DNA from: Candidatus Eisenbergiella stercoravium | GTDB lineage: Bacteria > Bacillota > Clostridia > Lachnospirales > Lachnospiraceae | NCBI GenBank assembly: GCA_019113175.1 | Contig: DXHY01000030.1 | Location: 1 to 64,000, forward strand | Length of the DNA: 64,000 nucleotides | Direction of reading: 5' to 3' | Shown here: piece by piece, positions 1-64,000 of the stretch | Layout of the letters: each line of letters starts with the position of its first letter | Numbering within the stretch: position 1 is the stretch's first letter | Made by a program: the position numbers and the translations under genes | The notes under the pieces: model-generated | Database searches by the model: none | Seen by the model: the letters and a program-made list of their open reading frames with translations, nothing else | Told to the model about the DNA's origin: nothing

Positions 1-52
1 CCTTTACATGTTTTGTTTCGCAACTAACATCATAAAGAAAAACGGTATGATT

Positions 53-87
53 GGGAAGCAGGGATTTCCTCTGCTTCCCTTTTTATT
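53..87 (+). terminator. Rho-independent terminator of an upstream gene
   Basis: A GGGAAGCAG stem pairs with CTGCTTCCC and is followed by a T-rich run. It closes a transcription unit that enters from the left. Positions 1-52 show no recognisable gene. Confidence 0.8.
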
Positions 88-152
88 TAGTAACCATTCC
101 TATCTTTGCCAATGATAATTATACACTAACACAAATATTATAATGCGAAATT

Positions 153-221
153 CAGGCCCTGTAAACAATGCCGAACCCAGGCCTTGTAAACATTGACATT
201 ATATCTTGTGCTGATTATAAT
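153..221 (+). promoter_or_regulatory. Promoter with direct-repeat operator for the EFR1 ferredoxin gene
   Basis: TTGACA (193-198), a 17-nt spacer and TATAAT (216-221) form a consensus sigma-A promoter. Two near-identical 18-bp copies of CAGGCCYTGTAAACAWTG lie at 153-170 and 178-195, 25 bp apart. The second overlaps the -35 box, so they probably bind a regulator. An AT-rich stretch at 107-123 contains GATAATTAT and could be a weak Fur-like site. Confidence 0.7.
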
Positions 222-262
222 AAAATTCAGGTGTAAAATTAAATATTACAGGAGGAATCGCC

Positions 263-1024
263 ATGAGTGTTTTTCAAATCGTTTTCAGCCCAACCGGTGG
301 GACACAGAAAGTTGCAGATACCATTACATTGAAATGGGATAAGCCTGCCAGAAAAATAGATTTATCTGATCCCAAAACGGATTTTGCGGCAATCAGCCTG
401 GAGAAAGAGGATATTGCTGTTATTGCGGTACCTTCTTTTGGGGGACGTGTTCCTGCATTGGCTGTCGAAAGGCTGGAAAAAATCCATGGCAATGGGGCCA
501 TGTGCGTTGCTGTTTGTGTGTATGGAAACCGGGCATATGAGGATACCCTGATTGAACTGAATGATGCTGCAGCAAAGAGCGGCTTTCAGGTAATCGCCGG
601 GATTGCGGCCATTGCGGAGCATTCCATCATGCATCAATATGCGACAGGGCGGCCGGATGAGGAGGATAGGACCCAGCTGCAGGGCTTTGCTGAAAAAATC
701 CTTGAAAAAATAAGCAATGCAGATATGTCTGCTCCGCAGATTCCAGGAAATCGTCCATATAAAAAAGCCGGAGGCGCAGGTCTGGTTCCCAAGGCTGACC
801 ACAAATGTAATGCGTGCGGCCTTTGTGCTGAAAAGTGCCCTGCGCAGGCAATCAGCCGGGAAAATCCAAGGGAGACAGACGGGAAAAAATGTATTTCCTG
901 TATGCGCTGCATTTCAGTTTGTCCGCAGTCAGCCCGTAAGGTGAACAGCGCCATGGTTTCTGTAGCGGCAATGGCAATAAAAAAAGCCTGTTCCGAAAAG
1001 AAGAGCAATGAGCTTTTCCTGTAA
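263..1024 (+). CDS. EFR1-family ferredoxin with flavodoxin-like N-terminal domain
   Basis: The 253-residue protein starts with a flavodoxin-like fold (SPTGGTQKVADT, residues 9-20, is the phosphate-binding loop of the family). It ends with two 4Fe-4S motifs of the CxxCxxCxxxCP type at C182/185/188/192 and C210/213/216/220. This architecture is typical of EFR1 proteins, which are thought to move low-potential electrons; the partner is unknown. The start has an AGGAGGAATCGCC ribosome-binding region and a consensus promoter upstream. Its place before feoAB and the repeat operator suggest control by iron or redox state, which is inference. Confidence 0.88.
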   Translation: MSVFQIVFSPTGGTQKVADTITLKWDKPARKIDLSDPKTDFAAISLEKEDIAVIAVPSFGGRVPALAVERLEKIHGNGAMCVAVCVYGNRAYEDTLIELNDAAAKSGFQVIAGIAAIAEHSIMHQYATGRPDEEDRTQLQGFAEKILEKISNADMSAPQIPGNRPYKKAGGAGLVPKADHKCNACGLCAEKCPAQAISRENPRETDGKKCISCMRCISVCPQSARKVNSAMVSVAAMAIKKACSEKKSNELFL

Positions 1025-1126
1025 GGACGGCGTTGCGGCAATTGTGCGTGCCTGCATCTCACATCGGTTGTGGAGATAAAATGCCTGCGCCGCTTTTTCC
1101 TCAATACATTTTTGGAGGTGTAGAGA

Positions 1127-1357
1127 ATGCTGTTAAAGGATGCCCAAACAGGACATACCTATGTGGTGGAAAATATCCATCTTCCTTTCCAGTTGGAGCG
1201 CCGTCTTGAGGCATTGGGGATGACCCGGGAAACCCCGGTTTCCATATTGAATCGTAAGGGGAAGGGAATACTGATCATCAGACTTCGAGGGACCCGATTT
1301 GCCCTGGGATACAATATTACGAGGAATATTGAGGTGAAGGAAGGTGGGGCGGAATGA
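1127..1357 (+). CDS. feoA: Ferrous iron transport protein A
   Basis: This 76-residue SH3-like protein matches FeoA in length and pattern: it opens LLKDAQTG and has a central LEALGMTRETPV segment followed by KGKGILIIRLRGTRFALG. FeoA supports Fe(II) uptake by FeoB at the cytoplasmic side of the membrane. The start follows a GGAGGTG site. The stop overlaps the feoB start (ATGA at 1354-1357), so the two are translationally coupled. Confidence 0.93.
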   Translation: MLLKDAQTGHTYVVENIHLPFQLERRLEALGMTRETPVSILNRKGKGILIIRLRGTRFALGYNITRNIEVKEGGAE

Positions 1358-3399
1358 ATGAGCGCGAAATGACAATAGGTTTTATTGGAAACCCCAATTG
1401 CGGCAAGACGACGTTATTTAACGCATATACCGGAGCAAATCTGAAGGTAGCCAACTGGCCCGGCGTTACGGTAGAAAAGGTGGAAGGGGCCGTTAAGGAT
1501 CATGACCTTAATATCCATCTGGTGGATCTGCCGGGTACATACAGTCTGACTTCCTATACCATGGAGGAGATGGTAGCCCGCCGGTTCATTTTAAGCGATG
1601 AAGTGGATGTCATCATCAACGTAGTGGACGCCTCCTCCCTGGAGCGGAGCCTTTATTTAACCCTGCAGCTGTTGGAATTGGGCAAGCCGGTCGTAATGGC
1701 GCTGAATATGATGGATATTGTTGAGAAGCGCGGCATGGAGATCGATTTGCACCGTCTGCCGGAAATGCTTGGTATACCGGTGATACCCGTATCTGCCCGC
1801 CAGCGGCGGGGGCTGGATGTGCTGCTCCACGCAGCCATCCATCATAAGGACAGCACCGGGCCGGACCGCCTGATCCATGAGCACAAGACGGTATCTCAGC
1901 ACCGGCATAACCATCATGCGGAGTACGCAATGGTCTATTCCGACGAGATCGAGGATAAGATCGACATGATTATGCCTGAACTGAAGAATCGGTATCCTGA
2001 TCTGAAAAACTACCGTTGGCATGCTTTAAAGCTGCTGGAAGGGGATAAGGAGATTACGGAGAAGTATCCGGTGGATCTGCCTCAGGTACTGGACCGCAGC
2101 TATGAGTCAGACATCATTAACCAGAAATATGATTTCATCGGGGAAATCATCCGTGAAGTGCTGCTTTATAAGGAACGCCAGGATGTCCTCACTGAAAAAG
2201 CGGACAGGATTTTGACCAGCAAGGTGTGGGGAATCCCTGTTTTTCTTATGATCATGGCAGTCACCTTTTTCCTGACTTTTACTGTGGGCGACTGGCTCAA
2301 GGGATATCTTGAGCTCGCGATCAGCTGGCTTTCCGATGCTGCGGCATCAGGACTTACGGCGATAAAGGCAGGAGATATTCTCACTTCCCTGGTGGTGGAC
2401 GGCATCATCGGCGGTGTCGGTACCATCGTTACCTTTCTGCCTAATATCCTGATCCTGTTCCTTTGCCTGGCTCTGCTTGAAGACAGTGGATACATGGCTC
2501 GTGTAGCCTATGTGATGGAAGGAATCATGAGCAGGCTGGGTCTCTCTGGAAAAGCTTTCATTCCCATGCTGCTGGGGTTCGGTTGTACCGTTCCTGCCAT
2601 CATGGCTTCCCGTGCGCTTGAAAACAGGCGGGACCGCTTCAAGGTTATGCTGGTCACTCCGTTTATGAGCTGCAACGCCCGGCTGACCATTTATATCTTG
2701 TTCTCGGAGATGTTTTTTCCTGATAACGCCATGGTAGTGGCCTACTCTATGTACCTCATCGGTATTGTTGTGGCCATTGTCGTATCAGCTTTTATTCATC
2801 TGCTGGATCGGAAGAAGAGCGTCAACTATTTGATGATTGAACTGCCGGAGTACAAGCTGCCGGACACACATACGGTAGCCATCTATGTGTGGGAAAAGGT
2901 AAAGGATTATCTGGGAAAGGCCGGAACCACGATTTTCCTGGCCACCCTGATCATCTGGGCTCTGCTGAATTTCGGCCCGCAAGGGTATACTCCCGATATG
3001 ACTGGAAGCTTCGGTGCGGTGATTGGCAAATGGCTCACCCCGTTCTTTATTCCCATTGGCCTGGGATTCTGGCAGATTGCCGTGGCGCTGATTGCCGGTA
3101 TCTCCGCTAAGGAAGTGGTAGTGTCCAGCTGCGCCGTGCTGTTTGGCATTGTCAACGCCAGTTCCCCGGAGGGGATGACTGCGTTCTATACTGCTCTGGA
3201 GAATATTGGTTTTGGCCCTCTTAACGCCTTCTGTCTAATGGTGTTTTGTCTGCTTTATATTCCATGTGCTGCTTCTCTGGCCACAATACGCAAAGAGTCG
3301 GGCAGCTGGGCATGGATGGGTTTCACTGCCGTCTTTCAGCTTGCGGTAGCCTGGTTAGTTACATTTATAGTCTATCGAATTGGTTTGCTGATTATCTGA
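1354..3399 (+). CDS. feoB: Ferrous iron transporter FeoB
   Basis: The 681-residue protein has an N-terminal G domain with the G1 motif GNPNCGKTT (residues 12-20), the switch region NWPGVTVE and DLPGTYSL (G3). A NFeoB helical domain follows, then a polytopic membrane part with the Gate motifs around GCTVPAIMA and SCNARLTIY. It imports Fe(II) in a GTPase-dependent way. It overlaps feoA by 4 nt. The length is on the short side for FeoB, but no domain is missing. The Cys-rich partner that often follows feoB is encoded separately at 9257. Confidence 0.97.
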   Translation: MNEREMTIGFIGNPNCGKTTLFNAYTGANLKVANWPGVTVEKVEGAVKDHDLNIHLVDLPGTYSLTSYTMEEMVARRFILSDEVDVIINVVDASSLERSLYLTLQLLELGKPVVMALNMMDIVEKRGMEIDLHRLPEMLGIPVIPVSARQRRGLDVLLHAAIHHKDSTGPDRLIHEHKTVSQHRHNHHAEYAMVYSDEIEDKIDMIMPELKNRYPDLKNYRWHALKLLEGDKEITEKYPVDLPQVLDRSYESDIINQKYDFIGEIIREVLLYKERQDVLTEKADRILTSKVWGIPVFLMIMAVTFFLTFTVGDWLKGYLELAISWLSDAAASGLTAIKAGDILTSLVVDGIIGGVGTIVTFLPNILILFLCLALLEDSGYMARVAYVMEGIMSRLGLSGKAFIPMLLGFGCTVPAIMASRALENRRDRFKVMLVTPFMSCNARLTIYILFSEMFFPDNAMVVAYSMYLIGIVVAIVVSAFIHLLDRKKSVNYLMIELPEYKLPDTHTVAIYVWEKVKDYLGKAGTTIFLATLIIWALLNFGPQGYTPDMTGSFGAVIGKWLTPFFIPIGLGFWQIAVALIAGISAKEVVVSSCAVLFGIVNASSPEGMTAFYTALENIGFGPLNAFCLMVFCLLYIPCAASLATIRKESGSWAWMGFTAVFQLAVAWLVTFIVYRIGLLII

Positions 3400-3416
3400 A
3401 ACAGGAGAGGAAATGG

Positions 3417-3450
3417 TGTGAAAAATAAGCCCGATGGCTTATTTTTCACA
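3417..3450. repeat. Perfect hairpin shared with 31198-31233
   Basis: A TGAAAAATAAGCC arm, a CGAT loop and the exact complementary arm lie 18 nt after feoB. The same core recurs at 31201-31230. Flanking bases differ between the copies yet still pair (GTG/CAC here, GAT/ATC there). It may act as a terminator or 3' stabiliser for feoAB, though no T-run beyond the stem follows. Confidence 0.8.
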
Positions 3451-3595
3451 GCAAAGCGCCATAATCCGCGTTGAATTTAAGGAGGCATACGGTTGAAGCG
3501 GATTTTCCGGCCTGATAAAAGATTCATGGTTGAAACAGCAGAAAAAAGCGGGTATTATGGTAAGAAATGATTGAAAATAAGAAGGCGGCAAACGA

Positions 3596-4360
3596 ATGAG
3601 AAAAGCAATCAGACGGATCGTTCTGGCAGCGGCGGCTGTCATTTTTATTGTTTCCTGCGTAAACCTGTTTCAGATTTTTTCCGAATACCGCAGGGGAGAG
3701 GTGGAGTACGGGGAAATTCGGGAATATGCCATCCTCCCTGAAACGGAAGAAGAGGCGGAGGGTGAGGACTTTTTTCCGATGCCGGACATTGACTTTGGAT
3801 CGTTAAAAGAGATGAACGGCGATTTCTGTGCCTGGCTGTATATCCCGGCGCTGGATGTGAACTATCCTGTGGTCTGGAACGGAGATAACGAGACCTACCT
3901 GACGCGTACCTTTGAAGGCGGAAGCAACAGTGCAGGCTGCCTGTTCGTGGATGCGGCAAACCGGCCGGATTTTTCGGATCGTAATACCCTGATCTATGGC
4001 CACAATATGAAAAACGGCACCATGTTCGGTTCACTGAGCGATTTTCAGCAGGAGGAGAAGCTTGCGGAGCAGGAGCCATATTTCTATCTTTATACGGAAG
4101 ATGCTGCGATGCGTTTCCGGATTATCGCATATTATACAACGACCGGAGACAGCAGCACCTACAGTCTTGTGAACACGGACGAGGAGTATGACGCATATCT
4201 GCGGTGGATTCTCCGGAATAATCAGTTTTCGGGCTATGCGGAAGAAATGATGGAAGGACGGCCTGAGATTGTGACATTGTCCACCTGCCATGGCAGAGCA
4301 GGCGGCACAGAAAGATTTGTGGTGCACGGCGTTCTGTCTGCGAAATATTATCAGTATTAA
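3596..4360 (+). CDS. srtB: Class B sortase
   Basis: The 254-residue protein has an N-terminal membrane anchor (about residues 7-28) and a sortase domain. The expected catalytic residues are His136 (LIYGHNM), Cys231 (TLSTCHG) and Arg240. Sortases join sorting-signal proteins to peptidoglycan or assemble pili. No LPxTG-like substrate is encoded nearby, so the target lies elsewhere. An AAGAAGG site precedes the start. SrtB enzymes are often linked to haem/iron acquisition, which fits feoAB next door but is not proven here. Confidence 0.93.
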   Translation: MRKAIRRIVLAAAAVIFIVSCVNLFQIFSEYRRGEVEYGEIREYAILPETEEEAEGEDFFPMPDIDFGSLKEMNGDFCAWLYIPALDVNYPVVWNGDNETYLTRTFEGGSNSAGCLFVDAANRPDFSDRNTLIYGHNMKNGTMFGSLSDFQQEEKLAEQEPYFYLYTEDAAMRFRIIAYYTTTGDSSTYSLVNTDEEYDAYLRWILRNNQFSGYAEEMMEGRPEIVTLSTCHGRAGGTERFVVHGVLSAKYYQY

Positions 4361-4363
4361 AGC

Positions 4364-4419
4364 TTGCCGGCCGTCATAAAATATGGTAATCTTTTTTATG
4401 CGGTTAGATAAAACTAACC
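4364..4419 (+). promoter_or_regulatory. Probable promoter and palindromic operator for the DUF3793-flavodoxin pair
   Basis: TTGCCG (4364-4369), 17 nt and TAATCT (4387-4392) form a plausible promoter. Just downstream is a perfect inverted repeat GGTTAG-N6-CTAACC (4402-4419). The same GTTAG-N6-CTAAC arrangement overlaps the -10 box at 9175-9190 in front of the FeoB-associated gene, so one metal-responsive regulator may control both. Confidence 0.6.
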
Positions 4420-4467
4420 AAAAACATGACAAATGCCGTATGGCGCCGAAAACCGGAGGAGAGGACG

Positions 4468-5091
4468 ATGCCGATTGAAGAGATCACCCGTTATCTGCAT
4501 ACAGATACCAGAACCGGCAGAAGAAATCTGCACATTATGCTGGCGATTCACTGCGCACCGTTTTTGAAGGGAATGAAGGAAAGCGCGATGCTTTCCCTTC
4601 CGAGAAATCAGGCGGTGGAGCTGGGGAAGCTCGCGTCTCAGGCGGGCCTGAACTGGTATTTCCTGTTTCATGAGGACGGGAAGGATATGGTTTTTCTCTA
4701 TCGCAGGGAAGCGTTCCATCAGTATCTGAAAAGGCCGGATGTGAAATGTTTTCTTGAAAAACGCGGATATTTTGAAAAGGATGGAAGCGAGGCGTTTCTG
4801 GCCTGCCGCATCCTGGGCGAGCTGTCACGAAGGATGAGCCGTTATTTTTGCGGCGAAGACGAATTCCCCCATGAGGTCGGGGTGCTGCTCGGCTATCCCA
4901 CGGAGGACGTGGAGGATTATATCCGCCTGGAAGGCAGAGAGTTTCTCTTTGTCGGTTACTGGAAGGTATATCACAACGAGCAGCGGGCAAGAAAACTGTT
5001 TGCCGCCTTCGACGAGGCGAGGGAAACGACTGTCCGGGAGGTTCTGGAAGGGAAGGAACTGTATCAGCTGTGCGGAGGATGCGCTTCCTGA
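4468..5091 (+). CDS. DUF3793 family protein
   Basis: The 207-residue protein carries the family signature FPHEVGVLLGYPTEDVEDYI near the middle-to-end and a Cys-rich tail (LCGGCAS). The biochemical role is not known, but DUF3793 genes commonly sit next to flavodoxin genes in Clostridia, as here. The start at 4468 is preferred over an upstream in-frame ATG at 4426 because CGGAGGAGAGGACG immediately precedes it. The upstream stretch resembles a degenerate form of the hairpin start-site module described elsewhere in this window. Confidence 0.8.
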   Translation: MPIEEITRYLHTDTRTGRRNLHIMLAIHCAPFLKGMKESAMLSLPRNQAVELGKLASQAGLNWYFLFHEDGKDMVFLYRREAFHQYLKRPDVKCFLEKRGYFEKDGSEAFLACRILGELSRRMSRYFCGEDEFPHEVGVLLGYPTEDVEDYIRLEGREFLFVGYWKVYHNEQRARKLFAAFDEARETTVREVLEGKELYQLCGGCAS

Positions 5092-5158
5092 GACGGGATC
5101 TTTTGAGAAGCCTTTCTGAAACAAAATATTTTCCATGGGATTCGGTGTTACATAACGG

Positions 5159-5339
5159 TGCCGCCCTTGGGCGGCAATGGAAATTGGACGTACGTCCAAT
5201 TTCTCTTAAATTAAATGCCGCCCTTTGGCGGCGGAAGGCGAGGCGGAGAAAATCCTATGGATTTTCTCCTGGAAATTGGACTTAAGTCCAATTTCTCTTG
5301 ATTAAATGCCGCCCTTTGGCGGCGGAAGGAGAGGAAGAA
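5159..5339 (+). repeat. Hairpin train A in front of flavodoxin
   Basis: Six consecutive hairpins fill the intergenic space. They are GCCGCCC/GGGCGGC (M1, 5160-5175), GGAAATTGGAC/GTCCAATTTC (M3, 5179-5205), M1 (5217-5232), GGAGAAAATCC/GGATTTTCTCC (M2, 5245-5269), M3 (5271-5297), and M1 (5308-5323). The last M1 is followed by GGAAGGAGAGGAAGAA and the flavodoxin ATG, 16 nt after the stem. AT-rich linkers ending in ATTAAA precede the second and third M1 copies. The same module types recur before pepP and tyrS. Confidence 0.9.
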
Positions 5340-5777
5340 ATGGCACAGATATCGGTTGTATATTGGAGCGGAACGGGAAACACGGCGCAGATGGCGGAGA
5401 TGGTTGCGAAAGGAATCCGAGAGGCGGGAAAGGAGGCCGCTGTGCTCAGCGTGGATCTGGTGAGCGTGGACGCGCTGAAGGAAGAAAAGGCGTTTGCTCT
5501 CGGCTGTCCTTCCATGGGAGCGGAGCAGCTGGAAGAGAGCATCATGGAGCCCTTTATGTGCGAGCTGGATGGAGCGATCTCCGGGAAGAAGATCGGACTG
5601 TTCGGTTCCTATGGCTGGGGCGGCGGAGAATGGATGCGCGAGTGGGAAGAGCGGATTCAGAATGACGGGGCCTCCGTGCTGGAAGGAGAAGGTGTGATTG
5701 CCAACGGCGCGCCTGACGCGGAAGCGGAGGAAGCCTGTAAGGCGCTTGGAAGAGCTCTGGCAGCTGCAGCGGAGTAA
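5340..5777 (+). CDS. Flavodoxin
   Basis: A 145-residue single-domain flavodoxin with the FMN phosphate loop WSGTGNTAQMAEM (about residues 9-21) and the FGSYGWGGGEWM loop that contacts the isoalloxazine ring. It carries one or two electrons and can replace ferredoxin under iron limitation. It lies downstream of the DUF3793 gene with the hairpin train between them. The start is fixed by the purine-rich site at the end of the train; an in-frame ATG at 5298 lies inside the hairpins and is rejected. Confidence 0.93.
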   Translation: MAQISVVYWSGTGNTAQMAEMVAKGIREAGKEAAVLSVDLVSVDALKEEKAFALGCPSMGAEQLEESIMEPFMCELDGAISGKKIGLFGSYGWGGGEWMREWEERIQNDGASVLEGEGVIANGAPDAEAEEACKALGRALAAAAE

Positions 5778-5921
5778 TGCCTTTGAAAGAGCGCCGGCGG
5801 ACGCGGCAGAGTAATTTTGGGGAAGAATGGAGCCGGAAGAAGAAGGGGTGCCTCCTGCAAAATATTGATTGAAAACACTAAAAGGTTAAAATAAATCAAT
5901 AAAATTGATTAAATATGCACC

Positions 5922-5951
5922 TTGCACCTGCTCAAAGGGCTGTGTTACAAT
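5922..5951 (+). promoter_or_regulatory. Promoter of the leucine T-box/leuA transcript
   Basis: TTGCAC (5922-5927), an 18-nt spacer and TACAAT (5946-5951) predict a transcript start near 5958, at the 5' edge of the T-box. The 5778-5921 stretch upstream is AT-rich and shows no gene. Confidence 0.65.
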
Positions 5952-5957
5952 CGAAGA

Positions 5958-6280
5958 AATTGAATAAGGGAAAGCGAGGAAGAGGAATAGTAGCCGGACG
6001 TGAGGAAGCAGAGAGCTGCCGGAGGGTGCGAGGCAGCCGGAAGCGGAAGGGGAACTGACCTTGGAGCAGCCTTTCTGAAGGCCGCGGATGCGGCTGCGTA
6101 GGAAAGGACGGAGTTTCCGCCGTAGAAAGGGAAAGGGCATGACAGTGTCTGATTTGAGTGCGGGAAAAGCGGCGCGGAAGGCGCAGCCTGTCCCGAAATA
6201 GAGTGGTACCGCGTGAAGTAAATTTGCGTCTCTATGAAGATTCCGAAAAAGGGGATTTTCACAGAGGCGCTTCTTTTTTT
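5958..6280 (+). ncRNA. T-box riboswitch, leucine type (CUG specifier)
   Basis: Stem I shows the loop-E pair AGTA (5989-5992) and GAA (6052-6054), directly followed by the specifier codon CTG (6055-6057), a leucine codon. The T-box antiterminator sequence GAGTGGTACCGCG is at 6201-6213. The competing terminator pairs GCGTCTCTATGAAGATTCC with GGGGATTTTCACAGAGGCGC and ends in a T-run (6226-6280). Uncharged tRNA-Leu should stabilise the antiterminator and allow transcription of the downstream synthase. Confidence 0.93.
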
Positions 6281-6378
6281 CAAAGGAAGCTCCGATGAGG
6301 GCGGCTCAAAAGACGGGCCGCCGGCAAGTGAATGAAAATCTCCGGTTCGTAAAGAAAAATGCAGGAGGAAAGAATTGT

Positions 6379-8391
6379 ATGGATGCAGCAATCAGCGAAA
6401 AGTATGGAAGATCTTATTTTATGCCGCCGGAGGTAACATATGACTGGGCGAAAAAGGATATTATCGAAAAGCCTCCCATCTGGTGCAGCGTTGACCTGAG
6501 GGACGGAAATCAGGCGTTGATCGAGCCGATGAGTCTGGAGGAGAAACTGGAGTTTTTTCGGATGCTGGTGAAGGTAGGCTTTAAGGAGATCGAGGTGGGA
6601 TTTCCGGCGGCTTCGGAGACGGAATATCGTTTTGTAAGAGAGCTTATTGAGCGGAATATGATTCCTGAGGACGTGACCATTCAGGTGTTGACCCAGGCGA
6701 GGGAGCACATCATCAGGAAGACCTTCGAGGCGGTTCAGGGAGCGCCCCACGCGGTGGTGCATCTGTACAATTCCACGTCTGTGGCGCAGCGGGAACAGGT
6801 TTTTCATAAGAGTAAGGAGGAGGTAAAGCAGCTTGCCGTGGATGGTGCAGAGCTTTTAAAGAAGCTGGCGGAGGAAACGAAGGGAAACTTCACCTTCGAA
6901 TACAGCCCGGAGAGCTTCCCGGGAACGGAGGTGGACTATGCGCTGGAGGTGTGTAATGCGGTGCTGGATGTGTGGCAGCCCACGCCGGAGAGAAAGGCGA
7001 TCATCAACATTCCCACCACAGTGCAGGTCGCAATGCCCCATGTGTTCGCCTGTCAGGTGGAGTATCTGCATAAGCACATGAAGTACCGGGATGCGGTGGT
7101 GCTCAGCGTGCATCCGCATAATGATCGTGGCTGCGGCATCAGCGATGCGGAGTTCGGTGTGCTGGCCGGCGCTGACCGTGTGGAGGGAACGCTGTTCGGA
7201 AACGGGGAACGGACCGGAAATGTGGATATCGTTACGCTCGCCTTAAACATGGTCTGCCACGGCGTGGATCCGGGACTGGATTTCGGCAATATCATGGAGA
7301 TCCGTGAGACCTATGAGCGGCTGACGAGGATGCGGGTGTATGAACGCGCTCCTTATGCGGGAGATCTTGTGTTTACCGCTTTTTCCGGGTCTCATCAGGA
7401 CGCCATTTCCAAAGGGATGGCATGGAGAAAGGAAGGGAAGAGCGGGAAGCGCTGGGAGGTGCCTTATCTTCCTATCGATCCGAAGGATGTGGGAAGAGAG
7501 TACGAGTCGGATGTGATCAGGATCAACAGCCAGTCCGGCAAGGGAGGCATCGCCTTTGTGCTGAAGGAAAACTTTGGAATTTCCCTTCCGGACGGCATGA
7601 AGGAGGAAGTGGGCTATCTGATGAAGGACGTTTCAGACAAACGGCATCAGGAGCTTTCCCCGGTGGATATTTATGATATATTTGAGGAAACCTATATAAC
7701 GCCCCGTTCGGTGTTTGACATTCCGGAATGCCATTTCCGTCAGACGGATGGAATTAGGGCGAGCGTGACCATCGAGCAGCAGGAAAAGGGAAGGAAGGAA
7801 GTCGAGGCACAGGGCAACGGCCGTCTGGACGCGGTAAGCTGTGCGGTAAAGCTCGCTTTTGGCATCAGCTATCAGCTGGCCGTCTATGAGGAGCATGCGG
7901 TTTCCAGAGGTTCCTCATCCAGAGCGGCTGCGTTTGTGGGCGTTCTGTATGAGGGCAGAATGTACTGGGGCGTGGGAATGGATGAGGATATCATCCGCAG
8001 CTCCATCAGCGCGCTGGTTTCTGCCGTCAACCGGCTTCTGGAGGCGGAAGACATCGGCCAGGAGAGAGAGGAACGACTGATCCGGATCATGCAGTACATC
8101 AGGGAAAATTACCGGGATGTGACGCTGGAAGCGCTGGCGGAGCAGTTTCATCTTTCCGGTCCCTATCTCTCCAAGTACATTAAAAACAGAGCGGGTGTGA
8201 CCTTCCAGGAGGCGGTCCGCGCTGTGCGGCTGAAAAAGGCGGCTTCTGCTCTGGTAAAGACGGGGCAGACAGTGGAGGCAGTTGCAGAGAGCGTGGGCTA
8301 TGAGAGCGTGGAGCATTTCAATCGACTGTTTAAGAAGACTTATGGAATGACGCCGGTGCAGTATCGGAACCGGGAGAGTGAAAGAAGATAG
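6379..8391 (+). CDS. leuA: 2-isopropylmalate synthase fused to a C-terminal AraC-type DNA-binding domain
   Basis: One uninterrupted 670-residue frame. Residues 30-330 form the HMGL-like catalytic barrel: DLRDGNQ (39-45), the metal-binding HPHND (245-249) and GNGERTGN (274-281). Residues about 425-555 match the LeuA regulatory domain that binds leucine (VLYEGRMYWGVGMDED, then SALVSAVNR). Residues about 565-665 are a full AraC/XylS double helix-turn-helix with LEALAEQFHLSGPYLSKYIK and the signature VAESVGYESVEHFNRLFKKT. The enzyme condenses acetyl-CoA with 2-oxoisovalerate, the first step of leucine synthesis. The AraC tail is not part of normal LeuA (about 510-560 residues). The start has an AGGAGGAAAG site; expression is under the leucine T-box. 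A role as leucine-sensing regulator is inference. Confidence 0.93.
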   Translation: MDAAISEKYGRSYFMPPEVTYDWAKKDIIEKPPIWCSVDLRDGNQALIEPMSLEEKLEFFRMLVKVGFKEIEVGFPAASETEYRFVRELIERNMIPEDVTIQVLTQAREHIIRKTFEAVQGAPHAVVHLYNSTSVAQREQVFHKSKEEVKQLAVDGAELLKKLAEETKGNFTFEYSPESFPGTEVDYALEVCNAVLDVWQPTPERKAIINIPTTVQVAMPHVFACQVEYLHKHMKYRDAVVLSVHPHNDRGCGISDAEFGVLAGADRVEGTLFGNGERTGNVDIVTLALNMVCHGVDPGLDFGNIMEIRETYERLTRMRVYERAPYAGDLVFTAFSGSHQDAISKGMAWRKEGKSGKRWEVPYLPIDPKDVGREYESDVIRINSQSGKGGIAFVLKENFGISLPDGMKEEVGYLMKDVSDKRHQELSPVDIYDIFEETYITPRSVFDIPECHFRQTDGIRASVTIEQQEKGRKEVEAQGNGRLDAVSCAVKLAFGISYQLAVYEEHAVSRGSSSRAAAFVGVLYEGRMYWGVGMDEDIIRSSISALVSAVNRLLEAEDIGQEREERLIRIMQYIRENYRDVTLEALAEQFHLSGPYLSKYIKNRAGVTFQEAVRAVRLKKAASALVKTGQTVEAVAESVGYESVEHFNRLFKKTYGMTPVQYRNRESERR

Positions 8392-8465
8392 CCGTAAGGT
8401 GGAAAAGCCGTTGGGAAACAGCCGGAGAACAGTAAAAATCAGCAAAAAGCAGCAGGAGAAAGTGA

Positions 8466-9086
8466 ATGTGCAGCAGATATCTGATTGGGGATGGAACCTT
8501 TGAAGTGCTGAAGGAAGGCTTTTTTGAGATACTGGACGAGGAAGGGGAGGATTTTTTTCTCCCTTTCCTCAGCCTGCGCGGGGATATCCGCCCCTCCATG
8601 GCGGCGCCCGTCCTGGTGCGGGAGCCTTCCGGAAGGCTCTGTATGAAGAAGTATGTCTGGGGTTTTCCGGGCGTGGAAGGAAAGGGGCTGATCATCAATG
8701 CCAGATGCGAGACCGTGCTGGAAAAAAGGCTGTTTGCGGAAAGCGTGCAGAACCGGCGCTGCCTGATTCCCGCCGCAGGCTTTTACGAGTGGTCTGAGAA
8801 GAAGGATCCTTATTTTTTCGCGCCAAAGGGGCCGGAAGGAGGAAAGGGAAGGCTTCTTTTGATGGCCGGCTTCCATCGGAAGTGGGAAGGGCAGGAACGG
8901 TTCGTGATTCTGACCACACAGGCCAATGCATCCGTGCACGGGGTCCACTCGAGAATGCCGCTGATTCTGAATATGGAGGAAGCCCGGGAATGGCTGAGGG
9001 AGGACTGTGGGTTTTACGGACTTCTGACAAAGACGCCGGCGGAGCTGATCAGAGAGCCGCTGGGGCAGCTCAGTCTGTTTCTGTAG
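8466..9086 (+). CDS. SRAP-family abasic-site protein (YedK/HMCES-like)
   Basis: The 206-residue protein begins Met-Cys (MCSRY), so Cys2 can become the N-terminal nucleophile that forms a thiazolidine link to abasic sites in single-stranded DNA. Other family residues are visible: NARCET (usually NARSET), GFYEW with the active-site Glu, and HSRMPLIL with the active-site His. It protects abasic sites at replication forks. AGCAGGAGAAAGTG precedes the ATG. It follows leuA by 74 nt on the same strand, so cotranscription is possible. Confidence 0.92.
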   Translation: MCSRYLIGDGTFEVLKEGFFEILDEEGEDFFLPFLSLRGDIRPSMAAPVLVREPSGRLCMKKYVWGFPGVEGKGLIINARCETVLEKRLFAESVQNRRCLIPAAGFYEWSEKKDPYFFAPKGPEGGKGRLLLMAGFHRKWEGQERFVILTTQANASVHGVHSRMPLILNMEEAREWLREDCGFYGLLTKTPAELIREPLGQLSLFL

Positions 9087-9158
9087 GGCGGGGTGCGAAT
9101 GCGCGGGGTGAACTGTAACCTTTTTGGCTCCGCATCGGTCTGAAACAGCATTTCAGTC

Positions 9159-9190
9159 TTGACAAAGCCTATGAGTTAGAATATACTAAC
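9159..9190 (+). promoter_or_regulatory. Promoter with GTTAG-N6-CTAAC operator
   Basis: TTGACA (9159-9164), 17 nt and TATACT (9182-9187) make a strong promoter. A perfect inverted repeat GTTAG-AATATA-CTAAC (9175-9190) covers the -10 box, so a bound protein would block the polymerase. It drives the FeoB-associated gene and the Fur-like gene. The half-site matches the operator at 4402-4419. Confidence 0.75.
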
Positions 9191-9256
9191 CATGAAACAA
9201 AGCAAAGCCATATCAGAAATCTTTCTGGTTTCCGATGTGTGAAAGGAGCGGACATT

Positions 9257-9457
9257 ATGTTGACTTTTCTGATAAATAATGCGGGGACAATTGTGACGGC
9301 ACTGATTCTGGCAGTTGTGGTTTTCCTTGTGGTGCGGAGCATGGTCCGTGACAGAAAGGCGGGCAGGGGCGGCTGCGGGGGCAACTGCGGAGCGTGTGGA
9401 GCCTGCAGCGGCGGCTGTGCGGTACCGCCTGTCAACAGGACGAATCGGAACAGATAG
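9257..9457 (+). CDS. FeoB-associated Cys-rich membrane protein
   Basis: A 66-residue protein with one transmembrane helix (about residues 8-28) and a glycine/cysteine tail containing GCGGNCGACGACSGGC. This pattern defines the FeoB_associated family, small proteins usually encoded beside feoB and thought to help Fe(II) handling. Here it is detached from feoAB by about 6 kb and paired with a Fur-like regulator gene. The start at 9257 is preferred to one at 9239 because GAAAGGAG lies 9 nt upstream. Confidence 0.87.
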   Translation: MLTFLINNAGTIVTALILAVVVFLVVRSMVRDRKAGRGGCGGNCGACGACSGGCAVPPVNRTNRNR

Positions 9458-9487
9458 AGCCGGATAAACAGACAGGAGTGAATGCAG

Positions 9488-9922
9488 ATGACAGCAACTA
9501 TTGAGCAGGAAAGGCAGGCAGGAAGAAGGAGAGAGAGAATCCTGGAGGAGCTGAGAAGAAACGGCTTTCGGATCACCAGTCAGAGAAAGCTTCTGATCGA
9601 CATCATACTTTCTGACGAGTGCTCCTGCTGCAAGGAGATTTATTATCAGGCGGTCCGGCAGGATCCCTCCATCGGAATCGCTACGGTGTACCGGATGGTC
9701 AAGACGCTGGAGGATATCGGCGCGATCAACCGGAAGAACATGTACCGGATCAACTGCGAAGAAAACTGCGGGTTCCGCGGTGACTGTGTTCTGGTTCTTG
9801 AAAACAAGGAGAAGGTCAGCTTTTCCATGGATGAATTTAAGGAAGCCGTGGGAGAGGTGCTTCGCAAAAAAGGCTATCAGGGACAGCAGAAGGTGGAAAC
9901 CGTGCTCTGGAATCAGGGCTGA
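9488..9922 (+). CDS. Fur-family regulator lacking the usual metal ligands
   Basis: The 144-residue protein has the Fur winged helix: GFRITSQRKLLIDII (residues 26-40), then IGIATVYRMVKTLEDIGAI with the DNA-recognition helix. The usual regulatory-site His and the His-rich dimer domain are absent. In their place are CSCC (residues 45-48) and scattered Cys90, Cys94 and Cys100. It may sense metal or redox state through thiols, or be constitutive. The ATG at 9482 is possible but only 3 nt from the AGGAG; 9488 has better spacing. It is the obvious candidate for autoregulation through 9175-9190. Confidence 0.82.
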   Translation: MTATIEQERQAGRRRERILEELRRNGFRITSQRKLLIDIILSDECSCCKEIYYQAVRQDPSIGIATVYRMVKTLEDIGAINRKNMYRINCEENCGFRGDCVLVLENKEKVSFSMDEFKEAVGEVLRKKGYQGQQKVETVLWNQG

Positions 9923-9973
9923 AGCACAGGGATGGTTCCCGGGAAAACTGCAATATGGAAATTTGCAGTCAGA

Positions 9974-10005
9974 AGGGCGGCATGGCAGAAATGTCATGCC
10001 GCCCT
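9974..10005. repeat. Strong hairpin after the Fur-like gene
   Basis: AGGGCGGCATG pairs perfectly with CATGCCGCCCT across a 10-nt loop. No T-run follows, so it is probably a 3'-end stabiliser or a weak terminator. A second, smaller repeat (ACTGCAA/TTTGCAGT) lies just before it at 9948-9969. Confidence 0.6.
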
Positions 10006-10159
10006 GACTTATATAAGGTATTCTTCCCGGAACAAAACGATGAATGCGGTTCGGGACAGATCTGTACCGGAATATGTATTTGAGAGTAAAGGCGGGGCAG
10101 TGCTTGCAATCGAAAAAAGAAGGTGAGATAATAGGTTTGTTTGAAAAGAGACAGAAAAA

Positions 10160-10227
10160 GGATAAGATTCCCGGGAATTTTATCCGGAAAGACAATGTCG
10201 CCGTCGGCGGCGGGAAAAGAGGATGTT
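10160..10227 (+). repeat. Hairpin pair with M1 start-site module before the hydrolase
   Basis: A near-perfect 26-bp palindrome GGATAAGATTCCC/GGGAATTTTATCC (10160-10185; the single mismatch is a G-U pair in RNA) is followed by an M1-type hairpin (CGCCG/CGGCGG, about 10199-10211). GGGAAAAGAGGATGTT then leads to the ATG at 10228, 16 nt after the stem. This is the same geometry as before flavodoxin, pepP, tyrS, the ABC binding protein and the TetR gene. Confidence 0.75.
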
Positions 10228-11040
10228 ATGATTGTAAAAACAGTACCAATCCGTACGGATCACACCCAGGTAACGCTCACAACCTATTTTCAGGATCATT
10301 CTCCGGAGCTGGGAGAAAACCGGAAACGTCCGGTAGTTCTGATCTGTCCGGGAGGGGGATACGGTTTTCTGTCCGACAGGGAGGCGGAGCCGGTGGCGCT
10401 TCGCATGTGCGGAATGGGCTTTCATGCCTGTGTGCTCCGCTACAGCATCGCACCGGAAACCTTTCCCACAGCGCTTTGGGAGCTGGCATCATCGGTGGCG
10501 TGGCTGAGAGAGCATGCGCAGGAGTACCACATCGATGAAAAGAAGATTGTGGTCTGCGGATTTTCCGCTGGGGCGCACCTTGCGGGAAGCATCGGCGTGT
10601 TCTGGAACCGGGATTTCCTGGCGGAGCTGACCGGATTTTCGGCGGAGCAGATGCGGCCGGACCGGCTGATCCTGTGTTATCCCGTCATCACCTCCGGAAA
10701 ATATGCGCACATGGGTTCCTTTGAGAACCTGCTTGGAAAGGACTGTGGAGATGAACAGAAACGGGAATTCGTATCTCTGGAAAAGCAGGTGACTTCGGAC
10801 ATGCCGAAGACCTTCCTCTGGCATACCTTTGCGGATGGGGCCGTTCCGGTGGAAAATTCCCTGCTGCTTGCGGAGGCCATGCGGAAAGCGGGAGTACCCT
10901 TTGAACTGCACATTTTCCCGGACGGGGAGCACGGGCTGAGCCTGGCTGACGAGCAGACGGATAACGGCACAGGAGAGCAGATCAGGCCGGAATGCGCCGT
11001 CTGGCCTGCGCTCGCAGCGGACTGGATCAAACGGGACTGA
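10228..11040 (+). CDS. Alpha/beta-hydrolase, probable carbohydrate acetyl esterase
   Basis: The 270-residue protein has the oxyanion loop CPGGGYGF, the nucleophile motif GFSAGAH, a downstream FADGAVPVE (acid) and EHGLSLAD (His). This is the BD-FAE/acetylxylan-esterase-like hydrolase type and likely removes acetyl groups from xylo-oligosaccharides, although the exact substrate cannot be read from sequence. No signal peptide, so cytoplasmic. The start at 10228 is set by the hairpin/purine module; an upstream in-frame ATG at 10141 runs through the hairpins and is rejected. It is followed after 24 nt by the serine hydrolase gene. Confidence 0.85.
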   Translation: MIVKTVPIRTDHTQVTLTTYFQDHSPELGENRKRPVVLICPGGGYGFLSDREAEPVALRMCGMGFHACVLRYSIAPETFPTALWELASSVAWLREHAQEYHIDEKKIVVCGFSAGAHLAGSIGVFWNRDFLAELTGFSAEQMRPDRLILCYPVITSGKYAHMGSFENLLGKDCGDEQKREFVSLEKQVTSDMPKTFLWHTFADGAVPVENSLLLAEAMRKAGVPFELHIFPDGEHGLSLADEQTDNGTGEQIRPECAVWPALAADWIKRD

Positions 11041-11064
11041 CAGGAAGCCAAAAGGAGAGACGTG

Positions 11065-12240
11065 ATGAAAGACGAAACGAGGAAAAAGCTGAAAGACCTC
11101 ATGGAAAAGGCTGTGGAGGAGAAGGAGCTTGCCGGCGGCTGTCTGCTGGTGAGGCAGAATGGTGAAGAATGCTGTTATCTGGAAGCGGGAATGGCGGATG
11201 TGGAGGCAGGAAAGCCAATTGAAAGAAACCAGATCTACCGCCTGTATTCCATGAGTAAGCCCATCACGGGTGCGGCGGCCATGAAGCTGTTTGAGGATGG
11301 AACGCTGGATCTGGGACAGCCGGTATCCGCTTATCTGCCTTCTTTCCGGGATTCCCTGGTGGAGCAGGACGGAAGGCTGGTGAAGGCGGACCGGCAGGTA
11401 CAGGTGCAGGACCTTCTGAATATGACCTCCGGTCTGGTGTATAACGGGGATGCAGGACTGCCGGGAAGGCATGCGGATGAGGTGTTCGGGGAGCTTGAAA
11501 AAAGAATGTTTACCGATCATCCCATGACCACAAGAGAGCTTGCGGTGCGTCTGGGAGAAGGCCCTCTGCTGTTCCAGCCGGGAAGCTCCTGGAAATACGG
11601 GAGCAGTGCGGATGTGCTGGGAGCCGTGATCGAAGCCGCGGCGGACATGTCCTTCGGAGAATACCTGGAAAAAAGCTTTTTCGGGCCGCTGGGCATGAAG
11701 GATACGGGATTTTTTGTGCCGGAGGAAAAACAGGACCGGCTGGTTACCGTATACCAGCCCGACGGAAAGGGCGGACTTGTCCCTTACCGGGAAAATCATC
11801 TGGGCATTTTCAATGCCATGGACCGCAGGCCTGCCTTTGAGTCTGGCGGCGCGGGACTGGTTTCCACGGTAGACGATTATGCCCGTTTCGCCCAGATGCT
11901 GCTAAATGGCGGCGAGCTGGACGGCGTGCGCGTTCTGAAGCCCCGGACCATAGACTATATGACCGCCGGAGCGCTGAACGGGGCCCAGCGGGAGGCGTTC
12001 GTAAAGAATTTCTCCACCATGCCCGGCTTCGATTATGGAAATCTGGTGCGTGTGATGAAAAATCCCGGCAGCTCCTGTACGCTGAACAATGTGGGAGAAT
12101 ATGGCTGGGACGGCTGGCTCGGCTGCTATTTTGCCAACGATCCGAAAGCGGACATGTCCATCCTGTTCATGATGCAGAAGACGGATTCCGGCCTCACGCC
12201 TCTGGTGCGCAGGCTGCGGAATGTGATCATGAGCGAGTAG
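11065..12240 (+). CDS. Serine hydrolase of the beta-lactamase/class C family
   Basis: A 391-residue protein with the SxxK motif in YSMSKPITG (about residue 60-68) and the Tyr-type motif in the YGSSADVLG region. The family includes esterases, D-alanyl peptidases and true beta-lactamases. No signal peptide is visible, which argues for a cytoplasmic esterase rather than an antibiotic-resistance enzyme. Translation starts at 11065 after AAAGGAGAG; a GTG three bases earlier is less well spaced. It probably forms an operon with the preceding hydrolase. Confidence 0.87.
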   Translation: MKDETRKKLKDLMEKAVEEKELAGGCLLVRQNGEECCYLEAGMADVEAGKPIERNQIYRLYSMSKPITGAAAMKLFEDGTLDLGQPVSAYLPSFRDSLVEQDGRLVKADRQVQVQDLLNMTSGLVYNGDAGLPGRHADEVFGELEKRMFTDHPMTTRELAVRLGEGPLLFQPGSSWKYGSSADVLGAVIEAAADMSFGEYLEKSFFGPLGMKDTGFFVPEEKQDRLVTVYQPDGKGGLVPYRENHLGIFNAMDRRPAFESGGAGLVSTVDDYARFAQMLLNGGELDGVRVLKPRTIDYMTAGALNGAQREAFVKNFSTMPGFDYGNLVRVMKNPGSSCTLNNVGEYGWDGWLGCYFANDPKADMSILFMMQKTDSGLTPLVRRLRNVIMSE

Positions 12241-12270
12241 AAGCCTGTACAGCCTGCAGAAAACAAAGTC

Positions 12271-12867
12271 TCATGTCCGGATGGGAGCGGGCAGCATGGG
12301 GGAGAGTCCCTGGAGAATCATTTTCTCCACCAGGGACGCGATCCGGTCTGGCGGTTCCGGAGTTTCCCGGTTCAGCCAGGACTGGATCAGCCCGATGCAG
12401 CCGGAGGTGATGAACGCGTAGTAATAGTCGAAATCGTCGGCGGGCGGCGCTTCCTGTGTCCGCAGACGGAGCAGGCGCAGCCGGACCATTTCTTTCATCC
12501 GGTTGACAAAGGCGAGATCACCGTGAGGCCCAAGCAGAGTTCGGGCGATCAGTCGGTTATTGTCCAGAAAGGAAAAAATATCCTTCACGACAGCATGCAT
12601 GGACGCCTCACCTGTCGGAGCAAAATTTTTGTCAAGAATATCGTTAAATTCCTGAAAAACGGAGTCCTCCACCTGGGAAAGCATGTCGTAGACATCCCGA
12701 TAATGAAGGTAGAAGGTCCCACGGTTGATATCTGCAAGATCGGAAAGCTCTTTGACGGAAATGTCCTTGATATCTTTTTCCTGCATGAGAGTCATCAGAC
12801 TCTGCAGAAGCTGTGCCTCTGTTTTTCGGATGCGTCTGTCCGTCCGTTCCTTTTTTTCCTGTGCCAT
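12271..12867 (-). CDS. TetR/AcrR family transcriptional regulator
   Basis: The 198-residue protein has an N-terminal helix-turn-helix (ISVKELSDLADINRGTFYLHY, about residues 33-53) and a helical ligand-binding domain. It is transcribed away from the MMPL exporter gene and is the natural repressor candidate for it. Translation starts at 12867, 17 nt after an M1 hairpin (GCCGCC/GGCGGC on the minus strand, 12885-12900). The longer in-frame extension to 12975 reads through that hairpin and is rejected. Confidence 0.9.
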   Translation of the reverse strand: MAQEKKERTDRRIRKTEAQLLQSLMTLMQEKDIKDISVKELSDLADINRGTFYLHYRDVYDMLSQVEDSVFQEFNDILDKNFAPTGEASMHAVVKDIFSFLDNNRLIARTLLGPHGDLAFVNRMKEMVRLRLLRLRTQEAPPADDFDYYYAFITSGCIGLIQSWLNRETPEPPDRIASLVEKMILQGLSPMLPAPIRT

Positions 12868-12910
12868 ATCTTCCTCTTTTTTCCGCCGCCGCAAGGCGGC
12901 ATTTAATCGG
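12868..12910 (-). repeat. M1 start-site hairpin before the TetR gene (minus strand)
   Basis: On the minus strand ATTAAATGCCGCC is followed by TTGC, GGCGGC, GGAAAAAAGAGGAAGAT and the ATG. The linker, the stem and the purine tract match the copies before flavodoxin and tyrS. It shows the module occurs in both orientations relative to the chromosome, always sense to the gene. Confidence 0.85.
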
Positions 12911-13101
12911 AGAGCCAGCCAGAGGCCGCCTTCCTTTTCTCCTTTCCTGTACCGCAGCGGCCATTTCGCTGTCATTCAGGAAAGTCTGTCGTCGGACGGG
13001 CTCTGAAATGGCTCTTTCGCAGGCAATTCTGAAAAAAATATAAATTCTCAACAAAGCAGCCCAAAATGTCTATTAAAATACGCCAAAAACCACAATGATG
13101 A

Positions 13102-13152
13102 TTGTAATCCCTTTTCAGCTTAATTATAATGTACATGAGTTGTAAAATCAAC
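13102..13152 (+). promoter_or_regulatory. Promoter and possible TetR operator for the MMPL operon
   Basis: TTGTAA (13102-13107), 17 nt and TATAAT (13125-13130) form a good promoter. GTTG-TAAAAT-CAAC (13139-13152), an inverted repeat just downstream at about +3 to +16, is a plausible repressor site. A second weaker pair (TTGTAA 13140, TATATG 13163) overlaps it. Confidence 0.65.
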
Positions 13153-13192
13153 AAATGTTAATTATATGCAGAGATATATGGAGGAAAGACGG

Positions 13193-15343
13193 ATGGAGCG
13201 TTATACGCAGTTTCTCCTGAAGCACAGGATTCAGGTGATCGTCCTTTTTGTGGCTGCAGCGGCCGTATGCGCGGTTCTGTCGGGACTGATTGATGTGAAC
13301 TGTAAATTAACGGATTATCTGCCCGGAGAATCGGCCTCAACCAGAGCGATAAAGGTGATGGAGGAGGAGTATAATCAGGCTGTGCCGAATATGCGCGTTC
13401 TGATTTATGACGTCACCATTCCGGAAGCGCTGGAATATAAAGAAAGGCTGAAAGCGGCGGAGGGCATCCAGGAGGTCAGCTGGCTGGATGACGCCATAAA
13501 TATTTATGAGCCGCTTGAGATGGCGCCGCAGAAGACGGTTGATGAATGGTATCAGGATGGAAACGCTCTGTTTTCCGTGACGGTGAAGGAGGACAGGGCG
13601 GATGAAGCGGTTGCCGCTGTCCGGGAAATCATCGGCGACGAAAACTGTATGTCGGGTTCCGTGGTGGAAAGTGTGGCTGCGGCCTCCGATACGGCGAAAG
13701 ATGTGCGGAAAATCATGCTTCTGGCAGTGCCGATTGTTTTTCTGATTCTTCTGCTTACCACCAGTTCCTGGTTTGAGCCGGTTCTGTTCCTGATTACCAT
13801 CGGCGTGGCGATTCTCATCAACATGGGAACCAACCTGATCTTTGGAACGGTATCCTTCGTAACCAGCGCGGCGGGGCCGGTGTTGCAGCTTGCGGTATCC
13901 ATGGACTATTCCATTTTTCTTCTGCACCGCTTTGAGGAAAACAGAAATCAGGGCCTGAAGGCGGAGACCGCCATGTGCGCTGCTGTGAAGCAGTCGGCGG
14001 GCAGAATCCTTTCCTGCGGTCTTACGACTGTGGCAGGTTTCCTGGCCCTGGTGTTCATGGTCTTTCAGATCGGGCCGGACCTGGGTTGGGCGATGGCCAA
14101 GGCCATCATTTTCAGCCTGATCAGCGTGCTCTGCTTTTTGCCGGCGCTTGCCATTGTAACGTATAAGCTGATTGACCGGACCAGACACAGACCGCTGGTG
14201 CCGGGATTCGGCGGCTTTTCCAGTTTTGTGATGAAGATAAGGATCCCTCTGCTGATTCTCGTTGTTCTGCTTGTACCGGTATTCTGGCTCGCACAGAACC
14301 GGAACAGCTTTTACTATGGGGACAGTGAGTTCTATACCTCAGAGGCTGCGCAGCCTGGCAGGGATACGAAGGCGATCCGCGGGCTGTACGGCCCATCCAG
14401 TCCGGTTGTTCTGATGGTTCCGCGTGGAAGTCTGGAAAAGGAGGCTGCCATGAATGAGGAGCTTCTGGATCTGGATTATGTGACGAGCGTGATTTCCTAC
14501 GCGAATTCAGTGGGTAATTCCATTCCCTCCGATTATGTTCCCTCCGATACGCTTTCTTCCTTTTATTCGGCAAATTACAGTCGTTTTATCATCACACTTG
14601 ATACGGAGGAGAGGGAGGCGGACTGGGATGAAAAGGTGAATGCGGTCCGCAGCATCGGGGAGAAATACTATGGAAACGAGATTCAGTATGCAGGTGACCT
14701 GGTGAGTACCGAAGATCTGAAAACGACAATTACGCGGGATAATCTGAAGGTAAGCCTGCTGGCGGTCATTTTTGTGCTCTGCATTCTGCTGGTGAAATTC
14801 AGGTCCATCAGCCTCCCGCTGATCATCACGCTTGTGATTGAGGCCTCCATCCGGATCAATCTCGGGCTGCCGTATTTTTCGGGTACAAGCCTGTTTTACA
14901 TAGGATATCTGATGATCAGTACAATGCAGCTGGGAGTGACGATTGATTACGCGATCTTTTTTACGGACAGATATCTGGAGCTCCGAAAGAGAATGACGAA
15001 GAGGAATGCGGCAGGGCAGACGCTGAAGACCTGTACTCTGTCCATTTTGACGTCGTCCCTGGTGCTGACGCTGGCGGGAAGCATTCTGGGACTGGTATCC
15101 ACGAACGGTGTCCTCAGCCAGCTGGGAACGCTGATCGGAAGGGGCGCGGCGCTGTCTTTTGCGCTCGTGATCTTCGTCCTGCCATCCCTGCTCATGCTGT
15201 TTGACGGGCTGATACGGAAAACCACCCTGAATGCGGATTTTTTTGAAAGCGGAAAACAGGGAGGAAGCGGAGAGAAGGACGCAGGAAGCGGAAGATCAGA
15301 GGATGGAAAAGCGGAAAATGCTTCCACAGGAGGTGCAGTATAG
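13193..15343 (+). CDS. MMPL/RND-family transporter
   Basis: The 716-residue protein has two repeats, each with one N-terminal helix, a soluble loop and a bundle of helices. The paired motifs are SMDYSIFLLHRFEE in the first half and TIDYAIFFTDRYLE in the second, as in MMPL/YdfJ exporters. It probably exports lipids or amphiphilic compounds using the proton gradient. The start at 13193 follows GGAGGAAAGACGG; an ATG at 13166 is less likely. It is tightly linked to the following heptad-repeat protein (stop and next start separated by one base) and divergent from tetR. Confidence 0.92.
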   Translation: MERYTQFLLKHRIQVIVLFVAAAAVCAVLSGLIDVNCKLTDYLPGESASTRAIKVMEEEYNQAVPNMRVLIYDVTIPEALEYKERLKAAEGIQEVSWLDDAINIYEPLEMAPQKTVDEWYQDGNALFSVTVKEDRADEAVAAVREIIGDENCMSGSVVESVAAASDTAKDVRKIMLLAVPIVFLILLLTTSSWFEPVLFLITIGVAILINMGTNLIFGTVSFVTSAAGPVLQLAVSMDYSIFLLHRFEENRNQGLKAETAMCAAVKQSAGRILSCGLTTVAGFLALVFMVFQIGPDLGWAMAKAIIFSLISVLCFLPALAIVTYKLIDRTRHRPLVPGFGGFSSFVMKIRIPLLILVVLLVPVFWLAQNRNSFYYGDSEFYTSEAAQPGRDTKAIRGLYGPSSPVVLMVPRGSLEKEAAMNEELLDLDYVTSVISYANSVGNSIPSDYVPSDTLSSFYSANYSRFIITLDTEEREADWDEKVNAVRSIGEKYYGNEIQYAGDLVSTEDLKTTITRDNLKVSLLAVIFVLCILLVKFRSISLPLIITLVIEASIRINLGLPYFSGTSLFYIGYLMISTMQLGVTIDYAIFFTDRYLELRKRMTKRNAAGQTLKTCTLSILTSSLVLTLAGSILGLVSTNGVLSQLGTLIGRGAALSFALVIFVLPSLLMLFDGLIRKTTLNADFFESGKQGGSGEKDAGSGRSEDGKAENASTGGAV

Positions 15344-15344
15344 T

Positions 15345-17969
15345 ATGAAGAAAAACAGAAGGAAAAATAACACACGCCTGGCTGCGTTTGTACTGTGCGG
15401 CGTGCTGATTGCGGGAAGCGTAACGCCGGTAAGGGCGGCTGATGAGAATACGCCGAAGGAAGAAAACGTTTATGTGAATCTGAATCAGGACGGAAGTGTG
15501 GATGGTATTTACGTGGTAAATGCCTACCGGCTTGACAAAGATACACAGATCGTGGATTACGGCAATTATGAGTCGGTGAAAAATCTGAGCTCTGACGCCG
15601 AAATTCAGCTGAAAAAGGGAACGGTCACCGTGGACGCGCAGGCCGGGGAATTTTTCTATCAGGGAAATCTTCAGTCCGCGGAGCTCCCGTGGGAAATTTC
15701 AATCAGTTATACGCTGGATGGAAAAAAGGTGAGCGCCCGGGAGCTTGCGGGAAAGAACGGGAAGCTCAAGATTTCCATTCACGTGGGGCAGAATGATAAG
15801 GCGGATTCCGCATTTTTTGAAAATTATCTGCTGCAGATTACGCTGACCATGGATATGAACCGGTGCAGCAGTCTGGAAGCGCCCGGCGCGACGGTTGCAA
15901 ATGTGGGGACGGATAAGCAGCTCGTTTATAATGTCCTTGCCGGAAGAGAGAAGGATATTACGGTAACGGCGGATGTGCTGGATTTTGAGATGGACGGCAT
16001 CAGCTTCCAGGGCCTTCCCATGAATCTGGACGTGGACAGGGAGGTGTTCTCCCTGGATGATCTTCACGACCAGGCCGGAGAGATCAGCGATGCGGCGGAT
16101 GAATTCTCAAACGGCGCACAGGATCTGGAGGGCGGCGTGAATTCCCTTCGTGAGGGAGTGGAGGGGCTGCAGAGCGGCGCGGAGAGCCTGAAGGAGGGAA
16201 TCGACAGCTATGCGGAGGGCGCGGGAGCCCTTGGCGATGGAATCGATACCCTGCAGGACGGAAGCAATGACCTGGCTGAGGGCGCGCAGGAGCTGGTGGA
16301 TGGAATCGTTTCCCTTCAGGACGGCGCGAATCAGCTGCGTGACGGCTACACCGGCGAGAACGGAGCAGCATCCGGAGCGCGCAAGCTGGCCGACGGTGTC
16401 AAGCAGCTGAAAACCGGCTCCCATCAGTTAAGCGAAGGTGTCAGCGCGCTGGTGGACATGATCTCCGGGCTGGGGGAGAGCTCGGAAGGGAGTCTGGATC
16501 AGCAGGCAGAACGGGTTTTCGCAGGGGCTTCTGCGGCTCACATATCCTTTGAAGGAGCGACGAACAGAGAAAAACTGCAAAGCATTTCGGATGCTGTTTC
16601 CGGACGGCTGAAGTCTATGATTGATCTGCTTCTTTCCGGAATGGGTGGGAATATGGGAGATATCACCATTTTTCAGGAGAAGGAGACTGAGTCTGAAATG
16701 GAAACAGAAGAGGAAGCGGAAGCAGGGACAGAGACTGAAACGGAAAGCGAATCTGAGACGGAAACCGAATCCGAGACGGAAATGAAAACAGAGGAGGATA
16801 CAGCTTCAGGAACGGAGAGTGGAACGAAAACCGAAGAGGATACAGTTTCAGGAACGGAGAGTGGAACAAAACCAGAGGAGAGTACAGATTCAGAAACGGA
16901 GGAAATGAATACAGAGACCGGAAAAGAAGATATGATGGAATCTGCCGACTCCTCTAAAGAAGAAACGGGATCAGATCCGGTATCGGAAAATCAAACGGCA
17001 GATGTTATGAAACCGGACAGAGAAGCCGATACAGAAGCGGAATCAGAAGCCACAGCACAGCAAGCGGAAAAATCGGAAGCTCATCAGGGGCCGGAAATAC
17101 AGACGCAGACGGAGTCGGAAACAAAGGTGGAAAAACTGTCTGCAACGCTTTGGCAGAGCAGCGGAAGGAAAGTGCTGCAGACAATGACTCTGAACAGAAG
17201 CGTACAGGCAGAGCTGATTCCTCTTTCCGCATCTGGAGGAGAACAGAATTTGCTGCCGTATTCTTCAGATCAGATCATGGAGCTTGTCACGCTGAAGTCA
17301 GGTGCTGACCAGTTGATTGGTGCTTATCGGGTGGTGGATGAAATTGCAGCCACCCTCGGAAGCGAAGAAACCGTGGCCCAGCTCGCCCGGTTGAAGGAAG
17401 GCGCGGCCGCTCTGGATTCGGGAATCGGTGATCTGGAGAGCGCAACTGATGCTCTTGCGGACGGTATCAGCCAGCTTGCGGATGGAACCAGCCAGCTTGC
17501 AGACGGCGTTTCAGAGCTTGCGGATGGCGGAAGTGAATTCGCAGACGGAACAAAAGAGCTTGCGGATGGCGTTTCGGAGCTTGCAGACGGTGTGACCGTG
17601 CTGAATGACGCGTCTGACGCTCTGCGTGACGGCTCCAGCCAGCTTGCGGACGGAACCGGTGAGCTTCTGGATGGAACGGGAGATCTGGCGGATGGCGTGT
17701 CTGATCTGAAGGACGGAACCGATGAGTTTAAAGATAAGGCGGGAGACATCGACACTAAAATTGACGAAGAGGTAGACGGAGTGATCAATGACCTGTCCGG
17801 CAGCGAGTTTGAGCAGATTTCCTTTGTATCCGACAGGAATTCGAATGTGGAGCTGGTACAGTTTGTAATGCAGACGGAAGGAATTCAGATACCGGAGGAG
17901 GTGGATATTCCGGTTGAGGAAGAGCCGATGAGCTTCTGGCAGAGGCTGCTGGCGCTGTTCGGATTTTAA
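15345..17969 (+). CDS. Secreted YhgE/Pip-like heptad-repeat protein with an acidic insert
   Basis: The 874-residue protein begins with a signal peptide (AAFVLCGVLIAGSVTPVRAA). It has two blocks of LxxG-type heptads (such as LADGVSELADG), one around residues 250-370 and one around 700-800. Between them is a very acidic Glu/Thr/Ser-rich segment (about residues 445-590) that includes a near-exact tandem 42-bp repeat. Heptad arrays of this kind occur in YhgE/Pip-type proteins, where they are predicted to form long coiled structures. Unlike those, no C-terminal membrane bundle is present; it ends PMSFWQRLLALFGF. It is coupled to the MMPL gene and probably acts as its extracellular partner. The start is fixed by AGGAGGTGCAG. 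Confidence 0.85.
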   Translation: MKKNRRKNNTRLAAFVLCGVLIAGSVTPVRAADENTPKEENVYVNLNQDGSVDGIYVVNAYRLDKDTQIVDYGNYESVKNLSSDAEIQLKKGTVTVDAQAGEFFYQGNLQSAELPWEISISYTLDGKKVSARELAGKNGKLKISIHVGQNDKADSAFFENYLLQITLTMDMNRCSSLEAPGATVANVGTDKQLVYNVLAGREKDITVTADVLDFEMDGISFQGLPMNLDVDREVFSLDDLHDQAGEISDAADEFSNGAQDLEGGVNSLREGVEGLQSGAESLKEGIDSYAEGAGALGDGIDTLQDGSNDLAEGAQELVDGIVSLQDGANQLRDGYTGENGAASGARKLADGVKQLKTGSHQLSEGVSALVDMISGLGESSEGSLDQQAERVFAGASAAHISFEGATNREKLQSISDAVSGRLKSMIDLLLSGMGGNMGDITIFQEKETESEMETEEEAEAGTETETESESETETESETEMKTEEDTASGTESGTKTEEDTVSGTESGTKPEESTDSETEEMNTETGKEDMMESADSSKEETGSDPVSENQTADVMKPDREADTEAESEATAQQAEKSEAHQGPEIQTQTESETKVEKLSATLWQSSGRKVLQTMTLNRSVQAELIPLSASGGEQNLLPYSSDQIMELVTLKSGADQLIGAYRVVDEIAATLGSEETVAQLARLKEGAAALDSGIGDLESATDALADGISQLADGTSQLADGVSELADGGSEFADGTKELADGVSELADGVTVLNDASDALRDGSSQLADGTGELLDGTGDLADGVSDLKDGTDEFKDKAGDIDTKIDEEVDGVINDLSGSEFEQISFVSDRNSNVELVQFVMQTEGIQIPEEVDIPVEEEPMSFWQRLLALFGF

Positions 17970-18025
17970 ACATGGAACATTTCCGGAAAGCTGTTGAAGA
18001 AAAATAGCCGGGACAACGGCAAAAA

Positions 18026-18084
18026 GATAAGGCGCGGAAAATGGAGGGCATTTTTTAAGCCCGGAGAAATTTCCGCGCCTTATC
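18026..18084 (-). terminator. Long-stem terminator for the MATE gene
   Basis: GATAAGGCGCGGAAA and its exact complement form a 15-bp stem with an inner GGGC/GCCC hairpin. On the minus strand it is followed by CTTTTTG, so it should terminate the MATE transcript. It also lies after the convergent heptad-protein gene. Confidence 0.7.
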
Positions 18085-18182
18085 CTTCGTCAACGGACTG
18101 CGTTTACCGGCGTTATTGGGAAAAAACGGTATTTTTGTCAATGATCAGAACCCATTTATCCACAATTAACTTATACATTTCA

Positions 18183-19577
18183 TTAATGAAGATACGACTG
18201 TTTCTCCGGTTTATCCGGGCGGATAAGGGCCTCTGCCTGAGCCAATTCTCCTTGAAGATGTAAAGCCATAAATATAGTAATAATGACTGAAATTACGTCA
18301 GCGATGGGTTGCGCGTAAAGTATTCCATTTATTCCCCAAATCGCCGGAAGAATAAGAATAACAGGTACAAAGCAAATCCCCTGTCTGCACGCCCCAAGAA
18401 CGAAACCTGCTGCTCCTTTGCCAAGGGAAAGAAATAAAGAAGAGTATACTGTATAAAACCCAAATAAGAAAAATGAAAAGCCATTTGCCATAAGAGATTT
18501 CCTGCCAATAGCAATCATTTCCACATTTCCATTTGCAAATTGTGAAATAATTTGTGTAGAAAACAAAATCATGGCTAAGCCCACAATCATGCAGAAAATT
18601 GTTGACCATAAAATCGAAGTCCTGACAGCTTCGTGCAGGCGGTCAAATTTTTTGGCACCATAGCTGAAACCGGCAATCGGCTGAAAACCTTTCAGGAATC
18701 CAAACACCACCAAAGTACCCATAGATGTAACTCTGGTAACAGCCCCCATTCCTGCAATAGCTGCGTCCCCGTAACCATTGGCCGCCCTGTTAATCAGGGC
18801 AATAGAAAGGCTGGTAAGAAGCTGGAAAGTTAGTGTTGGAACACCAATTTTTAAGATTTCCATATAGATTTCTTTCGATGGCTGAAAATGTTTGAAACTG
18901 AATGTAAAGGAACTTTTTCTGCTGAGAGCATAGGCAAGATATACCAGTGTAGAAACAAATTGAGAAATAGCCGTGGCAATTGCAGCACCCGCCACTCCCA
19001 TGTCTAATACATAAATGAAAACAGGATCTAAACCAATGTTCAAAACAGCACCCGAAAACAAAGCGCACATGGTTATTTTCGCCGCGCCCTCACTGGCCGC
19101 TACGTTATTCATTGTCACATTGAATACATTAAAAATGCATGAAATTATATAAATTCTTGCATATGTCAATGCATAAGGCATAATCGTATCGGTTGCTCCC
19201 AGTAAGGTTAAAATAGGCCGGATAAAAACAGCAGCAAAAATAATAAAAATCGCCCCGATTATCACACTGCTGTACACAGCGGTGCTGGCTGCTTTATTTG
19301 CTGCTTCCCTGTCTCCGCGTCCTAACAGTCTTGAAAGGTACGAAGCTGCTCCGTTACCAAACATCAGCCCCAATCCGACAATCACCTGACCTAATGGAAA
19401 TACGATTGAAATGGCGCCCATAGGGCTTTCTCCCAGGCCTCCAACAAAGTAGGCGTCTACCAGATTATAAAAGGCATTTATCAACATACCAATCATAATC
19501 GGAACACCGAGGGCAATAAGAGCTTTCGGGATAGGTGCACTTCCCAAAAGCTCCATTTTGTTGTTACGTTCATTCAT
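18183..19577 (-). CDS. MATE family efflux transporter
   Basis: A 464-residue, 12-helix protein of the MATE type with the conserved N-terminal stretch MLINAFYNLVDAYFVGGLG and the internal repeat near residue 240. It exports cationic drugs or metabolites with Na+ or H+ exchange. The start follows AAAGGAGTATTCAC. It is divergent from a PadR-type regulator and shares an operator-rich control region. Base composition (more A/T than its neighbours) hints at separate ancestry. Confidence 0.92.
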   Translation of the reverse strand: MNERNNKMELLGSAPIPKALIALGVPIMIGMLINAFYNLVDAYFVGGLGESPMGAISIVFPLGQVIVGLGLMFGNGAASYLSRLLGRGDREAANKAASTAVYSSVIIGAIFIIFAAVFIRPILTLLGATDTIMPYALTYARIYIISCIFNVFNVTMNNVAASEGAAKITMCALFSGAVLNIGLDPVFIYVLDMGVAGAAIATAISQFVSTLVYLAYALSRKSSFTFSFKHFQPSKEIYMEILKIGVPTLTFQLLTSLSIALINRAANGYGDAAIAGMGAVTRVTSMGTLVVFGFLKGFQPIAGFSYGAKKFDRLHEAVRTSILWSTIFCMIVGLAMILFSTQIISQFANGNVEMIAIGRKSLMANGFSFFLFGFYTVYSSLFLSLGKGAAGFVLGACRQGICFVPVILILPAIWGINGILYAQPIADVISVIITIFMALHLQGELAQAEALIRPDKPEKQSYLH

Positions 19578-19620
19578 TGTGAATACTCCTTTCTCTCGAC
19601 AAGATATTATAATTTAGAGT

Positions 19621-19746
19621 AGTATAATTTATAGTATTATACTGCGGGGAAAATATTACTATAAATTATAGTGGTTGTCAAGATAGTATGGCAAATTCAT
19701 TTTGTTTTCTTGACAGGAACTATAAAGTTGAATACTATAAATTACA
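19621..19746. promoter_or_regulatory. Divergent promoters with three PadR-type operators
   Basis: The rightward promoter is TTGACA (19710-19715), 17 nt, TACTAT (19733-19738). The leftward promoter is TTGACA (plus-strand 19676-19681), 17 nt, TAATAT (19653-19658). Three copies of an ACTATAAATTA element occur. A perfect 15-bp palindrome ACTATAAATTATAGT (19658-19672) lies between the MATE -35 and -10. A longer inverted repeat spans 19621-19643. A third copy (19732-19746) covers the padR -10. The layout predicts repression of both genes by the PadR protein. Confidence 0.8.
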
Positions 19747-19782
19747 GCCAAATGGTTCATGCAATAGGAAAGGTGGGACAGC

Positions 19783-20352
19783 ATGGCAACGATTGACCTG
19801 ATTGTACTGGGAATGCTAAAGAAAGAGCCCATGAGCGCTTATGATATTCAGAAACTGGTGGAATACCGGAATATATCCAGGTGGGTAAAAATCAGTACCC
19901 CTTCCGTTTATAAAAAGGCAATCCAATTGGAAGAAAAAGGATTTATCAAGGCCGATATTATTAAAACGGGGAAAATGCCTGAAAAAACGGTTTATACGCT
20001 AACAGACGCAGGCGAGAAAGAATTTGAAAGACTTATGTTTGAGATTGCGGCAAAACCCATTCATATTTTTTTGGATTTTAATGCTGTAATTGTAAATCTG
20101 GATAGCTTAACGCCAGACCATCAAAAACTGTGTGTTGAAAATATTGAAAAGAATGTGATTTCATTGAAGGGCTATTTGGAACAGAATCTCCGCGAAAAAG
20201 AAAATATACCGGAAATTCCAGAAACAGGTATGGCGGTTTTGCGGCAACAGCTTGTACTTGTGGAAGCTATTGAAAAATGGATTTCTTCACTTAAAATAGA
20301 ATTCTCCAAAGGTCGATCGGAAAATGGGGAATACCCCTCCACGGCACATTAA
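19783..20352 (+). CDS. PadR family transcriptional regulator
   Basis: The 189-residue protein has the PadR winged helix: LIVLGMLKKEPMSAYDIQ at the start, then VKISTPSVYKKAIQLEEKGFI and KTVYTLTDAGEKEFE. A C-terminal helical domain of the Vir_act_alpha_C type follows. PadR repressors usually control an adjacent efflux pump in response to its substrate, which fits the divergent MATE gene. GAAAGGTGGGACAGC precedes the start. Confidence 0.92.
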   Translation: MATIDLIVLGMLKKEPMSAYDIQKLVEYRNISRWVKISTPSVYKKAIQLEEKGFIKADIIKTGKMPEKTVYTLTDAGEKEFERLMFEIAAKPIHIFLDFNAVIVNLDSLTPDHQKLCVENIEKNVISLKGYLEQNLREKENIPEIPETGMAVLRQQLVLVEAIEKWISSLKIEFSKGRSENGEYPSTAH

Positions 20353-20355
20353 AAT

Positions 20356-20386
20356 AACGCCCGGTTTCCATGAGAAACCCGGGCGT
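20356..20386 (-). terminator. Terminator of citrate synthase
   Basis: AACGCCCGG-TTTC pairs with GAAACCCGGGCGTT (one bulged base). On the minus strand it is followed by ATTTTAATG. It sits 47 nt after the citrate synthase stop and just after padR, so it may serve both. Confidence 0.75.
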
Positions 20387-20432
20387 TGTCCTTTGCAGGC
20401 ATCTGTATTTTCCGGAAATTCTGATCCGGACG

Positions 20433-21800
20433 TTATCTTTCAGAAAGCGGCACATAATCTCTGTCGGTGCAGATCGATTTGTAAGCCGGACGGATGATCT
20501 TTCCGTTGTTTGCCAGCTCCTCCATGCGGTGGGCGCTCCATCCAACCATTCTTGCAATGGCAAAAATAGGGGTGAACAGCTCGGTGGGCAGGCCGAGCAT
20601 TTTGTAAACGAAGCCGGAGTAGAAGTCCACGTTGACGCTTACGCCCTTGTACATCTGGCGTTCGCCGGAAATAACCTTCGGCGCCAGCTTTTCCACCAGA
20701 TTATAAAGCTCAAATTCTTCATGAAGCCCCTTTTCCTCGGAGAGCTTCTCCACGAAGGATTTCAGGACAATGGCTCTCGGATCGGACTTGGAGTAGACCG
20801 CATGGCCCACACCGTAGATCAGGCCCGCATGGTCAAAGGCGTCCTTGTTCAGAAGACGCTGCAGGTAGTTCGCAACCTCATCCTCATCGGCCCAGTCCTT
20901 CACCTCGGCCTTCATATCCTCGAACATCTGAATTACCTTGATGTTTGCGCCGCCGTGACGGGGACCCTTCAGAGAGCCGATCGCAGCCGCCATAACGGAA
21001 TAGGTGTCCGTCAGGGAGGAGGTGACTACATGGGTGGTGAAGGAAGAGTTATTTCCGCCGCCATGCTCCATGTGAAGGATCATGCAGATATCGAGAATTC
21101 TCGCTTCCAGAGGAGTGTAGGAGCTGTCCGGACGCAGAATATGCAGGATATTCTCGGCCATGGAGCCCTCGGTGAGAGGCTGATGGATATAGAGGCTGTT
21201 GCCATCATGATAGTGGCTGTACGCCTGATAGCCGTAGATGGTGAGCATCGGGCAGAGGCTGATGAGCTGCAGACACTGACGCAGAACGTTGGGAAGAGAT
21301 ACATCGTCGGCTCTGTCATCATAGGAATAGAGCGTCAGGATGCTTCTTGCCAGTGTATTCATCATATCCTTGCTGGGGGCTTTCATGATAATGTCTCGAA
21401 CGAAGCTGGTGGGAAGACTACGGTAAAAGATGAGCAGCTTTTCGAATTCCGCGAGTTCTTCTCTGGTGGGAAGCTTGTTGAACAGAAGCAGATATGTAAC
21501 TTCTTCATAGCCGAACCGGTTATCCCGGCTGAAACCGGCTACCAGGTCATTCACTTCATATCCGCGGTAAAAGAGTCTGCCGTCGCAGGGAACCGATTTT
21601 CCATCCACCATTTTTGTGGCGCGTACATCAGAGATGTTGGTTAATCCGGCGAGAACGCCTTTTCCGTTCAGATCTCTCAAACCTCTTTTAACATCGTATT
21701 TGGTAAACAGCTCAGTATCGATAACACCGGCTTCTTCGCTCAGCTTTGCCAAACGGATGATTTCAGGAGTGATTTCGTCGTAGCTGTTGTGTCCTTCCAT
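20433..21800 (-). CDS. gltA: Citrate synthase
   Basis: The 455-residue protein has the citrate synthase fold with its active-site signatures: GHGGGNNSSFTTHVVTS-like His region, GVGHAVYSKSDPRA (second His) and an Arg near the end. It condenses oxaloacetate and acetyl-CoA; a 2-methylcitrate activity cannot be excluded by sequence. In fermentative Clostridia it feeds the oxidative branch that makes 2-oxoglutarate for glutamate. The ATG at 21800 with AAAGGTGG upstream is preferred to a GTG at 21812. No other TCA gene is adjacent. Confidence 0.93.
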   Translation of the reverse strand: MEGHNSYDEITPEIIRLAKLSEEAGVIDTELFTKYDVKRGLRDLNGKGVLAGLTNISDVRATKMVDGKSVPCDGRLFYRGYEVNDLVAGFSRDNRFGYEEVTYLLLFNKLPTREELAEFEKLLIFYRSLPTSFVRDIIMKAPSKDMMNTLARSILTLYSYDDRADDVSLPNVLRQCLQLISLCPMLTIYGYQAYSHYHDGNSLYIHQPLTEGSMAENILHILRPDSSYTPLEARILDICMILHMEHGGGNNSSFTTHVVTSSLTDTYSVMAAAIGSLKGPRHGGANIKVIQMFEDMKAEVKDWADEDEVANYLQRLLNKDAFDHAGLIYGVGHAVYSKSDPRAIVLKSFVEKLSEEKGLHEEFELYNLVEKLAPKVISGERQMYKGVSVNVDFYSGFVYKMLGLPTELFTPIFAIARMVGWSAHRMEELANNGKIIRPAYKSICTDRDYVPLSER

Positions 21801-21834
21801 TAAATCAACCACCTTTCCTTTTTATTTTTTTGTC

Positions 21835-21965
21835 ATAAAAACGCCGGACAAAATCGGCGTTGGTCACTGGTCTGCTTTCCTTTTTATCCGCCGTTTTTTT
21901 GTTTTACACGTTAAAAAAGGAAAGTAGATACTTAACATATTATCATGAATAAAGGGGGGTTACAA
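21835..21965 (-). promoter_or_regulatory. Promoter and leader hairpin of citrate synthase
   Basis: On the minus strand TTGTAA (21960-21965), 17 nt and TAATAT (21937-21942) form a promoter. The leader then contains a hairpin AACGCCG/CGGCGTT at about 21839-21866. No known riboswitch was recognised. Confidence 0.55.
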
Positions 21966-22093
21966 GAAAAATTGAATTTTTTTAGAAACCTTTAACATTT
22001 TGTTCATGATTTGGGATAGCTTTTTTGTGCGCATTGTATTACAATGATATGTCGGAAGTGGCGGATCATATGAATCGGGAAAGGAATTGTTAT

Positions 22094-22738
22094 ATGAGAA
22101 GTGAGGAGATTTTAAGTAAGGTGGACCACACGCTGCTGAAGCCGGACGCCTCCTGGGAGAGCATTGTCAGGCTCTGTGAGGAAGCGCTGGAATATCACAC
22201 GGCTTCCGTCTGCATTCCTCCCTGTTATGTGAAGCGGGTAAGAGAGAGGTTTGAAAAGCTTGTGATCTGCACGGTGATCGGTTTCCCGCTGGGCTACAGC
22301 GTAACGGCGGCGAAGGTGGCGGAAACGGCGCAGGCGGTTTCGGACGGAGCGGATGAGATCGACATGGTGGTAAATATCACGGATGTGAAAAATCACCGGT
22401 ATGAAGAAGTGGAAAACGAGATCCGGGCGGTAAGGGAAGCCTGCAGAGAACAGGTTCTGAAGGTGATCGTGGAGACCTGTTATCTGACGGAAGAGGAAAA
22501 AATCGCGGTCTGCGGGGCGGTGACGAAGGCAGGAGCGGATTATATCAAGACTTCCACGGGCTTCGGTACGGCGGGAGCGTCCATCGAAGACGTGCGTCTG
22601 TTCCGGGAGCATATCGGTCCGGAGGTGAAGATCAAGGCGGCCGGAGGAATCCGCACAAGGGAAGCTCTGGAGGCTTTTCTGGAGGAGGGCTGCGACCGGG
22701 TCGGAGCTTCCTGCGCGGTGGAGCTTTTCAGAAAATAA
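22094..22738 (+). CDS. deoC: Deoxyribose-phosphate aldolase
   Basis: The 214-residue TIM barrel has the Schiff-base lysine in YIKTSTGF (Lys152) and the second lysine in KIKAAGGIRT (Lys181). DHTLLKPDA near the start is also typical. It splits 2-deoxyribose-5-phosphate into acetaldehyde and glyceraldehyde-3-phosphate in deoxynucleoside catabolism. The start at 22094 has GGAAAGGA upstream. Other deo genes are absent here; the next gene is a peptidase reached through hairpin train B. Confidence 0.95.
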   Translation: MRSEEILSKVDHTLLKPDASWESIVRLCEEALEYHTASVCIPPCYVKRVRERFEKLVICTVIGFPLGYSVTAAKVAETAQAVSDGADEIDMVVNITDVKNHRYEEVENEIRAVREACREQVLKVIVETCYLTEEEKIAVCGAVTKAGADYIKTSTGFGTAGASIEDVRLFREHIGPEVKIKAAGGIRTREALEAFLEEGCDRVGASCAVELFRK

Positions 22739-22744
22739 TACAGT

Positions 22745-22954
22745 GCCGCCTCTGGCGGCGGAAGAAGAGGCCGGCACGATCCTTCGGTTCGTGCCAAAGA
22801 ACGGCTGACGCCGTTCTTCTATAAAATCAAGTGCCGCCTCTGGCGGCGGAAGAAGAGGCGGATGAAAGCCATTCGGCTTTCATCCTGGGAATTTGCGCAT
22901 GGCGCAAATTCCTTTGAAATAAAGGCCGCCCTTGGCGGCAGGAAAGAGGAAGAA
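22745..22954 (+). repeat. Hairpin train B between deoC and pepP
   Basis: Seven hairpins in a row: M1 (22745-22759), GGCACGA/TCGTGCC (22773-22795), AAGAACGGC/GCCGTTCTT (22797-22818), M1 (22833-22847), GGATGAAAGCC/GGCTTTCATCC (M2, 22860-22885), GGAATTTGCGC/GCGCAAATTCC (M3, 22888-22912), and M1 (22925-22939). AGGAAAGAGGAAGAA then leads to the pepP ATG, 15 nt after the stem. The M2 and M3 stems differ from those in trains A and C but remain fully paired. AT-rich linkers precede the second and third M1. Confidence 0.92.
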
Positions 22955-24754
22955 ATGAATCAGGTAATTCAGGAGCGCGTTGCGGCGCTTAAGAAAGTGA
23001 TGGAACAGGCGGGCGTTGACTACTATATGGTGCCCACCGCGGATTTTCATAATTCCGAGTATGTGGACCGGTATTTTAAAATGAGGGAATATCTTTCCGG
23101 CTTCACCGGTTCCAATGGAACGCTGATGGTGAGCAGCAGAGAAGCCGGTCTGTGGACGGACGGGCGTTATTTTATCCAGGCGGAGAACGAGCTTGCCGGT
23201 ACGGGAATCAAACTGTTCCGCATGCTGGACGAAGGTGTTCCCACCATTCAGGAATATCTGCAGGAGAATATGAAAGAAGGACAGACGCTGGGCTTTGACG
23301 GCCGGGTGGTGGATACTGCTTTTGGCCGCAGGCTGGAAAAGGCGCTTCAGGAGAAGAAGATCCGTTTTGCCTTCGACAGGGATCTGGGAGATCAGGTCTG
23401 GACGGACAGGCCGGCGCTTCCCTGCCATCCGGTGACCGTGCTGGATGAGGCAATCTGCGGAAAGACCGCGGGAGAGAAGCTGGAGGACGTGAGAAGCAAA
23501 ATGGAAGAGCTTGGCGCGGATGCCTTCCTGTTAAGCAAGCTGGATGATCTGATGTGGCTTCTGAATATCCGGGGAGCGGATGTGGCCTGCAATCCGGTGG
23601 CGCTTTCGTATGCTTATCTGACGAAGAAGGATTGTTTCTTGTTCATCCAGGAGGGTGAGGTGACGGACGCGCTGAGATCCCATGCGGACAAATACGGCGT
23701 CACTCTGCTTCCTTACGGAGAGGTGGTTTCCTTCCTGAAGGAGAGAACGGAGAAGGAAAGGGTGTTGTTTGACAGTGCGAATACCAGCTATACTCTTTAC
23801 CGTACTCTGCAGGAGAAGGGAGAGACCATTGACAGGAAGAATCCCACCGAGCTGATGAAGGCCATCAAGAACGAGGTGGAGCTTTCCCACATGGAGAAGG
23901 TCTATGTGAAGGACAGCGCAGCCGTATGTAAATTTATATACTGGCTGAAGAAAAACGTGGGGAAGATGAAAATTACTGAGGCGTCAGCGGCAGCGTACCT
24001 GGATGGACTGAGAAGTCAGATCGACGGCTATCTGGATCTTTCCTTCCCCACCATCAGCGGTTATCAGGAAAACGCAGCCATGATGCATTACGAGGCCGAT
24101 CCCGAGACATGTAAGGAGCTTCATCCGGAAGGGATGCTGCTGGTGGATTCCGGCGGACAGTATGTGGGCGGAACTACGGATGTGACCAGAACCATCGTGC
24201 TCGGTCACGTTTCCGATGAAATCAAAGAGCATTTCACCGCAGTTGCCATCGGCATGCTTTCGCTCACCCATGCCAGATTTCTCTATGGCTGTACGGGCCG
24301 GAATCTGGACATTCTGGCAAGACAGCCCATGTGGAACCGGAACATTGATTATAAATGCGGAACGGGTCATGGCGTCGGATATATCCTGAACGTGCACGAG
24401 GGCCCCCAGGGCATCCGCTGGCGTTTTACGGAAGGCCAGACTGAAGCGGTGATTGAGGCCGGAATGGACGTGACCAACGAGCCCGGAATCTATATTGAGG
24501 GCAGCCACGGCATCCGCACGGAAAACGTGATGGTGGCGAGAAACGGGGTCAAAAACGGAGACGGTCAGTTCATGTATTTTGATACCCTCAGCTGGGTGCC
24601 CATCGATCTGGACGGCATCGATACGAAGTATATGCAGCCGCAGGAGATCGCGTGGCTGAATTCCTATCATGCGAAGGTCTATGAAAAAATTGCGCCGCTC
24701 CTGACGGAGGAAGAGCGGGAGTGGCTGAAGGAGGCCACAAGACCTGTGAAATAA
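22955..24754 (+). CDS. pepP: Xaa-Pro aminopeptidase, M24 family
   Basis: The 599-residue protein has two creatinase-N-like domains (residues 1-300) and a C-terminal pita-bread domain. Metal ligands are visible: Asp in LVDSGGQY, Asp in TTDVTRT, His in GTGHGVGY, Glu in VTNEPGIY and Glu in IRTENV. It removes N-terminal residues before proline from peptides in the cytoplasm. This large form is the APP1-like type. The in-frame extension back to 22862 would translate the M2-M3-M1 hairpins and is rejected because the purine site and spacing favour 22955. Confidence 0.94.
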   Translation: MNQVIQERVAALKKVMEQAGVDYYMVPTADFHNSEYVDRYFKMREYLSGFTGSNGTLMVSSREAGLWTDGRYFIQAENELAGTGIKLFRMLDEGVPTIQEYLQENMKEGQTLGFDGRVVDTAFGRRLEKALQEKKIRFAFDRDLGDQVWTDRPALPCHPVTVLDEAICGKTAGEKLEDVRSKMEELGADAFLLSKLDDLMWLLNIRGADVACNPVALSYAYLTKKDCFLFIQEGEVTDALRSHADKYGVTLLPYGEVVSFLKERTEKERVLFDSANTSYTLYRTLQEKGETIDRKNPTELMKAIKNEVELSHMEKVYVKDSAAVCKFIYWLKKNVGKMKITEASAAAYLDGLRSQIDGYLDLSFPTISGYQENAAMMHYEADPETCKELHPEGMLLVDSGGQYVGGTTDVTRTIVLGHVSDEIKEHFTAVAIGMLSLTHARFLYGCTGRNLDILARQPMWNRNIDYKCGTGHGVGYILNVHEGPQGIRWRFTEGQTEAVIEAGMDVTNEPGIYIEGSHGIRTENVMVARNGVKNGDGQFMYFDTLSWVPIDLDGIDTKYMQPQEIAWLNSYHAKVYEKIAPLLTEEEREWLKEATRPVK

Positions 24755-24794
24755 TGGGCCGTTCATGCATTTTATCTGACGGAAAAACTTTCTG

Positions 24795-24823
24795 TTGTAT
24801 TTTACAGAGGTTCAGGATATAAT
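24795..24823 (+). promoter_or_regulatory. Promoter of 6S RNA
   Basis: TTGTAT (24795-24800), a 17-nt spacer and a perfect TATAAT (24818-24823) predict a start near 24830, exactly at the base of the 6S closing stem. Confidence 0.85.
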
Positions 24824-24829
24824 AAATGT

Positions 24830-25008
24830 AACCTGAGATGTTCGATAACTCCTGTTGTTTTGAACCTACATTTACTTTAAACGGGACTCCTATATTGCCG
24901 CGTGGATGTCAGGCCCCCATTGCGCAGGGGAAGGCAGAAGCGTCGGTTGCGGTAACCCACCTGGCTGTCAGCTAGGAGTCAGAAGATGGGAGGCGGCATT
25001 TTGGGGAT
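24830..25008 (+). ncRNA. ssrS: 6S RNA
   Basis: The 5' end reads CCTGAGATGTTCG and the 3' end GGCGGCATTTTGGGG, the two conserved ends of 6S RNA; they pair over nine positions. The internal helix GACTCCTA/TAGGAGTC (about 24884-24891 with 24972-24979) and the lower stem with a large open bulge fit the promoter-mimic shape. 6S RNA binds the vegetative RNA polymerase holoenzyme and lowers transcription in stationary phase. It has its own promoter and terminator and ends before the SpoIID-like gene. Confidence 0.93.
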
Positions 25009-25017
25009 ACAAAAGAG

Positions 25018-25046
25018 AAAAAGCAGCCATTTCGGCTGCTTTTTTC
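25018..25046 (+). terminator. Terminator of 6S RNA
   Basis: AAAAGCAGCC, ATTTC, GGCTGCTTTTTT: a stem followed by a T-run, 10 nt after the 6S closing helix. Confidence 0.9.
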
Positions 25047-25093
25047 AGCTTTGTAGGGTTTGTCCGCCAGCTGGTTCACAAAGAGGGGAATGG

Positions 25094-27730
25094 ATGGAAG
25101 GAAAGGAAAGAAGAGACGGATACAGGCGTACATACAGGACGTCCGCCGCATATCATAGAAGGAACAGAAGGGCCGTCTCCCGCCTTCAGAGGACCGGATA
25201 TGGGAGAAAACGGAGGAGGAGAGGAAGCGGTCCGGGAAACGGAAGGGAAGGGGACAGATGGGGAAAGCTCCTGACGATTCTCATTGGAACAGCGCTCCTC
25301 TTTCTTCTGCTGATTACTGCAGCCCGTGAAATACTTACACCCGGGCCGGAGGGAGAATATCTCGCCATACAGGAAGCGGAGAATCTGACACGCCTGCTTT
25401 CTGACCTGCGGCTTTCGGCAGGGGGTTCCGGACAGTCGGATACAGAGGCGGATATTTTTACCAAGGAACCGGCTTCTGAGGACGGATATCTGACCTTTGA
25501 AGCCTGGGAACGGATTACAGCTCTTTTTCCGGAGTGCGGATACGAGCTTCCGGACGGTTACCGGAAGAAGGACACGGTGCTCCTTTCGGACTGGTATGAT
25601 TTTTTTGATGCGGCGCTCGCCGTCTATGATACACAGGGGCAGGTGAAGGACGTCACTCTGACCCCCATCGGAATCGGAGAGACGGTGACGGACGCGGAAG
25701 GGGAGGCGCTTGCGCAGAACGGACTGATTTCCGAAAACGGCGCCTATACCTTCCTGACAGACCGGATAAGGGACTTCCTGTACCGGCCCGTAACAGCAGT
25801 CTGCCGGGACGGATGTCTGTATGCGGTGAGAAGTGTGGACGGGCGGGAGGGCATTCTTTCCAATATCTGGATTATGGAGGCGGGAGAGGATTCCCTTCTT
25901 GGCTTCTGGAACGATTATGAGATCCGTTTTCCCGTTTCGGGCGATGGAACGCAGCCTGACAAAGCGGGGCAGCCCGATGGAGCAGGGCAGCCCGATGGAG
26001 CAGGGCAGTCCGATACGGCCGTAGAGCAGGTGGCGGATCTGCATTTCCTGGACGGAGTTCTGCAGGAGATCCGGACGAAAACACAGAAGGTATCCGGGAA
26101 GATTCTGCGGGTGGAGAACAACGGCGTTGAGGTGGAGGGAAGCGGTTTTCTGCCATTCGCGGATAATATCAGAGTCTATCGTCTGTACGGAAAACTGAAA
26201 TCCTATGAGACAAAGGATCTGCGCATCGGATACGATTTCACGGATTTCGTGATCGATGATGGCTGTGTGCAGGCAGCGCTTGTGGTGAAGGAAGAAAACA
26301 TGGAGAATATCCGGGTACTGGTTAAGACCACGGGCTTTGCGGAAATATTTCATGAAACCGTTTCACTCACGGCGGACTGTGATCTTTCCGTCATTACCGG
26401 GAAATCCGGAAATCAGGAAACAACAGTGATTCCGGCAGGGGAAACGCTTACGATCGACAGGGAAAGCGGACTGTTTGCAGGGGATGGCTCCGCGGATGCT
26501 TTGGCGGGAAGAGCCGGGGCCGGTTCGGCAGGTGAGGTTTCTTCCATCATCCGGATTGAACCTGCGGTCCTTACCGGAAGGATCCGTCTCTTAAGCGTGG
26601 AGAGAAGCCAGGGAACGCCGTCCTATCGGGGAAGCCTTGAGCTGAGGCTTCAGGATGAGGGAATCCTGGTGGTCAACGAGCTTCTGCTGGAGGAATATCT
26701 GTATGCGGTAGTGCCCAGCGAAATGCCCGCGTCCTATCCGCTGGAGGCGCTGAAGGCGCAGGCGGTCTGTGCCAGAACCTATGCTTATGCAAGGATTCTT
26801 CACGCCGGCCTTCCGGAATACGGCGCGCATGTGGATGACAGCACCAGCTATCAGGTTTATAATAATATTCTGGAAAATGCGCAGACCACCAAAGCGGTGC
26901 GGGAGACAAAGGGAGAGCTTCTTTACTATGGAGAGGAGCTGGCCGATACCTACTATTATTCCACCTCCTGCGGCTATGGTACGGATGCGGGCGTCTGGTC
27001 CGGCTCCGGCCCGGACACTTTTCCCTATCTGCAGGGAAAGGCGGTGAACGTGGCGGGTGTGGCGGATGCGCAGGGAGATGCCATCGATGAAACCGTGAAC
27101 GAGGCGGATATCGCGGCTGCGGATTTCATGATGCAGGAGGAAAGCTTTGCGGCATTTATCAAAAATGTGCGTCCTTCTGATTTTGAGAGCGGAGAGGCCT
27201 GGTACCGATGGACGTATCAGGTGGATGAGCTGGATGAGGCGCTTCTTTATGAACGGGTGCTGGAGCGCTGCGCGGCTGCGCCGTCCACCGTATCTGTTCT
27301 CCGAAAGGACGGTGCCTGGGAGAATCAGACTCCTCCTGATCCGGGACGGATTCTGGAGCTTTCCATCACGGAAAGGAGTACCGGCGGGGTGGCGCAGACG
27401 CTTCAGATTGTGGGTGAGAATGCAGCGATTCAGGTCAGAACGGAACACAGCATCCGTTACGTGCTCTGTGACGCCCGGATTTCCGTGATCCGTCAGGACG
27501 GCAGCGCATGGCAGCCCTCCAGCCTGCTGCCCAGCGGCTTCTTTGTGCTGGAGACGGAAGCGGAGGATGGGTATGTGGCGGGCTTTACCCTGTATGGGGG
27601 CGGCTTCGGCCATGGCGTCGGACTGAGCCAGAACGGGGCGAAAGAAATGGCCGAAAGCGGCTGCGACTGTGAGACGATCCTGAGCTATTTTTATGAAGGA
27701 ATCAGCCTGAAGAAAGGAAATGCGCTATGA
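25094..27730 (+). CDS. SpoIID/LytB-domain membrane protein
   Basis: The 878-residue protein has an Arg/Lys-rich cytoplasmic tail of about 58 residues, one transmembrane helix (about 59-77), a long extracytoplasmic region and a C-terminal SpoIID/LytB domain (about 510-878). The domain shows VPSEMPASYPLEALKAQAVCARTYA, DDSTSYQVY and the final GGFGHGVGLSQNGAKEM. SpoIID proteins are lytic transglycosylases acting on peptidoglycan during engulfment; this large form may act on vegetative wall or spore wall. A short DGAGQP triplet repeat lies near residue 285-300. The start at 25094 follows AGAGGGGA; any earlier start would lie in the 6S RNA. Confidence 0.88.
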   Translation: MEGKERRDGYRRTYRTSAAYHRRNRRAVSRLQRTGYGRKRRRRGSGPGNGREGDRWGKLLTILIGTALLFLLLITAAREILTPGPEGEYLAIQEAENLTRLLSDLRLSAGGSGQSDTEADIFTKEPASEDGYLTFEAWERITALFPECGYELPDGYRKKDTVLLSDWYDFFDAALAVYDTQGQVKDVTLTPIGIGETVTDAEGEALAQNGLISENGAYTFLTDRIRDFLYRPVTAVCRDGCLYAVRSVDGREGILSNIWIMEAGEDSLLGFWNDYEIRFPVSGDGTQPDKAGQPDGAGQPDGAGQSDTAVEQVADLHFLDGVLQEIRTKTQKVSGKILRVENNGVEVEGSGFLPFADNIRVYRLYGKLKSYETKDLRIGYDFTDFVIDDGCVQAALVVKEENMENIRVLVKTTGFAEIFHETVSLTADCDLSVITGKSGNQETTVIPAGETLTIDRESGLFAGDGSADALAGRAGAGSAGEVSSIIRIEPAVLTGRIRLLSVERSQGTPSYRGSLELRLQDEGILVVNELLLEEYLYAVVPSEMPASYPLEALKAQAVCARTYAYARILHAGLPEYGAHVDDSTSYQVYNNILENAQTTKAVRETKGELLYYGEELADTYYYSTSCGYGTDAGVWSGSGPDTFPYLQGKAVNVAGVADAQGDAIDETVNEADIAAADFMMQEESFAAFIKNVRPSDFESGEAWYRWTYQVDELDEALLYERVLERCAAAPSTVSVLRKDGAWENQTPPDPGRILELSITERSTGGVAQTLQIVGENAAIQVRTEHSIRYVLCDARISVIRQDGSAWQPSSLLPSGFFVLETEAEDGYVAGFTLYGGGFGHGVGLSQNGAKEMAESGCDCETILSYFYEGISLKKGNAL

Positions 27731-28593
27731 TGAAAATATACCGGTTGGTGAGAGGGTTTGCGAGACAGATGAGCCGGGCGAACGTGAATGCGTATGCCGC
27801 GAGCACGGCTTTTTTCATCTTCCTTTCTCTGATTCCCATGATCATGCTGATCTGTTCGGTGCTTGCTGCCACGCCCCTTGTGCAGAAGTCGGATCTGCTG
27901 ACAGCGGCTACTATTTTTCCTGCGTCAATCACTCCCCTGATCGTGGGGCTGATTGACAGTATTTACGACAGCACCTTTGGAATGATCAGCATGACGGCCA
28001 TCGTGACGATCTGGTCGGCGGGGAAGGGAATCCTGGCGCTGATGCGCGGGCTGAACGCCATGAACGGGGTGGTGGAGGACCGCAATTATGTGCTTCAGCG
28101 TCTTATTGCTTCCTTTTATCTGATCGTTTTCCTGGCCATGGTGGTGTTTTCTCTGGTGGTCATGGTGTTCGGTAACCTGCTGGCATCCGTGATTGTCCGG
28201 CATGTGCCGGGAATGGAAAATCTGTTTGCTTTTCTTCTTCATTTCAGGGGTATTTTTTCCTGGTGCATGATGACGCTCCTGTTCGCGCTGATGTATACGT
28301 TCATTCCAAACTGTAAGCTGAGATTTGCATGGCAGCTTCCGGGGGCTGCGTTTTCCGCGGTGACCTGGAACGTGTTTTCCTGGGGCTTTTCCATTTATGT
28401 CAGGCATTCCGGCGGCTTTGACATGTACGGAAGCCTGACCACCATCGTGATCCTGATGCTCTGGCTTTATTTCTGCTTTTATCTGTTTCTGATCGGGGCG
28501 CATATCAACCGTTTCCTGACGCCGTTTCGGAAGGTGCGGGAAAAGCAGAGGCAGTCCCGCAGGGGAAAAGGCGCCGGCAGAAGACGTGGTTGA
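27727..28593 (+). CDS. YihY/virulence factor BrkB family membrane protein
   Basis: A 288-residue protein with six predicted helices and the family segments YAASTAFFIFLSLIPM near the start and LMLWLYFCFYLFLIGAHIN near the end. It was once called RNase BN, but that activity is not supported for this family. It overlaps the SpoIID-like gene by 4 nt (ATGA), implying coupled expression at the cell envelope. The C-terminus is very basic. Confidence 0.88.
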   Translation: MMKIYRLVRGFARQMSRANVNAYAASTAFFIFLSLIPMIMLICSVLAATPLVQKSDLLTAATIFPASITPLIVGLIDSIYDSTFGMISMTAIVTIWSAGKGILALMRGLNAMNGVVEDRNYVLQRLIASFYLIVFLAMVVFSLVVMVFGNLLASVIVRHVPGMENLFAFLLHFRGIFSWCMMTLLFALMYTFIPNCKLRFAWQLPGAAFSAVTWNVFSWGFSIYVRHSGGFDMYGSLTTIVILMLWLYFCFYLFLIGAHINRFLTPFRKVREKQRQSRRGKGAGRRRG

Positions 28594-28681
28594 AAAAATC
28601 AGGAAAAAATGCCGGCTTTCGAAACAAAATGAAGGAAAAACGAAAAAAAAAGAAGATAACCTGCCGGCTGGTTCGGTACGC

Positions 28682-28710
28682 TTGACATTTTCAGGCGGGA
28701 CTCTTATAAT
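28682..28710 (+). promoter_or_regulatory. Consensus promoter of the Lrp-type gene
   Basis: TTGACA (28682-28687), 17 nt and TATAAT (28705-28710). The upstream spacer from 28594 is A-rich and shows no other element. Confidence 0.85.
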
Positions 28711-28808
28711 CCGTTTCATGAATTGCGGCGGCCGGTACCGCAGCGGTTCACAGGAAAGCGGCCGGCGGTTATTCCTGATAGCCGGAAACGCCGGGCGGGA
28801 AAGGACGG

Positions 28809-29327
28809 ATGCTGTTGATGGAGAAAAGAAAAATGGCAGAACGGGTCAGAGTCCCCGTCAATCATGCGGATGAACTGGATTATGTGGATTATCAGATCCT
28901 GGAAATGCTTCAGGAAAATGCCCGGGTCTCCGCAAAGGAAATTTCCGATCGGGTATTCCTTTCCTCCACCTCCGTGGCAGCGCGGATCGCGCGGATGGAG
29001 GAAAAGGGAGTCATAGCGGGCTACAGCGTTCGGGTCAATCCACTGGCGCTTGGCTGTTACACAAAGGCATTTATCTGTGTGGACATAGAGCCAAAGCAGA
29101 AGAAAGAGTTTTATCCCTATGTGGAGCAGTGCGAGAATGTGGTGCAGTGCACCTGCGTAACAGGGGAATTTGCGGTTCTTCTGGAATGTCAGTTCCATAA
29201 CACCATGGAGCTGGACTATTTTATCGGGGAGCTGCAGAGCTTTGGAAAGACGAAGACGCTGATTGCGTTTTCTACTCCGACGGAGCACAGGGAGATCTAC
29301 TGGAAGGGCGACTGTCCGGAAAAATAG
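28809..29327 (+). CDS. Lrp/AsnC family transcriptional regulator
   Basis: The 172-residue protein has an N-terminal winged helix (LDYVDYQILEMLQENARVSA, then VFLSSTSVAARIARMEEKGVIAGY) and an RAM ligand domain (VQCTCVTGEFAVLL). Such proteins sense amino acids. It lies directly before an amino-acid ABC transporter operon and is the likely regulator of it. ATG 28809 has GAAAGGA close upstream; 28818 is an alternative start. Confidence 0.9.
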   Translation: MLLMEKRKMAERVRVPVNHADELDYVDYQILEMLQENARVSAKEISDRVFLSSTSVAARIARMEEKGVIAGYSVRVNPLALGCYTKAFICVDIEPKQKKEFYPYVEQCENVVQCTCVTGEFAVLLECQFHNTMELDYFIGELQSFGKTKTLIAFSTPTEHREIYWKGDCPEK

Positions 29328-29384
29328 TGGAACAATCAAAGGTATCAGGCTGAAAAATCACAGAGCATACAGGAAATGGCGAAG

Positions 29385-29413
29385 AGGCTGACGAAAGGGT
29401 TGGTCTTTTTTTT
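29385..29413 (+). terminator. Terminator or attenuator before the ABC operon
   Basis: AGGCTGAC and GTTGGTCT pair (partly through G-U) around GAAAGG and run into nine Ts. It lies after lrp and 83 nt before the ATPase gene, so it may end the lrp transcript or attenuate read-through. No separate promoter for the ABC genes was recognised in 29328-29495. Confidence 0.65.
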
Positions 29414-29495
29414 ATGCCTTCGGCTGCCCGTGAAAATGCAGCCCTGGTTTTTCGAACCGGCAGCCGTGACGTCACAAAGAAATGGAGTGATCGGT

Positions 29496-30236
29496 ATGGA
29501 GAATACGAACGAGATGATCAGGATCGAACATTTACGAAAGAGATTCGGGGACCTTCAGGTACTGGATGATATCAACCTTACCGTCCGGAAGGGAGAGAAG
29601 CTGGTCATTCTGGGGCCCAGCGGAAGCGGGAAGAGCACGCTGATCCGCTGCATCAACCGTCTGGAAAAGCCGACCAGCGGGGAAATCTACATAGACGGTG
29701 AGCTGGTTACCCATAAGAACCGGGTGAAGATGTCCAGGGATCATATGGCGATGGTGTTCCAGCAGTTTAATCTCTATCCCCACAAAACCGTGCTTCAGAA
29801 CCTGACCCTGGCACCCATGAAGCTGCATAAAATCCCCAGAAAGGAAGCGGAGGAGGCAGCGATGGAATATCTGGCCCGCGTGGGACTCACCAGTAAGGCG
29901 GACGCCTATCCGCAGAATCTGTCCGGAGGGCAGCAGCAGCGGGTCGCAATTGCCAGGGCCCTGGTGACGCATCCGGAGATCATCCTTTTCGACGAACCCA
30001 CCAGCGCACTTGATCCGGAAATGGTAGGTGAGGTTCTGGACGTTATGGTGGAACTTTCCAAAGAGGATATCACAATGCTCTGCGTGACCCATGAGATGGG
30101 ATTCGCAAGGCAGGTGGCGGACCGGGTGATTTTCCTGGACAGCGCGAAAATCGTGGAGGAGGGAACGCCCCAGGAGGTGTTTGAGCATCCGAAAAATGAG
30201 CGCACGAAGGCTTTCTTCAGCAAAATTCTTCATTGA
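29496..30236 (+). CDS. Amino-acid ABC transporter, ATP-binding protein
   Basis: The 246-residue ATPase shows Walker [11 protein letters not shown]-loop [10 protein letters not shown], signature LSGGQQQR, Walker [14 protein letters not shown] and the switch His (THEMGFA). Its closest type is GlnQ/HisP for polar amino acids. The start at 29496 follows GGAGTGATCGGT; an upstream in-frame ATG at 29376 would include the terminator T-run. The binding protein and two permeases follow. Confidence 0.94.
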
Positions 30237-30277
30237 TGGATCAAAATAGACTGGCAGAACGCAGTGTTTGTTGGAAT

Positions 30278-30310
30278 GCCGCAGATTGGCGGCGGAAGGA
30301 GGAGAACGTT
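30278..30310 (+). repeat. Single M1 start-site hairpin before the ABC binding protein
   Basis: GCCGC, AGATT, GGCGGC (30278-30293), then GGAAGGAGGAGAACGTT and the ATG 17 nt after the stem. It matches the final module of the trains before flavodoxin, pepP and tyrS. Confidence 0.85.
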
Positions 30311-31189
30311 ATGAAAAAAAGGATCATTGCAGGCATAATGGCTATGGTAATGACGCTGGGAACTCTGACCGGCTGTGGGAATACGGAGGCGTCCGCAGCT
30401 TCCGGATCCTCTGCTTCGTCAGCACAGAGAACCGTAGAGGATGTCAGAGAGGCAGGCGTCCTGAAGGTGGGCGCAAAATCCGATACGCTAAACATAGGCA
30501 TGATAGATACCTCGACCGGAGAATACGAGGGGTATGAAATCGATCTGGCCTATGAGATCGCAGCATCGATTTTTGACTGTACCGCCGAAGAAGCAAAGAA
30601 AAACGGCCTGGTGGAATTCACTTCAGTAACGGCAAAGACCAGGGGAGGCCTGCTGGATAACGGAGAGCTGGACTGCGTCATCGCTGCCTTCACCATTACG
30701 GAGGAAAGGAAGAAATCCTGGAATTTTACGCAGCAGTACCGCCTGGAGCCCGTTACGTTTCTGGTGAGAAAGGACTCCGGTGTAACGACGCTTGCAGATA
30801 TGGACGGCTTTATCATTGGGGTCGGCCAGGGAACAACTACGGCGGATCTGATTAAGGAATATGCGGCGGAAAAGAACATTGATGCGAATTATGAGATTCA
30901 GGATTTTCAGTACATTACGGACGGGGTAGCGGCCCTGAAAACCGGTCAGATTGATGCTTACTCCGTTGACCGTTCCGCGCTGGCTTCTTATGTGGATGAT
31001 ACTCTGATGCTGACGGATGACGCCTTCGGCGTACAGGAGATCGGCATTGCGCTGAAGAAGGGCAACGATGAGCTGACTTCCTATATGGACGATGTGATCA
31101 CTGATCTGAAGGAGTCAGGAAGGCTGGATGAGATGAAGAAGGAGTGGGGTGTCTTGACAGATGCGGAAGTTGAAGCGGCAATGCAGTAA
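30311..31189 (+). CDS. Amino-acid ABC transporter, substrate-binding lipoprotein
   Basis: The 292-residue protein has a lipoprotein signal with lipobox LTGC (Cys22) and a family-3 binding fold (VLKVGAKSDTLNIGM, GYEIDLAYEIA, VGQGTTTADLI, QIDAYSVDRSAL). It binds a polar amino acid; glutamate/glutamine/aspartate-like or cystine-like ligands cannot be told apart by eye. It follows the ATPase gene by 74 nt through an M1 hairpin. Confidence 0.93.
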   Translation: MKKRIIAGIMAMVMTLGTLTGCGNTEASAASGSSASSAQRTVEDVREAGVLKVGAKSDTLNIGMIDTSTGEYEGYEIDLAYEIAASIFDCTAEEAKKNGLVEFTSVTAKTRGGLLDNGELDCVIAAFTITEERKKSWNFTQQYRLEPVTFLVRKDSGVTTLADMDGFIIGVGQGTTTADLIKEYAAEKNIDANYEIQDFQYITDGVAALKTGQIDAYSVDRSALASYVDDTLMLTDDAFGVQEIGIALKKGNDELTSYMDDVITDLKESGRLDEMKKEWGVLTDAEVEAAMQ

Positions 31190-31197
31190 GGGTTGAA

Positions 31198-31350
31198 GAT
31201 TGAAAAATAAGCCCGATGGCTTATTTTTCAATCAGGATTTGCGCCGAAGCGTCGCAAATCCCGAGAATACAAATCCCATAACGGGATTTGTATTCTTGCG
31301 CAGACGCCGAACTGGAGCTTCGGCGCGCGTGCCTCAGCGTACGCTTCGGC
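31198..31350 (+). repeat. Hairpin train between the binding protein and the permeases
   Basis: Consecutive stems: TGAAAAATAAGCC with its complement (31198-31233, same core as 3417-3450), GATTTGCG/CGCAAATC (31236-31260), GAATACAAATCCC/GGGATTTGTATTC (31265-31295), CGCCGAA/TTCGGCG (31305-31325), and AGCGTACGCT (31336-31345). They fill nearly the whole 230-nt gap inside the ABC operon. They could protect the upstream message or lower permease expression relative to the binding protein. Confidence 0.85.
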
Positions 31351-31419
31351 ATGGAGGTAAAAAGGCGGAATGCCGGAAGAACAGGAAAATCAGAATCTGG
31401 ATAAAGGTGGTGGCTGCAT

Positions 31420-32160
31420 ATGCTGGAAAGTTTGCTGGATCCCTGGAGATGGGAGCGTTCCTTTCAGGATTTCCCGGATTACCTGGCAGGGTTTGGAATG
31501 ACATTGAGAGTTACTTTGGTTGGATGGCTGATCGCTATGGCCATAGGGATATTACTGGGACTGATATCCACAGGAGAAAACAGGGTGCTGAAGACGGTCA
31601 GCAGAATCTATGTACAGTTTTTTCAGAATACGCCGGTAACATTGCAGTTCTTTTTCATCTATGTGGGAGTTCCGGTAATTATTCAGCAGTTGTTTCATAT
31701 GTCCAGAACGTACCGGATTTCCAAATTTGTGATCGGTATATTTGGTGTAGGACTTTATCACGGCGCCTATATTGCAGAGGTAATCCGTTCCGGCATCGAG
31801 GCGGTGCCGGGCGGACAGCGGGAAGCGGCCATGTCTCAGGGTTTTACGGGAAATCAGACAATGTTTTATGTGATACTGCCGCAGACACTGAAAATGATCC
31901 TTCCTCCGCTGACCAGCCAGACGCTGGCGCTTCTTAAGAATACATCAACTCTTGCCATGGTTGTCGGTCTGGACCTGATGTACTATGCGGACAGAAGCGT
32001 GGGCTATACCGGATATTTTCAGGGTTATCTGATCGCGGCAGCCATGTATTTTATCATATGCTTTCCGCTGTCGATGCTGGTGCGGGTATTTGAACGGAAT
32101 GCGGCCAGGAATCCCGGAATGAAGAAAAAAAGAAAAAAGAGGATGATGGGGGTGGCGTAG
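31420..32160 (+). CDS. Amino-acid ABC transporter permease 1
   Basis: A 246-residue His/Glu/Gln/Arg-type permease with about five helices and the EAA loop around GIEAVPGGQREAAMSQGF. AAAGGTGG lies upstream of the start. It pairs with the next permease, whose gene begins 1 nt after this stop. Confidence 0.92.
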   Translation: MLESLLDPWRWERSFQDFPDYLAGFGMTLRVTLVGWLIAMAIGILLGLISTGENRVLKTVSRIYVQFFQNTPVTLQFFFIYVGVPVIIQQLFHMSRTYRISKFVIGIFGVGLYHGAYIAEVIRSGIEAVPGGQREAAMSQGFTGNQTMFYVILPQTLKMILPPLTSQTLALLKNTSTLAMVVGLDLMYYADRSVGYTGYFQGYLIAAAMYFIICFPLSMLVRVFERNAARNPGMKKKRKKRMMGVA

Positions 32161-32161
32161 T

Positions 32162-32812
32162 ATGGCAAGTGTTCTTACAGCAGATAATCTGAATTTTATG
32201 ATGAGCGGAATGAAGCTGACCCTGGAGATTGCAGTGCTCGCATCGGCCCTGTCCATTCTGATGGGAACCATACTGGCGCTGATGAAAACCTACTGCAGGG
32301 GAACGCTTGGCTTTCTGAACATACTGGCAACCGTTTATGTGGAAATTTTCCGTTGTACGCCTCAGCTTCTCTGGATTCTGATGTTTCGTTTTTTCGTGAC
32401 GGGCGGCGGCTTTAATCTGGGTGTCGTCAGCCTGAGCGTGGTTTCTGCGCCGTATGTGTGCGAGATCGTCAGGGGCGGACTGAACAACATTTCCCACGGT
32501 CAGTTTGAGGCGGGATATTCTCAGGGCTTTCATTTTATCGGAATTCTGTGGTATATCGTGCTGCCGCAGACCTTCCGGGCGATTATTCCGTCTCTGATGT
32601 CTCAGATAACGTCGATTATCAAGAGTACATCCCTGCTGGCTTCCATCAATATTTTCGAATACCTGTTTACCTGTAATACGGTTATGCTGAACGCAACGAG
32701 CATCGGCGGTATTTTCACGGTGTATGCCATGGAGGCTGCCGGGTACTTCATCGTCTGTTACCTGCTGGTTGTTCTGGTAAACACGCTGGGCAGAAAATTC
32801 AGATTTGCATAG
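32162..32812 (+). CDS. Amino-acid ABC transporter permease 2
   Basis: A 216-residue permease of the same family with EAA loop GGLNNISHGQFEAGYSQGF. Two different permeases imply a heterodimeric membrane channel. It begins immediately after permease 1, so translation is probably coupled. Confidence 0.92.
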   Translation: MASVLTADNLNFMMSGMKLTLEIAVLASALSILMGTILALMKTYCRGTLGFLNILATVYVEIFRCTPQLLWILMFRFFVTGGGFNLGVVSLSVVSAPYVCEIVRGGLNNISHGQFEAGYSQGFHFIGILWYIVLPQTFRAIIPSLMSQITSIIKSTSLLASINIFEYLFTCNTVMLNATSIGGIFTVYAMEAAGYFIVCYLLVVLVNTLGRKFRFA

Positions 32813-32872
32813 GCGGAGAAAACGGATGCGGAGACTGCAGGAAAGGGCAGAAGTGCGGAAGGGAGAACGGAT

Positions 32873-33811
32873 ATGGAGGCTATGGAAAAGAAAACGGAGA
32901 TAAGAACTGTGGGAATCATGGGAGCCGGCGCTGTAGGCGCATATTTTCTCTGGGGCATGAGAAACCTGCCCTGTGGAACGCTCTGCCTGATCGCCAGGGG
33001 AGAGCGGAAGGAACGGCTGCAGAAGGAAGGAATGATAATTAACGGAGAACGCTTCCTCTATCCGGTGAAAACGCCGGAGGAGGCTGCAGGCGTGGACCTT
33101 CTTCTGATCACCACCAAATATGGAGCCCTTCCCGGCCTGCTTGAGGATATCAAAACGGTTGTGAAGCCTCAGACCGCGGTGCTCAGCCTGCTGAACGGCG
33201 TGGATTCCGAGGAGATTATCGGAGAAGCCATCGGAGAGGAGCATATGCTGTATTCCCTGATGCGCATCTCATCTGAACGGAACGGAAATATCATTTTCTT
33301 TGATCCCAAAGAAACCAGAGGGATGTGGTTCGGAGAAAAGGGCATCCACCAGATTACCCCCAGGGCGCAGGCAGTGCTGGATCTGTTCGCACAGACGGAC
33401 TGCAGGTGTACCTGGAAGGAGGACATCATGGCGGAGCTGTGGTACAAATATGCGATCAATATTTCCCATAATCTGCCGCAGGCGGTGCTGGGCGTCGGAC
33501 TTGGCTGCTATGAGGACAGCGAGCATATGAGTTTTCTGGCGAGAAAGCTGTGGGGCGAGGTGATGGCAGTGGCGGATGCCAGAGGAATTGCCACAAGAGA
33601 CTACACTCCTCCCTGCTGCAGCAGAAAGAATGCACATCTGTCCACCCTGCAGGATCTGCTGGCAAAAAGGCATACAGAGATAGACATGTTTGCCGGAGCC
33701 ATGATACGGATGGGGAAGGAAGCGGGAATTCCCGTGCCATACTGCGAGTATACATTTCATGCCATCAAGGCGCTGGAGGAAAAGAACGACGGGAAATTTG
33801 ATTATTCCTGA
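32873..33811 (+). CDS. Ketopantoate reductase family (PanE/ApbA-like)
   Basis: The 312-residue protein has the Rossmann motif GAGAVGAYF (about residues 17-25) and the family segments ITTKYGALP and LLNGVDSEE. Orthologues reduce 2-dehydropantoate to pantoate for coenzyme A synthesis, but many relatives act on other 2-keto acids. No other pantothenate gene is present and the neighbours are an amino-acid importer and an aminotransferase, so a keto-acid reductase tied to amino-acid metabolism is as likely. Confidence 0.85.
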   Translation: MEAMEKKTEIRTVGIMGAGAVGAYFLWGMRNLPCGTLCLIARGERKERLQKEGMIINGERFLYPVKTPEEAAGVDLLLITTKYGALPGLLEDIKTVVKPQTAVLSLLNGVDSEEIIGEAIGEEHMLYSLMRISSERNGNIIFFDPKETRGMWFGEKGIHQITPRAQAVLDLFAQTDCRCTWKEDIMAELWYKYAINISHNLPQAVLGVGLGCYEDSEHMSFLARKLWGEVMAVADARGIATRDYTPPCCSRKNAHLSTLQDLLAKRHTEIDMFAGAMIRMGKEAGIPVPYCEYTFHAIKALEEKNDGKFDYS

Positions 33812-33841
33812 TGTGCTGCGCTCCGGGAAAGGAAAAGAAAA

Positions 33842-35047
33842 ATGGATTATAAAATTAATGAAAATCTGTGTCAGGCAAAGCTTTCAATTATCCGGCGGAT
33901 CACCGACCTTGTGCAGTCGGAAAGGCAGCCGGGAGACCGGGTGGTGCTGTTTTCCAGCGGCCAGCCTGCCGATGAGGCGATCCCGCTGGAGCTGGTGAAG
34001 GAATATACGGCAAGGGTTATTGACAAATACGGCTGCGAGGTGCTTCAGTACGGCGGGCACAAGGGATATCCGGCCCTGTTTCCTGAGATCCGCAGATTCC
34101 TGAACAAAGACGGTACTGTTGCTTCCAGAGAGGATGATTTTGTCATTACCTATGGCTCATCAGAAGCGATTTTTGCCGTCGGCAGCGCCTTTATCCGCCC
34201 CGGGGACCGGGTGATCGTGGAGGATCCTACCTATCTGAATGCGACCAATTCCTTCCGCTACTGCGGCGCAGTTCTGGTTCCTGTCAAAACCGATCCGGAC
34301 GGTGTGAACCTGGAAGCGCTGGAGGAAGCCATGAAGGGCGGCGCGGCCTTTTTCTATACCATTCCGAATTTCGGGAATCCTTCCAGCATCACCATGAGCC
34401 TGGAAAAGAGAAAGGCGGTTCACAAGCTGGCGGTGAAATATCAGATTCCGATTCTGGAGGACAATCCGTACGGCTATCTGAGATTTTCCGGAAATGAATA
34501 CATTCCTCCCATAAAAAGCTTTGACAGAGAAGGGATCGTTCTATACATGGGAACCTTCTCCAAGATCGTGGCGCCGGGCATGCGGTGCGGCTTCCTCTGC
34601 GCAAATAAAGAGCTGATTCCCAAATTTGTGGTATTCAAGGGAGTTTCCTCCAGCGGAAACATTAACTGGAGCCAGTATATTATCACTGAATTTCTTAAAA
34701 ATGTGGACATGAACGAACACATCAGCAGAATCAGCGCCATCTATGAAAAGAAGGCTCTCGCCATGTACAATAAGATGAAGGAATGCTTCCATCCGGCTGT
34801 GCAGTATACCATGCCTCAGGGCGGCATGTTTATCTGGGCGAAGCTTCCGGACGGCGTGAAGGCGACGGATTTCTGCCTGGAGGCGGCAAAAAGGCTGAAG
34901 ATTGCGGTGGTTCCGGGCAATGATTTCTTCATCGGAAGCCCGGAGGACTGCAGTTATATCCGCTTGAATTTCTCCAAGCCCGCTATTGAGGACATCGAAT
35001 ACGGCATTGAAAAGCTGGGAGAGCTGACCTGGCGGTACTGTGGTTGA
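33842..35047 (+). CDS. PLP-dependent aminotransferase, class I/II
   Basis: The 401-residue fold-type I enzyme has the PLP lysine in MGTFSKIVAPGMRCG (Lys241), the Asp contact in ILEDNPYG, and the N-terminal YGGHKGYPALFPEIR typical of the LysN/2-aminoadipate aminotransferase (MocR-like catalytic) group. It lacks the GntR domain of MocR regulators. Likely substrate is an amino acid brought in by the preceding transporter; the exact one is not predictable. Confidence 0.9.
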   Translation: MDYKINENLCQAKLSIIRRITDLVQSERQPGDRVVLFSSGQPADEAIPLELVKEYTARVIDKYGCEVLQYGGHKGYPALFPEIRRFLNKDGTVASREDDFVITYGSSEAIFAVGSAFIRPGDRVIVEDPTYLNATNSFRYCGAVLVPVKTDPDGVNLEALEEAMKGGAAFFYTIPNFGNPSSITMSLEKRKAVHKLAVKYQIPILEDNPYGYLRFSGNEYIPPIKSFDREGIVLYMGTFSKIVAPGMRCGFLCANKELIPKFVVFKGVSSSGNINWSQYIITEFLKNVDMNEHISRISAIYEKKALAMYNKMKECFHPAVQYTMPQGGMFIWAKLPDGVKATDFCLEAAKRLKIAVVPGNDFFIGSPEDCSYIRLNFSKPAIEDIEYGIEKLGELTWRYCG

Positions 35048-35127
35048 GAATCGCCGGAACAGGTGCGGCCATGCCATGCATCCTTTGGATAAGAAAATAT
35101 CAGATTTCAGGATAGGAGACGGGCAGT

Positions 35128-35733
35128 ATGAAAAAGTTTTCAGTTGTGATATCAAGACAGTTTGGAAGCCTGGGGCGTCCCATTGCAAAGGAAATGTCGG
35201 AAATTCTGGGCGTGGAATATTATGACAGGGACATCGTGACCATGGTGGCAAAGGAGCATAACATCACGATCCGGGAGGTCAGCAACCTGGAAGAAAAATC
35301 CTCCCGCTACGCTTTCATGAAATTCCCGCTGGGAAACGGAACGGTTGCGGCGCAGGATAAAATCTTTGACTCCACGGCAAGGATCATCCGGGAGCTGGCG
35401 GAAAAGGAGAGCTGCATCATCGTGGGACGGTGCGCGGACGCGATCCTCGGCGATAATCCGGACAATGTGAATATTTTTATCTACGCGCCCTACGAGGAGA
35501 GACTTGTGAACTGTGTCAACGAGCTTGGCATGGAGCCGAAGGAAGCCAGAAAGATGATACGCGACGTGGATAAGGCGAGAAATGCGTTTCACATGAGATA
35601 TGCCAAATATAAGCCAAATGACACCAATCACATGGACGTCATGATCAACAGCAGTCTCCTCGGCGTAAAGGGGACGGCGGAATATCTCTGTGAGATGGTG
35701 AAAAAACGGTTCGCGGATGATCCGGAGGAATGA
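35128..35733 (+). CDS. Cytidylate-kinase-like family protein
   Basis: A 201-residue P-loop-like protein beginning VVISRQFGSLGRPIAKEM, with DRDIV and later CIIVGRCADAIL. It belongs to the cytidylate kinase-like (AAK-type) group that is frequent in Clostridia and is distinct from the housekeeping Cmk. The phosphate acceptor is unknown. It ends in its own terminator (35804-35835). Confidence 0.83.
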   Translation: MKKFSVVISRQFGSLGRPIAKEMSEILGVEYYDRDIVTMVAKEHNITIREVSNLEEKSSRYAFMKFPLGNGTVAAQDKIFDSTARIIRELAEKESCIIVGRCADAILGDNPDNVNIFIYAPYEERLVNCVNELGMEPKEARKMIRDVDKARNAFHMRYAKYKPNDTNHMDVMINSSLLGVKGTAEYLCEMVKKRFADDPEE

Positions 35734-35803
35734 AGGAGAAAAAATGTATGTCCTGATGCGGTGTGCATCATGCGCACTACCTGTACCGGACGCGATTGCC
35801 GTC

Positions 35804-35835
35804 AGCCGGAGGGTGTGAGAACATCCTCCGGCTTT
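35804..35835 (+). terminator. Terminator after the cytidylate-kinase-like gene
   Basis: AGCCGGAGG, a 12-nt loop, CCTCCGGCT and a short T-run close the operon that began with the ABC ATPase. Confidence 0.85.
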
Positions 35836-35848
35836 TAAACGTCCCTTG

Positions 35849-36094
35849 TCAGGATTCCGGAAGAAAATCCATGATATTCTTCTGACGGATTCCGCCCCGG
35901 TTGATCCGCAGCAGGGTATCGGTGGACAGCACAAGCTTTTCATAGTTGTCAGGGATCGCCTCCAGAGGGCCGAATTCACGATCCATATTTTCAGGTGTGA
36001 GCACATAGCAGACCTGGATGTAGAGCCGCTCATCCGTCCTGCCGGCAACAAAATCCACCTCCGCCTCTGTCTGAATCACATATGGAATGCTTTT
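35849..36094 (-). pseudogene. C-terminal remnant of an AAA/DUF4143-type ATPase
   Basis: About 80 codons on the minus strand encode EAEVDFVAGRTDERLYIQ, REFGPLEAIPDNYEKLVLS and QKNIMDFLPES, which match the end of the DUF4143 family (ATPases with a C-terminal nuclease-like domain). The frame is stopped just upstream by a TAA (36095-36097) and the N-terminal 300 or more residues are missing. No ribosome-binding site is present. It is a deletion scar. Confidence 0.8.
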
Positions 36095-36229
36095 TTATGC
36101 CTCCGGCCGCCGCGTGTTCTCGGGATAATCAAGTGTGAGACCGGACACCGGCGATACGGCTGCATCCTTTGATGAGCCATACTCCTCCCAGAACCGGAAA
36201 CTCTTTTATTATAAACCTGAAATTGGGGT

Positions 36230-36258
36230 TTGACAAGTGAGAGAGGATGTGTTACTGT
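36230..36258 (+). promoter_or_regulatory. Promoter of the tyrS T-box transcript
   Basis: TTGACA (36230-36235), 17 nt and TACTGT (36253-36258), predicting a start near 36265. Positions 36098-36229 hold no recognisable gene. Confidence 0.75.
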
Positions 36259-36264
36259 AATGAC

Positions 36265-36578
36265 AGTTTTAGAGAAATGAATCATTTTCCAGAAACTGTG
36301 ATGGGAAGAAGTAGGTGAAGGCACAGGCCCACAGAAAGCAGCCGGCTGATGAGAGGCGCGGGAAAAGCCGATCTGAATACATCCCGGAGTTCTGCACCCA
36401 AACCGCAAGGGAGTAGGCTGCAGCGGAGGCACCCGTTATTGTGCAGGAGTATCGCGAGACCGTGTGGACTGCAGCCGCCGGAGAAGCCGTACTTGATGAG
36501 GCAGCCGGTGTGAGCCGTCTGCGAAGAAAGGTGGTAACACGATGAGAATCGTCCTTTCTCCTGAAAAAGGAGAGGGGA
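36265..36578 (+). ncRNA. T-box riboswitch, tyrosine type (UAC specifier)
   Basis: Loop-E bases AGTA (36310-36313) pair across the stem with GAA (36375-36377), directly followed by the specifier TAC (36378-36380), a tyrosine codon. The T-box bulge sequence AAAGGTGGTAACACG is at about 36528-36541. The terminator CCTTTCTCC/GGAGAGGGG with a T-run ends near 36586. Uncharged tRNA-Tyr should allow read-through into tyrS. Confidence 0.94.
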
Positions 36579-36600
36579 TTTTTTTATGCCCGAAAAGTCA

Positions 36601-36728
36601 GATTAAAATGCCGCTGAAGCAGCGGAAAGAGAGGTGGATGAAATCCTGTGGATTTCATCCTGGAAATTAGCCTTGCGGCTAATTTCTCAGATTAAAATGC
36701 CGCTAAAGCGGCAGAAAGAGAGGAAGAA
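36601..36728 (+). repeat. Hairpin train C between the T-box and tyrS
   Basis: Order M1 (CCGCT/AGCGG, 36611-36625), M2 GGATGAAATCC/GGATTTCATCC (36636-36660), M3 GGAAATTAGCC/GGCTAATTTC (36662-36686), linker AGATTAAAAT, M1 (GCCGC/GCGGC, 36699-36712). AGAAAGAGAGGAAGAA then leads to the tyrS ATG, 16 nt after the stem. The order is identical to the last four modules of trains A and B, with compensated changes in the stems. Confidence 0.92.
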
Positions 36729-37952
36729 ATGCAGGTATTTGAGGAACTGAGAGCGAGAGGGCTGCTGGCGCAGCTGACGGATGAGGAAGAGATCAGGGAG
36801 ATGGTCAACGCGGGAAAGGCCACGTTTTACATCGGCTTTGACCCTACGGCGGACAGCCTTCATGTGGGACATTTCATGGCGCTGTGCCTGATGAAGCGGC
36901 TGCAGATGGCCGGAAACAGGCCCATTGCGCTGCTGGGCGGCGGTACGGGTATGATCGGAGACCCCTCCGGCAGAAGCGACATGCGCACCATGATGACGAA
37001 GGAAACCATCGACCATAACTGTGAATGCTTTAAGAAGCAGATGAGCAAGTTCATTGATTTCTCAGAAGGAAAGGCCATTCTGGCGAACAATGCCGACTGG
37101 CTGCTGAACCTGAATTACATCGAGCTGCTGCGCGACGTGGGAGCCTGCTTCTCCGTCAACAACATGCTCCGCGCGGAATGCTACAAGCAGAGAATGGAAA
37201 AGGGCTTAAGCTTCCTGGAATTCAACTACATGATCATGCAGAGCTACGACTTCCTGATGCTCTACCAGAAATACGGCTGCAACATGCAGTTCGGCGGGGA
37301 TGACCAGTGGAGCAACATGCTGGGCGGCACGGAGCTGATCAGAAGAAAGCTTGGAAAGAACGCCTATGCGATGACCATCACCCTTCTCTTAAATTCTGAA
37401 GGCAAGAAGATGGGCAAGACCCAGAAGGGCGCAGTATGGCTGGATCCCAACAAGACCTCTCCCTTTGAGTTCTACCAGTACTGGAGAAACATTGCGGACG
37501 CAGATGTGCTCAAGTGCCTCCGGATGCTCACCTTCCTTCCCATCGAGCAGATCGACGAGATGGATAAATGGGAGGGCAGCCAGCTGAATACGGCGAAGGA
37601 AATCCTGGCCTTTGAGCTGACCAAGCTGGTGCACAGCGAGGAAGAGGCGCAGAAGGCGCAGGAGAGCGCCAGAGCGCTGTTTGGAAGCGGAACCGCGGCG
37701 GAGATGCCCACGGCGAAGCTGTCCGAAGCCGATCTGAAGGAGGGCAATATTGATATCCTCGACCTGCTGGTGAAATCCGGTCTGGTGAGCTCCCGTTCAG
37801 AAGGCCGCCGCGCGGTAGAACAGGGCGGCGTATCCATGGACGGAGAGAAGGTTACGGACTTCCGGGCGACGTTTGCGGGCGAGGATTTCCACGGAGAAGG
37901 AAAGGTCCTGAAGCGCGGAAAGAAGAACTTCAAGAGAGTGATAGTGGAGTAA
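36729..37952 (+). CDS. tyrS: Tyrosyl-tRNA synthetase
   Basis: The 407-residue class I synthetase has HVGHFMAL (HIGH motif), GDDQWSNM for tyrosine binding, KMGKT (KMSKS motif) and a C-terminal S4 RNA-binding domain ([22 protein letters not shown]). It charges tRNA-Tyr. Control by the tyrosine T-box upstream agrees with the product. Between T-box and start lies hairpin train C. Confidence 0.97.
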
Positions 37953-37957
37953 CTGCC

Positions 37958-38308
37958 ATGAGAGAAGCGGCTGTTTTCGAGGAAGCATCTGCGGCAGGAG
38001 AAAACATGGATTCCGCTGAAAAAGAAGAAAAGGACAGCATCCGCCTTATGCGGGCGGAGCTGTCCGATGCAGAAGAACTGCATGAAATGCAGGCGGTGCT
38101 TTTCGGGCTGATGCACAATGCGCTGTTCCTGCTTGCGGGGCTGGATGTGGGGCTGTGGTATCACACGCTGATGTTTCTGTTCACCGGAGCGGGCGCGCTG
38201 CTTCTGGGCTGGCTGAATGAAAAGATATATAACGGCTCCATCATTCCGGGCATTCTGTTTCACGGAGCGGGTAATTTTATCAGTTCCATGCTGGTGGCGT
38301 TTGGATGA
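37958..38308 (+). pseudogene. Chimera of a GNAT N-terminus and a CPBP protease C-terminus
   Basis: The 116-codon frame opens with a GNAT-like start (IRLMRAELSDAEELHEMQA) that breaks off and joins FGLMHNALFLLAG...; the rest is the last part of a CPBP intramembrane protease with FGLMHN and the HGAGNF motif. Most of both proteins is absent, so a deletion probably fused two genes in frame. It is unlikely to be catalytic because the CPBP EExxxR glutamates are missing. It starts 6 nt after the tyrS stop. Confidence 0.75.
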
Positions 38309-38341
38309 ACAGATTTTTTCAATATTTTTATTTCATTTCGG

Positions 38342-38377
38342 AGCGGCAGGGCCAAAAGCCTGAGCCGCTTTTTTTGC
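38342..38377 (+). terminator. Terminator after tyrS and the chimera
   Basis: AGCGGCAGGGC pairs with GCCTGAGCCGCT (one mismatch region) and is followed by a run of seven Ts. Confidence 0.85.
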
Positions 38378-38509
38378 GGGGAATTCCCGAAAGCTTGCCA
38401 AATAAGGCATCAAAAGAGAGGAAAGACAGACACAGATGTTCCATACTTATGGAAGCGGCATGGACGTGCCGCTAAAAAACGTTTTACAACGCTTCGACAG
38501 GAGGTAAGG

Positions 38510-39562
38510 ATGGAACATTTCAGCTTTGAAGGCGGTTATTATGAGATGGGAGTCAGGAGAGGAAGAATTTTTCGGAATAATAAAGTAACCTTCCCCTTGC
38601 ATCTCGACACATTTCAGAGGGAGCACGGGGAAAAGAGCGAAAAAATTCTGCGGGATATTTTCCCTGAGGTATGCGAAGAAATCAGAGGAGTCAGCGAGGA
38701 AACCGGCGTCAGCTACAGGGAGCTTGCTTCGTGGCTGCTGTGTATGGGCTGCTGCATGTACAATCTGGAAGAGAATATTCCCGTTGAAATCAGAGGCTGT
38801 ACGGCCTTTGCCTGCTCGAAAGACGGCTCCGTTATTTATGGAAGGAACAATGATCTGCCTCCCTGCCTGAGGGATGGCTGCAAAAGTGAGGTATACGCTC
38901 CCACAGGGAGAAAACGGTTCCAGCTCACCACGTCCTCGTTTATCAATGGGGAAGAGGGACTGAATGAGCATGGGCTCGCTGTGGCGATGACCTTTGTGAT
39001 GACCAGACCGGAAAAGATCCGGCCGGGCCTGAATGCCTGCTTCCTCGTCAGATATCTTCTGGAAAAGGCGGATCGCGCAGAAGACGCGGCCAGGATGCTC
39101 ATGGGCCTGCCGGTATCCTCCAACTGCAACATTCTGATCGCAGATAAAAGCGGAGAGATGGCGGTGGCAGAATGTACGCCCTTTAAAAAACGGATCAGGA
39201 AAGCCATAGACTTTGGAAAAAACAGGATTGTGTGTACCGTAAACAGCTTTACCTCCGATGAAATGAAGCCCTTCGACGCATCTGGCGGAAATGACTACGA
39301 CTCCGGAAAACGATACAGGACCGTCATGGACAGCTTTTTTTCACACCGGAATGGAGATCTGATCGAAATGGTAGAACGGCTTTTGAGAGGGGAATATGGA
39401 TTTATGTGTCAGTATGACGATCTTCCTGATTTTGAAACCGTCTGGAGCTCCGTATATGATCTGAACAGCCTGAGAATATACCGGGCTGAGGGCGATCCTC
39501 GGAAAAAGAATTTCCTGACGGACGACAGGCTTCGCGATCTGATTGCGGGGGAGGCTTTGTGA
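38510..39562 (+). CDS. C45-family autoproteolytic acyltransferase/hydrolase
   Basis: The 350-residue Ntn-hydrolase has RGCTAFACSKDGSVIYGRNND, with Cys97 the expected nucleophile after self-cleavage, as in acyl-CoA:6-APA acyltransferase and bile-salt-hydrolase-like enzymes. It likely hydrolyses or transfers an amide-linked acyl group; the natural substrate is unknown. No signal peptide. A hairpin AGCGGCA/TGCCGCT (38453-38472) and GACAGGAGGTAAGG precede the start. Confidence 0.85.
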   Translation: MEHFSFEGGYYEMGVRRGRIFRNNKVTFPLHLDTFQREHGEKSEKILRDIFPEVCEEIRGVSEETGVSYRELASWLLCMGCCMYNLEENIPVEIRGCTAFACSKDGSVIYGRNNDLPPCLRDGCKSEVYAPTGRKRFQLTTSSFINGEEGLNEHGLAVAMTFVMTRPEKIRPGLNACFLVRYLLEKADRAEDAARMLMGLPVSSNCNILIADKSGEMAVAECTPFKKRIRKAIDFGKNRIVCTVNSFTSDEMKPFDASGGNDYDSGKRYRTVMDSFFSHRNGDLIEMVERLLRGEYGFMCQYDDLPDFETVWSSVYDLNSLRIYRAEGDPRKKNFLTDDRLRDLIAGEAL

Positions 39563-39649
39563 AAATCCGGGAAACGCCCATTTTCAGACATATCCCCGCT
39601 TCCCGCCCGCATATACTGGTATCACCAGGCAAGCGGAAGGGGACGGATA

Positions 39650-41131
39650 ATGGACACTATGCATACTCAGAACCTATACAGAGATATTCAGAAAAGAACC
39701 GGAGGAGAAATCTACATCGGCGTGGTCGGCCCGGTGCGGACGGGAAAATCCACCTTTATCAAGCGGTTTATGGATCTGCTGGTGCTCCCGTATATGACGG
39801 ATGAGGCGGAGCGCATGCGGGCACAGGATGAGCTGCCACAGAGCTCGGGCGGAAAAACGATCACCACCACGGAGCCCAAGTTCATTCCCCAGGAAGCGGC
39901 GCAGATCACGCTGGGCGGCGATGTGAACGTGAATGTCCGTCTGGTGGACTGTGTGGGCTTCATGGTGGAAGGAGCGGCGGGCCACATGGAGGACGATGCG
40001 GAGCGGCTTGTGAAAACGCCCTGGTCCGACGTGGAGATCCCGTTTACCCAGGCGGCGGAGATCGGTACCAAGAAGGTGATCAACGACCATTCCACCATCG
40101 GAATCGTGGTGACCACGGACGGAAGCATCGGCGAGCTGAAGCGGGAGGCCTATATCCCTCCGGAGGAAAAGACCATCCAGGAATTAAAAAAGCTGCATAA
40201 GCCCTTTCTGGTGCTGGTCAACTCCGAACGCCCTCATGGCGACGAGGCGGTAAGGACAGCCGCCTGGATCAGCGAAAAATATCATGTGACGGCGCTTCCG
40301 GTCAACTGCGAGCAGCTGAAAAAAGATGACATCAACCAGATTCTGGAGAGCGTACTCTATGAATTTCCCGTCACCATGATCGAATTCTATATGCCCAAAT
40401 GGGTGGAGATGCTTCCCAACACCCATAAGCTGAAAGCGGATCTGATCGAAAAAATCCGCGCCATGATGAACGGCATCGACACCATCCGCGACGTGATTCA
40501 GAAACAGATCTCCGTGGACAGCGTCTACATCAAACGCTGCATCGTAGAAAATATCAGCATGGCCGACGGCAGCATCCGTGTGGTGCTTGATGTGGATGAC
40601 AAATACTACTACGAAATGCTCAGTGATCTGGTGGGAGAAACCATCGGCGGTGAGTACCAGCTCATTTCCGTGCTGAAGGAAATGGCCGCCATGCGCCGGG
40701 AATACACCAAGGTGCTTCACGCCATGGAGTCGGTCCGCCTGAAGGGCTACGGCGTGGTGATGCCCGAACGGGACGAAATCAGCCTGGAAAAACCCGAGCT
40801 CATCCGCCACGGCAACAAATTCGGCGTGAAAATCAAAGCGGAGAGCCCCTCCATCCACATGATCAAGGCCAACGTGATCACCGAAATCGCGCCCATCGTA
40901 GGCACCCAGCAGCAGGCCGAGGATCTGATCGGCTATATCTCAGACGCCCGAAACGACGAGGACGGCATCTGGGAGACCAACATCTTCGGAAAAACCGTGG
41001 AACAGCTCGTCAACGACGGCATCACCAACAAAATCTCCATGATCGGCGACGAATGCCAGGTAAAACTCCAGGAAACCATGCAGAAAATCGTCAACGACAG
41101 CAACGGTGGAATGGTTTGTATTATCATATGA
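39650..41131 (+). CDS. spoIVA: Stage IV sporulation protein A
   Basis: The 493-residue ATPase has Walker A GPVRTGKS (residues 27-34), the LVDCVGFMV region (Walker B area) and the conserved C-terminus ending MVCIII. SpoIVA polymerises on the forespore surface using ATP and is the base layer of the spore coat. Length and both ends match the family. It is proof that the host belongs to a sporulating lineage. It is likely transcribed in the mother cell; the sigma-E promoter was not resolved in 39563-39649. Confidence 0.97.
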   Translation: MDTMHTQNLYRDIQKRTGGEIYIGVVGPVRTGKSTFIKRFMDLLVLPYMTDEAERMRAQDELPQSSGGKTITTTEPKFIPQEAAQITLGGDVNVNVRLVDCVGFMVEGAAGHMEDDAERLVKTPWSDVEIPFTQAAEIGTKKVINDHSTIGIVVTTDGSIGELKREAYIPPEEKTIQELKKLHKPFLVLVNSERPHGDEAVRTAAWISEKYHVTALPVNCEQLKKDDINQILESVLYEFPVTMIEFYMPKWVEMLPNTHKLKADLIEKIRAMMNGIDTIRDVIQKQISVDSVYIKRCIVENISMADGSIRVVLDVDDKYYYEMLSDLVGETIGGEYQLISVLKEMAAMRREYTKVLHAMESVRLKGYGVVMPERDEISLEKPELIRHGNKFGVKIKAESPSIHMIKANVITEIAPIVGTQQQAEDLIGYISDARNDEDGIWETNIFGKTVEQLVNDGITNKISMIGDECQVKLQETMQKIVNDSNGGMVCIII

Positions 41132-41164
41132 AAACCTGATGAGCCATGCGCAGGAAAGGCCATG

Positions 41165-41424
41165 GACTCCGGAACAAGCTTGCTTGTGGAGGAGTCTGTG
41201 GCTTTTCCTGCATACGGCGACCAGCCGCAGCGAGATGGAGCGCAGCACGATGGGACGAGTGCCGCGTCATCGAGCTGGCATGGCGGGGTAGAGCGTGTAC
41301 GGGACCCCTGACGCGAGCTTGCTCGCAGAAGGGGTTTTGTCTTTTCTTGCATACGGCGACCAGCCGCAGCGAGATGGAGCGCAGCACGATGGGACGAGCG
41401 CCGCGTCATCGAGCTGCATGGCGG
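41165..41424 (+). repeat. Two tandem 139-bp hairpin-plus-core repeats
   Basis: Each unit has a hairpin with a shared centre (AAGCTTGCTT or GAGCTTGCTC) and an unrelated but paired outer stem (GACTCC/GGAGTC at 41165-41196; ACCCCT/AGGGGT at 41304-41335). A nearly identical core of about 75 bp starting GCATACGGCGACC follows (41210-41286 and 41349-41424). Short frames across it have no start signals and look non-coding. It occupies the 470-nt gap between spoIVA and the next gene; 41425-41600 adds a ribosome-binding region only. Confidence 0.85.
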
Positions 41425-41603
41425 AGCAGCGTGAGTACATCCCTCAGCACAAACTGACAGGAATACTGCCTGGGAAAGTAAGCAGGGATAGAAAAAGGCA
41501 GGAGCCTGTGTTATCATAAAAATATGGAGCAGGGAAGGATGCTTTCCGACTGACAACGACTGCTCACGCAGGCATTATGTATTTCAAAAAGGAGGGGGAT
41601 TAA

Positions 41604-42374
41604 ATGAGAGGAAAAAAATATTTTTCCAGAATGCTTTCCACGCTGTGTGCAGTCCTGATCACTTCCACTTTTGTGGCGGTTCCGGCAGAGGCGGCACAGT
41701 TTGACCCGGCGTTTTACGGGGCGGCCTATCCGGATGTGGCTGCGGCGTTCGGGACGGATGCGCAGGCGCTTCTCAACCATTATCTGACCTACGGAATGGC
41801 GGAGGGCAGGTTCCCGGCAGCTGACGCGCAGCCGGGAGAAGCGGTGGATGCAGTTGCGGGAGTTTCCGAAAGCGGAGAGGTATCCACAAATGCAGAACAG
41901 GCAGCGGGAGCGCAGACTGCTGCGGAAGCCGCCTTTCAGCCGGTTCCCATGAACGAACTGGCCAACTATTCCAGCCTGAAAAAACGCATGACCGATGAAG
42001 AGTTTGCGCTCGCCTATCAGGCCGCTCTGAATCTGGTGACGCCGTATATCGGGCTGCCGCTGGAAGAACAGATCTATGGAATCACGGTTTCCATCCGCGC
42101 GTTGTTTGACAGCGGAATGAGTTATTCCATGTCAACCCCGCATTACAATGATCCATACGGCTATTTCATCCTTGGAACTGCGTCCTGTGCCGGATGCACG
42201 AGGGCGACCGGGCTCTGCCTGAACATCCTCGGCATTCCCTATGAGCATGTGAATGAAAATCAGTATTCCCATCAATGGTGCCGGATCAATGTGAACGGTA
42301 CCTACTGGATCAGCGATGCATATGGGCTGTACTGCGGACCGGAGCCTGCGCCTTACGCGCATCCCTGGTTCTGA
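41604..42374 (+). CDS. Secreted transglutaminase-like cysteine peptidase
   Basis: The 256-residue protein has a signal peptide ending near VPAEAA (residue 31). A short surface repeat follows (FDPAFYGAAYPDVAAAFG..., residues 33-70), then an Ala/Glu-rich linker and a C-terminal transglutaminase-like domain. The catalytic triad aligns as Cys195 (SCAGCTRA), His223 (SHQWCRI) and Asp238 (WISDAYG). It probably cleaves or cross-links wall or surface proteins. AAGGAGGGGG precedes the start. Confidence 0.83.
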   Translation: MRGKKYFSRMLSTLCAVLITSTFVAVPAEAAQFDPAFYGAAYPDVAAAFGTDAQALLNHYLTYGMAEGRFPAADAQPGEAVDAVAGVSESGEVSTNAEQAAGAQTAAEAAFQPVPMNELANYSSLKKRMTDEEFALAYQAALNLVTPYIGLPLEEQIYGITVSIRALFDSGMSYSMSTPHYNDPYGYFILGTASCAGCTRATGLCLNILGIPYEHVNENQYSHQWCRINVNGTYWISDAYGLYCGPEPAPYAHPWF

Positions 42375-42412
42375 TCTCACCATTGATTTTTGAATTTATC
42401 CGGTCCCCACGG

Positions 42413-42450
42413 GGAATCTGTTTTCAGACAGATGCCTGTGGGGACTTTCT
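42413..42450 (+). terminator. Terminator after the transglutaminase-like gene
   Basis: GTCCCCAC pairs with GTGGGGAC around an inner ATCTGT/CAGAT hairpin and is followed by TTTCT. Confidence 0.7.
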
Positions 42451-42516
42451 GGCGGGAAAATGCCGGAAGGAGACTCATTCCCACAATATGTCTATAGCTG
42501 AAAAAGGAGATATACA

Positions 42517-42921
42517 ATGGAAATCATAGAAAATACAGAACAGAATAACGAAACGGTGCACAGCATGATCCGGCAGCATAACGCGAAGTTCATGACGGAG
42601 TTTCAGGATTACAGCTATCATATTGAAGAAGAGGGAGAACTGGTCGCCGGCATTGTGGCGGAAGCTGTTTTCGACACGGTGGAGGTGGAATTTTTGTGCG
42701 TGAAAGAGAACTGCCGGGGAAAGGGATATGGACGGGCCCTGCTGCAGTATGTGGAAGAGCAGGCAGAGAATGACGGCAGAAAACGGATTCTGCTCAACAC
42801 CTACAGCTTTCAGGCGCCGGAGTTTTACCGCTCCCTGGGATATGAAGAACTGCTCTGCGTGGATCCCTGCTTTAAAGAATATAAGCAGTATTATTTTTGT
42901 AAGGAACTGAATGAGTCCTGA
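42517..42921 (+). CDS. GNAT family N-acetyltransferase
   Basis: The 134-residue protein has the acetyl-CoA loop VKENCRGKGYGRALL (about residues 64-78) and a typical C-terminal FYRSLGYEE. The acceptor is unknown. It starts after AAAAAGGAG and is a single-gene unit before the xylan locus. Confidence 0.88.
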   Translation: MEIIENTEQNNETVHSMIRQHNAKFMTEFQDYSYHIEEEGELVAGIVAEAVFDTVEVEFLCVKENCRGKGYGRALLQYVEEQAENDGRKRILLNTYSFQAPEFYRSLGYEELLCVDPCFKEYKQYYFCKELNES

Positions 42922-42923
42922 TT

Positions 42924-42953
42924 TTGAGAATAACATGGAAAAATTATTATAAT
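42924..42953 (+). promoter_or_regulatory. Promoter of the first GH43 gene
   Basis: TTGAGA (42924-42929), 18 nt, TATAAT (42948-42953). The leader from 42960 to the start at 43051 shows no hairpin. Confidence 0.7.
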
Positions 42954-43050
42954 GAGAATACATCAAGTTTCTCTCAGGATATGTCATTGTATTTTGAAAA
43001 CAGATATGAAAAAATGGGAAGAGAAAACGCAAAAGGGAGGTTTCCTTGTC

Positions 43051-44862
43051 ATGGGTGAAAAAAGAGAGGAACGGATTCTGTGTTATACCAGGATGCCGAT
43101 GGAGGATGCTGTCTATTCGGCGAAACTCGCCGACAGTATGCATCTGGCACTGGTGGATAAGGAAGGTGTCTGTACGCCGCTTAACCACAATTCCGGCATA
43201 CTTTATGCCAAAGCAGTGCAGAATCAGGATGGTACGCTGCAGGCAAAGAGCCTGAAGAATCCCTGGCTTTTCAGAATGTCGGATGGTTCTTTCGGCGTAA
43301 TTGCCAGGCGGATTGAGGCAGACGGCAGTCCGGATGAAAGCGCAAAAGGAAAGCTGCTGTTCTTTACATCTGAGGATTTGTTAAGATATCAGGAGCATGG
43401 GCTTTTGGATCTGGGAAGAGGTGCTCAGATTGTAGAGGCAGTCTGCCATTATGAGGGGGAACGGTATCATCTGGAGTGGATGGAAGAAGATGAAAAATGT
43501 TTCCATGCCGTCTTTGAAAAGTTCCCTGAGAGCGGATTCCCGGAGGGCGCGGTTTTGTCCGCGGCAGAAAGAATCAGCAAAGAGGCCCCGGAGGGGCTGG
43601 CGGATATGCCGGAGGGAGCGCTTGCTGGAAACATGATTTCCATACCCGGCGACGTGGCGGACCGTCTGAGATGGAGGCTGCTTCCGCCGAAGAATATCGC
43701 GAATGAAGTGCCGAAGGAGATATTCGCCTCCTCTCCGGAAGAGCTTCGGGCAGTAAAGGCTGTTGCCAGATACAGTGACGGAACCTGCGTGGAAAAACGG
43801 GTGGACTGGTGCATGGAAGAAGCAGACTTCACAAAACCCGGTACCTGTCAGGTGACAGGAAGAGTCCACCAGGATCATTATGATTTTCCCGTCGCCTGGC
43901 ATCGCGCGGACCCCTGCATCGGCAGATGGAAGGGGAAATATTATTTCATTGCAACCAATGATTATGACAATAATCATTCCCTTCTGATACGGGAGGCGGA
44001 CACCATACCGGGCCTTGTGACGGCACAGGAGGTCTGCATTCTGGACACAACCATGTATCCTCATCTGGGCAACCTTCTTTGGGCGCCGGAGCTGCATGTC
44101 ATTAAGGACCGGCTGTATATTTTTCATGCGGGAACGCCGCGGGAGTTTGAGAGGGAACAGTGCCATGTGATGGCGCTGAAAGAGAACGGGAATCCCATGA
44201 AGGCTTCCGACTGGGAAATGCCGGTGCGTGTGGTGAAAAAGGACGGCAGCTTTTTGTATAATGAGCAGGGGATCACGCTGGACATGACGGAGTGGGAACT
44301 GAACGGGAGATATTATGTTGCCTGGTCTCAGCGGCAGTTTTTCCCGGTAGACCAGGGAGCCTGGCTGTATATTGCCGAGATCGATCCGGATCAGCCCTGG
44401 AAGCTGATCTCAGACCCGGTTCTTCTGTCCATGCCGGAATATGGATGGGCAAACAATCACACCTTTGTGGATGAAGGGCCATTCGCGCTCCTGGGAAAGG
44501 AAAAAATATTTCTCACCTTTTCCAGCGCGGCCGTGGACAGCACCTATGTGGTGGGGCTGTTGTCCGCGGATCTGTCCGCCGACCTGCTGGATCCTGCCAG
44601 TTGGACAAAGGAAAATTATCCCCTGATGTCCTCCCGCAGCAGGGAAGGAGAGTTTGGGACGGGCCATAACTCTTATATCACGGATGAGGATGGGTTGGTC
44701 TGGAACGCTTATCACGCCCGCCCCGGCATCGATGGCCCCAGAAGCGCCGGACTTCGCAGGGTACATTTCGGGCCTGATGGCTATCCGGTGCTGGACCTGA
44801 CGGAAGAGCTGGATCTTTCGCCGGAACTGGTATGGGTGTCTGCCAGGGTAATTGTAAAATAA
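43051..44862 (+). CDS. GH43-type glycosidase with an extra N-terminal module (first paralogue)
   Basis: The 603-residue protein has an unusual N-terminal module (about 1-145) that resembles propeller blades (KNPWLFRMSDGSFGVIARR), a bacterial Ig-like segment (about 225-280) and a GH43 five-bladed domain (about 280-600). Expected catalytic residues are Asp287 (RADPCIGRW), Asp/Glu in WAPELHV (Glu347) and a Glu further on. GH43 enzymes remove arabinose or xylose from arabinoxylan. No signal peptide, so cytoplasmic. It shares this architecture with the protein at 58977. The start at 43051 follows AAAGGGAGG rather than the earlier in-frame ATGs. Confidence 0.85.
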   Translation: MGEKREERILCYTRMPMEDAVYSAKLADSMHLALVDKEGVCTPLNHNSGILYAKAVQNQDGTLQAKSLKNPWLFRMSDGSFGVIARRIEADGSPDESAKGKLLFFTSEDLLRYQEHGLLDLGRGAQIVEAVCHYEGERYHLEWMEEDEKCFHAVFEKFPESGFPEGAVLSAAERISKEAPEGLADMPEGALAGNMISIPGDVADRLRWRLLPPKNIANEVPKEIFASSPEELRAVKAVARYSDGTCVEKRVDWCMEEADFTKPGTCQVTGRVHQDHYDFPVAWHRADPCIGRWKGKYYFIATNDYDNNHSLLIREADTIPGLVTAQEVCILDTTMYPHLGNLLWAPELHVIKDRLYIFHAGTPREFEREQCHVMALKENGNPMKASDWEMPVRVVKKDGSFLYNEQGITLDMTEWELNGRYYVAWSQRQFFPVDQGAWLYIAEIDPDQPWKLISDPVLLSMPEYGWANNHTFVDEGPFALLGKEKIFLTFSSAAVDSTYVVGLLSADLSADLLDPASWTKENYPLMSSRSREGEFGTGHNSYITDEDGLVWNAYHARPGIDGPRSAGLRRVHFGPDGYPVLDLTEELDLSPELVWVSARVIVK

Positions 44863-44875
44863 GAAAGCGAACTGC

Positions 44876-45739
44876 CTATATCTCTTCGGGAGGGAGAAAA
44901 GTGCCGGATTTCTGTTCATGCCCGCCGTCCGGCAGAACGGCGGGAGCTGCCGGGAGCTTATGCGGTACTTCATGGGTACGGCGGAATTCCCCCGGGCTGA
45001 GGCCGGTGCACTGTTTAAACTGACGGCAGAAATGCTCCACATTCCGGTAACCGCAGAATTCGGCTACGGATACAACCGTTTTTTCCGTATATAAAAGCTG
45101 ATCCTTGGCCAGCCGGATCCGGGCACGGATACAGTCGTCCATGCAGGAAAGTCCAAAGGCATTTTTGTAGATGGTCTGCAGATAGCCTTCGGAAAGATGG
45201 AGTTGCTGTGCCATCAGGGAGACGCTCCAGGAAAGCTGTGGACTGTTGTAGACGGATTTGCGCAGAGAAAGCAGCTCCTGAAAGCGTGAATGGGGCTGCT
45301 GCTGCGGAAATTTTTTTCCGACTGCCTCATGCAGCTCAAAAAACAGAAGAGACAGGAGCTGATCGATGATTCTTTCGTTGTCCCTGCCGGGAAAGGAGTT
45401 TTTCCAGGTGAGAAGCTGAAAGAGGTTGTGGCAGTATTCCGCGTCCGGCAGGGGAAAAGGAGTTCCGAACAGGGGAAAAGAGGTGACGGCAGTTTCATCG
45501 GAGTCAAAACGACACCAGTCGTTTGCGTAACGGCTGCCGCAGGCCCGATAGTAGATTGGAGTGTTGGGGGCGAAGAGAACAGCGGAGCCTGCCGGATATT
45601 CCTGCAGCCGGTCAGGCGGGCCGAAAAGTGCAGGCGTGCGGGTGAGAAGAAGCAGCCAGCAGTCATGCCCCTGGGGAACGTCAAAAACAAAGTCCTGCAT
45701 ATGCGCAGCATCGTATTCCACATATCGGATATGATTCAT
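44876..45739 (-). CDS. AraC family transcriptional regulator
   Basis: The 287-residue protein has an N-terminal cupin sensor (AGSAVLFAPNTPIYYRA) and a C-terminal double helix-turn-helix (SLMAQQLHLSEGYLQTIYKN, then VAEFCGYRNVEHFCRQFKQCTGLSPGEF). It probably senses a xylan- or arabinan-derived sugar and activates neighbouring genes. It is convergent with the first GH43 gene and divergent from the second. CGGAGGTACCC precedes the ATG; the much longer frame to 47008 is a shadow of the GH43 gene. Confidence 0.92.
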   Translation of the reverse strand: MNHIRYVEYDAAHMQDFVFDVPQGHDCWLLLLTRTPALFGPPDRLQEYPAGSAVLFAPNTPIYYRACGSRYANDWCRFDSDETAVTSFPLFGTPFPLPDAEYCHNLFQLLTWKNSFPGRDNERIIDQLLSLLFFELHEAVGKKFPQQQPHSRFQELLSLRKSVYNSPQLSWSVSLMAQQLHLSEGYLQTIYKNAFGLSCMDDCIRARIRLAKDQLLYTEKTVVSVAEFCGYRNVEHFCRQFKQCTGLSPGEFRRTHEVPHKLPAAPAVLPDGGHEQKSGTFLPPEEI

Positions 45740-45841
45740 GGGTACCTCCGTGCGGACAGAGGAAGTGTCCGCGGCAATCATTCTTTTGGAGAGTATACCT
45801 GATGCAGAAAGAACAGTCAATGAATGGAGGAAAAATTGAAA

Positions 45842-47257
45842 ATGAAAAAACAGGCGTTTAATCCATATCTTCCGTCCTGGGAATATATCCCGGACGGGGA
45901 ACCTTACGTGTTTGACGGGAGAGTATATGTATACGGTTCTCATGACCGTTTCCGGGGGCATGCGTATTGTCTGAATGATTATGTGTGCTGGTCGGCGCCG
46001 GTAGAGGATCTGGGAGACTGGCGTTATGAAGGGGTGATTTACCGAAAGACCCAGGATCCGCTGAATCCGGACGGCATGATGTGTCTGTATGCGCCGGATG
46101 TGACGGTAGGGCCGGATGGAAGATACTATTTGTATTATGTGCTGGATAAGGTGCCGGTGGTTTCTGTAGCCGTATGTGATACGCCTGCCGGTGCATACGA
46201 GTTTTACGGGTACGTGCATTATCCGGACGGTACCAGGCTGGGGGAGAGAGAAGGCGATGAACCCCAGTTTGACCCCGGTGTGCTGACAGAAGGGGACAGG
46301 ACCTATCTGTATACCGGCTTCTGCCAGATAGGGGATACTTCCAGAAAAGGCCCTATGGGAACGGTTCTGGGGCCGGATATGCTCACCATTGTGGAAGGTC
46401 CTGTGACCATTGCGCCCAGCCAGCCCTACAGCGCGGGAAGCAGCTTTGAGGGACATGAATTTTTTGAGGCCTCTTCGATCAGAAAACGGGGAGATACCTA
46501 CTATTTCATTTATTCTTCCATCGCCATGCACGAGCTGTGCTATGCGGTCAGCGACAATCCCATGAAGGGCTTTGTCTATGGCGGCGTGATCGTGAGCAAC
46601 GCGGATATGCACATTGATTCCTATAAGCCTGCGGACCGGAATATGGCCTATGGCGGCAATAACCACGGCAGTATGGTGGAGATTATGGGAAAATGGTATA
46701 TTTTCTATCACCGGCATACGGATGGAACCAATTTCAGCAGGCAGGGCTGCATCGAGCCCATTTCCTTCCGGGAGGACGGAAGCATCGTACAGGCAGAACT
46801 CACCTCCTGCGGCGCCAACGGAGGCCCATTGATCGGAAAAGGAGAATACCCGGCTTATCTGGCCTGCAATCTCTGGGCAAACGACGCGGCGCTCACCACC
46901 GGCGCGCCCGGAGAATGGATGGACTGCCGTTTCCCCAAGGTGACCCAGGACGGAAAGGATGGAGATGAGGAAACCGGCTATGTGGCGAATCTGCGCGACG
47001 GCTCCCATGCGGGCTTCAAATATTTTGACTGCAAAGGAGTTTCGGGAATTTCTATCCGCGTGCGCGGCTACTGCAGCGGTGCTTTCGGGGTAAAGACGAA
47101 GTGGGACGGAGAGGTGCTGGGCTGGATTCCGGTGGAGTTTTCCAATGAATGGAAGGAATACCGGGCGGATATCGCGGTGCCTGACGGCATACAGGCACTG
47201 TATTTTGTCTATAAAGGAACCGGGGCTGCCAATCTGGCTTCCTTTACGCTGGAATAA
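45842..47257 (+). CDS. GH43 arabinofuranosidase/xylosidase
   Basis: The 471-residue protein has an N-terminal GH43 propeller (NPYLPSWEYIPDGEPYVFDG with the base Asp18; CLYAPDV with Asp86; the acid Glu in GHEFFEASSIRK). A C-terminal beta-sandwich of about 140 residues, probably a CBM6/CBM-like module, follows. It should release arabinose or xylose from imported oligosaccharides. The start follows GGAGGAAAAA. The divergent AraC gene suggests local control. Confidence 0.9.
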   Translation: MKKQAFNPYLPSWEYIPDGEPYVFDGRVYVYGSHDRFRGHAYCLNDYVCWSAPVEDLGDWRYEGVIYRKTQDPLNPDGMMCLYAPDVTVGPDGRYYLYYVLDKVPVVSVAVCDTPAGAYEFYGYVHYPDGTRLGEREGDEPQFDPGVLTEGDRTYLYTGFCQIGDTSRKGPMGTVLGPDMLTIVEGPVTIAPSQPYSAGSSFEGHEFFEASSIRKRGDTYYFIYSSIAMHELCYAVSDNPMKGFVYGGVIVSNADMHIDSYKPADRNMAYGGNNHGSMVEIMGKWYIFYHRHTDGTNFSRQGCIEPISFREDGSIVQAELTSCGANGGPLIGKGEYPAYLACNLWANDAALTTGAPGEWMDCRFPKVTQDGKDGDEETGYVANLRDGSHAGFKYFDCKGVSGISIRVRGYCSGAFGVKTKWDGEVLGWIPVEFSNEWKEYRADIAVPDGIQALYFVYKGTGAANLASFTLE

Positions 47258-47317
47258 CAGGAAGGTATATTTTGATTACTTTTGTGCACGCGAATGGCGT
47301 GCAGGTGGGAGCAAAAA

Positions 47318-48388
47318 ATGAAAGAATGGATGCGTCCGGTCTGGGACGGCGGTGAAGTGTTTCGGGAGACGATGGCTATGGTGGAGGAAAACGGCATATG
47401 CGCCGCGCCCTTCCTTTATGAACCGGAGGAAATCCTGAGGATAGAAAGCTATGACGGTACGCGGATTTATGAAATGGGAAGGGACTGTTATGTGGAGGAG
47501 AGAAAACTGGTTCTTACAGAAGACAGCCGGATTCCGCGTGCCGGCTGGGAGAACTTCTATTATGGAAACAGGGAGGAAGCGGAAGAAGGGCAGAAACGAC
47601 TCTCCATAGACTTTGGCCCCGTGGAGACGACGGACGCAAAATTTGTCCACCTTGACGCCATCGGCCATCCGGAGCTGGTGACCGGGTTTCAGATTGCGGT
47701 GACCTATCGGACAAAGGAACGCTGGCAGGGAACGGTTCCTGCGTCTGGCCTGGAGGTGTTGCCCCGTTTCCGGGAGAAGGCGAAAAAGAAGGAGCTGACG
47801 AGACTGGTTCTATATGGAGACAGCATTTCCTGCGGCTATGACTGCAGCGGAATGTATGGACAGAAGCCGGGCCAGCCTGTCTGGCCGCTGCTTCTGAAGG
47901 ACAGCCTGGAAGCTTTTTATCAGATGGAAGTTGAACTGATTAATACCTCCGTCGGCGGCATGGCCTCAGATTGGGCACTGGAGCATGTGCAGGAAAATGT
48001 CTGTGATTACCGTCCTGATCTGGTACTTCTGGGCTTTGGCATGAACGACAGGTGCCCGGGAAAGGAATATGCGCAGAAAACAGAAAGGCTTATTGATGCT
48101 GTTCGGGCAGGCTGTCCGAAGGCAGAGATAGTCCTTATGGCGACCAGCCTTCCGAATCCTCTGGTGAAGACGGCGCCGTTCTATTTTTGGGCGTATCAGG
48201 ATGAATATGCGGATGCTCTCCGGAAACTGTGCGGCCCGGGGATTGCGCTTGCGGACATTCAGGGGGTACAGAAATCCCTGATGCAAAGAAAAAGATACAT
48301 CGATCTGACCGGTAACCTTTTAAATCATCCGAACGATTACCTGGCGCGTATTCAGGCGCAGGTGCTGGATTCGGTGTTGCGGGGGTGA
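47318..48388 (+). CDS. SGNH/GDSL hydrolase, probable carbohydrate esterase
   Basis: The 356-residue protein has an N-terminal beta-domain (about 1-150) and an SGNH domain with LYGDSISCGYD (Ser nucleophile), the conserved Gly (SVGGMASDW), GFGMNDR (Asn) and the terminal LLNHPNDY (His). Such two-domain enzymes deacetylate xylan (CE2/CE3-like). It is cytoplasmic. It is followed after 4 nt by the kinase-like gene. Confidence 0.87.
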   Translation: MKEWMRPVWDGGEVFRETMAMVEENGICAAPFLYEPEEILRIESYDGTRIYEMGRDCYVEERKLVLTEDSRIPRAGWENFYYGNREEAEEGQKRLSIDFGPVETTDAKFVHLDAIGHPELVTGFQIAVTYRTKERWQGTVPASGLEVLPRFREKAKKKELTRLVLYGDSISCGYDCSGMYGQKPGQPVWPLLLKDSLEAFYQMEVELINTSVGGMASDWALEHVQENVCDYRPDLVLLGFGMNDRCPGKEYAQKTERLIDAVRAGCPKAEIVLMATSLPNPLVKTAPFYFWAYQDEYADALRKLCGPGIALADIQGVQKSLMQRKRYIDLTGNLLNHPNDYLARIQAQVLDSVLRG

Positions 48389-48392
48389 AATT

Positions 48393-48917
48393 ATGATGCC
48401 GGATAAAAAGCTGCCGCTGTTTATTGTTTCCGGTGCCAGCGGCGTGGGAAAGACGAGTGCCTGTGAGATACTGTTTCAGAAGGAGAGCAGGTATATCGTG
48501 ATGGAAAGCGATCTTCTCTGGAGGGATTTTTTTGATACTCCGGAGGATAACTACCGGGAATTCCGGGAGACCTGGATGCGGGTATGCGCTTCCATTTCCC
48601 AGATCGGCCTTCCTGTGGTGCTTTGCGGGTGCGGGTTGCCGGAACAGTTTGAGGAATGTGAAGCCAGAGCGTATTTTTCGGAGGTCCATTATGCGGCGGT
48701 GGTATGTGAGGAAACCTCTTTGCGGCGCCGGATGAGGGAGGGGCGCGGCATTTCGGATGAGACGTGGCTGGAAAGTTCCCGGCATTTTAATGAATGGCTG
48801 AAGAAGCATGCCGGAGAAACTGTTCCTGCCATAACGCTGATCGACAATACAAATCTGACGCCGGAGCAGACGGCCGGGAAGATTGAAAGCTGGATTAAAG
48901 AAAATATTGGGGATTGA
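48393..48917 (+). CDS. P-loop nucleotide kinase-like protein
   Basis: The 174-residue protein has Walker A GASGVGKTS (about residues 14-22) and an acidic VMESDLLW segment. It resembles AAA-type small-molecule kinases. The substrate is unknown; the position in a sugar operon suggests a sugar or nucleotide, which is only a guess. Confidence 0.78.
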   Translation: MMPDKKLPLFIVSGASGVGKTSACEILFQKESRYIVMESDLLWRDFFDTPEDNYREFRETWMRVCASISQIGLPVVLCGCGLPEQFEECEARAYFSEVHYAAVVCEETSLRRRMREGRGISDETWLESSRHFNEWLKKHAGETVPAITLIDNTNLTPEQTAGKIESWIKENIGD

Positions 48918-49008
48918 GTTGGCGGTCGACGTCCTTTCGGATTTATCCGGGAAGATATTCGGATATCATGGACAAAAAGAGGATAACCAATTTAGTAAAA
49001 ATGTTGTC

Positions 49009-49052
49009 TTGTTCTTTGAAAACTCCTTTGTTATAATGTGTTTATCGTTAAA
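49009..49052 (+). promoter_or_regulatory. Promoter and operator of the LacI gene
   Basis: TTGTTC (49009-49014), 17 nt, TATAAT (49032-49037). Next to it is TTTATCGTTAAA (49041-49052), a central-CG site typical of LacI regulators. The same element, in reverse orientation, occurs at 50419-50430. Confidence 0.8.
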
Positions 49053-49074
49053 TTAAGCGAGGAGGAGAGTAGGC

Positions 49075-50118
49075 ATGGTAACATTAAAGGAAATCGCGAA
49101 AGAATGTAATGTTTCAGCGACGACCGTGTCGAATATCCTGAATGGGAAGACCAATGTGGGGGAGGAAACCAGGAAAAGGGTACTGGAGGTGGTCCGGCTT
49201 CGGGGATATCAGCCCAATTATATTGCCCAGGGGCTGCGGAACCGCAGGACGAAGATGATCGGTATAATCGCGGAGGATATCGCGCAGTTTTCCACTCCTG
49301 TGATCATGGAAGGTATTATGGAATACTTTGAAGAGATGGATTACCGCGCCATGATAGAGAATCTGCGGCTGTATGCCAGATGGAGCGATTCCTGGTACGA
49401 TGATGAGAAAGCCTATCGGTCTATGCTGGAACCTGCGCTGCAGGAGCTTCTTTCCATTAAAGTGGACGGCATGATCTACATAGCGGGTCATGCGAGAACC
49501 CTGCGCAATTTCCCGAACGAGACATCCCTTCCTTCGGTGATGGTATATGCTTATACGGATTCAGCCCGTGTTCCCTCTGTGGTGATCGATGATGAGCAGG
49601 GAGCTTATGATATGACGAAATATCTGATTTCTATGGGGCACAGAGACATTGCGGTGCTGGCAGGTAGAGCGGATAATATTCATACTCAGAAGCGTCTGAA
49701 CGGATATCAGAGAGCCTTATTTGAATCGCGGATTCTGTATAATCCCGGCTGGATTTTCTATGGAGACTGGAATAAGGAATCGGGTTATCGGCTGGCGGAT
49801 AAGCTGTACCGTACAGGGGCAACGGCTTTGTTCTGCATGTCCGACTGTATGGCAGGCGGACTGTACAACTATTTTTATGAGAAGGGAATCCGGGTGGGAG
49901 AGGATATTTCCATAACGGGATTTGATAATCAGGAAATGGCGGAATATCTGAGTCCCGGACTGACTACTATGGAACTGAATCTTCACCGGATTGGACATGA
50001 GGCAGCGAGAATTTTGCTTGATCGTCTGGCTTTGGAGGATGGTGAAGGTGCGGAGAAAGAGACAGAACTGTACATCCCCTGTAATTTTATTGAACGGAAG
50101 TCGGTGAAACGGATTTGA
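49075..50118 (+). CDS. LacI family transcriptional regulator
   Basis: The 347-residue protein has the LacI helix-turn-helix and hinge (VTLKEIAKECNVSATTVSNILNG, residues 1-23) and a periplasmic-binding-like effector domain. The matching operator at its own promoter and at the transporter promoter implies autoregulation and control of the xylan importer. The likely inducer is a xylo- or arabino-oligosaccharide. Confidence 0.93.
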   Translation: MVTLKEIAKECNVSATTVSNILNGKTNVGEETRKRVLEVVRLRGYQPNYIAQGLRNRRTKMIGIIAEDIAQFSTPVIMEGIMEYFEEMDYRAMIENLRLYARWSDSWYDDEKAYRSMLEPALQELLSIKVDGMIYIAGHARTLRNFPNETSLPSVMVYAYTDSARVPSVVIDDEQGAYDMTKYLISMGHRDIAVLAGRADNIHTQKRLNGYQRALFESRILYNPGWIFYGDWNKESGYRLADKLYRTGATALFCMSDCMAGGLYNYFYEKGIRVGEDISITGFDNQEMAEYLSPGLTTMELNLHRIGHEAARILLDRLALEDGEGAEKETELYIPCNFIERKSVKRI

Positions 50119-50166
50119 CCGGAAATCGCGGCTGGAAAAAGTGTTGATGTAAAGACTTGATACCTG

Positions 50167-50213
50167 AAAAAGAGCGTTTAAGAAGAAAAAATCTTTTTGA
50201 ATGCTCTTTTTTT
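50167..50213 (+). terminator. Terminator of the LacI gene
   Basis: AAAAAGAGCGTT pairs with AATGCTCTTTTT around an inner AAGAAAAAATCTTTTT hairpin, followed by Ts. The 50214-50372 interval is very AT-rich and has no gene. Confidence 0.8.
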
Positions 50214-50372
50214 GACTGTATGGTCTGAAAAAGAAATGTGTTATCAAACGATAAATTAAAATAAAGAAATTAGAAAATTAGTAAAATGAGACAAAAACGC
50301 ATGTGAAATAGGGATAAATAAAATTACAAATTGTTAAAATCGTGAAAAAATAGCACGATAACAAAAGAAATA

Positions 50373-50430
50373 TTGACAATAATGCGTAAGCAGATGTATA
50401 ATGCAAACAGAAAGTAAGTTTAACGATAAA
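50373..50430 (+). promoter_or_regulatory. Promoter and LacI operator of the sugar importer operon
   Basis: TTGACA (50373-50378), 18 nt, TATAAT (50397-50402). TTTAACGATAAA (50419-50430) lies about 10 nt after the start site and is the reverse complement of the element at 49041. A partial copy (AAACGATAAA) is at 50246. Confidence 0.82.
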
Positions 50431-50507
50431 CAAAGGCGACAGACCAAATGAACTGCCGAGTTAAATTCTGGTTGTGAAAGGTTTGGGCCTGTGAAGGGAG
50501 GATGCAG

Positions 50508-51428
50508 ATGAAACTGTTTGCAGACAAAAAGAAATGGAATTCCATAAAGCTGTTTCTGTTTATACTTCCATTTCTCATTCTTGTATTCATTTTTTCCTAT
50601 TATCCGTTGTATGGCTGGGTCTATGCATTTTATGATTACAGACCGCCAAGGCCTTTTTCGGATGCTGAGTTTGTGGGGCTGAAATGGTTTAAATCCCTGG
50701 TTGAAAACGATATCAAGATCAATCAGCTGCTGCAGGTGTTGAAAAACACTTTTGCCATGAGCGCCATTACGCTGGGAACCTCCTGGCTGCCCATGTTTTT
50801 TGCAGTGTTCCTGAATGAAATCAAGTGTGTTCCGTTTAGAAAGTTTGTGCAGACTGTAACCACGCTTCCGAATTTCATCAGCTGGGTTCTTGTATATTCT
50901 GTTGCATTCAGCCTGTTCAACAGTACTGGTATGATAAATACGCTGCTGACCAATCTGGGGCTGATAGAGGAACCGATTCTTCTGTTGCAGTCGTCGGAAC
51001 ATGTGTGGCTGACTCAGTGGCTGTGGCTGACCTGGAAGAATCTGGGGTGGTCGGCAATCATGTATATAGCCGGAATTTCCAGCATTGACGATGAACTGTT
51101 TCAGGCTGCGAAGGTGGATGGGGCAACCCGGATGCAGATCATCCGTCATATTACGATTCCCAGCCTGCTTCCTACATTCTTCGTGCTGCTGATGATGAAT
51201 ATCGGTAACTTCCTTTCCAATGGAATGGAGCAGTATTACGTGTTCCAGAACGCTTTTAACAAGGAACACATTCAGGTGCTTGATCTGTATGTTTATAACC
51301 TGGCAATGGGAAGCGGCAGTTATTCCGTGTCGGTTGCTCTGAGTATGCTGAAGAGTGTTGTAAGTGTCATTCTTCTGGTAACTGCAAATACTGTTTCCAA
51401 GCTGACGCGCGGAGAGAGTTTCCTGTGA
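50508..51428 (+). CDS. ABC transporter permease, LplB type
   Basis: A 306-residue sugar permease with six helices and the EAA loop around DDELFQAAKVDGATRMQ. The start at 50508 is better spaced from GGGAGG than 50502. This family imports oligosaccharides and works with an ATPase encoded elsewhere (MsmK-like). Confidence 0.93.
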   Translation: MKLFADKKKWNSIKLFLFILPFLILVFIFSYYPLYGWVYAFYDYRPPRPFSDAEFVGLKWFKSLVENDIKINQLLQVLKNTFAMSAITLGTSWLPMFFAVFLNEIKCVPFRKFVQTVTTLPNFISWVLVYSVAFSLFNSTGMINTLLTNLGLIEEPILLLQSSEHVWLTQWLWLTWKNLGWSAIMYIAGISSIDDELFQAAKVDGATRMQIIRHITIPSLLPTFFVLLMMNIGNFLSNGMEQYYVFQNAFNKEHIQVLDLYVYNLAMGSGSYSVSVALSMLKSVVSVILLVTANTVSKLTRGESFL

Positions 51429-51453
51429 TGAGAGTGAAGGGAGAAGAGCATTT

Positions 51454-52380
51454 ATGAACAAAACAGCAGTCGGTAGAAAGAAAAAAATTCATCAGAGCTT
51501 CGGCGACCGGATGGTCAGCGTGGTCTGCTATGCTATCTTTTCGGTTTGCGCGATCCTGTGCATCTATCCTTTTTACTACATATTCATTAATACGATCAGT
51601 GCCAATGATTTAAGCTCGAGAGGGGCCATCCTGTTCTGGCCGCAGGGGGTTCACCTGAAAAATTATGCCAGCGCCCTTCAGATTGATGGACTGTTCCAGG
51701 CGGCCAAGATATCTGTCATGCGTACAGTGATTGGTACAGCCTGCACGGTGAGCGCTTCTGCTTTTCTGGGATTCATGTTTACCCAGGAAAAAATGTGGCA
51801 TCGGAAAATATGGTATCGTTTTGTAGTTGCAACCATGTATTTTAACGCTGGTATCATTCCCTGGTTTCTGATTATGAAGAATATGGGACTGACCAACAAT
51901 TTCTGGGGATATATCCTTCCGGCAATTGTGTCTCCGTTTCATATTGTCCTGACCAAAACCTTCGTGGAATCCATACCGAAAGAGCTGCAGGAAGCCGCGG
52001 AAATTGATGGCGCAGGAATTATGACTGTTTTCTTCAAAATCATGGTTCCGGTTATCAAGCCGATCATGGCAACAGTAGCCATTTTCGCCGCTGTGAATCA
52101 GTGGAATGCATTCCAGGATACCCTGCTTCTGGTAACGGACACCAAACTATATCCGCTCCAGTTTGTACTGTATCAGTATCTGAATCAGGCAAGCTCTTTG
52201 TCCGCACTGGTTAATACCAGCAGTTCCAGCTCCCTGGCTGCAGCAGCCGCTACCACACAGACGGCGACAAGTATTCGTATGACGATTACGGTTATCGTGG
52301 TTCTGCCGATTATGATGGTATATCCGTTCTTCCAGAAATATTTTGTCAAAGGAATCATGATCGGTGCTGTTAAGGGATAA
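51454..52380 (+). CDS. ABC transporter permease, LplC/YtcP type
   Basis: A 308-residue permease with the EAA loop ESIPKELQEAAEIDGAG. It is the partner of the previous permease. The downstream gap holds an 8-bp GC hairpin (52439-52459) before the binding-protein gene, probably to raise the abundance of the latter's message. Confidence 0.93.
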   Translation: MNKTAVGRKKKIHQSFGDRMVSVVCYAIFSVCAILCIYPFYYIFINTISANDLSSRGAILFWPQGVHLKNYASALQIDGLFQAAKISVMRTVIGTACTVSASAFLGFMFTQEKMWHRKIWYRFVVATMYFNAGIIPWFLIMKNMGLTNNFWGYILPAIVSPFHIVLTKTFVESIPKELQEAAEIDGAGIMTVFFKIMVPVIKPIMATVAIFAAVNQWNAFQDTLLLVTDTKLYPLQFVLYQYLNQASSLSALVNTSSSSSLAAAAATTQTATSIRMTITVIVVLPIMMVYPFFQKYFVKGIMIGAVKG

Positions 52381-52438
52381 GGATACCGGGAACATAATGA
52401 AGTCAATAAGCCTGCAGAGTCCGGGCTGTATCGTGTGA

Positions 52439-52459
52439 ACGGCCGGATTGCCCGGCCGT
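52439..52459 (+). repeat. Intercistronic hairpin before the binding protein
   Basis: ACGGCCGG pairs with CCGGCCGT around ATTGC. It has no T-run, so it may be an RNA-processing or stability element. Confidence 0.65.
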
Positions 52460-52526
52460 CATCCCAAAACGTGATAAATGGAAGATTGTCTTCCGTTTAT
52501 AAATATTAAATTTAAGGAGGTATTAC

Positions 52527-54323
52527 ATGAAAAAGCGTATTGTATCCCTGCTTCTGACATCTGTCATGACCGCTTCCATGATTTTAAGCGGATGCGGCGG
52601 AAGTACATCCACAGAGGCGCCTGCAGAGTCTCAGAGCGAAGCTGCTGAAGTACCTGCGTCAGACAGCGCTTCAGAGGAAAGCGTATCTACGGAGGCTGCT
52701 TCAGAGGACAGTGCTTCCGCACCTGTGGCAAACCATGACGAAGAGCTGACACTGGAGGTTTATGATGTGGCGGCCAACTATCAGGGACTTCAGACCGGCT
52801 GGTTCGGCAAGATCCTGAAGGATGAGTTCAACCTGGTCCTGAACATCATCGCGCCGCAGGTATCCGGAGACGGAGAGGCCCTGTACCAGACCAGGACGGC
52901 GGCCGGAAATCTGGGAGATATCATTCTTCTGGACAATGCGGATATGGTGGAGTGTGTCGACGTTGGCCTGGTGGCGGACATCAGCGGCGACATCCAGAAT
53001 TACCCCAACCTGATGAAGTACTGGGAGCAGATCGAAATGTTCAATGAAGGGATCGGAGACGGCGTATGGGCGATCCCCACGGAAATGAACACCAACGGCC
53101 CTACCGCTTATATGTCGGAAACGGCGGGCACCATGCCCAGACTTCCCTGGGATTTCTATACGGAGCTGGGAAGGCCGGAGCTGAACACCCTGGACGACCT
53201 GCTTCAGGTCCTTGCGGACATGCAGGCAGCGCATCCGACCAATGAGGCCGGCGATCCCGCTTACGGCATCACCATGTGGAAGGACTGGGACAGCACTTCC
53301 ATTGAAAATGTCAACCAGCTGACCAAGTGGTACGGACAGGAAGTAAACGGTTCCGTGATGATCGGCTATGACAACAGCATCACCCCTCTGACCGACAAGG
53401 AAGGGGCTTATTACAAGATGCTGAAGTTCTTCTTCCAGGCAAATCAGATGGGCCTGATCGATCCGGACTCCGCGACGCAGGACTGGAACTCTGCCTGTGA
53501 CAAGATGAAGACCAAGAGAACCTATCTGGTATGGAATAACTGGATGCAGGGCTTCACCAACTCCCCGACGATCGGCGAGGCGGGCGCGAACTATATGGGA
53601 ATCCCGATCGCGGACATGCAGGTTTTCCAGACTTCTGATACGTATTACGGAAGCGGACGCTGCTTCGCGATCGGCGCTCAGGTGAGCGAAGAGAACAAGC
53701 TGCGTATCCTGGAGTTCCTTGACTGGCTGGCATCTCCGGAAGGACTGATGAAGCAGCATATCGGTAACGAAGGAACGATCTATACCGTGAATGAAGACGG
53801 CACCTGCACGCTTACCGAGGACGGCTACAACAGATTTACCTCTGAGATCATAATTCCCGAAGAAGAGGGCGGCGGAAACTGGACGGATGGAAACAACCAG
53901 ATCAACCAGTGGATCGTTTCCGGTTTCGAGATCAATCCCAATACCGGCGAGACCTACAGCAGCGATCTGTGGGCTTCTTATCTGGAAAAGAACAACACCA
54001 AGACCACCCAGGAATACAACGAGCATTTTGACTGCAAGAATGAAGTGGATTACCTGGAGAAGAACGGCATGATGTCTCCGGTTCCCAGCGTCAACCTGAT
54101 CCTGGATATCGACACCACGGATATCGGCCTGATCCGCAGCCAGTGCAAGACGATCGTGTGCGACAGCTCCTGGCAGGCAGTTTTCGCAGCGGACGAGGCG
54201 GAATTTGAGGCAATCTGGGATAATATGTGCACGCAGCTGGAAGGCTTCGGATGGCAGCAGCTGGTGGAATTTGACACCGCGAAGTATCAGCCTGTGATCG
54301 AGGCCAGAAAAGCGGCTATGTAA
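52527..54323 (+). CDS. Extracellular solute-binding lipoprotein of the xylan importer
   Basis: The 598-residue protein has a lipobox (LSGCGG, Cys23), a Glu/Ser/Ala-rich linker of about 40 residues, and a large family-1-like sugar-binding fold of the LipO type. It delivers oligosaccharides to the LplB/LplC permeases. AAGGAGGTATTAC precedes it. Its size is normal for this group. The long antisense frame across it is a shadow. Confidence 0.92.
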   Translation: MKKRIVSLLLTSVMTASMILSGCGGSTSTEAPAESQSEAAEVPASDSASEESVSTEAASEDSASAPVANHDEELTLEVYDVAANYQGLQTGWFGKILKDEFNLVLNIIAPQVSGDGEALYQTRTAAGNLGDIILLDNADMVECVDVGLVADISGDIQNYPNLMKYWEQIEMFNEGIGDGVWAIPTEMNTNGPTAYMSETAGTMPRLPWDFYTELGRPELNTLDDLLQVLADMQAAHPTNEAGDPAYGITMWKDWDSTSIENVNQLTKWYGQEVNGSVMIGYDNSITPLTDKEGAYYKMLKFFFQANQMGLIDPDSATQDWNSACDKMKTKRTYLVWNNWMQGFTNSPTIGEAGANYMGIPIADMQVFQTSDTYYGSGRCFAIGAQVSEENKLRILEFLDWLASPEGLMKQHIGNEGTIYTVNEDGTCTLTEDGYNRFTSEIIIPEEEGGGNWTDGNNQINQWIVSGFEINPNTGETYSSDLWASYLEKNNTKTTQEYNEHFDCKNEVDYLEKNGMMSPVPSVNLILDIDTTDIGLIRSQCKTIVCDSSWQAVFAADEAEFEAIWDNMCTQLEGFGWQQLVEFDTAKYQPVIEARKAAM

Positions 54324-54357
54324 TTTCGCATAACAGCAAGAGACCGAAAGGGATGCA

Positions 54358-54388
54358 GGGGGGACGGCGGAAGCTGTCCTCCCTTTTT
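54358..54388 (+). terminator. Attenuator or terminator between importer and enzyme genes
   Basis: GGGGGGACGGC pairs with GCTGTCCTCCC and is followed by five Ts. It lies 23 nt before the next start, so part of the transcription probably stops here and the enzymes are made at a lower level. Confidence 0.8.
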
Positions 54389-54410
54389 CTGGGAAAAAGG
54401 AGGGATTGGT

Positions 54411-57400
54411 ATGAGTCTGAAGGAAGTATATCAGCCATATTTTAAAATCGGCGCTGCGGTAGGGGAGAACGCGTTTGGGCGTCCGGCGGCACTGTATCAT
54501 TTGCGGCAGGAATACGATTCCATTACCTGTGAAAATGATATGAAACCGGAAAAACTTCTGGATGAAAAAGAGAACAGAAGGGATCCTGGCAAATATGACA
54601 GAGATCCTGCGGTAAATCCTGAAGCGGCAAGAAAGTATCTGGAATATGCAAAAGAAAATGGAATGCGGATGAGGGGGCATACGCTGGTATGGCACAATCA
54701 GACGCCCAGGTGGTTTTTTGCCAGAGGGTATGAAATGGGAGAGAATGCGCCTTTGGCAGACCGGGAAACGATGCTGGCACGGCTGGACGGATACATCCGT
54801 TCGGTGATGACGTTCGTGCAGGAGGAATATCCCGGTATCATTTACGCCTGGGATGTGGTGAATGAAGCGGTAGAGGATGGAGGAATCCGGCCGTCCCTCT
54901 GGACGCAGACTGTGGGAGAGGACTATATTCTGCAGGCGTTTCGGATCGCAAGAAAATATGCGGCGCCTTCAGTCAGCCTTTTTTATAATGATTACGATAC
55001 CTTCCTTCCGTGGAAAAGGGAGGTGATCTGCGAACGCATCCTGAAGCCGCTGCTCGCGGAAGGACTGGTGGACGGTATGGGGATGCAGTCCCATATGACC
55101 ATGGAGAAGCCGGAGCTTTCCGAATATGAAAAGAGCCTGAGAACCTACGGCGCGCTGGGGCTGGAAATTCATGTGACGGAGCTGGATATTCATAACACGG
55201 ACTCTTCCGCCATTTCCATGGAAGCGCTGGCTGACCGCTACCGGAGACTGTTTTCCATTCTGGTACGGGCGAAGAAGGAAGGCGCAGCCAATGTGACGAA
55301 TGTGACTTTCTGGGGGCTGCAGGATGAGGAAAGCTGGCTGACCGGTTTCCGGGGAGCAAAAAGCTTTCCGCTGCTGTTCTGGAAAGGATATCGGCCGAAA
55401 GAGGCATATGGAGCCGTGCTCGCCGTACCGGGGATAGTGGAAGGGGATGCGCAGGACCGTCTGCCTGGCGGACAGCGATTTGTGTTCTGGGAAAGGGAGC
55501 AGACATACCGGCGGGAATACCATGTAAATCCCATGTCCCCTGCCGCTTCCGATGAAAATGACGGCAGCGCAGAGCACCCTTTTCAAACCATTCAGGCGGC
55601 GGCAGATGTGGCAGGGCCGGGAAGCTGTGTGAAGATTCATGGCGGCGTGTATCGGGAGTGTGTGAGTCCGGCCTTTGGCGGAAACGGGCCGGAGGAAATG
55701 GTATGCTATGAAGCCTTTGGAGATGGAGAGGTGATCATCAAGGCTTCTGAAATCGCGGATGTATTTCGCAGAAGCGAGGGCTGGATTCTGTTTCCTTCTG
55801 AAAGCGCAGAAAAATCTCCTGAGAAAATTCAAATCTGGGAAGTCCGTCTTTCGGAAGGGAATCTGAAGAACAAATTTGTCGGATACAATCCCTTCTGTGC
55901 TGTGAATATCCTTCATGACCGGCTTTTTATTGAGTATGAAAAAACGGATATGACCACTTATCTGAACAGAAGGGGAATGGTGTTCTGCGATGGAAAACCG
56001 CTCGTTCAGGTGGCTCTGTATAATCAGATGGCAGAGATCCCCGGCTCCTACTGGGTAGAGGCCAACGGGCAGACCGTTCATTTCCGGCTGGAGGATGACG
56101 GGGACCCGGCGGAACATTTGATCGAACTGACATGCAGGGAGCAGTGCTTCGCGCCTGCCGAACCCTTTCTTTCTTATATAAAAGTGAAGGGCCTGACCTG
56201 CGCCCATGCGGCGACAGGAGCTCCTGTACCGCAGAGAGGAGCGATTTCCTGCCACAGAGGACATCATTGGGTGATTGAGGATTGTAAAGTCGACTGGTCC
56301 AACGGAGTGGGGATTGATATTGGGAATGAATGCTGGCATCACACCCACAGGGACGGGGAGATCATCGGGCACACGGTGGTGAGAGGCTGTGAAATCCGGA
56401 ACGCGGGTGTCTGCGGAATCGCGGGCCTGTTTGCCACGGATCTGCTGATTGAGGATAATCTGATCGAAGGGACCGGCTGGCAGAAAATGGAGCTTTCCTG
56501 GGAAGCAGGCGGTATTAAGGTGCATAACAGCCTGCGCAGCCTGATCCGGAGAAATATTTTTCGGAATACTTTCCGCGCAGACCATCTCTGGATGGATGTG
56601 GGAAATGAAAATAACCGGATCACCGGAAATCTGTTCCTGGATGGAATTGAACAGAGAGAAGCGATATTTATTGAATGTTCCAGAGAAGGGGTCAATCTGA
56701 TCGACAACAACATTTTCTGGAACGTGGAGGGACGGTTCCGTCCCGAAGAGGTACCAGTGGAGCCGGGCAGTAAAGGATGGTACAAGATGGAGGAACACGG
56801 TGTGGTGAACGGCTATGCGGTATACGGAGAGGGAACGGACCGGCTGCATGTGGTTCACAACCTGATCGGCTGCTGCCGCAGCGCCGGATACTATGGAAAA
56901 CCGGTTGCCTTCCGGATTTCAAATCGCGGAAGAGGCGGAACCGCAAGGGAAGCCGTGATTTCCAATAATCTGTTCTATGACTGCGGGGAAGCGGCTGTCA
57001 AGTTCCCGACAAAGGACAACGATGCGCAGGGAAATCTTTATGTAAAGATGCCGGGCGGATATCTGCGTGTGCTGTATCCCGCTCCGGAGAACTGTCTGGA
57101 TCTGGATGCCTGGCAGGAATTCTTCGGCTTTGACAGGGAAGGACAGGAAGGCTGGTTTGATATTTCGATGGATACAAAAAACTGCCGCATGATCCTGATG
57201 GAGAAGGAAGATGCTTTCGGAGGACAACTCTCACATGACGGCAGGCACCTGTATGCACGACGGATGGACCAGATTGTTGAAGTGAGAGGGCGCGCGGAGG
57301 TCTCTGAAGACTTTTACGGAATGGTTCGCGGAGAACGCAGCCTGCCCGGACCATTTGCGCAGCTCAGGCCGGGGCATAAATATGATCTTGACCCGAGAAA

Positions 57401-57434
57401 AAGTCATCAACAAAAAACGGAGGAAAATCAATGA
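54411..57434 (+). CDS. Fusion of a GH10 xylanase and a GH120-like beta-helix glycosidase
   Basis: A single 1007-residue frame. Residues 1-340 are a GH10 barrel with the acid/base Glu152 (WDVVNEAVE) and nucleophile Glu257 (HVTELDIH). Residues about 368-1000 are a right-handed beta-helix starting [17 protein letters not shown] and [16 protein letters not shown], like GH120 beta-xylosidases. Candidate catalytic residues there are Asp729 (HLWMDVGNE) and Glu755 (AIFIECSRE). It would cut xylan internally and trim xylose from the ends in one polypeptide. No signal peptide: an intracellular enzyme. It overlaps the GH51 gene by 4 nt. The GH120 assignment rests on local resemblance and is less sure than GH10. 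Confidence 0.85.
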
Positions 57435-58939
57435 TAAAACTGTATATTAATGAAAAGAAGAAAATGGGCCGGATCAGTCCTGAAATTTATGGACATTTCA
57501 GCGAGCATCTGGGAAGATGTATCTATGAGGGGCTGTATGTCGGGGAGGATTCCCCCATCCCCAATGTGAAGGGCATCCGTACGGATGTGGTGGAGGCGCT
57601 GCGTGAGATCCGCGTGCCGGTGCTTCGCTGGCCGGGAGGCTGCTTTGCGGATGAATATCACTGGAAGGACGGCATCGGGCCGAAAGAAAAGAGGAAGAAG
57701 ATGGTCAATACCCACTGGGGAGGTGTGGTAGAGGACAACAGCTTCGGAACCCATGAGTTTTTTGAACTGTGCGAACAGATCGGCTGCAAGGCATATGTGA
57801 ACGGAAATGTGGGAAGCGGCACGGTGCAGGAGATGAGTGAATGGGTGGAATACATGACGTTTGACGGAATCTCTCCCATGGCTGATCTGCGTAAGGAGAA
57901 CGGAAGGGAAAAGCCATGGAGACTGGACTACTTCGGCGTCGGAAATGAGAACTGGGGATGCGGCGGGAATATGACGCCGGATTACTATGCGCATCTTTAC
58001 CGCAGGTACCAGACCTATGTGCGCTGCTACGATAAAAACGCGCCGGTTTTCAAGATATGCGGCGGAGCGAATGCGGATGATTATGAGTGGACGGATGTGG
58101 TGCTTCGGGAATGCTTCCGCAGTCCTGCACCGCCCCAGGCGCATGGATTTATGGACGGCCTGAGCGTACACTATTATGTAGGGGTGGAAAAAGGGGAGCA
58201 TAAGGGAAGCGCGACGGAGTTTGATGAAGCGCGCTGGTTTGACACTCTTTCCCATGCGGTGAAAATGGAGGAACTGATCAATCGCCACGGCGCTATCATG
58301 GATCGGTACGATCCGGAGAAAAAGATCGGAATGATCGTGGATGAATGGGGCTGCTGGCACGATGTGGAGCCCGGAACCAATCCAGGATTTCTGTATCAGC
58401 AGAATACCATGCGGGATGCATTGACGGCAGGCATCACGCTGAATATCTTCAACAGGCACTGCGACAGGGTGAAGATGGCCTGCATCGCGCAGATGGTCAA
58501 TGTGCTTCAGGCCGTGATTCTGACGGAAGGGCCGAGGATGGTAAAAACGCCCACCTGGTATGTCTTCCACATGTACAGACATCATCAGGGCGCTCAGCTG
58601 GTCGAGAGCTTTCTGGAGGGAGTGGAAAAGATCGGCATGAAGGAAGAGGAGATGGTTCCGAACGTGCAGGAATCCGTCTCCGTGGATGAGGAAGGCGTGA
58701 TAACCATTACGCTGAACAATCTGTCCCTCACCCAGGAACAGGAAATGGAAATTGTGCTGGAAGAGAAAACCTGTGAAAAGGTGGAAGCCACGCTGCTTTG
58801 CGGCGGAATGCGGGATTACAACACCTTTGATATGCCGGAACGCGTGAAAGAGGAGTGTTTTAAGGATTATCAGAGAACGGAGAGGGGACTTCGTCTCCGT
58901 CTCCCGGCCTGCAGCGTTCTGCTTTTGAGAATCGGCTGA
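57431..58939 (+). CDS. GH51 alpha-L-arabinofuranosidase
   Basis: The 502-residue enzyme has acid/base Glu173 ([11 protein letters not shown]) and nucleophile Glu305 (IVDEWGCW), followed by a C-terminal beta-domain. It removes arabinose side chains from arabinoxylan fragments in the cytoplasm. It overlaps the fusion gene (ATGA), which suggests coordinated amounts. Confidence 0.96.
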
Positions 58940-58976
58940 TCTGTCTGGCCGATCCTGGAGAAAGGAGAAAGAGTAA

Positions 58977-60650
58977 ATGGTAGAATATGAAAGAAAGCAG
59001 GTATCCCTGGCGGTATATACCCGCCGGGCGGTACCCGGCGTATATCCGGACGGACTCGCGCGCAGCGTGCATTTTGCGGTAAGCCGGGACGGAAAAACGT
59101 ATGAGCCATGGAATTCAGGATATGGAATTCTGTTCGCGGAAGGGACGATAACGGAGCAGAATACCATCCGCCCTAAATGCGTAAAGGATCCGCACCTGTC
59201 CAGAAGAAAGGACGGCAGCTTTGCCATTACGGCCAGACGTGTGGAGGAGGACGGCAGCGAGGATGAAGAAAGCCGGGGAAAGGTGCTTCTGTGGCTGACG
59301 GAGGATTTTATCCATTTCACGGCATGCGGACTGGTGGCGGAAAACGGGCTTTTGGAGGAGCGGGAAGGAACGGATAGGCTCATGGTGGATGCCGCAGTCT
59401 GTGGACGGGCGGCTCTTTATTGGGGAAAGCTCCGCAACATTGGGATTCACCTGCCGGAACGGGTAAAGGTTTCCGATGCGGAGGAGCTGGAACGGGTGAA
59501 GGCTCTCGCCGTCTATACGGACGGTTCCACGGCAGAGAAGCAGGTGGACTGGGATAGCGCCTGCCTGGATTTCAGCAGGAAAGGAGAGTATCTGATCAGA
59601 GGCCGGGTAAAAAGTCCCGCTTATCCTTTCCCGCTGGACCGCGGCTGGGGAGATCCGGTGATCTTTCCGTGGGAAGGAAAATATTATTATATCGCGACCA
59701 ATGATAACCGGAACGATATCGGGTTCTATGTACGTGAGGCGGAGCTTCCGGAAGAGCTGTTCGGAGAGCATGTGAAACAGCATGTGATCCTGGATTATGA
59801 TGAAAAAAGGGAGCTGATTCAGACCTTTTGGGCGCCGGAATTTCACGTGATCGGAGGACGGCTGTATATTCTGTTTGCCGTTGGCCCAAAGAAATGGGGA
59901 CCGCAGTGCTGGCTGATGCGGCTGAAGGAGGGAGGGCGCATCACGGACCCTGCGGCCTGGGAGGATCCGGTGAGAATTCGGAAAAAAGACGGAAGCTTTC
60001 TGTGCAGAGAAGGGATTACGCTGGACATGACCTGTCTGAAAGCGGGAAGACGCTCCTATGTGGTATGGTCTTATCGAAATGGAATCAACACGCCGCTGGA
60101 TACCGGATCCATGCTCTACATTGCTCAGATTGACGAAAACGCGCCCTGGCAGCTGATCAGCGATCCTGTGCTTCTGAGCAGACCCCTGTATGGATGGGAG
60201 AATACGGAGGGGACGATCAATAACGAAGGGCCGCATGCCTTTACAACGGGAGGAATGGTTTATCTGACCTATTCCGGCGGCGCAGCCAACGGCTATACCT
60301 ATGTTCTTGGTATGTTGCGCGCGAAAGAATCGTCAGATCTGACTGATCCGGACAGCTGGGAAAAAAGCGGGACGCCGGTGCTGTCCTTTTACAGCGTGGA
60401 AGGGCAATACGGCCCGGGACACAATTCCTTTTTCATTGATCCGGACGGAAATCTGATGATCGCTTATCATGCGGAAACAGCCATTGATGATAATATCCGC
60501 TGTCCGGGAATCCGAAGAGTACATTTTGATATCCAGGGAAGGCCGAGGTTTGATCTGTCGGCAGAACGGGATCTGGATCCAAAGCTGTGCGAGGTGAGCC
60601 TGCGGGTGATGGTAAGTCCGGAAGATAAAGACGGAAAGGGGGAGAACTGA
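58977..60650 (+). CDS. GH43-type glycosidase with an extra N-terminal module (second paralogue)
   Basis: The 557-residue protein has the same layout as the one at 43051. A propeller-like N-terminus (CVKDPHLSRRKDGSFAITARRV) is followed by an Ig-like segment (LAVYTDGSTAEKQVDWDS) and a GH43 domain with the base Asp in GWGDPVIFPW and the Asp/Glu in FWAPEFHVI. Cytoplasmic. AAAGGAGAAAGAG precedes the start. Confidence 0.85.
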   Translation: MVEYERKQVSLAVYTRRAVPGVYPDGLARSVHFAVSRDGKTYEPWNSGYGILFAEGTITEQNTIRPKCVKDPHLSRRKDGSFAITARRVEEDGSEDEESRGKVLLWLTEDFIHFTACGLVAENGLLEEREGTDRLMVDAAVCGRAALYWGKLRNIGIHLPERVKVSDAEELERVKALAVYTDGSTAEKQVDWDSACLDFSRKGEYLIRGRVKSPAYPFPLDRGWGDPVIFPWEGKYYYIATNDNRNDIGFYVREAELPEELFGEHVKQHVILDYDEKRELIQTFWAPEFHVIGGRLYILFAVGPKKWGPQCWLMRLKEGGRITDPAAWEDPVRIRKKDGSFLCREGITLDMTCLKAGRRSYVVWSYRNGINTPLDTGSMLYIAQIDENAPWQLISDPVLLSRPLYGWENTEGTINNEGPHAFTTGGMVYLTYSGGAANGYTYVLGMLRAKESSDLTDPDSWEKSGTPVLSFYSVEGQYGPGHNSFFIDPDGNLMIAYHAETAIDDNIRCPGIRRVHFDIQGRPRFDLSAERDLDPKLCEVSLRVMVSPEDKDGKGEN

Positions 60651-60651
60651 T

Positions 60652-62166
60652 ATGCTGAAAATAGTAAAAACGGAAAACGGTCTGGTACGGGGACTGCCTG
60701 CGGCAGATCCAAGGGTGATTTCCTTTAAGGGGATCCCCTTTGCTGCCCCGCCGGTGGGAGAGCTGCGCTGGAAGGCACCGCAGCCCGCGGCGGACTGGGA
60801 AGGGGTGCGGGACTGTCTGGAATTTGCGCCCATTTCCATGCAGAGCATTCCGGGACTGGATGAAGAGAATATTTATACCAGGGAGTGGAACGTGGATCCT
60901 TCGATTCCCATGAGCGAAGACTGTCTGTACCTGAATGTCTGGACGCCTGCCAAAAGTGAAAAGGATAGGCTTCCCGTTTTCGTATGGTATTTTGGCGGCG
61001 CGCTTCAATGGGGAAATACGGCGGAGATGGAGTTTGACGGCGAGCGGCTGGCACGCAGGGGGATTGTGGTGGTAACGGTCAATTACCGCCTGAATGTTTT
61101 CGGCTTTCTGGCCCATCCGGAGCTCCTGGAAGAAGCTCCGGACGCTCCGGCCAATTTCGGCAATCTGGATCAGCAGTACGGCCTGTTCTGGACAAAACGT
61201 AATATCGCGGCTTTTGGCGGCGATCCGGACAATATCACGATCGGAGGTCAGTCTGCAGGCGGAGGCAGCGTGCTGACTCAGCTGAACTGTGAAGGAAACC
61301 GTGGGTACATACAAAAAGCCATTGTAGAGAGCGGCATTTTCCTGGATCCATATCAGGAACGGATGAAGCTTACAAAAGAACAGGCACTGGAACAGGGAAA
61401 ACGATTTTTTGAGTACCTGGGAGTACGGACGCTGGAGGAAGCGAGAGCGCTTCCTGCGGAATTTATCCGTGATAAGAATGATGCCTTCGGCGCATTCTGG
61501 GTTACCATTCCGGACGGCGTATATCAGACCGATACATATTGGAACAATATGGCGGCAGGGAGGTTCCTGGATGTGCCGATTCTGACAGGATATACGGAGG
61601 ATGAATTTCTGACCAAACCTCAGGCGTCCAACATGGAAGAACTGAAAAAGGAAGCGAAGGAGAAATTCGGAGAGCGGGCAGGTGAGTTCCTGCGGCTCAT
61701 TCAGGAAAAAGGCGGAAAAAGCGAAAAAACATTTGAGGAAACAAAGAGGGCTGCACAGATTCATTCGGTTGAACTGGGTATCCGCAGGATGCATCAGCTC
61801 CTTGTGCGTTCCGGAGCGAAACAGCCCATGTATGTATATTCCTTTGGCCCCCATATTCCAGGATGGGATAATCCGGGATCCTTTCATTCTGTGGACCTGT
61901 GGTTTTTCTTTGAGACGCTGGCCAAGTGCTGGAGGCCCTTTACCGGGATTCACTATGATCTTGCCAGATTGATGTGCAATTATTGGACGGAATTCATTAA
62001 AAAGGGAAATCCTGACGGCAGAGACGCGGACGGAACACAGATGCCTGTCTGGGATGCTTTCACGGAAGAGGAGCCCATGGTGATGACCTTCCGTGGCGGA
62101 GCGAAAGAAGAAAGCCGGCCGGAGGATGAATGGATGACTTTTATGAAAAAACATGTGAAGGGATGA
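60652..62166 (+). CDS. Carboxylesterase, type B
   Basis: The 504-residue alpha/beta-hydrolase has EDCLYLNVW, an oxyanion segment YFGGALQWG and the nucleophile Ser201 (TIGGQSAGG), all marks of type-B carboxylesterases. In this locus it may act on ester-linked acetyl or feruloyl groups. It begins 1 nt after the GH43 stop. Cytoplasmic. Confidence 0.9.
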   Translation: MLKIVKTENGLVRGLPAADPRVISFKGIPFAAPPVGELRWKAPQPAADWEGVRDCLEFAPISMQSIPGLDEENIYTREWNVDPSIPMSEDCLYLNVWTPAKSEKDRLPVFVWYFGGALQWGNTAEMEFDGERLARRGIVVVTVNYRLNVFGFLAHPELLEEAPDAPANFGNLDQQYGLFWTKRNIAAFGGDPDNITIGGQSAGGGSVLTQLNCEGNRGYIQKAIVESGIFLDPYQERMKLTKEQALEQGKRFFEYLGVRTLEEARALPAEFIRDKNDAFGAFWVTIPDGVYQTDTYWNNMAAGRFLDVPILTGYTEDEFLTKPQASNMEELKKEAKEKFGERAGEFLRLIQEKGGKSEKTFEETKRAAQIHSVELGIRRMHQLLVRSGAKQPMYVYSFGPHIPGWDNPGSFHSVDLWFFFETLAKCWRPFTGIHYDLARLMCNYWTEFIKKGNPDGRDADGTQMPVWDAFTEEEPMVMTFRGGAKEESRPEDEWMTFMKKHVKG

Positions 62167-62182
62167 GCGAAGAGGAGGACAG

Positions 62183-63709
62183 ATGAACAGAAAAAAATAT
62201 GTCATGGAGCAGGGGGCGGCGGTTCCCTTTCATAACAGAACGGATTATTGTGTGGGGACGGGGCGGATGGGCCTTGCTCTGCAGAAGGAATATCAGGAAC
62301 AGCTCGCGCTGGTGCAGGAGGAAATTGGTTTTTCCCATATCAGGGGACATGGTCTGTTTTCAGATGATATGGGAATCTATCATGAATATGAAGATGAAAA
62401 CGGAGAAAAGCATGCCGAATACTGTTTTACCTATCTGGATCTGGTGATGGACGGTTATTTGAAGCTGAATATCCGGCCTTTTCTGGAGCTGGGTTTTATG
62501 CCTGCGAAGCTGGCCAGCGGCGATCAGACCATTTTTTACTGGAAGGGGAACGTGACCCCGCCCAAAAGCTACGCGGCCTGGCGCGAGCTGGTTCAGGCGA
62601 CTCTTCGCCACCTGATAGAGCGTTACGGTGCGGATGAGGTAACCGAATGGCCGATTGAGGTATGGAACGAGCCGAATCTGCCTGGTTTCTGGAAGGATGC
62701 GGATATGAATGAGTATTTTCTTCTCTTTGCGGAAACCTTTGCGGCGGTTAAAGAAGTGGATTCCCGGTTCCGGGTCGGCGGCCCGGCCATCTGCGGGGTG
62801 GAGGATGAAAAATGGATCCGCTGCTTCCTGGAGTTTTGCAGCAGAGAGAGGATACCGCTGGATTTTGTGACCCGTCACCATTATACGACCGAGGTGCCTG
62901 AAACGGCAGGACATTATGGATATGTGAAGCTGCGGGAACCGGAGGAGGGGTTTGAAAACCTGCAGAGCACCAGGGATATCGTGGACAGCTTTGCGCAGTA
63001 CAGAGGGCTGGAGATTCATATTACGGAATTCAACACGTCTTATGTCCCAAACTGCCCGCTGCATGATACCAACCAGAATGCAGCTTATATCGCGCACCAG
63101 CTTTCCAGACTCGGTGATGTGAATGAATCCTATTCCTACTGGACCTTCGGAGATGTTTTCGAGGAATTTGGGGTGCCATTCACTCCGTTCCACGGTGGAT
63201 TCGGTCTTGTCGCGAATGGCGGAATCCCCAAACCCACATTCTGGACTTTCCGGTTTTTCAAGGAACTGCAGGGGACCTGCGTACATCGTTCCGAGGACGC
63301 GGTGATCGTAAAGTGTGAGGATGGAAGATATCGGGGGGCGGCCTGGAACCGGACGATGAACGGGAGCGGCGAAACGCTGGAGCTGGAATTCCTGCTTCCC
63401 ATGGAAACAAAGCCGGAGAATACCGGGGAATACTGCATCCTCACCAAAACCGTGGATGAGGTGACATGTAACCCGCTGAAGCTGTGGCATGATATGGGAG
63501 AACCTTCCAGTCTGTCTAAAGTGCAGAAAAAACTGCTGAAGGAGGGTGCGAAGCCGTTCGTAGAGACACACAGAGAGCATCTTGTGGACGGAAAGGTGCA
63601 GATAAGCCTTATGGTAAGGGAAAATGGTGTGGTATATTTTGAAGTGTTCCCTGTGAAAGATGGAAGCGACAGAGGGTACAGTTACCAGAAGGTAGTGAGA
63701 AGAAAATAA
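62183..63709 (+). CDS. GH39 beta-xylosidase
   Basis: The 508-residue enzyme has acid/base Glu163 (EVWNEPN) and nucleophile Glu282 (IHITEFNTSY), then a C-terminal beta-domain. It releases xylose from xylo-oligosaccharide ends. GAGGAGGACAG precedes the start. It is the last gene of the locus and ends at the terminator 63744-63786. Confidence 0.94.
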   Translation: MNRKKYVMEQGAAVPFHNRTDYCVGTGRMGLALQKEYQEQLALVQEEIGFSHIRGHGLFSDDMGIYHEYEDENGEKHAEYCFTYLDLVMDGYLKLNIRPFLELGFMPAKLASGDQTIFYWKGNVTPPKSYAAWRELVQATLRHLIERYGADEVTEWPIEVWNEPNLPGFWKDADMNEYFLLFAETFAAVKEVDSRFRVGGPAICGVEDEKWIRCFLEFCSRERIPLDFVTRHHYTTEVPETAGHYGYVKLREPEEGFENLQSTRDIVDSFAQYRGLEIHITEFNTSYVPNCPLHDTNQNAAYIAHQLSRLGDVNESYSYWTFGDVFEEFGVPFTPFHGGFGLVANGGIPKPTFWTFRFFKELQGTCVHRSEDAVIVKCEDGRYRGAAWNRTMNGSGETLELEFLLPMETKPENTGEYCILTKTVDEVTCNPLKLWHDMGEPSSLSKVQKKLLKEGAKPFVETHREHLVDGKVQISLMVRENGVVYFEVFPVKDGSDRGYSYQKVVRRK

Positions 63710-63743
63710 ATATTTTCAAAGAAGCATATTTGCAGGAATTTAT

Positions 63744-63786
63744 AAAACAGTCAAAAGTTCTGAGGGGGCTTTTGGCTGTTTTATTT
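63744..63786 (+). terminator. Terminator of the xylan operon
   Basis: AAAACAGTCAAAAG pairs with CTTTTGGCTGTTTT and is followed by ATTTC. Confidence 0.85.
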
Positions 63787-63788
63787 CT

Positions 63789-64000
63789 GATTTGCTTCCT
63801 GTCGGAATTGAAAATTTTGAGGAATTCCAGGCGGATGATATTCTGATTCTCACGCTGCTTTGTTCCCGGCTGAAGGGCAAAAAGGTGGATGCGACTGAGG
63901 TGGCGGCAATCATCGAGATATGTCATACGGCGTCGCTGATCCACGACGATATTATCGATGATGCGGATACAAGGCGCGGCCAGCTGTCCGTTCAGAAAAA
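63789..64000 (+). pseudogene. Polyprenyl synthetase fragment with no visible start, running off the window
   Basis: The frame encodes LTLLCSRLKGKKVDATEVAA and then CHTASLIHDDIIDDADTRRG, the first aspartate-rich motif of trans-polyprenyl diphosphate synthases. Normal enzymes have about 80 residues before this point, including GKRLRP. Here the frame runs into the upstream terminator without an ATG or GTG and without a ribosome-binding site (only a TTG at 63792). It therefore looks 5'-truncated, perhaps by the arrival of the xylan locus. The remainder is outside the window, so a complete gene with an odd start is not excluded. Confidence 0.72.

Follow-up and report, generated by a model that had tools for sequence, protein, structure and literature searches.

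A LeuA–AraC fusion in the Lachnospiraceae as a predicted bifunctional trigger enzyme of leucine biosynthesis

The leuA gene of Candidatus Eisenbergiella stercoravium encodes a 2-isopropylmalate synthase (LeuA) that runs in frame into an AraC-type double helix-turn-helix (HTH). Comparison with related genomes suggests that this protein is very probably a bifunctional trigger enzyme, which would regulate its own gene and, in some relatives, leuC, leuB or ilvB, with the feedback domain of the enzyme as its ligand sensor. The gene is a single uninterrupted open reading frame for 670 amino acids, from an ATG at 6379 to a stop codon that ends at 8391, on the plus strand of the window (the whole stretch of 64,000 nucleotides that was analysed). 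The DNA binding, enzyme activity, leucine dependence and regulatory sign of the fusion are properties that we infer from sequence comparison. The features of the locus are as follows.

5881–5922, plus strand: predicted operator, a 42-bp conserved element (upstream alignment, matrix scans and cross-validation)
5922–5951, plus strand: inferred leuA promoter, with weak −35 TTGCAC at 5922–5927 and extended −10 TGT-TACAAT (consensus of 68 operator-aligned fusion loci)
5968–6236, plus strand: T-box leader, its specifier read from the alignment as CUG (Leu) (RF00230, 85.5 bits, local E 3.5e-19)
6363–6368, plus strand: ribosome-binding site AGGAGG, upstream of the ATG at 6379, rated good (sequence)
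6379–8391, plus strand: leuA-araC fusion gene, 670 amino acids (open reading frame, Pfam, NCBIfam and in-frame homologues)
6478–7308, plus strand: catalytic HMGL-like barrel, residues 34–310 (Pfam, whole-protein E 2.9e-70)
7363–7566, plus strand: IPMS_D2 post-catalytic domain, residues 329–396 (Pfam, E 6.1e-34)
7651–8040, plus strand: LeuA_dimer leucine-feedback domain, residues 425–554 (Pfam, E 4.8e-24)
8071–8385, plus strand: AraC-type double HTH, residues 565–669, seven predicted helices (Pfam and structure model)

The architecture proposed in the initial annotation, a complete LeuA including its feedback domain in frame with a complete AraC double HTH, is borne out, all the Pfam domains exceeding their curated cut-offs. 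Residues 18–552 score as 2-isopropylmalate synthase (NCBIfam PRK03739, 795.7 bits against a cut-off of 455), and both sequence and fold make LeuA of Mycobacterium tuberculosis (1sr9, 3fig) its best PDB relative over this enzyme part. A linker of about 8 residues leads from the feedback domain to the C-terminal region, which matches HTH_18 at residues 586–665 (E 1.5e-22) and HTH_AraC at residues 627–664 (E 3.6e-16). HTH_18 is matched over model positions 1–80 of 80, so that the double HTH is complete, and the best PDB relatives of the C-terminus, by sequence, are AraC-type domains. An AlphaFold2 model (49 sequences, pLDDT 83.6, pTM 0.59) shows seven helices at 565–669 after a short low-confidence linker; it is a monomer model, in which the placement of the domains relative to one another is not reliable. 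By each feature that could be settled, we class the window protein as a LeuA plus a genuine AraC-family DNA-binding domain. Elsewhere in the window, a further AraC-type HTH, one of 77 such matches in the genome, is encoded at 44978–45229 on the minus strand in a 799-codon open frame.

Catalytic residues were checked by the M. tuberculosis LeuA positions R80, D81, N83, E218, H285, H287, E317, H379 and Y410. The corresponding residues of the fusion, R41, D42, N44, E178, H245, H247, E277, H339 and Y363, are invariant in 88/88 fusions. R80, N83, E218 and Y410 are named in PMC10464499. The fusion is presumably a working 2-isopropylmalate synthase. For the leucine pocket of the feedback domain we used 13 M. 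tuberculosis positions, which we assume to form it. The M. tuberculosis residue is found in all 88 fusions at the equivalents of G531, N532, G533, Y554, E556, H557 and A567, in 85 at those of L535 and G562, and in 54 at that of A558; A536 is replaced by Asp and V551 by Leu, each in 87/88, and A565 by Ser in 86/88. The feedback-pocket residue H506 is kept in 88/88 fusions compared with 31/35 genes that encode LeuA only. By these positions the pocket is mostly conserved in the fusions, with some positions unlike M. tuberculosis LeuA. In that enzyme leucine binding, which takes place in the C-terminal domain, closes a loop (PMC11057210).

A frame error near position 8050, raised initially as a possible source of the fusion, is not found: across 88 distinct full-length sequences, that of the window among them, the reading frame continues through the junction. 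These sequences rule out both an assembly or frame artefact and the reading of the two parts as separate genes. Several come from single-contig genomes (e.g. G334, G202, G097 and G352), and dN/dS values are low, so that we regard the probability of an artefact as negligible, even though a frame break at the junction does occur in two relatives. In these two genes, L102 (genome G073) and L140 (G090), which are 2 of the 35 LeuA-only genes, an HTH-coding stretch lies directly 3′ of LeuA in another frame, and this may reflect sequence errors, real breaks or frameshifting. For the other 33 LeuA-only genes, the 1.5 kb that follow, or as much of them as the shorter stretches contain, show no trace of an HTH at E ≤0.01. 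The 35 are hand-picked high-scoring genes and not a random sample. Six loci cut by contig ends (L019, L030, L090, L095, L096 and L109) were dropped before counting, as were identical proteins; the upstream DNA of L038 is too short, so that 88 fusions enter the tree and 87 the upstream counts.

The LeuA plus AraC architecture, whose taxonomic spread the initial annotation had left to database searches, proves to be common among gut bacteria of the Lachnospiraceae, with full-length fusions (matches reaching residue 664 or beyond) in at least 89 of the 397 genomes sampled from the family, our own included. Named relatives are Eisenbergiella, Mediterraneibacter, other Lachnospiraceae and one Eubacterium. 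Among 392 genomes of the order 50 have the fusion, all within Lachnospiraceae; in the class it is found in 13/391, including G933, G799 and G935 from outside the family, and in the phylum in 4/398, one of them outside the class (G1369). These four samples overlap, and a separate E-value limit applied to each. The occurrences outside the family or class could reflect transfer or misplaced contigs. Within the genus, 9 of 13 genomes have a full fusion and a tenth has one cut at a contig start; in G007 and G010 the match to the LeuA orthologue stops at residue 560–561, and G009 has only a paralogous LeuA. This paralog, 52% identical and lacking the HTH, is a second LeuA in our own genome, on a different contig from the fusion (G000, C82:64149–65768, locus L002), with neither operator nor T-box motif ahead of it, and is present in 11 of 12 genus-mates (not in G003). 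Inspection by eye shows a small Cys-rich membrane protein encoded downstream of leuA in the window (9239–9457) and also at the HTH-less loci L100 and L101; the SRAP gene that lies between in the window (8466–9083) was not seen there in L100 or L101.

The HTH is under strong purifying selection and is constrained nearly as tightly as the catalytic domain. Median dN/dS was calculated from all 118 pairs at ≥85% identity, of which 55–105, depending on the domain, gave a usable dS. It is 0.026 in the HTH (55 pairs), 0.021 in the catalytic domain (75), 0.026 in the post-catalytic domain (105), 0.039 in LeuA_dimer (80) and 0.072 in the linker (57). The best-conserved HTH positions include those of the two recognition helices and their surroundings.

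Alignment of the upstream regions of the genus, together with L031 of the family, reveals one strongly kept block 5′ of the T-box in 10 fusions. The block is missing in both HTH-less orthologues of the genus (L100 and L101), in which the T-box is kept, and is present in L013, in which the T-box is absent. The element defined from it across all loci spans 42 bp, holds 38 bits of information and has a consensus of about aTTAAAAtAnATCAAtnaaAAnTGATTAAAttTatCacCTt, with its core TAAAATAAATCAATAAAATTGATTAAA at 5887–5913 in the window. By our reading it contains a direct repeat of ATCA about 22–23 bp apart, with an inverted TGATTAA in between. In five loci (L039, L042, L045, L048 and L053) the right half of the operator lies, by eye, within a long inverted repeat followed by T, which in L039 reads AAGGAAAGTGAT...ATCACTTTCCTT; this repeat may also be the terminator of the preceding gene.

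Scanned with a matrix from all loci over 700 bases upstream, the element reaches 12 bits or more in 78/87 fusions, 2/35 LeuA-only genes and 0/11 paralogs. The same counts are obtained at 10 bits or more under cross-validation, in which matrices were trained on relatives less than 75% identical and 1200 bases upstream were scanned, and a reversed-sequence control gives 2/87, 0/35 and 0/11 respectively. The two positive LeuA-only genes are exactly L102 and L140, both of which have the HTH stretch in another frame. Among the nine negative fusions, five (L040, L060, L063, L121 and L139) have a peak of 0.0–9.7 bits at the expected place, −116 to −150, and one (L084) is cut by a contig end; in L091, L124 and L125, where there is no contig end to blame, the element was not found within 1200 bases upstream. 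The fraction of 36 key HTH positions kept is 0.61 in L124, 0.89 in L091 and 0.97 in L125, and by this measure the key residues of the L124 HTH are decayed.

When shared ancestry is allowed for, the tree provides eight independent pairs, in which HTH and element change on average the same way in 4.7, oppositely in 0 and without difference in 3.3; at most five go one way and none the other (median sign p 0.0625), a number of pairs that does not allow 0.05 to be reached. The element accompanies the HTH and has mostly disappeared where the HTH is missing, which gives strong comparative support to the predicted control of genes by the fusion.

When 68 fusion loci are aligned on the element, their consensus shows it passing into a weak −35, which is followed by an extended −10, TGnTAnnAT; in the window the 42-bp element extends to the −35 inferred for leuA, from which an 18-bp spacer leads to the −10 hexamer TACAAT at 5946–5951. 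A simple consensus promoter scan lists other pairs and not this TTGCAC/TACAAT pair. AraC-family class II activators usually bind at such a position, upstream of the −35 and abutting it. Upstream of leuA in 18/87 fusions there are two copies of the element (≤5 mismatches) 63–77 bp apart, the spacing being 73–75 bp (about 7 turns) in 12, 63–64 bp (about 6 turns) in three, and 68, 70 and 77 bp in one each. All 18 are without a T-box motif, and several are close relatives (e.g. L085–L088). With the upstream DNA reversed, 12/87 loci still contain a match to this loose pattern.

Genome-wide searches used the 27-bp pattern TAAAATANATCAANNAAANTGATTAAA, with up to three mismatches allowed. Our own genome has a single match, at 5887–5913 with 0 mismatches, and 100 shuffles of the window gave none; a matrix scan of its leuC-like loci (L180–L182) and of the paralog locus L002 found no site. 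Because this genome matches the pattern at the leuA promoter only, the fusion there looks like an autoregulator and not a broad leu/ilv regulator. Matches occur in 80 of 98 fusion genomes (18/18 in one set and 62/80 in the other). At two mismatches or fewer, all 65 matches in the 98 fusion genomes stand before leu/ilv genes: leuA in 61, leuC in two (G708 and G710, of one genus), ilvB in one (G202) and leuB in one (G352, where the next frame reads as ilvD). At exactly three mismatches there are 32 further matches in fusion genomes, 19 at leuA, one before leuC (G218), one before ilvN (G054) and 11 adjoining frames not recognised as leu/ilv. Sites away from leuA are few and occur in few genera.

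The leuA matches were assigned by position against the listings of fusion genes. The leuC of G218, leuB and ilvN exceed NCBIfam cut-offs; the ilvB of G202 is cut at the locus end and scores below its cut-off (TIGR00118 acetolactate synthase, 476.6 against 538 bits). The leuC genes of G708 and G710 were named by the resemblance of their translated starts to that of G218, and ilvD likewise by its translated start. A reversed-pattern control gave 6 matches against 20 in the search that covered the set of 18 fusion genomes together with G007 and G010, 11 against 77 in the set of 80, and 5 against 13 in 60 genomes without an in-frame fusion. These 60 together with G007 and G010 contain 13 matches, one at two mismatches, which is leuA of G073 (L102), and 12 at three, one of which is leuA of G090 (L140). 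In G202 the arrangement at ilvB (L178, 1501–1895) repeats that of leuA in the window, an operator copy being followed by a T-box leader (98.8 bits) and then the gene.

In the window, element and promoter are followed by the T-box, which starts at 5968. The leucine T-box that the initial annotation placed upstream of the fusion is present at 5968–6236: in a 551-base search the full length of RF00230 is matched, although the 85.5 bits lie below the gathering score of 93. By structure, TGGTACCGCG box and specifier we regard this region as a T-box-like leader, which by Rfam score is not a member. The sole Rfam match of the window at gathering score is a 6S RNA at 24827–25011 on the plus strand (RF00013, 63.9 bits). 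A simple motif search finds the T-box ahead of 20/87 fusions, 21/35 LeuA-only genes and 1/11 paralogs, and an Rfam check of 14 hand-chosen loci among the 67 motif-negative fusions found a T-box ahead of leuA in 0/14, the one match, in L035, pointing away from leuA. From these counts the fusion and the T-box are partly alternative, with the window having both. The idea that the gene joins two leucine sensors holds, by the motif, for 20/87 fusions and not for the family as a whole.

In a phylogeny of the LeuA portion (88 fusions, 35 LeuA-only genes and 11 paralogs; quick method, LG+G4), all fusions fall inside one starred branch of 104 rows, which also holds 16 LeuA-only genes, and the starred branches require at least eight changes of fusion label. 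A single gain followed by repeated losses of the fusion is the simplest reading, the counts alone being unable to separate gain from loss.

In the mechanism that we propose, the AraC double HTH would bind the predicted element that adjoins the −35 of the leuA promoter on its upstream side and, in some relatives, would also bind ahead of leuC, leuB or ilvB, the leucine-feedback domain standing in for the ligand domain that AraC proteins usually carry. Most likely the leucine-free enzyme would activate leuA transcription from the site abutting the −35, and leucine binding would both inhibit catalysis and withdraw this activation; where a second copy stands 63–77 bp away, looping by the leucine-bound form may add repression. 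The leucine T-box downstream of the promoter would, in the lineage of the window, provide a second check, on tRNA charging. Leucine itself would, on this mechanism, switch DNA binding. We lean slightly towards the fuller reading in which the feedback domain doubles as the AraC ligand domain, so that one leucine-binding event would set both the activity of the enzyme and its synthesis, in some lineages via looping, and in which the circuit would replace the T-box over much of the family while some members keep both.

The regulatory sign is the point on which the evidence is most divided, and we give activation, which we prefer, about an even chance and repression a smaller but considerable one. 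Activation by the leucine-free form is favoured by the way in which the site abuts a weak −35, and repression by the leucine-bound form by the second copies of the element. A repressor with leucine as corepressor, blocking or looping the leuA promoter, would account for the second copies 63–77 bp away in 18/87 fusions, at spacings near whole helical turns; it has a tangible chance of being right, but the main site adjoins a weak −35 that is paired with an extended −10, an activator-like place, the other 69/87 fusions lack such a copy, and the loose pattern recurs in reversed DNA as noted above. Activation and repression are combined in AraC itself, and both can hold together.

Readings that dissociate the HTH from the element fare less well. 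The element might be the site of another regulator, linked to the HTH through shared ancestry only: the fusions cluster on the tree, so that their association with the element is partly inherited (the independent pairs give p 0.0625), and the genome does have 77 further AraC-type HTH matches. We consider this improbable, since HTH-less members nested among the fusions, both of the same-genus ones included, are without the element, since it is retained in both genes in which the HTH is merely out of frame, and since L124, a fusion whose HTH has decayed, does not have it. Still less probable is a role of the HTH in enzyme assembly or localisation and not in transcription: many relatives do manage with LeuA alone, but the recognition-helix positions are highly conserved and a matching DNA element exists.

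The predicted trigger enzyme differs from each of the known systems with which it can be compared. It shares the catalytic barrel, linker domain and LeuA_dimer feedback domain with M. tuberculosis LeuA and PRK03739, but M. tuberculosis LeuA has no HTH, whereas about 110 residues follow the feedback domain in the fusion. With AraC/XylS regulators it has in common a complete HTH_18, seven helices and an element abutting the inferred −35; in those proteins a typical sensor domain precedes the HTH, whereas here it is a biosynthetic enzyme with a feedback domain. PutA and BirA are trigger enzymes that repress the operon of their own pathway through a DNA-binding activity of their own (PMC6978683). 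The fusion would work in a similar way but is built from other parts, and neither PutA, a proline dehydrogenase, nor BirA, a biotin enzyme, joins an AraC domain to a branch-point enzyme of amino-acid biosynthesis. Leucine T-box leaders likewise put leuA under the control of leucine supply and are present together with the fusion in the window; they are, however, RNA sensors of uncharged tRNA and not of free leucine, and the motif is missing ahead of 67/87 fusions. Our searches of the open-licence PMC literature gave no description of a LeuA–AraC fusion.

If the proposal is correct, a single protein chain with one ligand site would unite allosteric feedback inhibition with transcriptional autoregulation. 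How a metabolic switch evolves could then be tested directly, the fusion having probably been gained once and lost several times in nature, with an operator that tracks the domain. For the Lachnospiraceae, the fusion predicts control of leu/ilv genes by leucine, and the family would offer natural cases in which protein and RNA sensing of leucine are stacked on one gene or occur apart.
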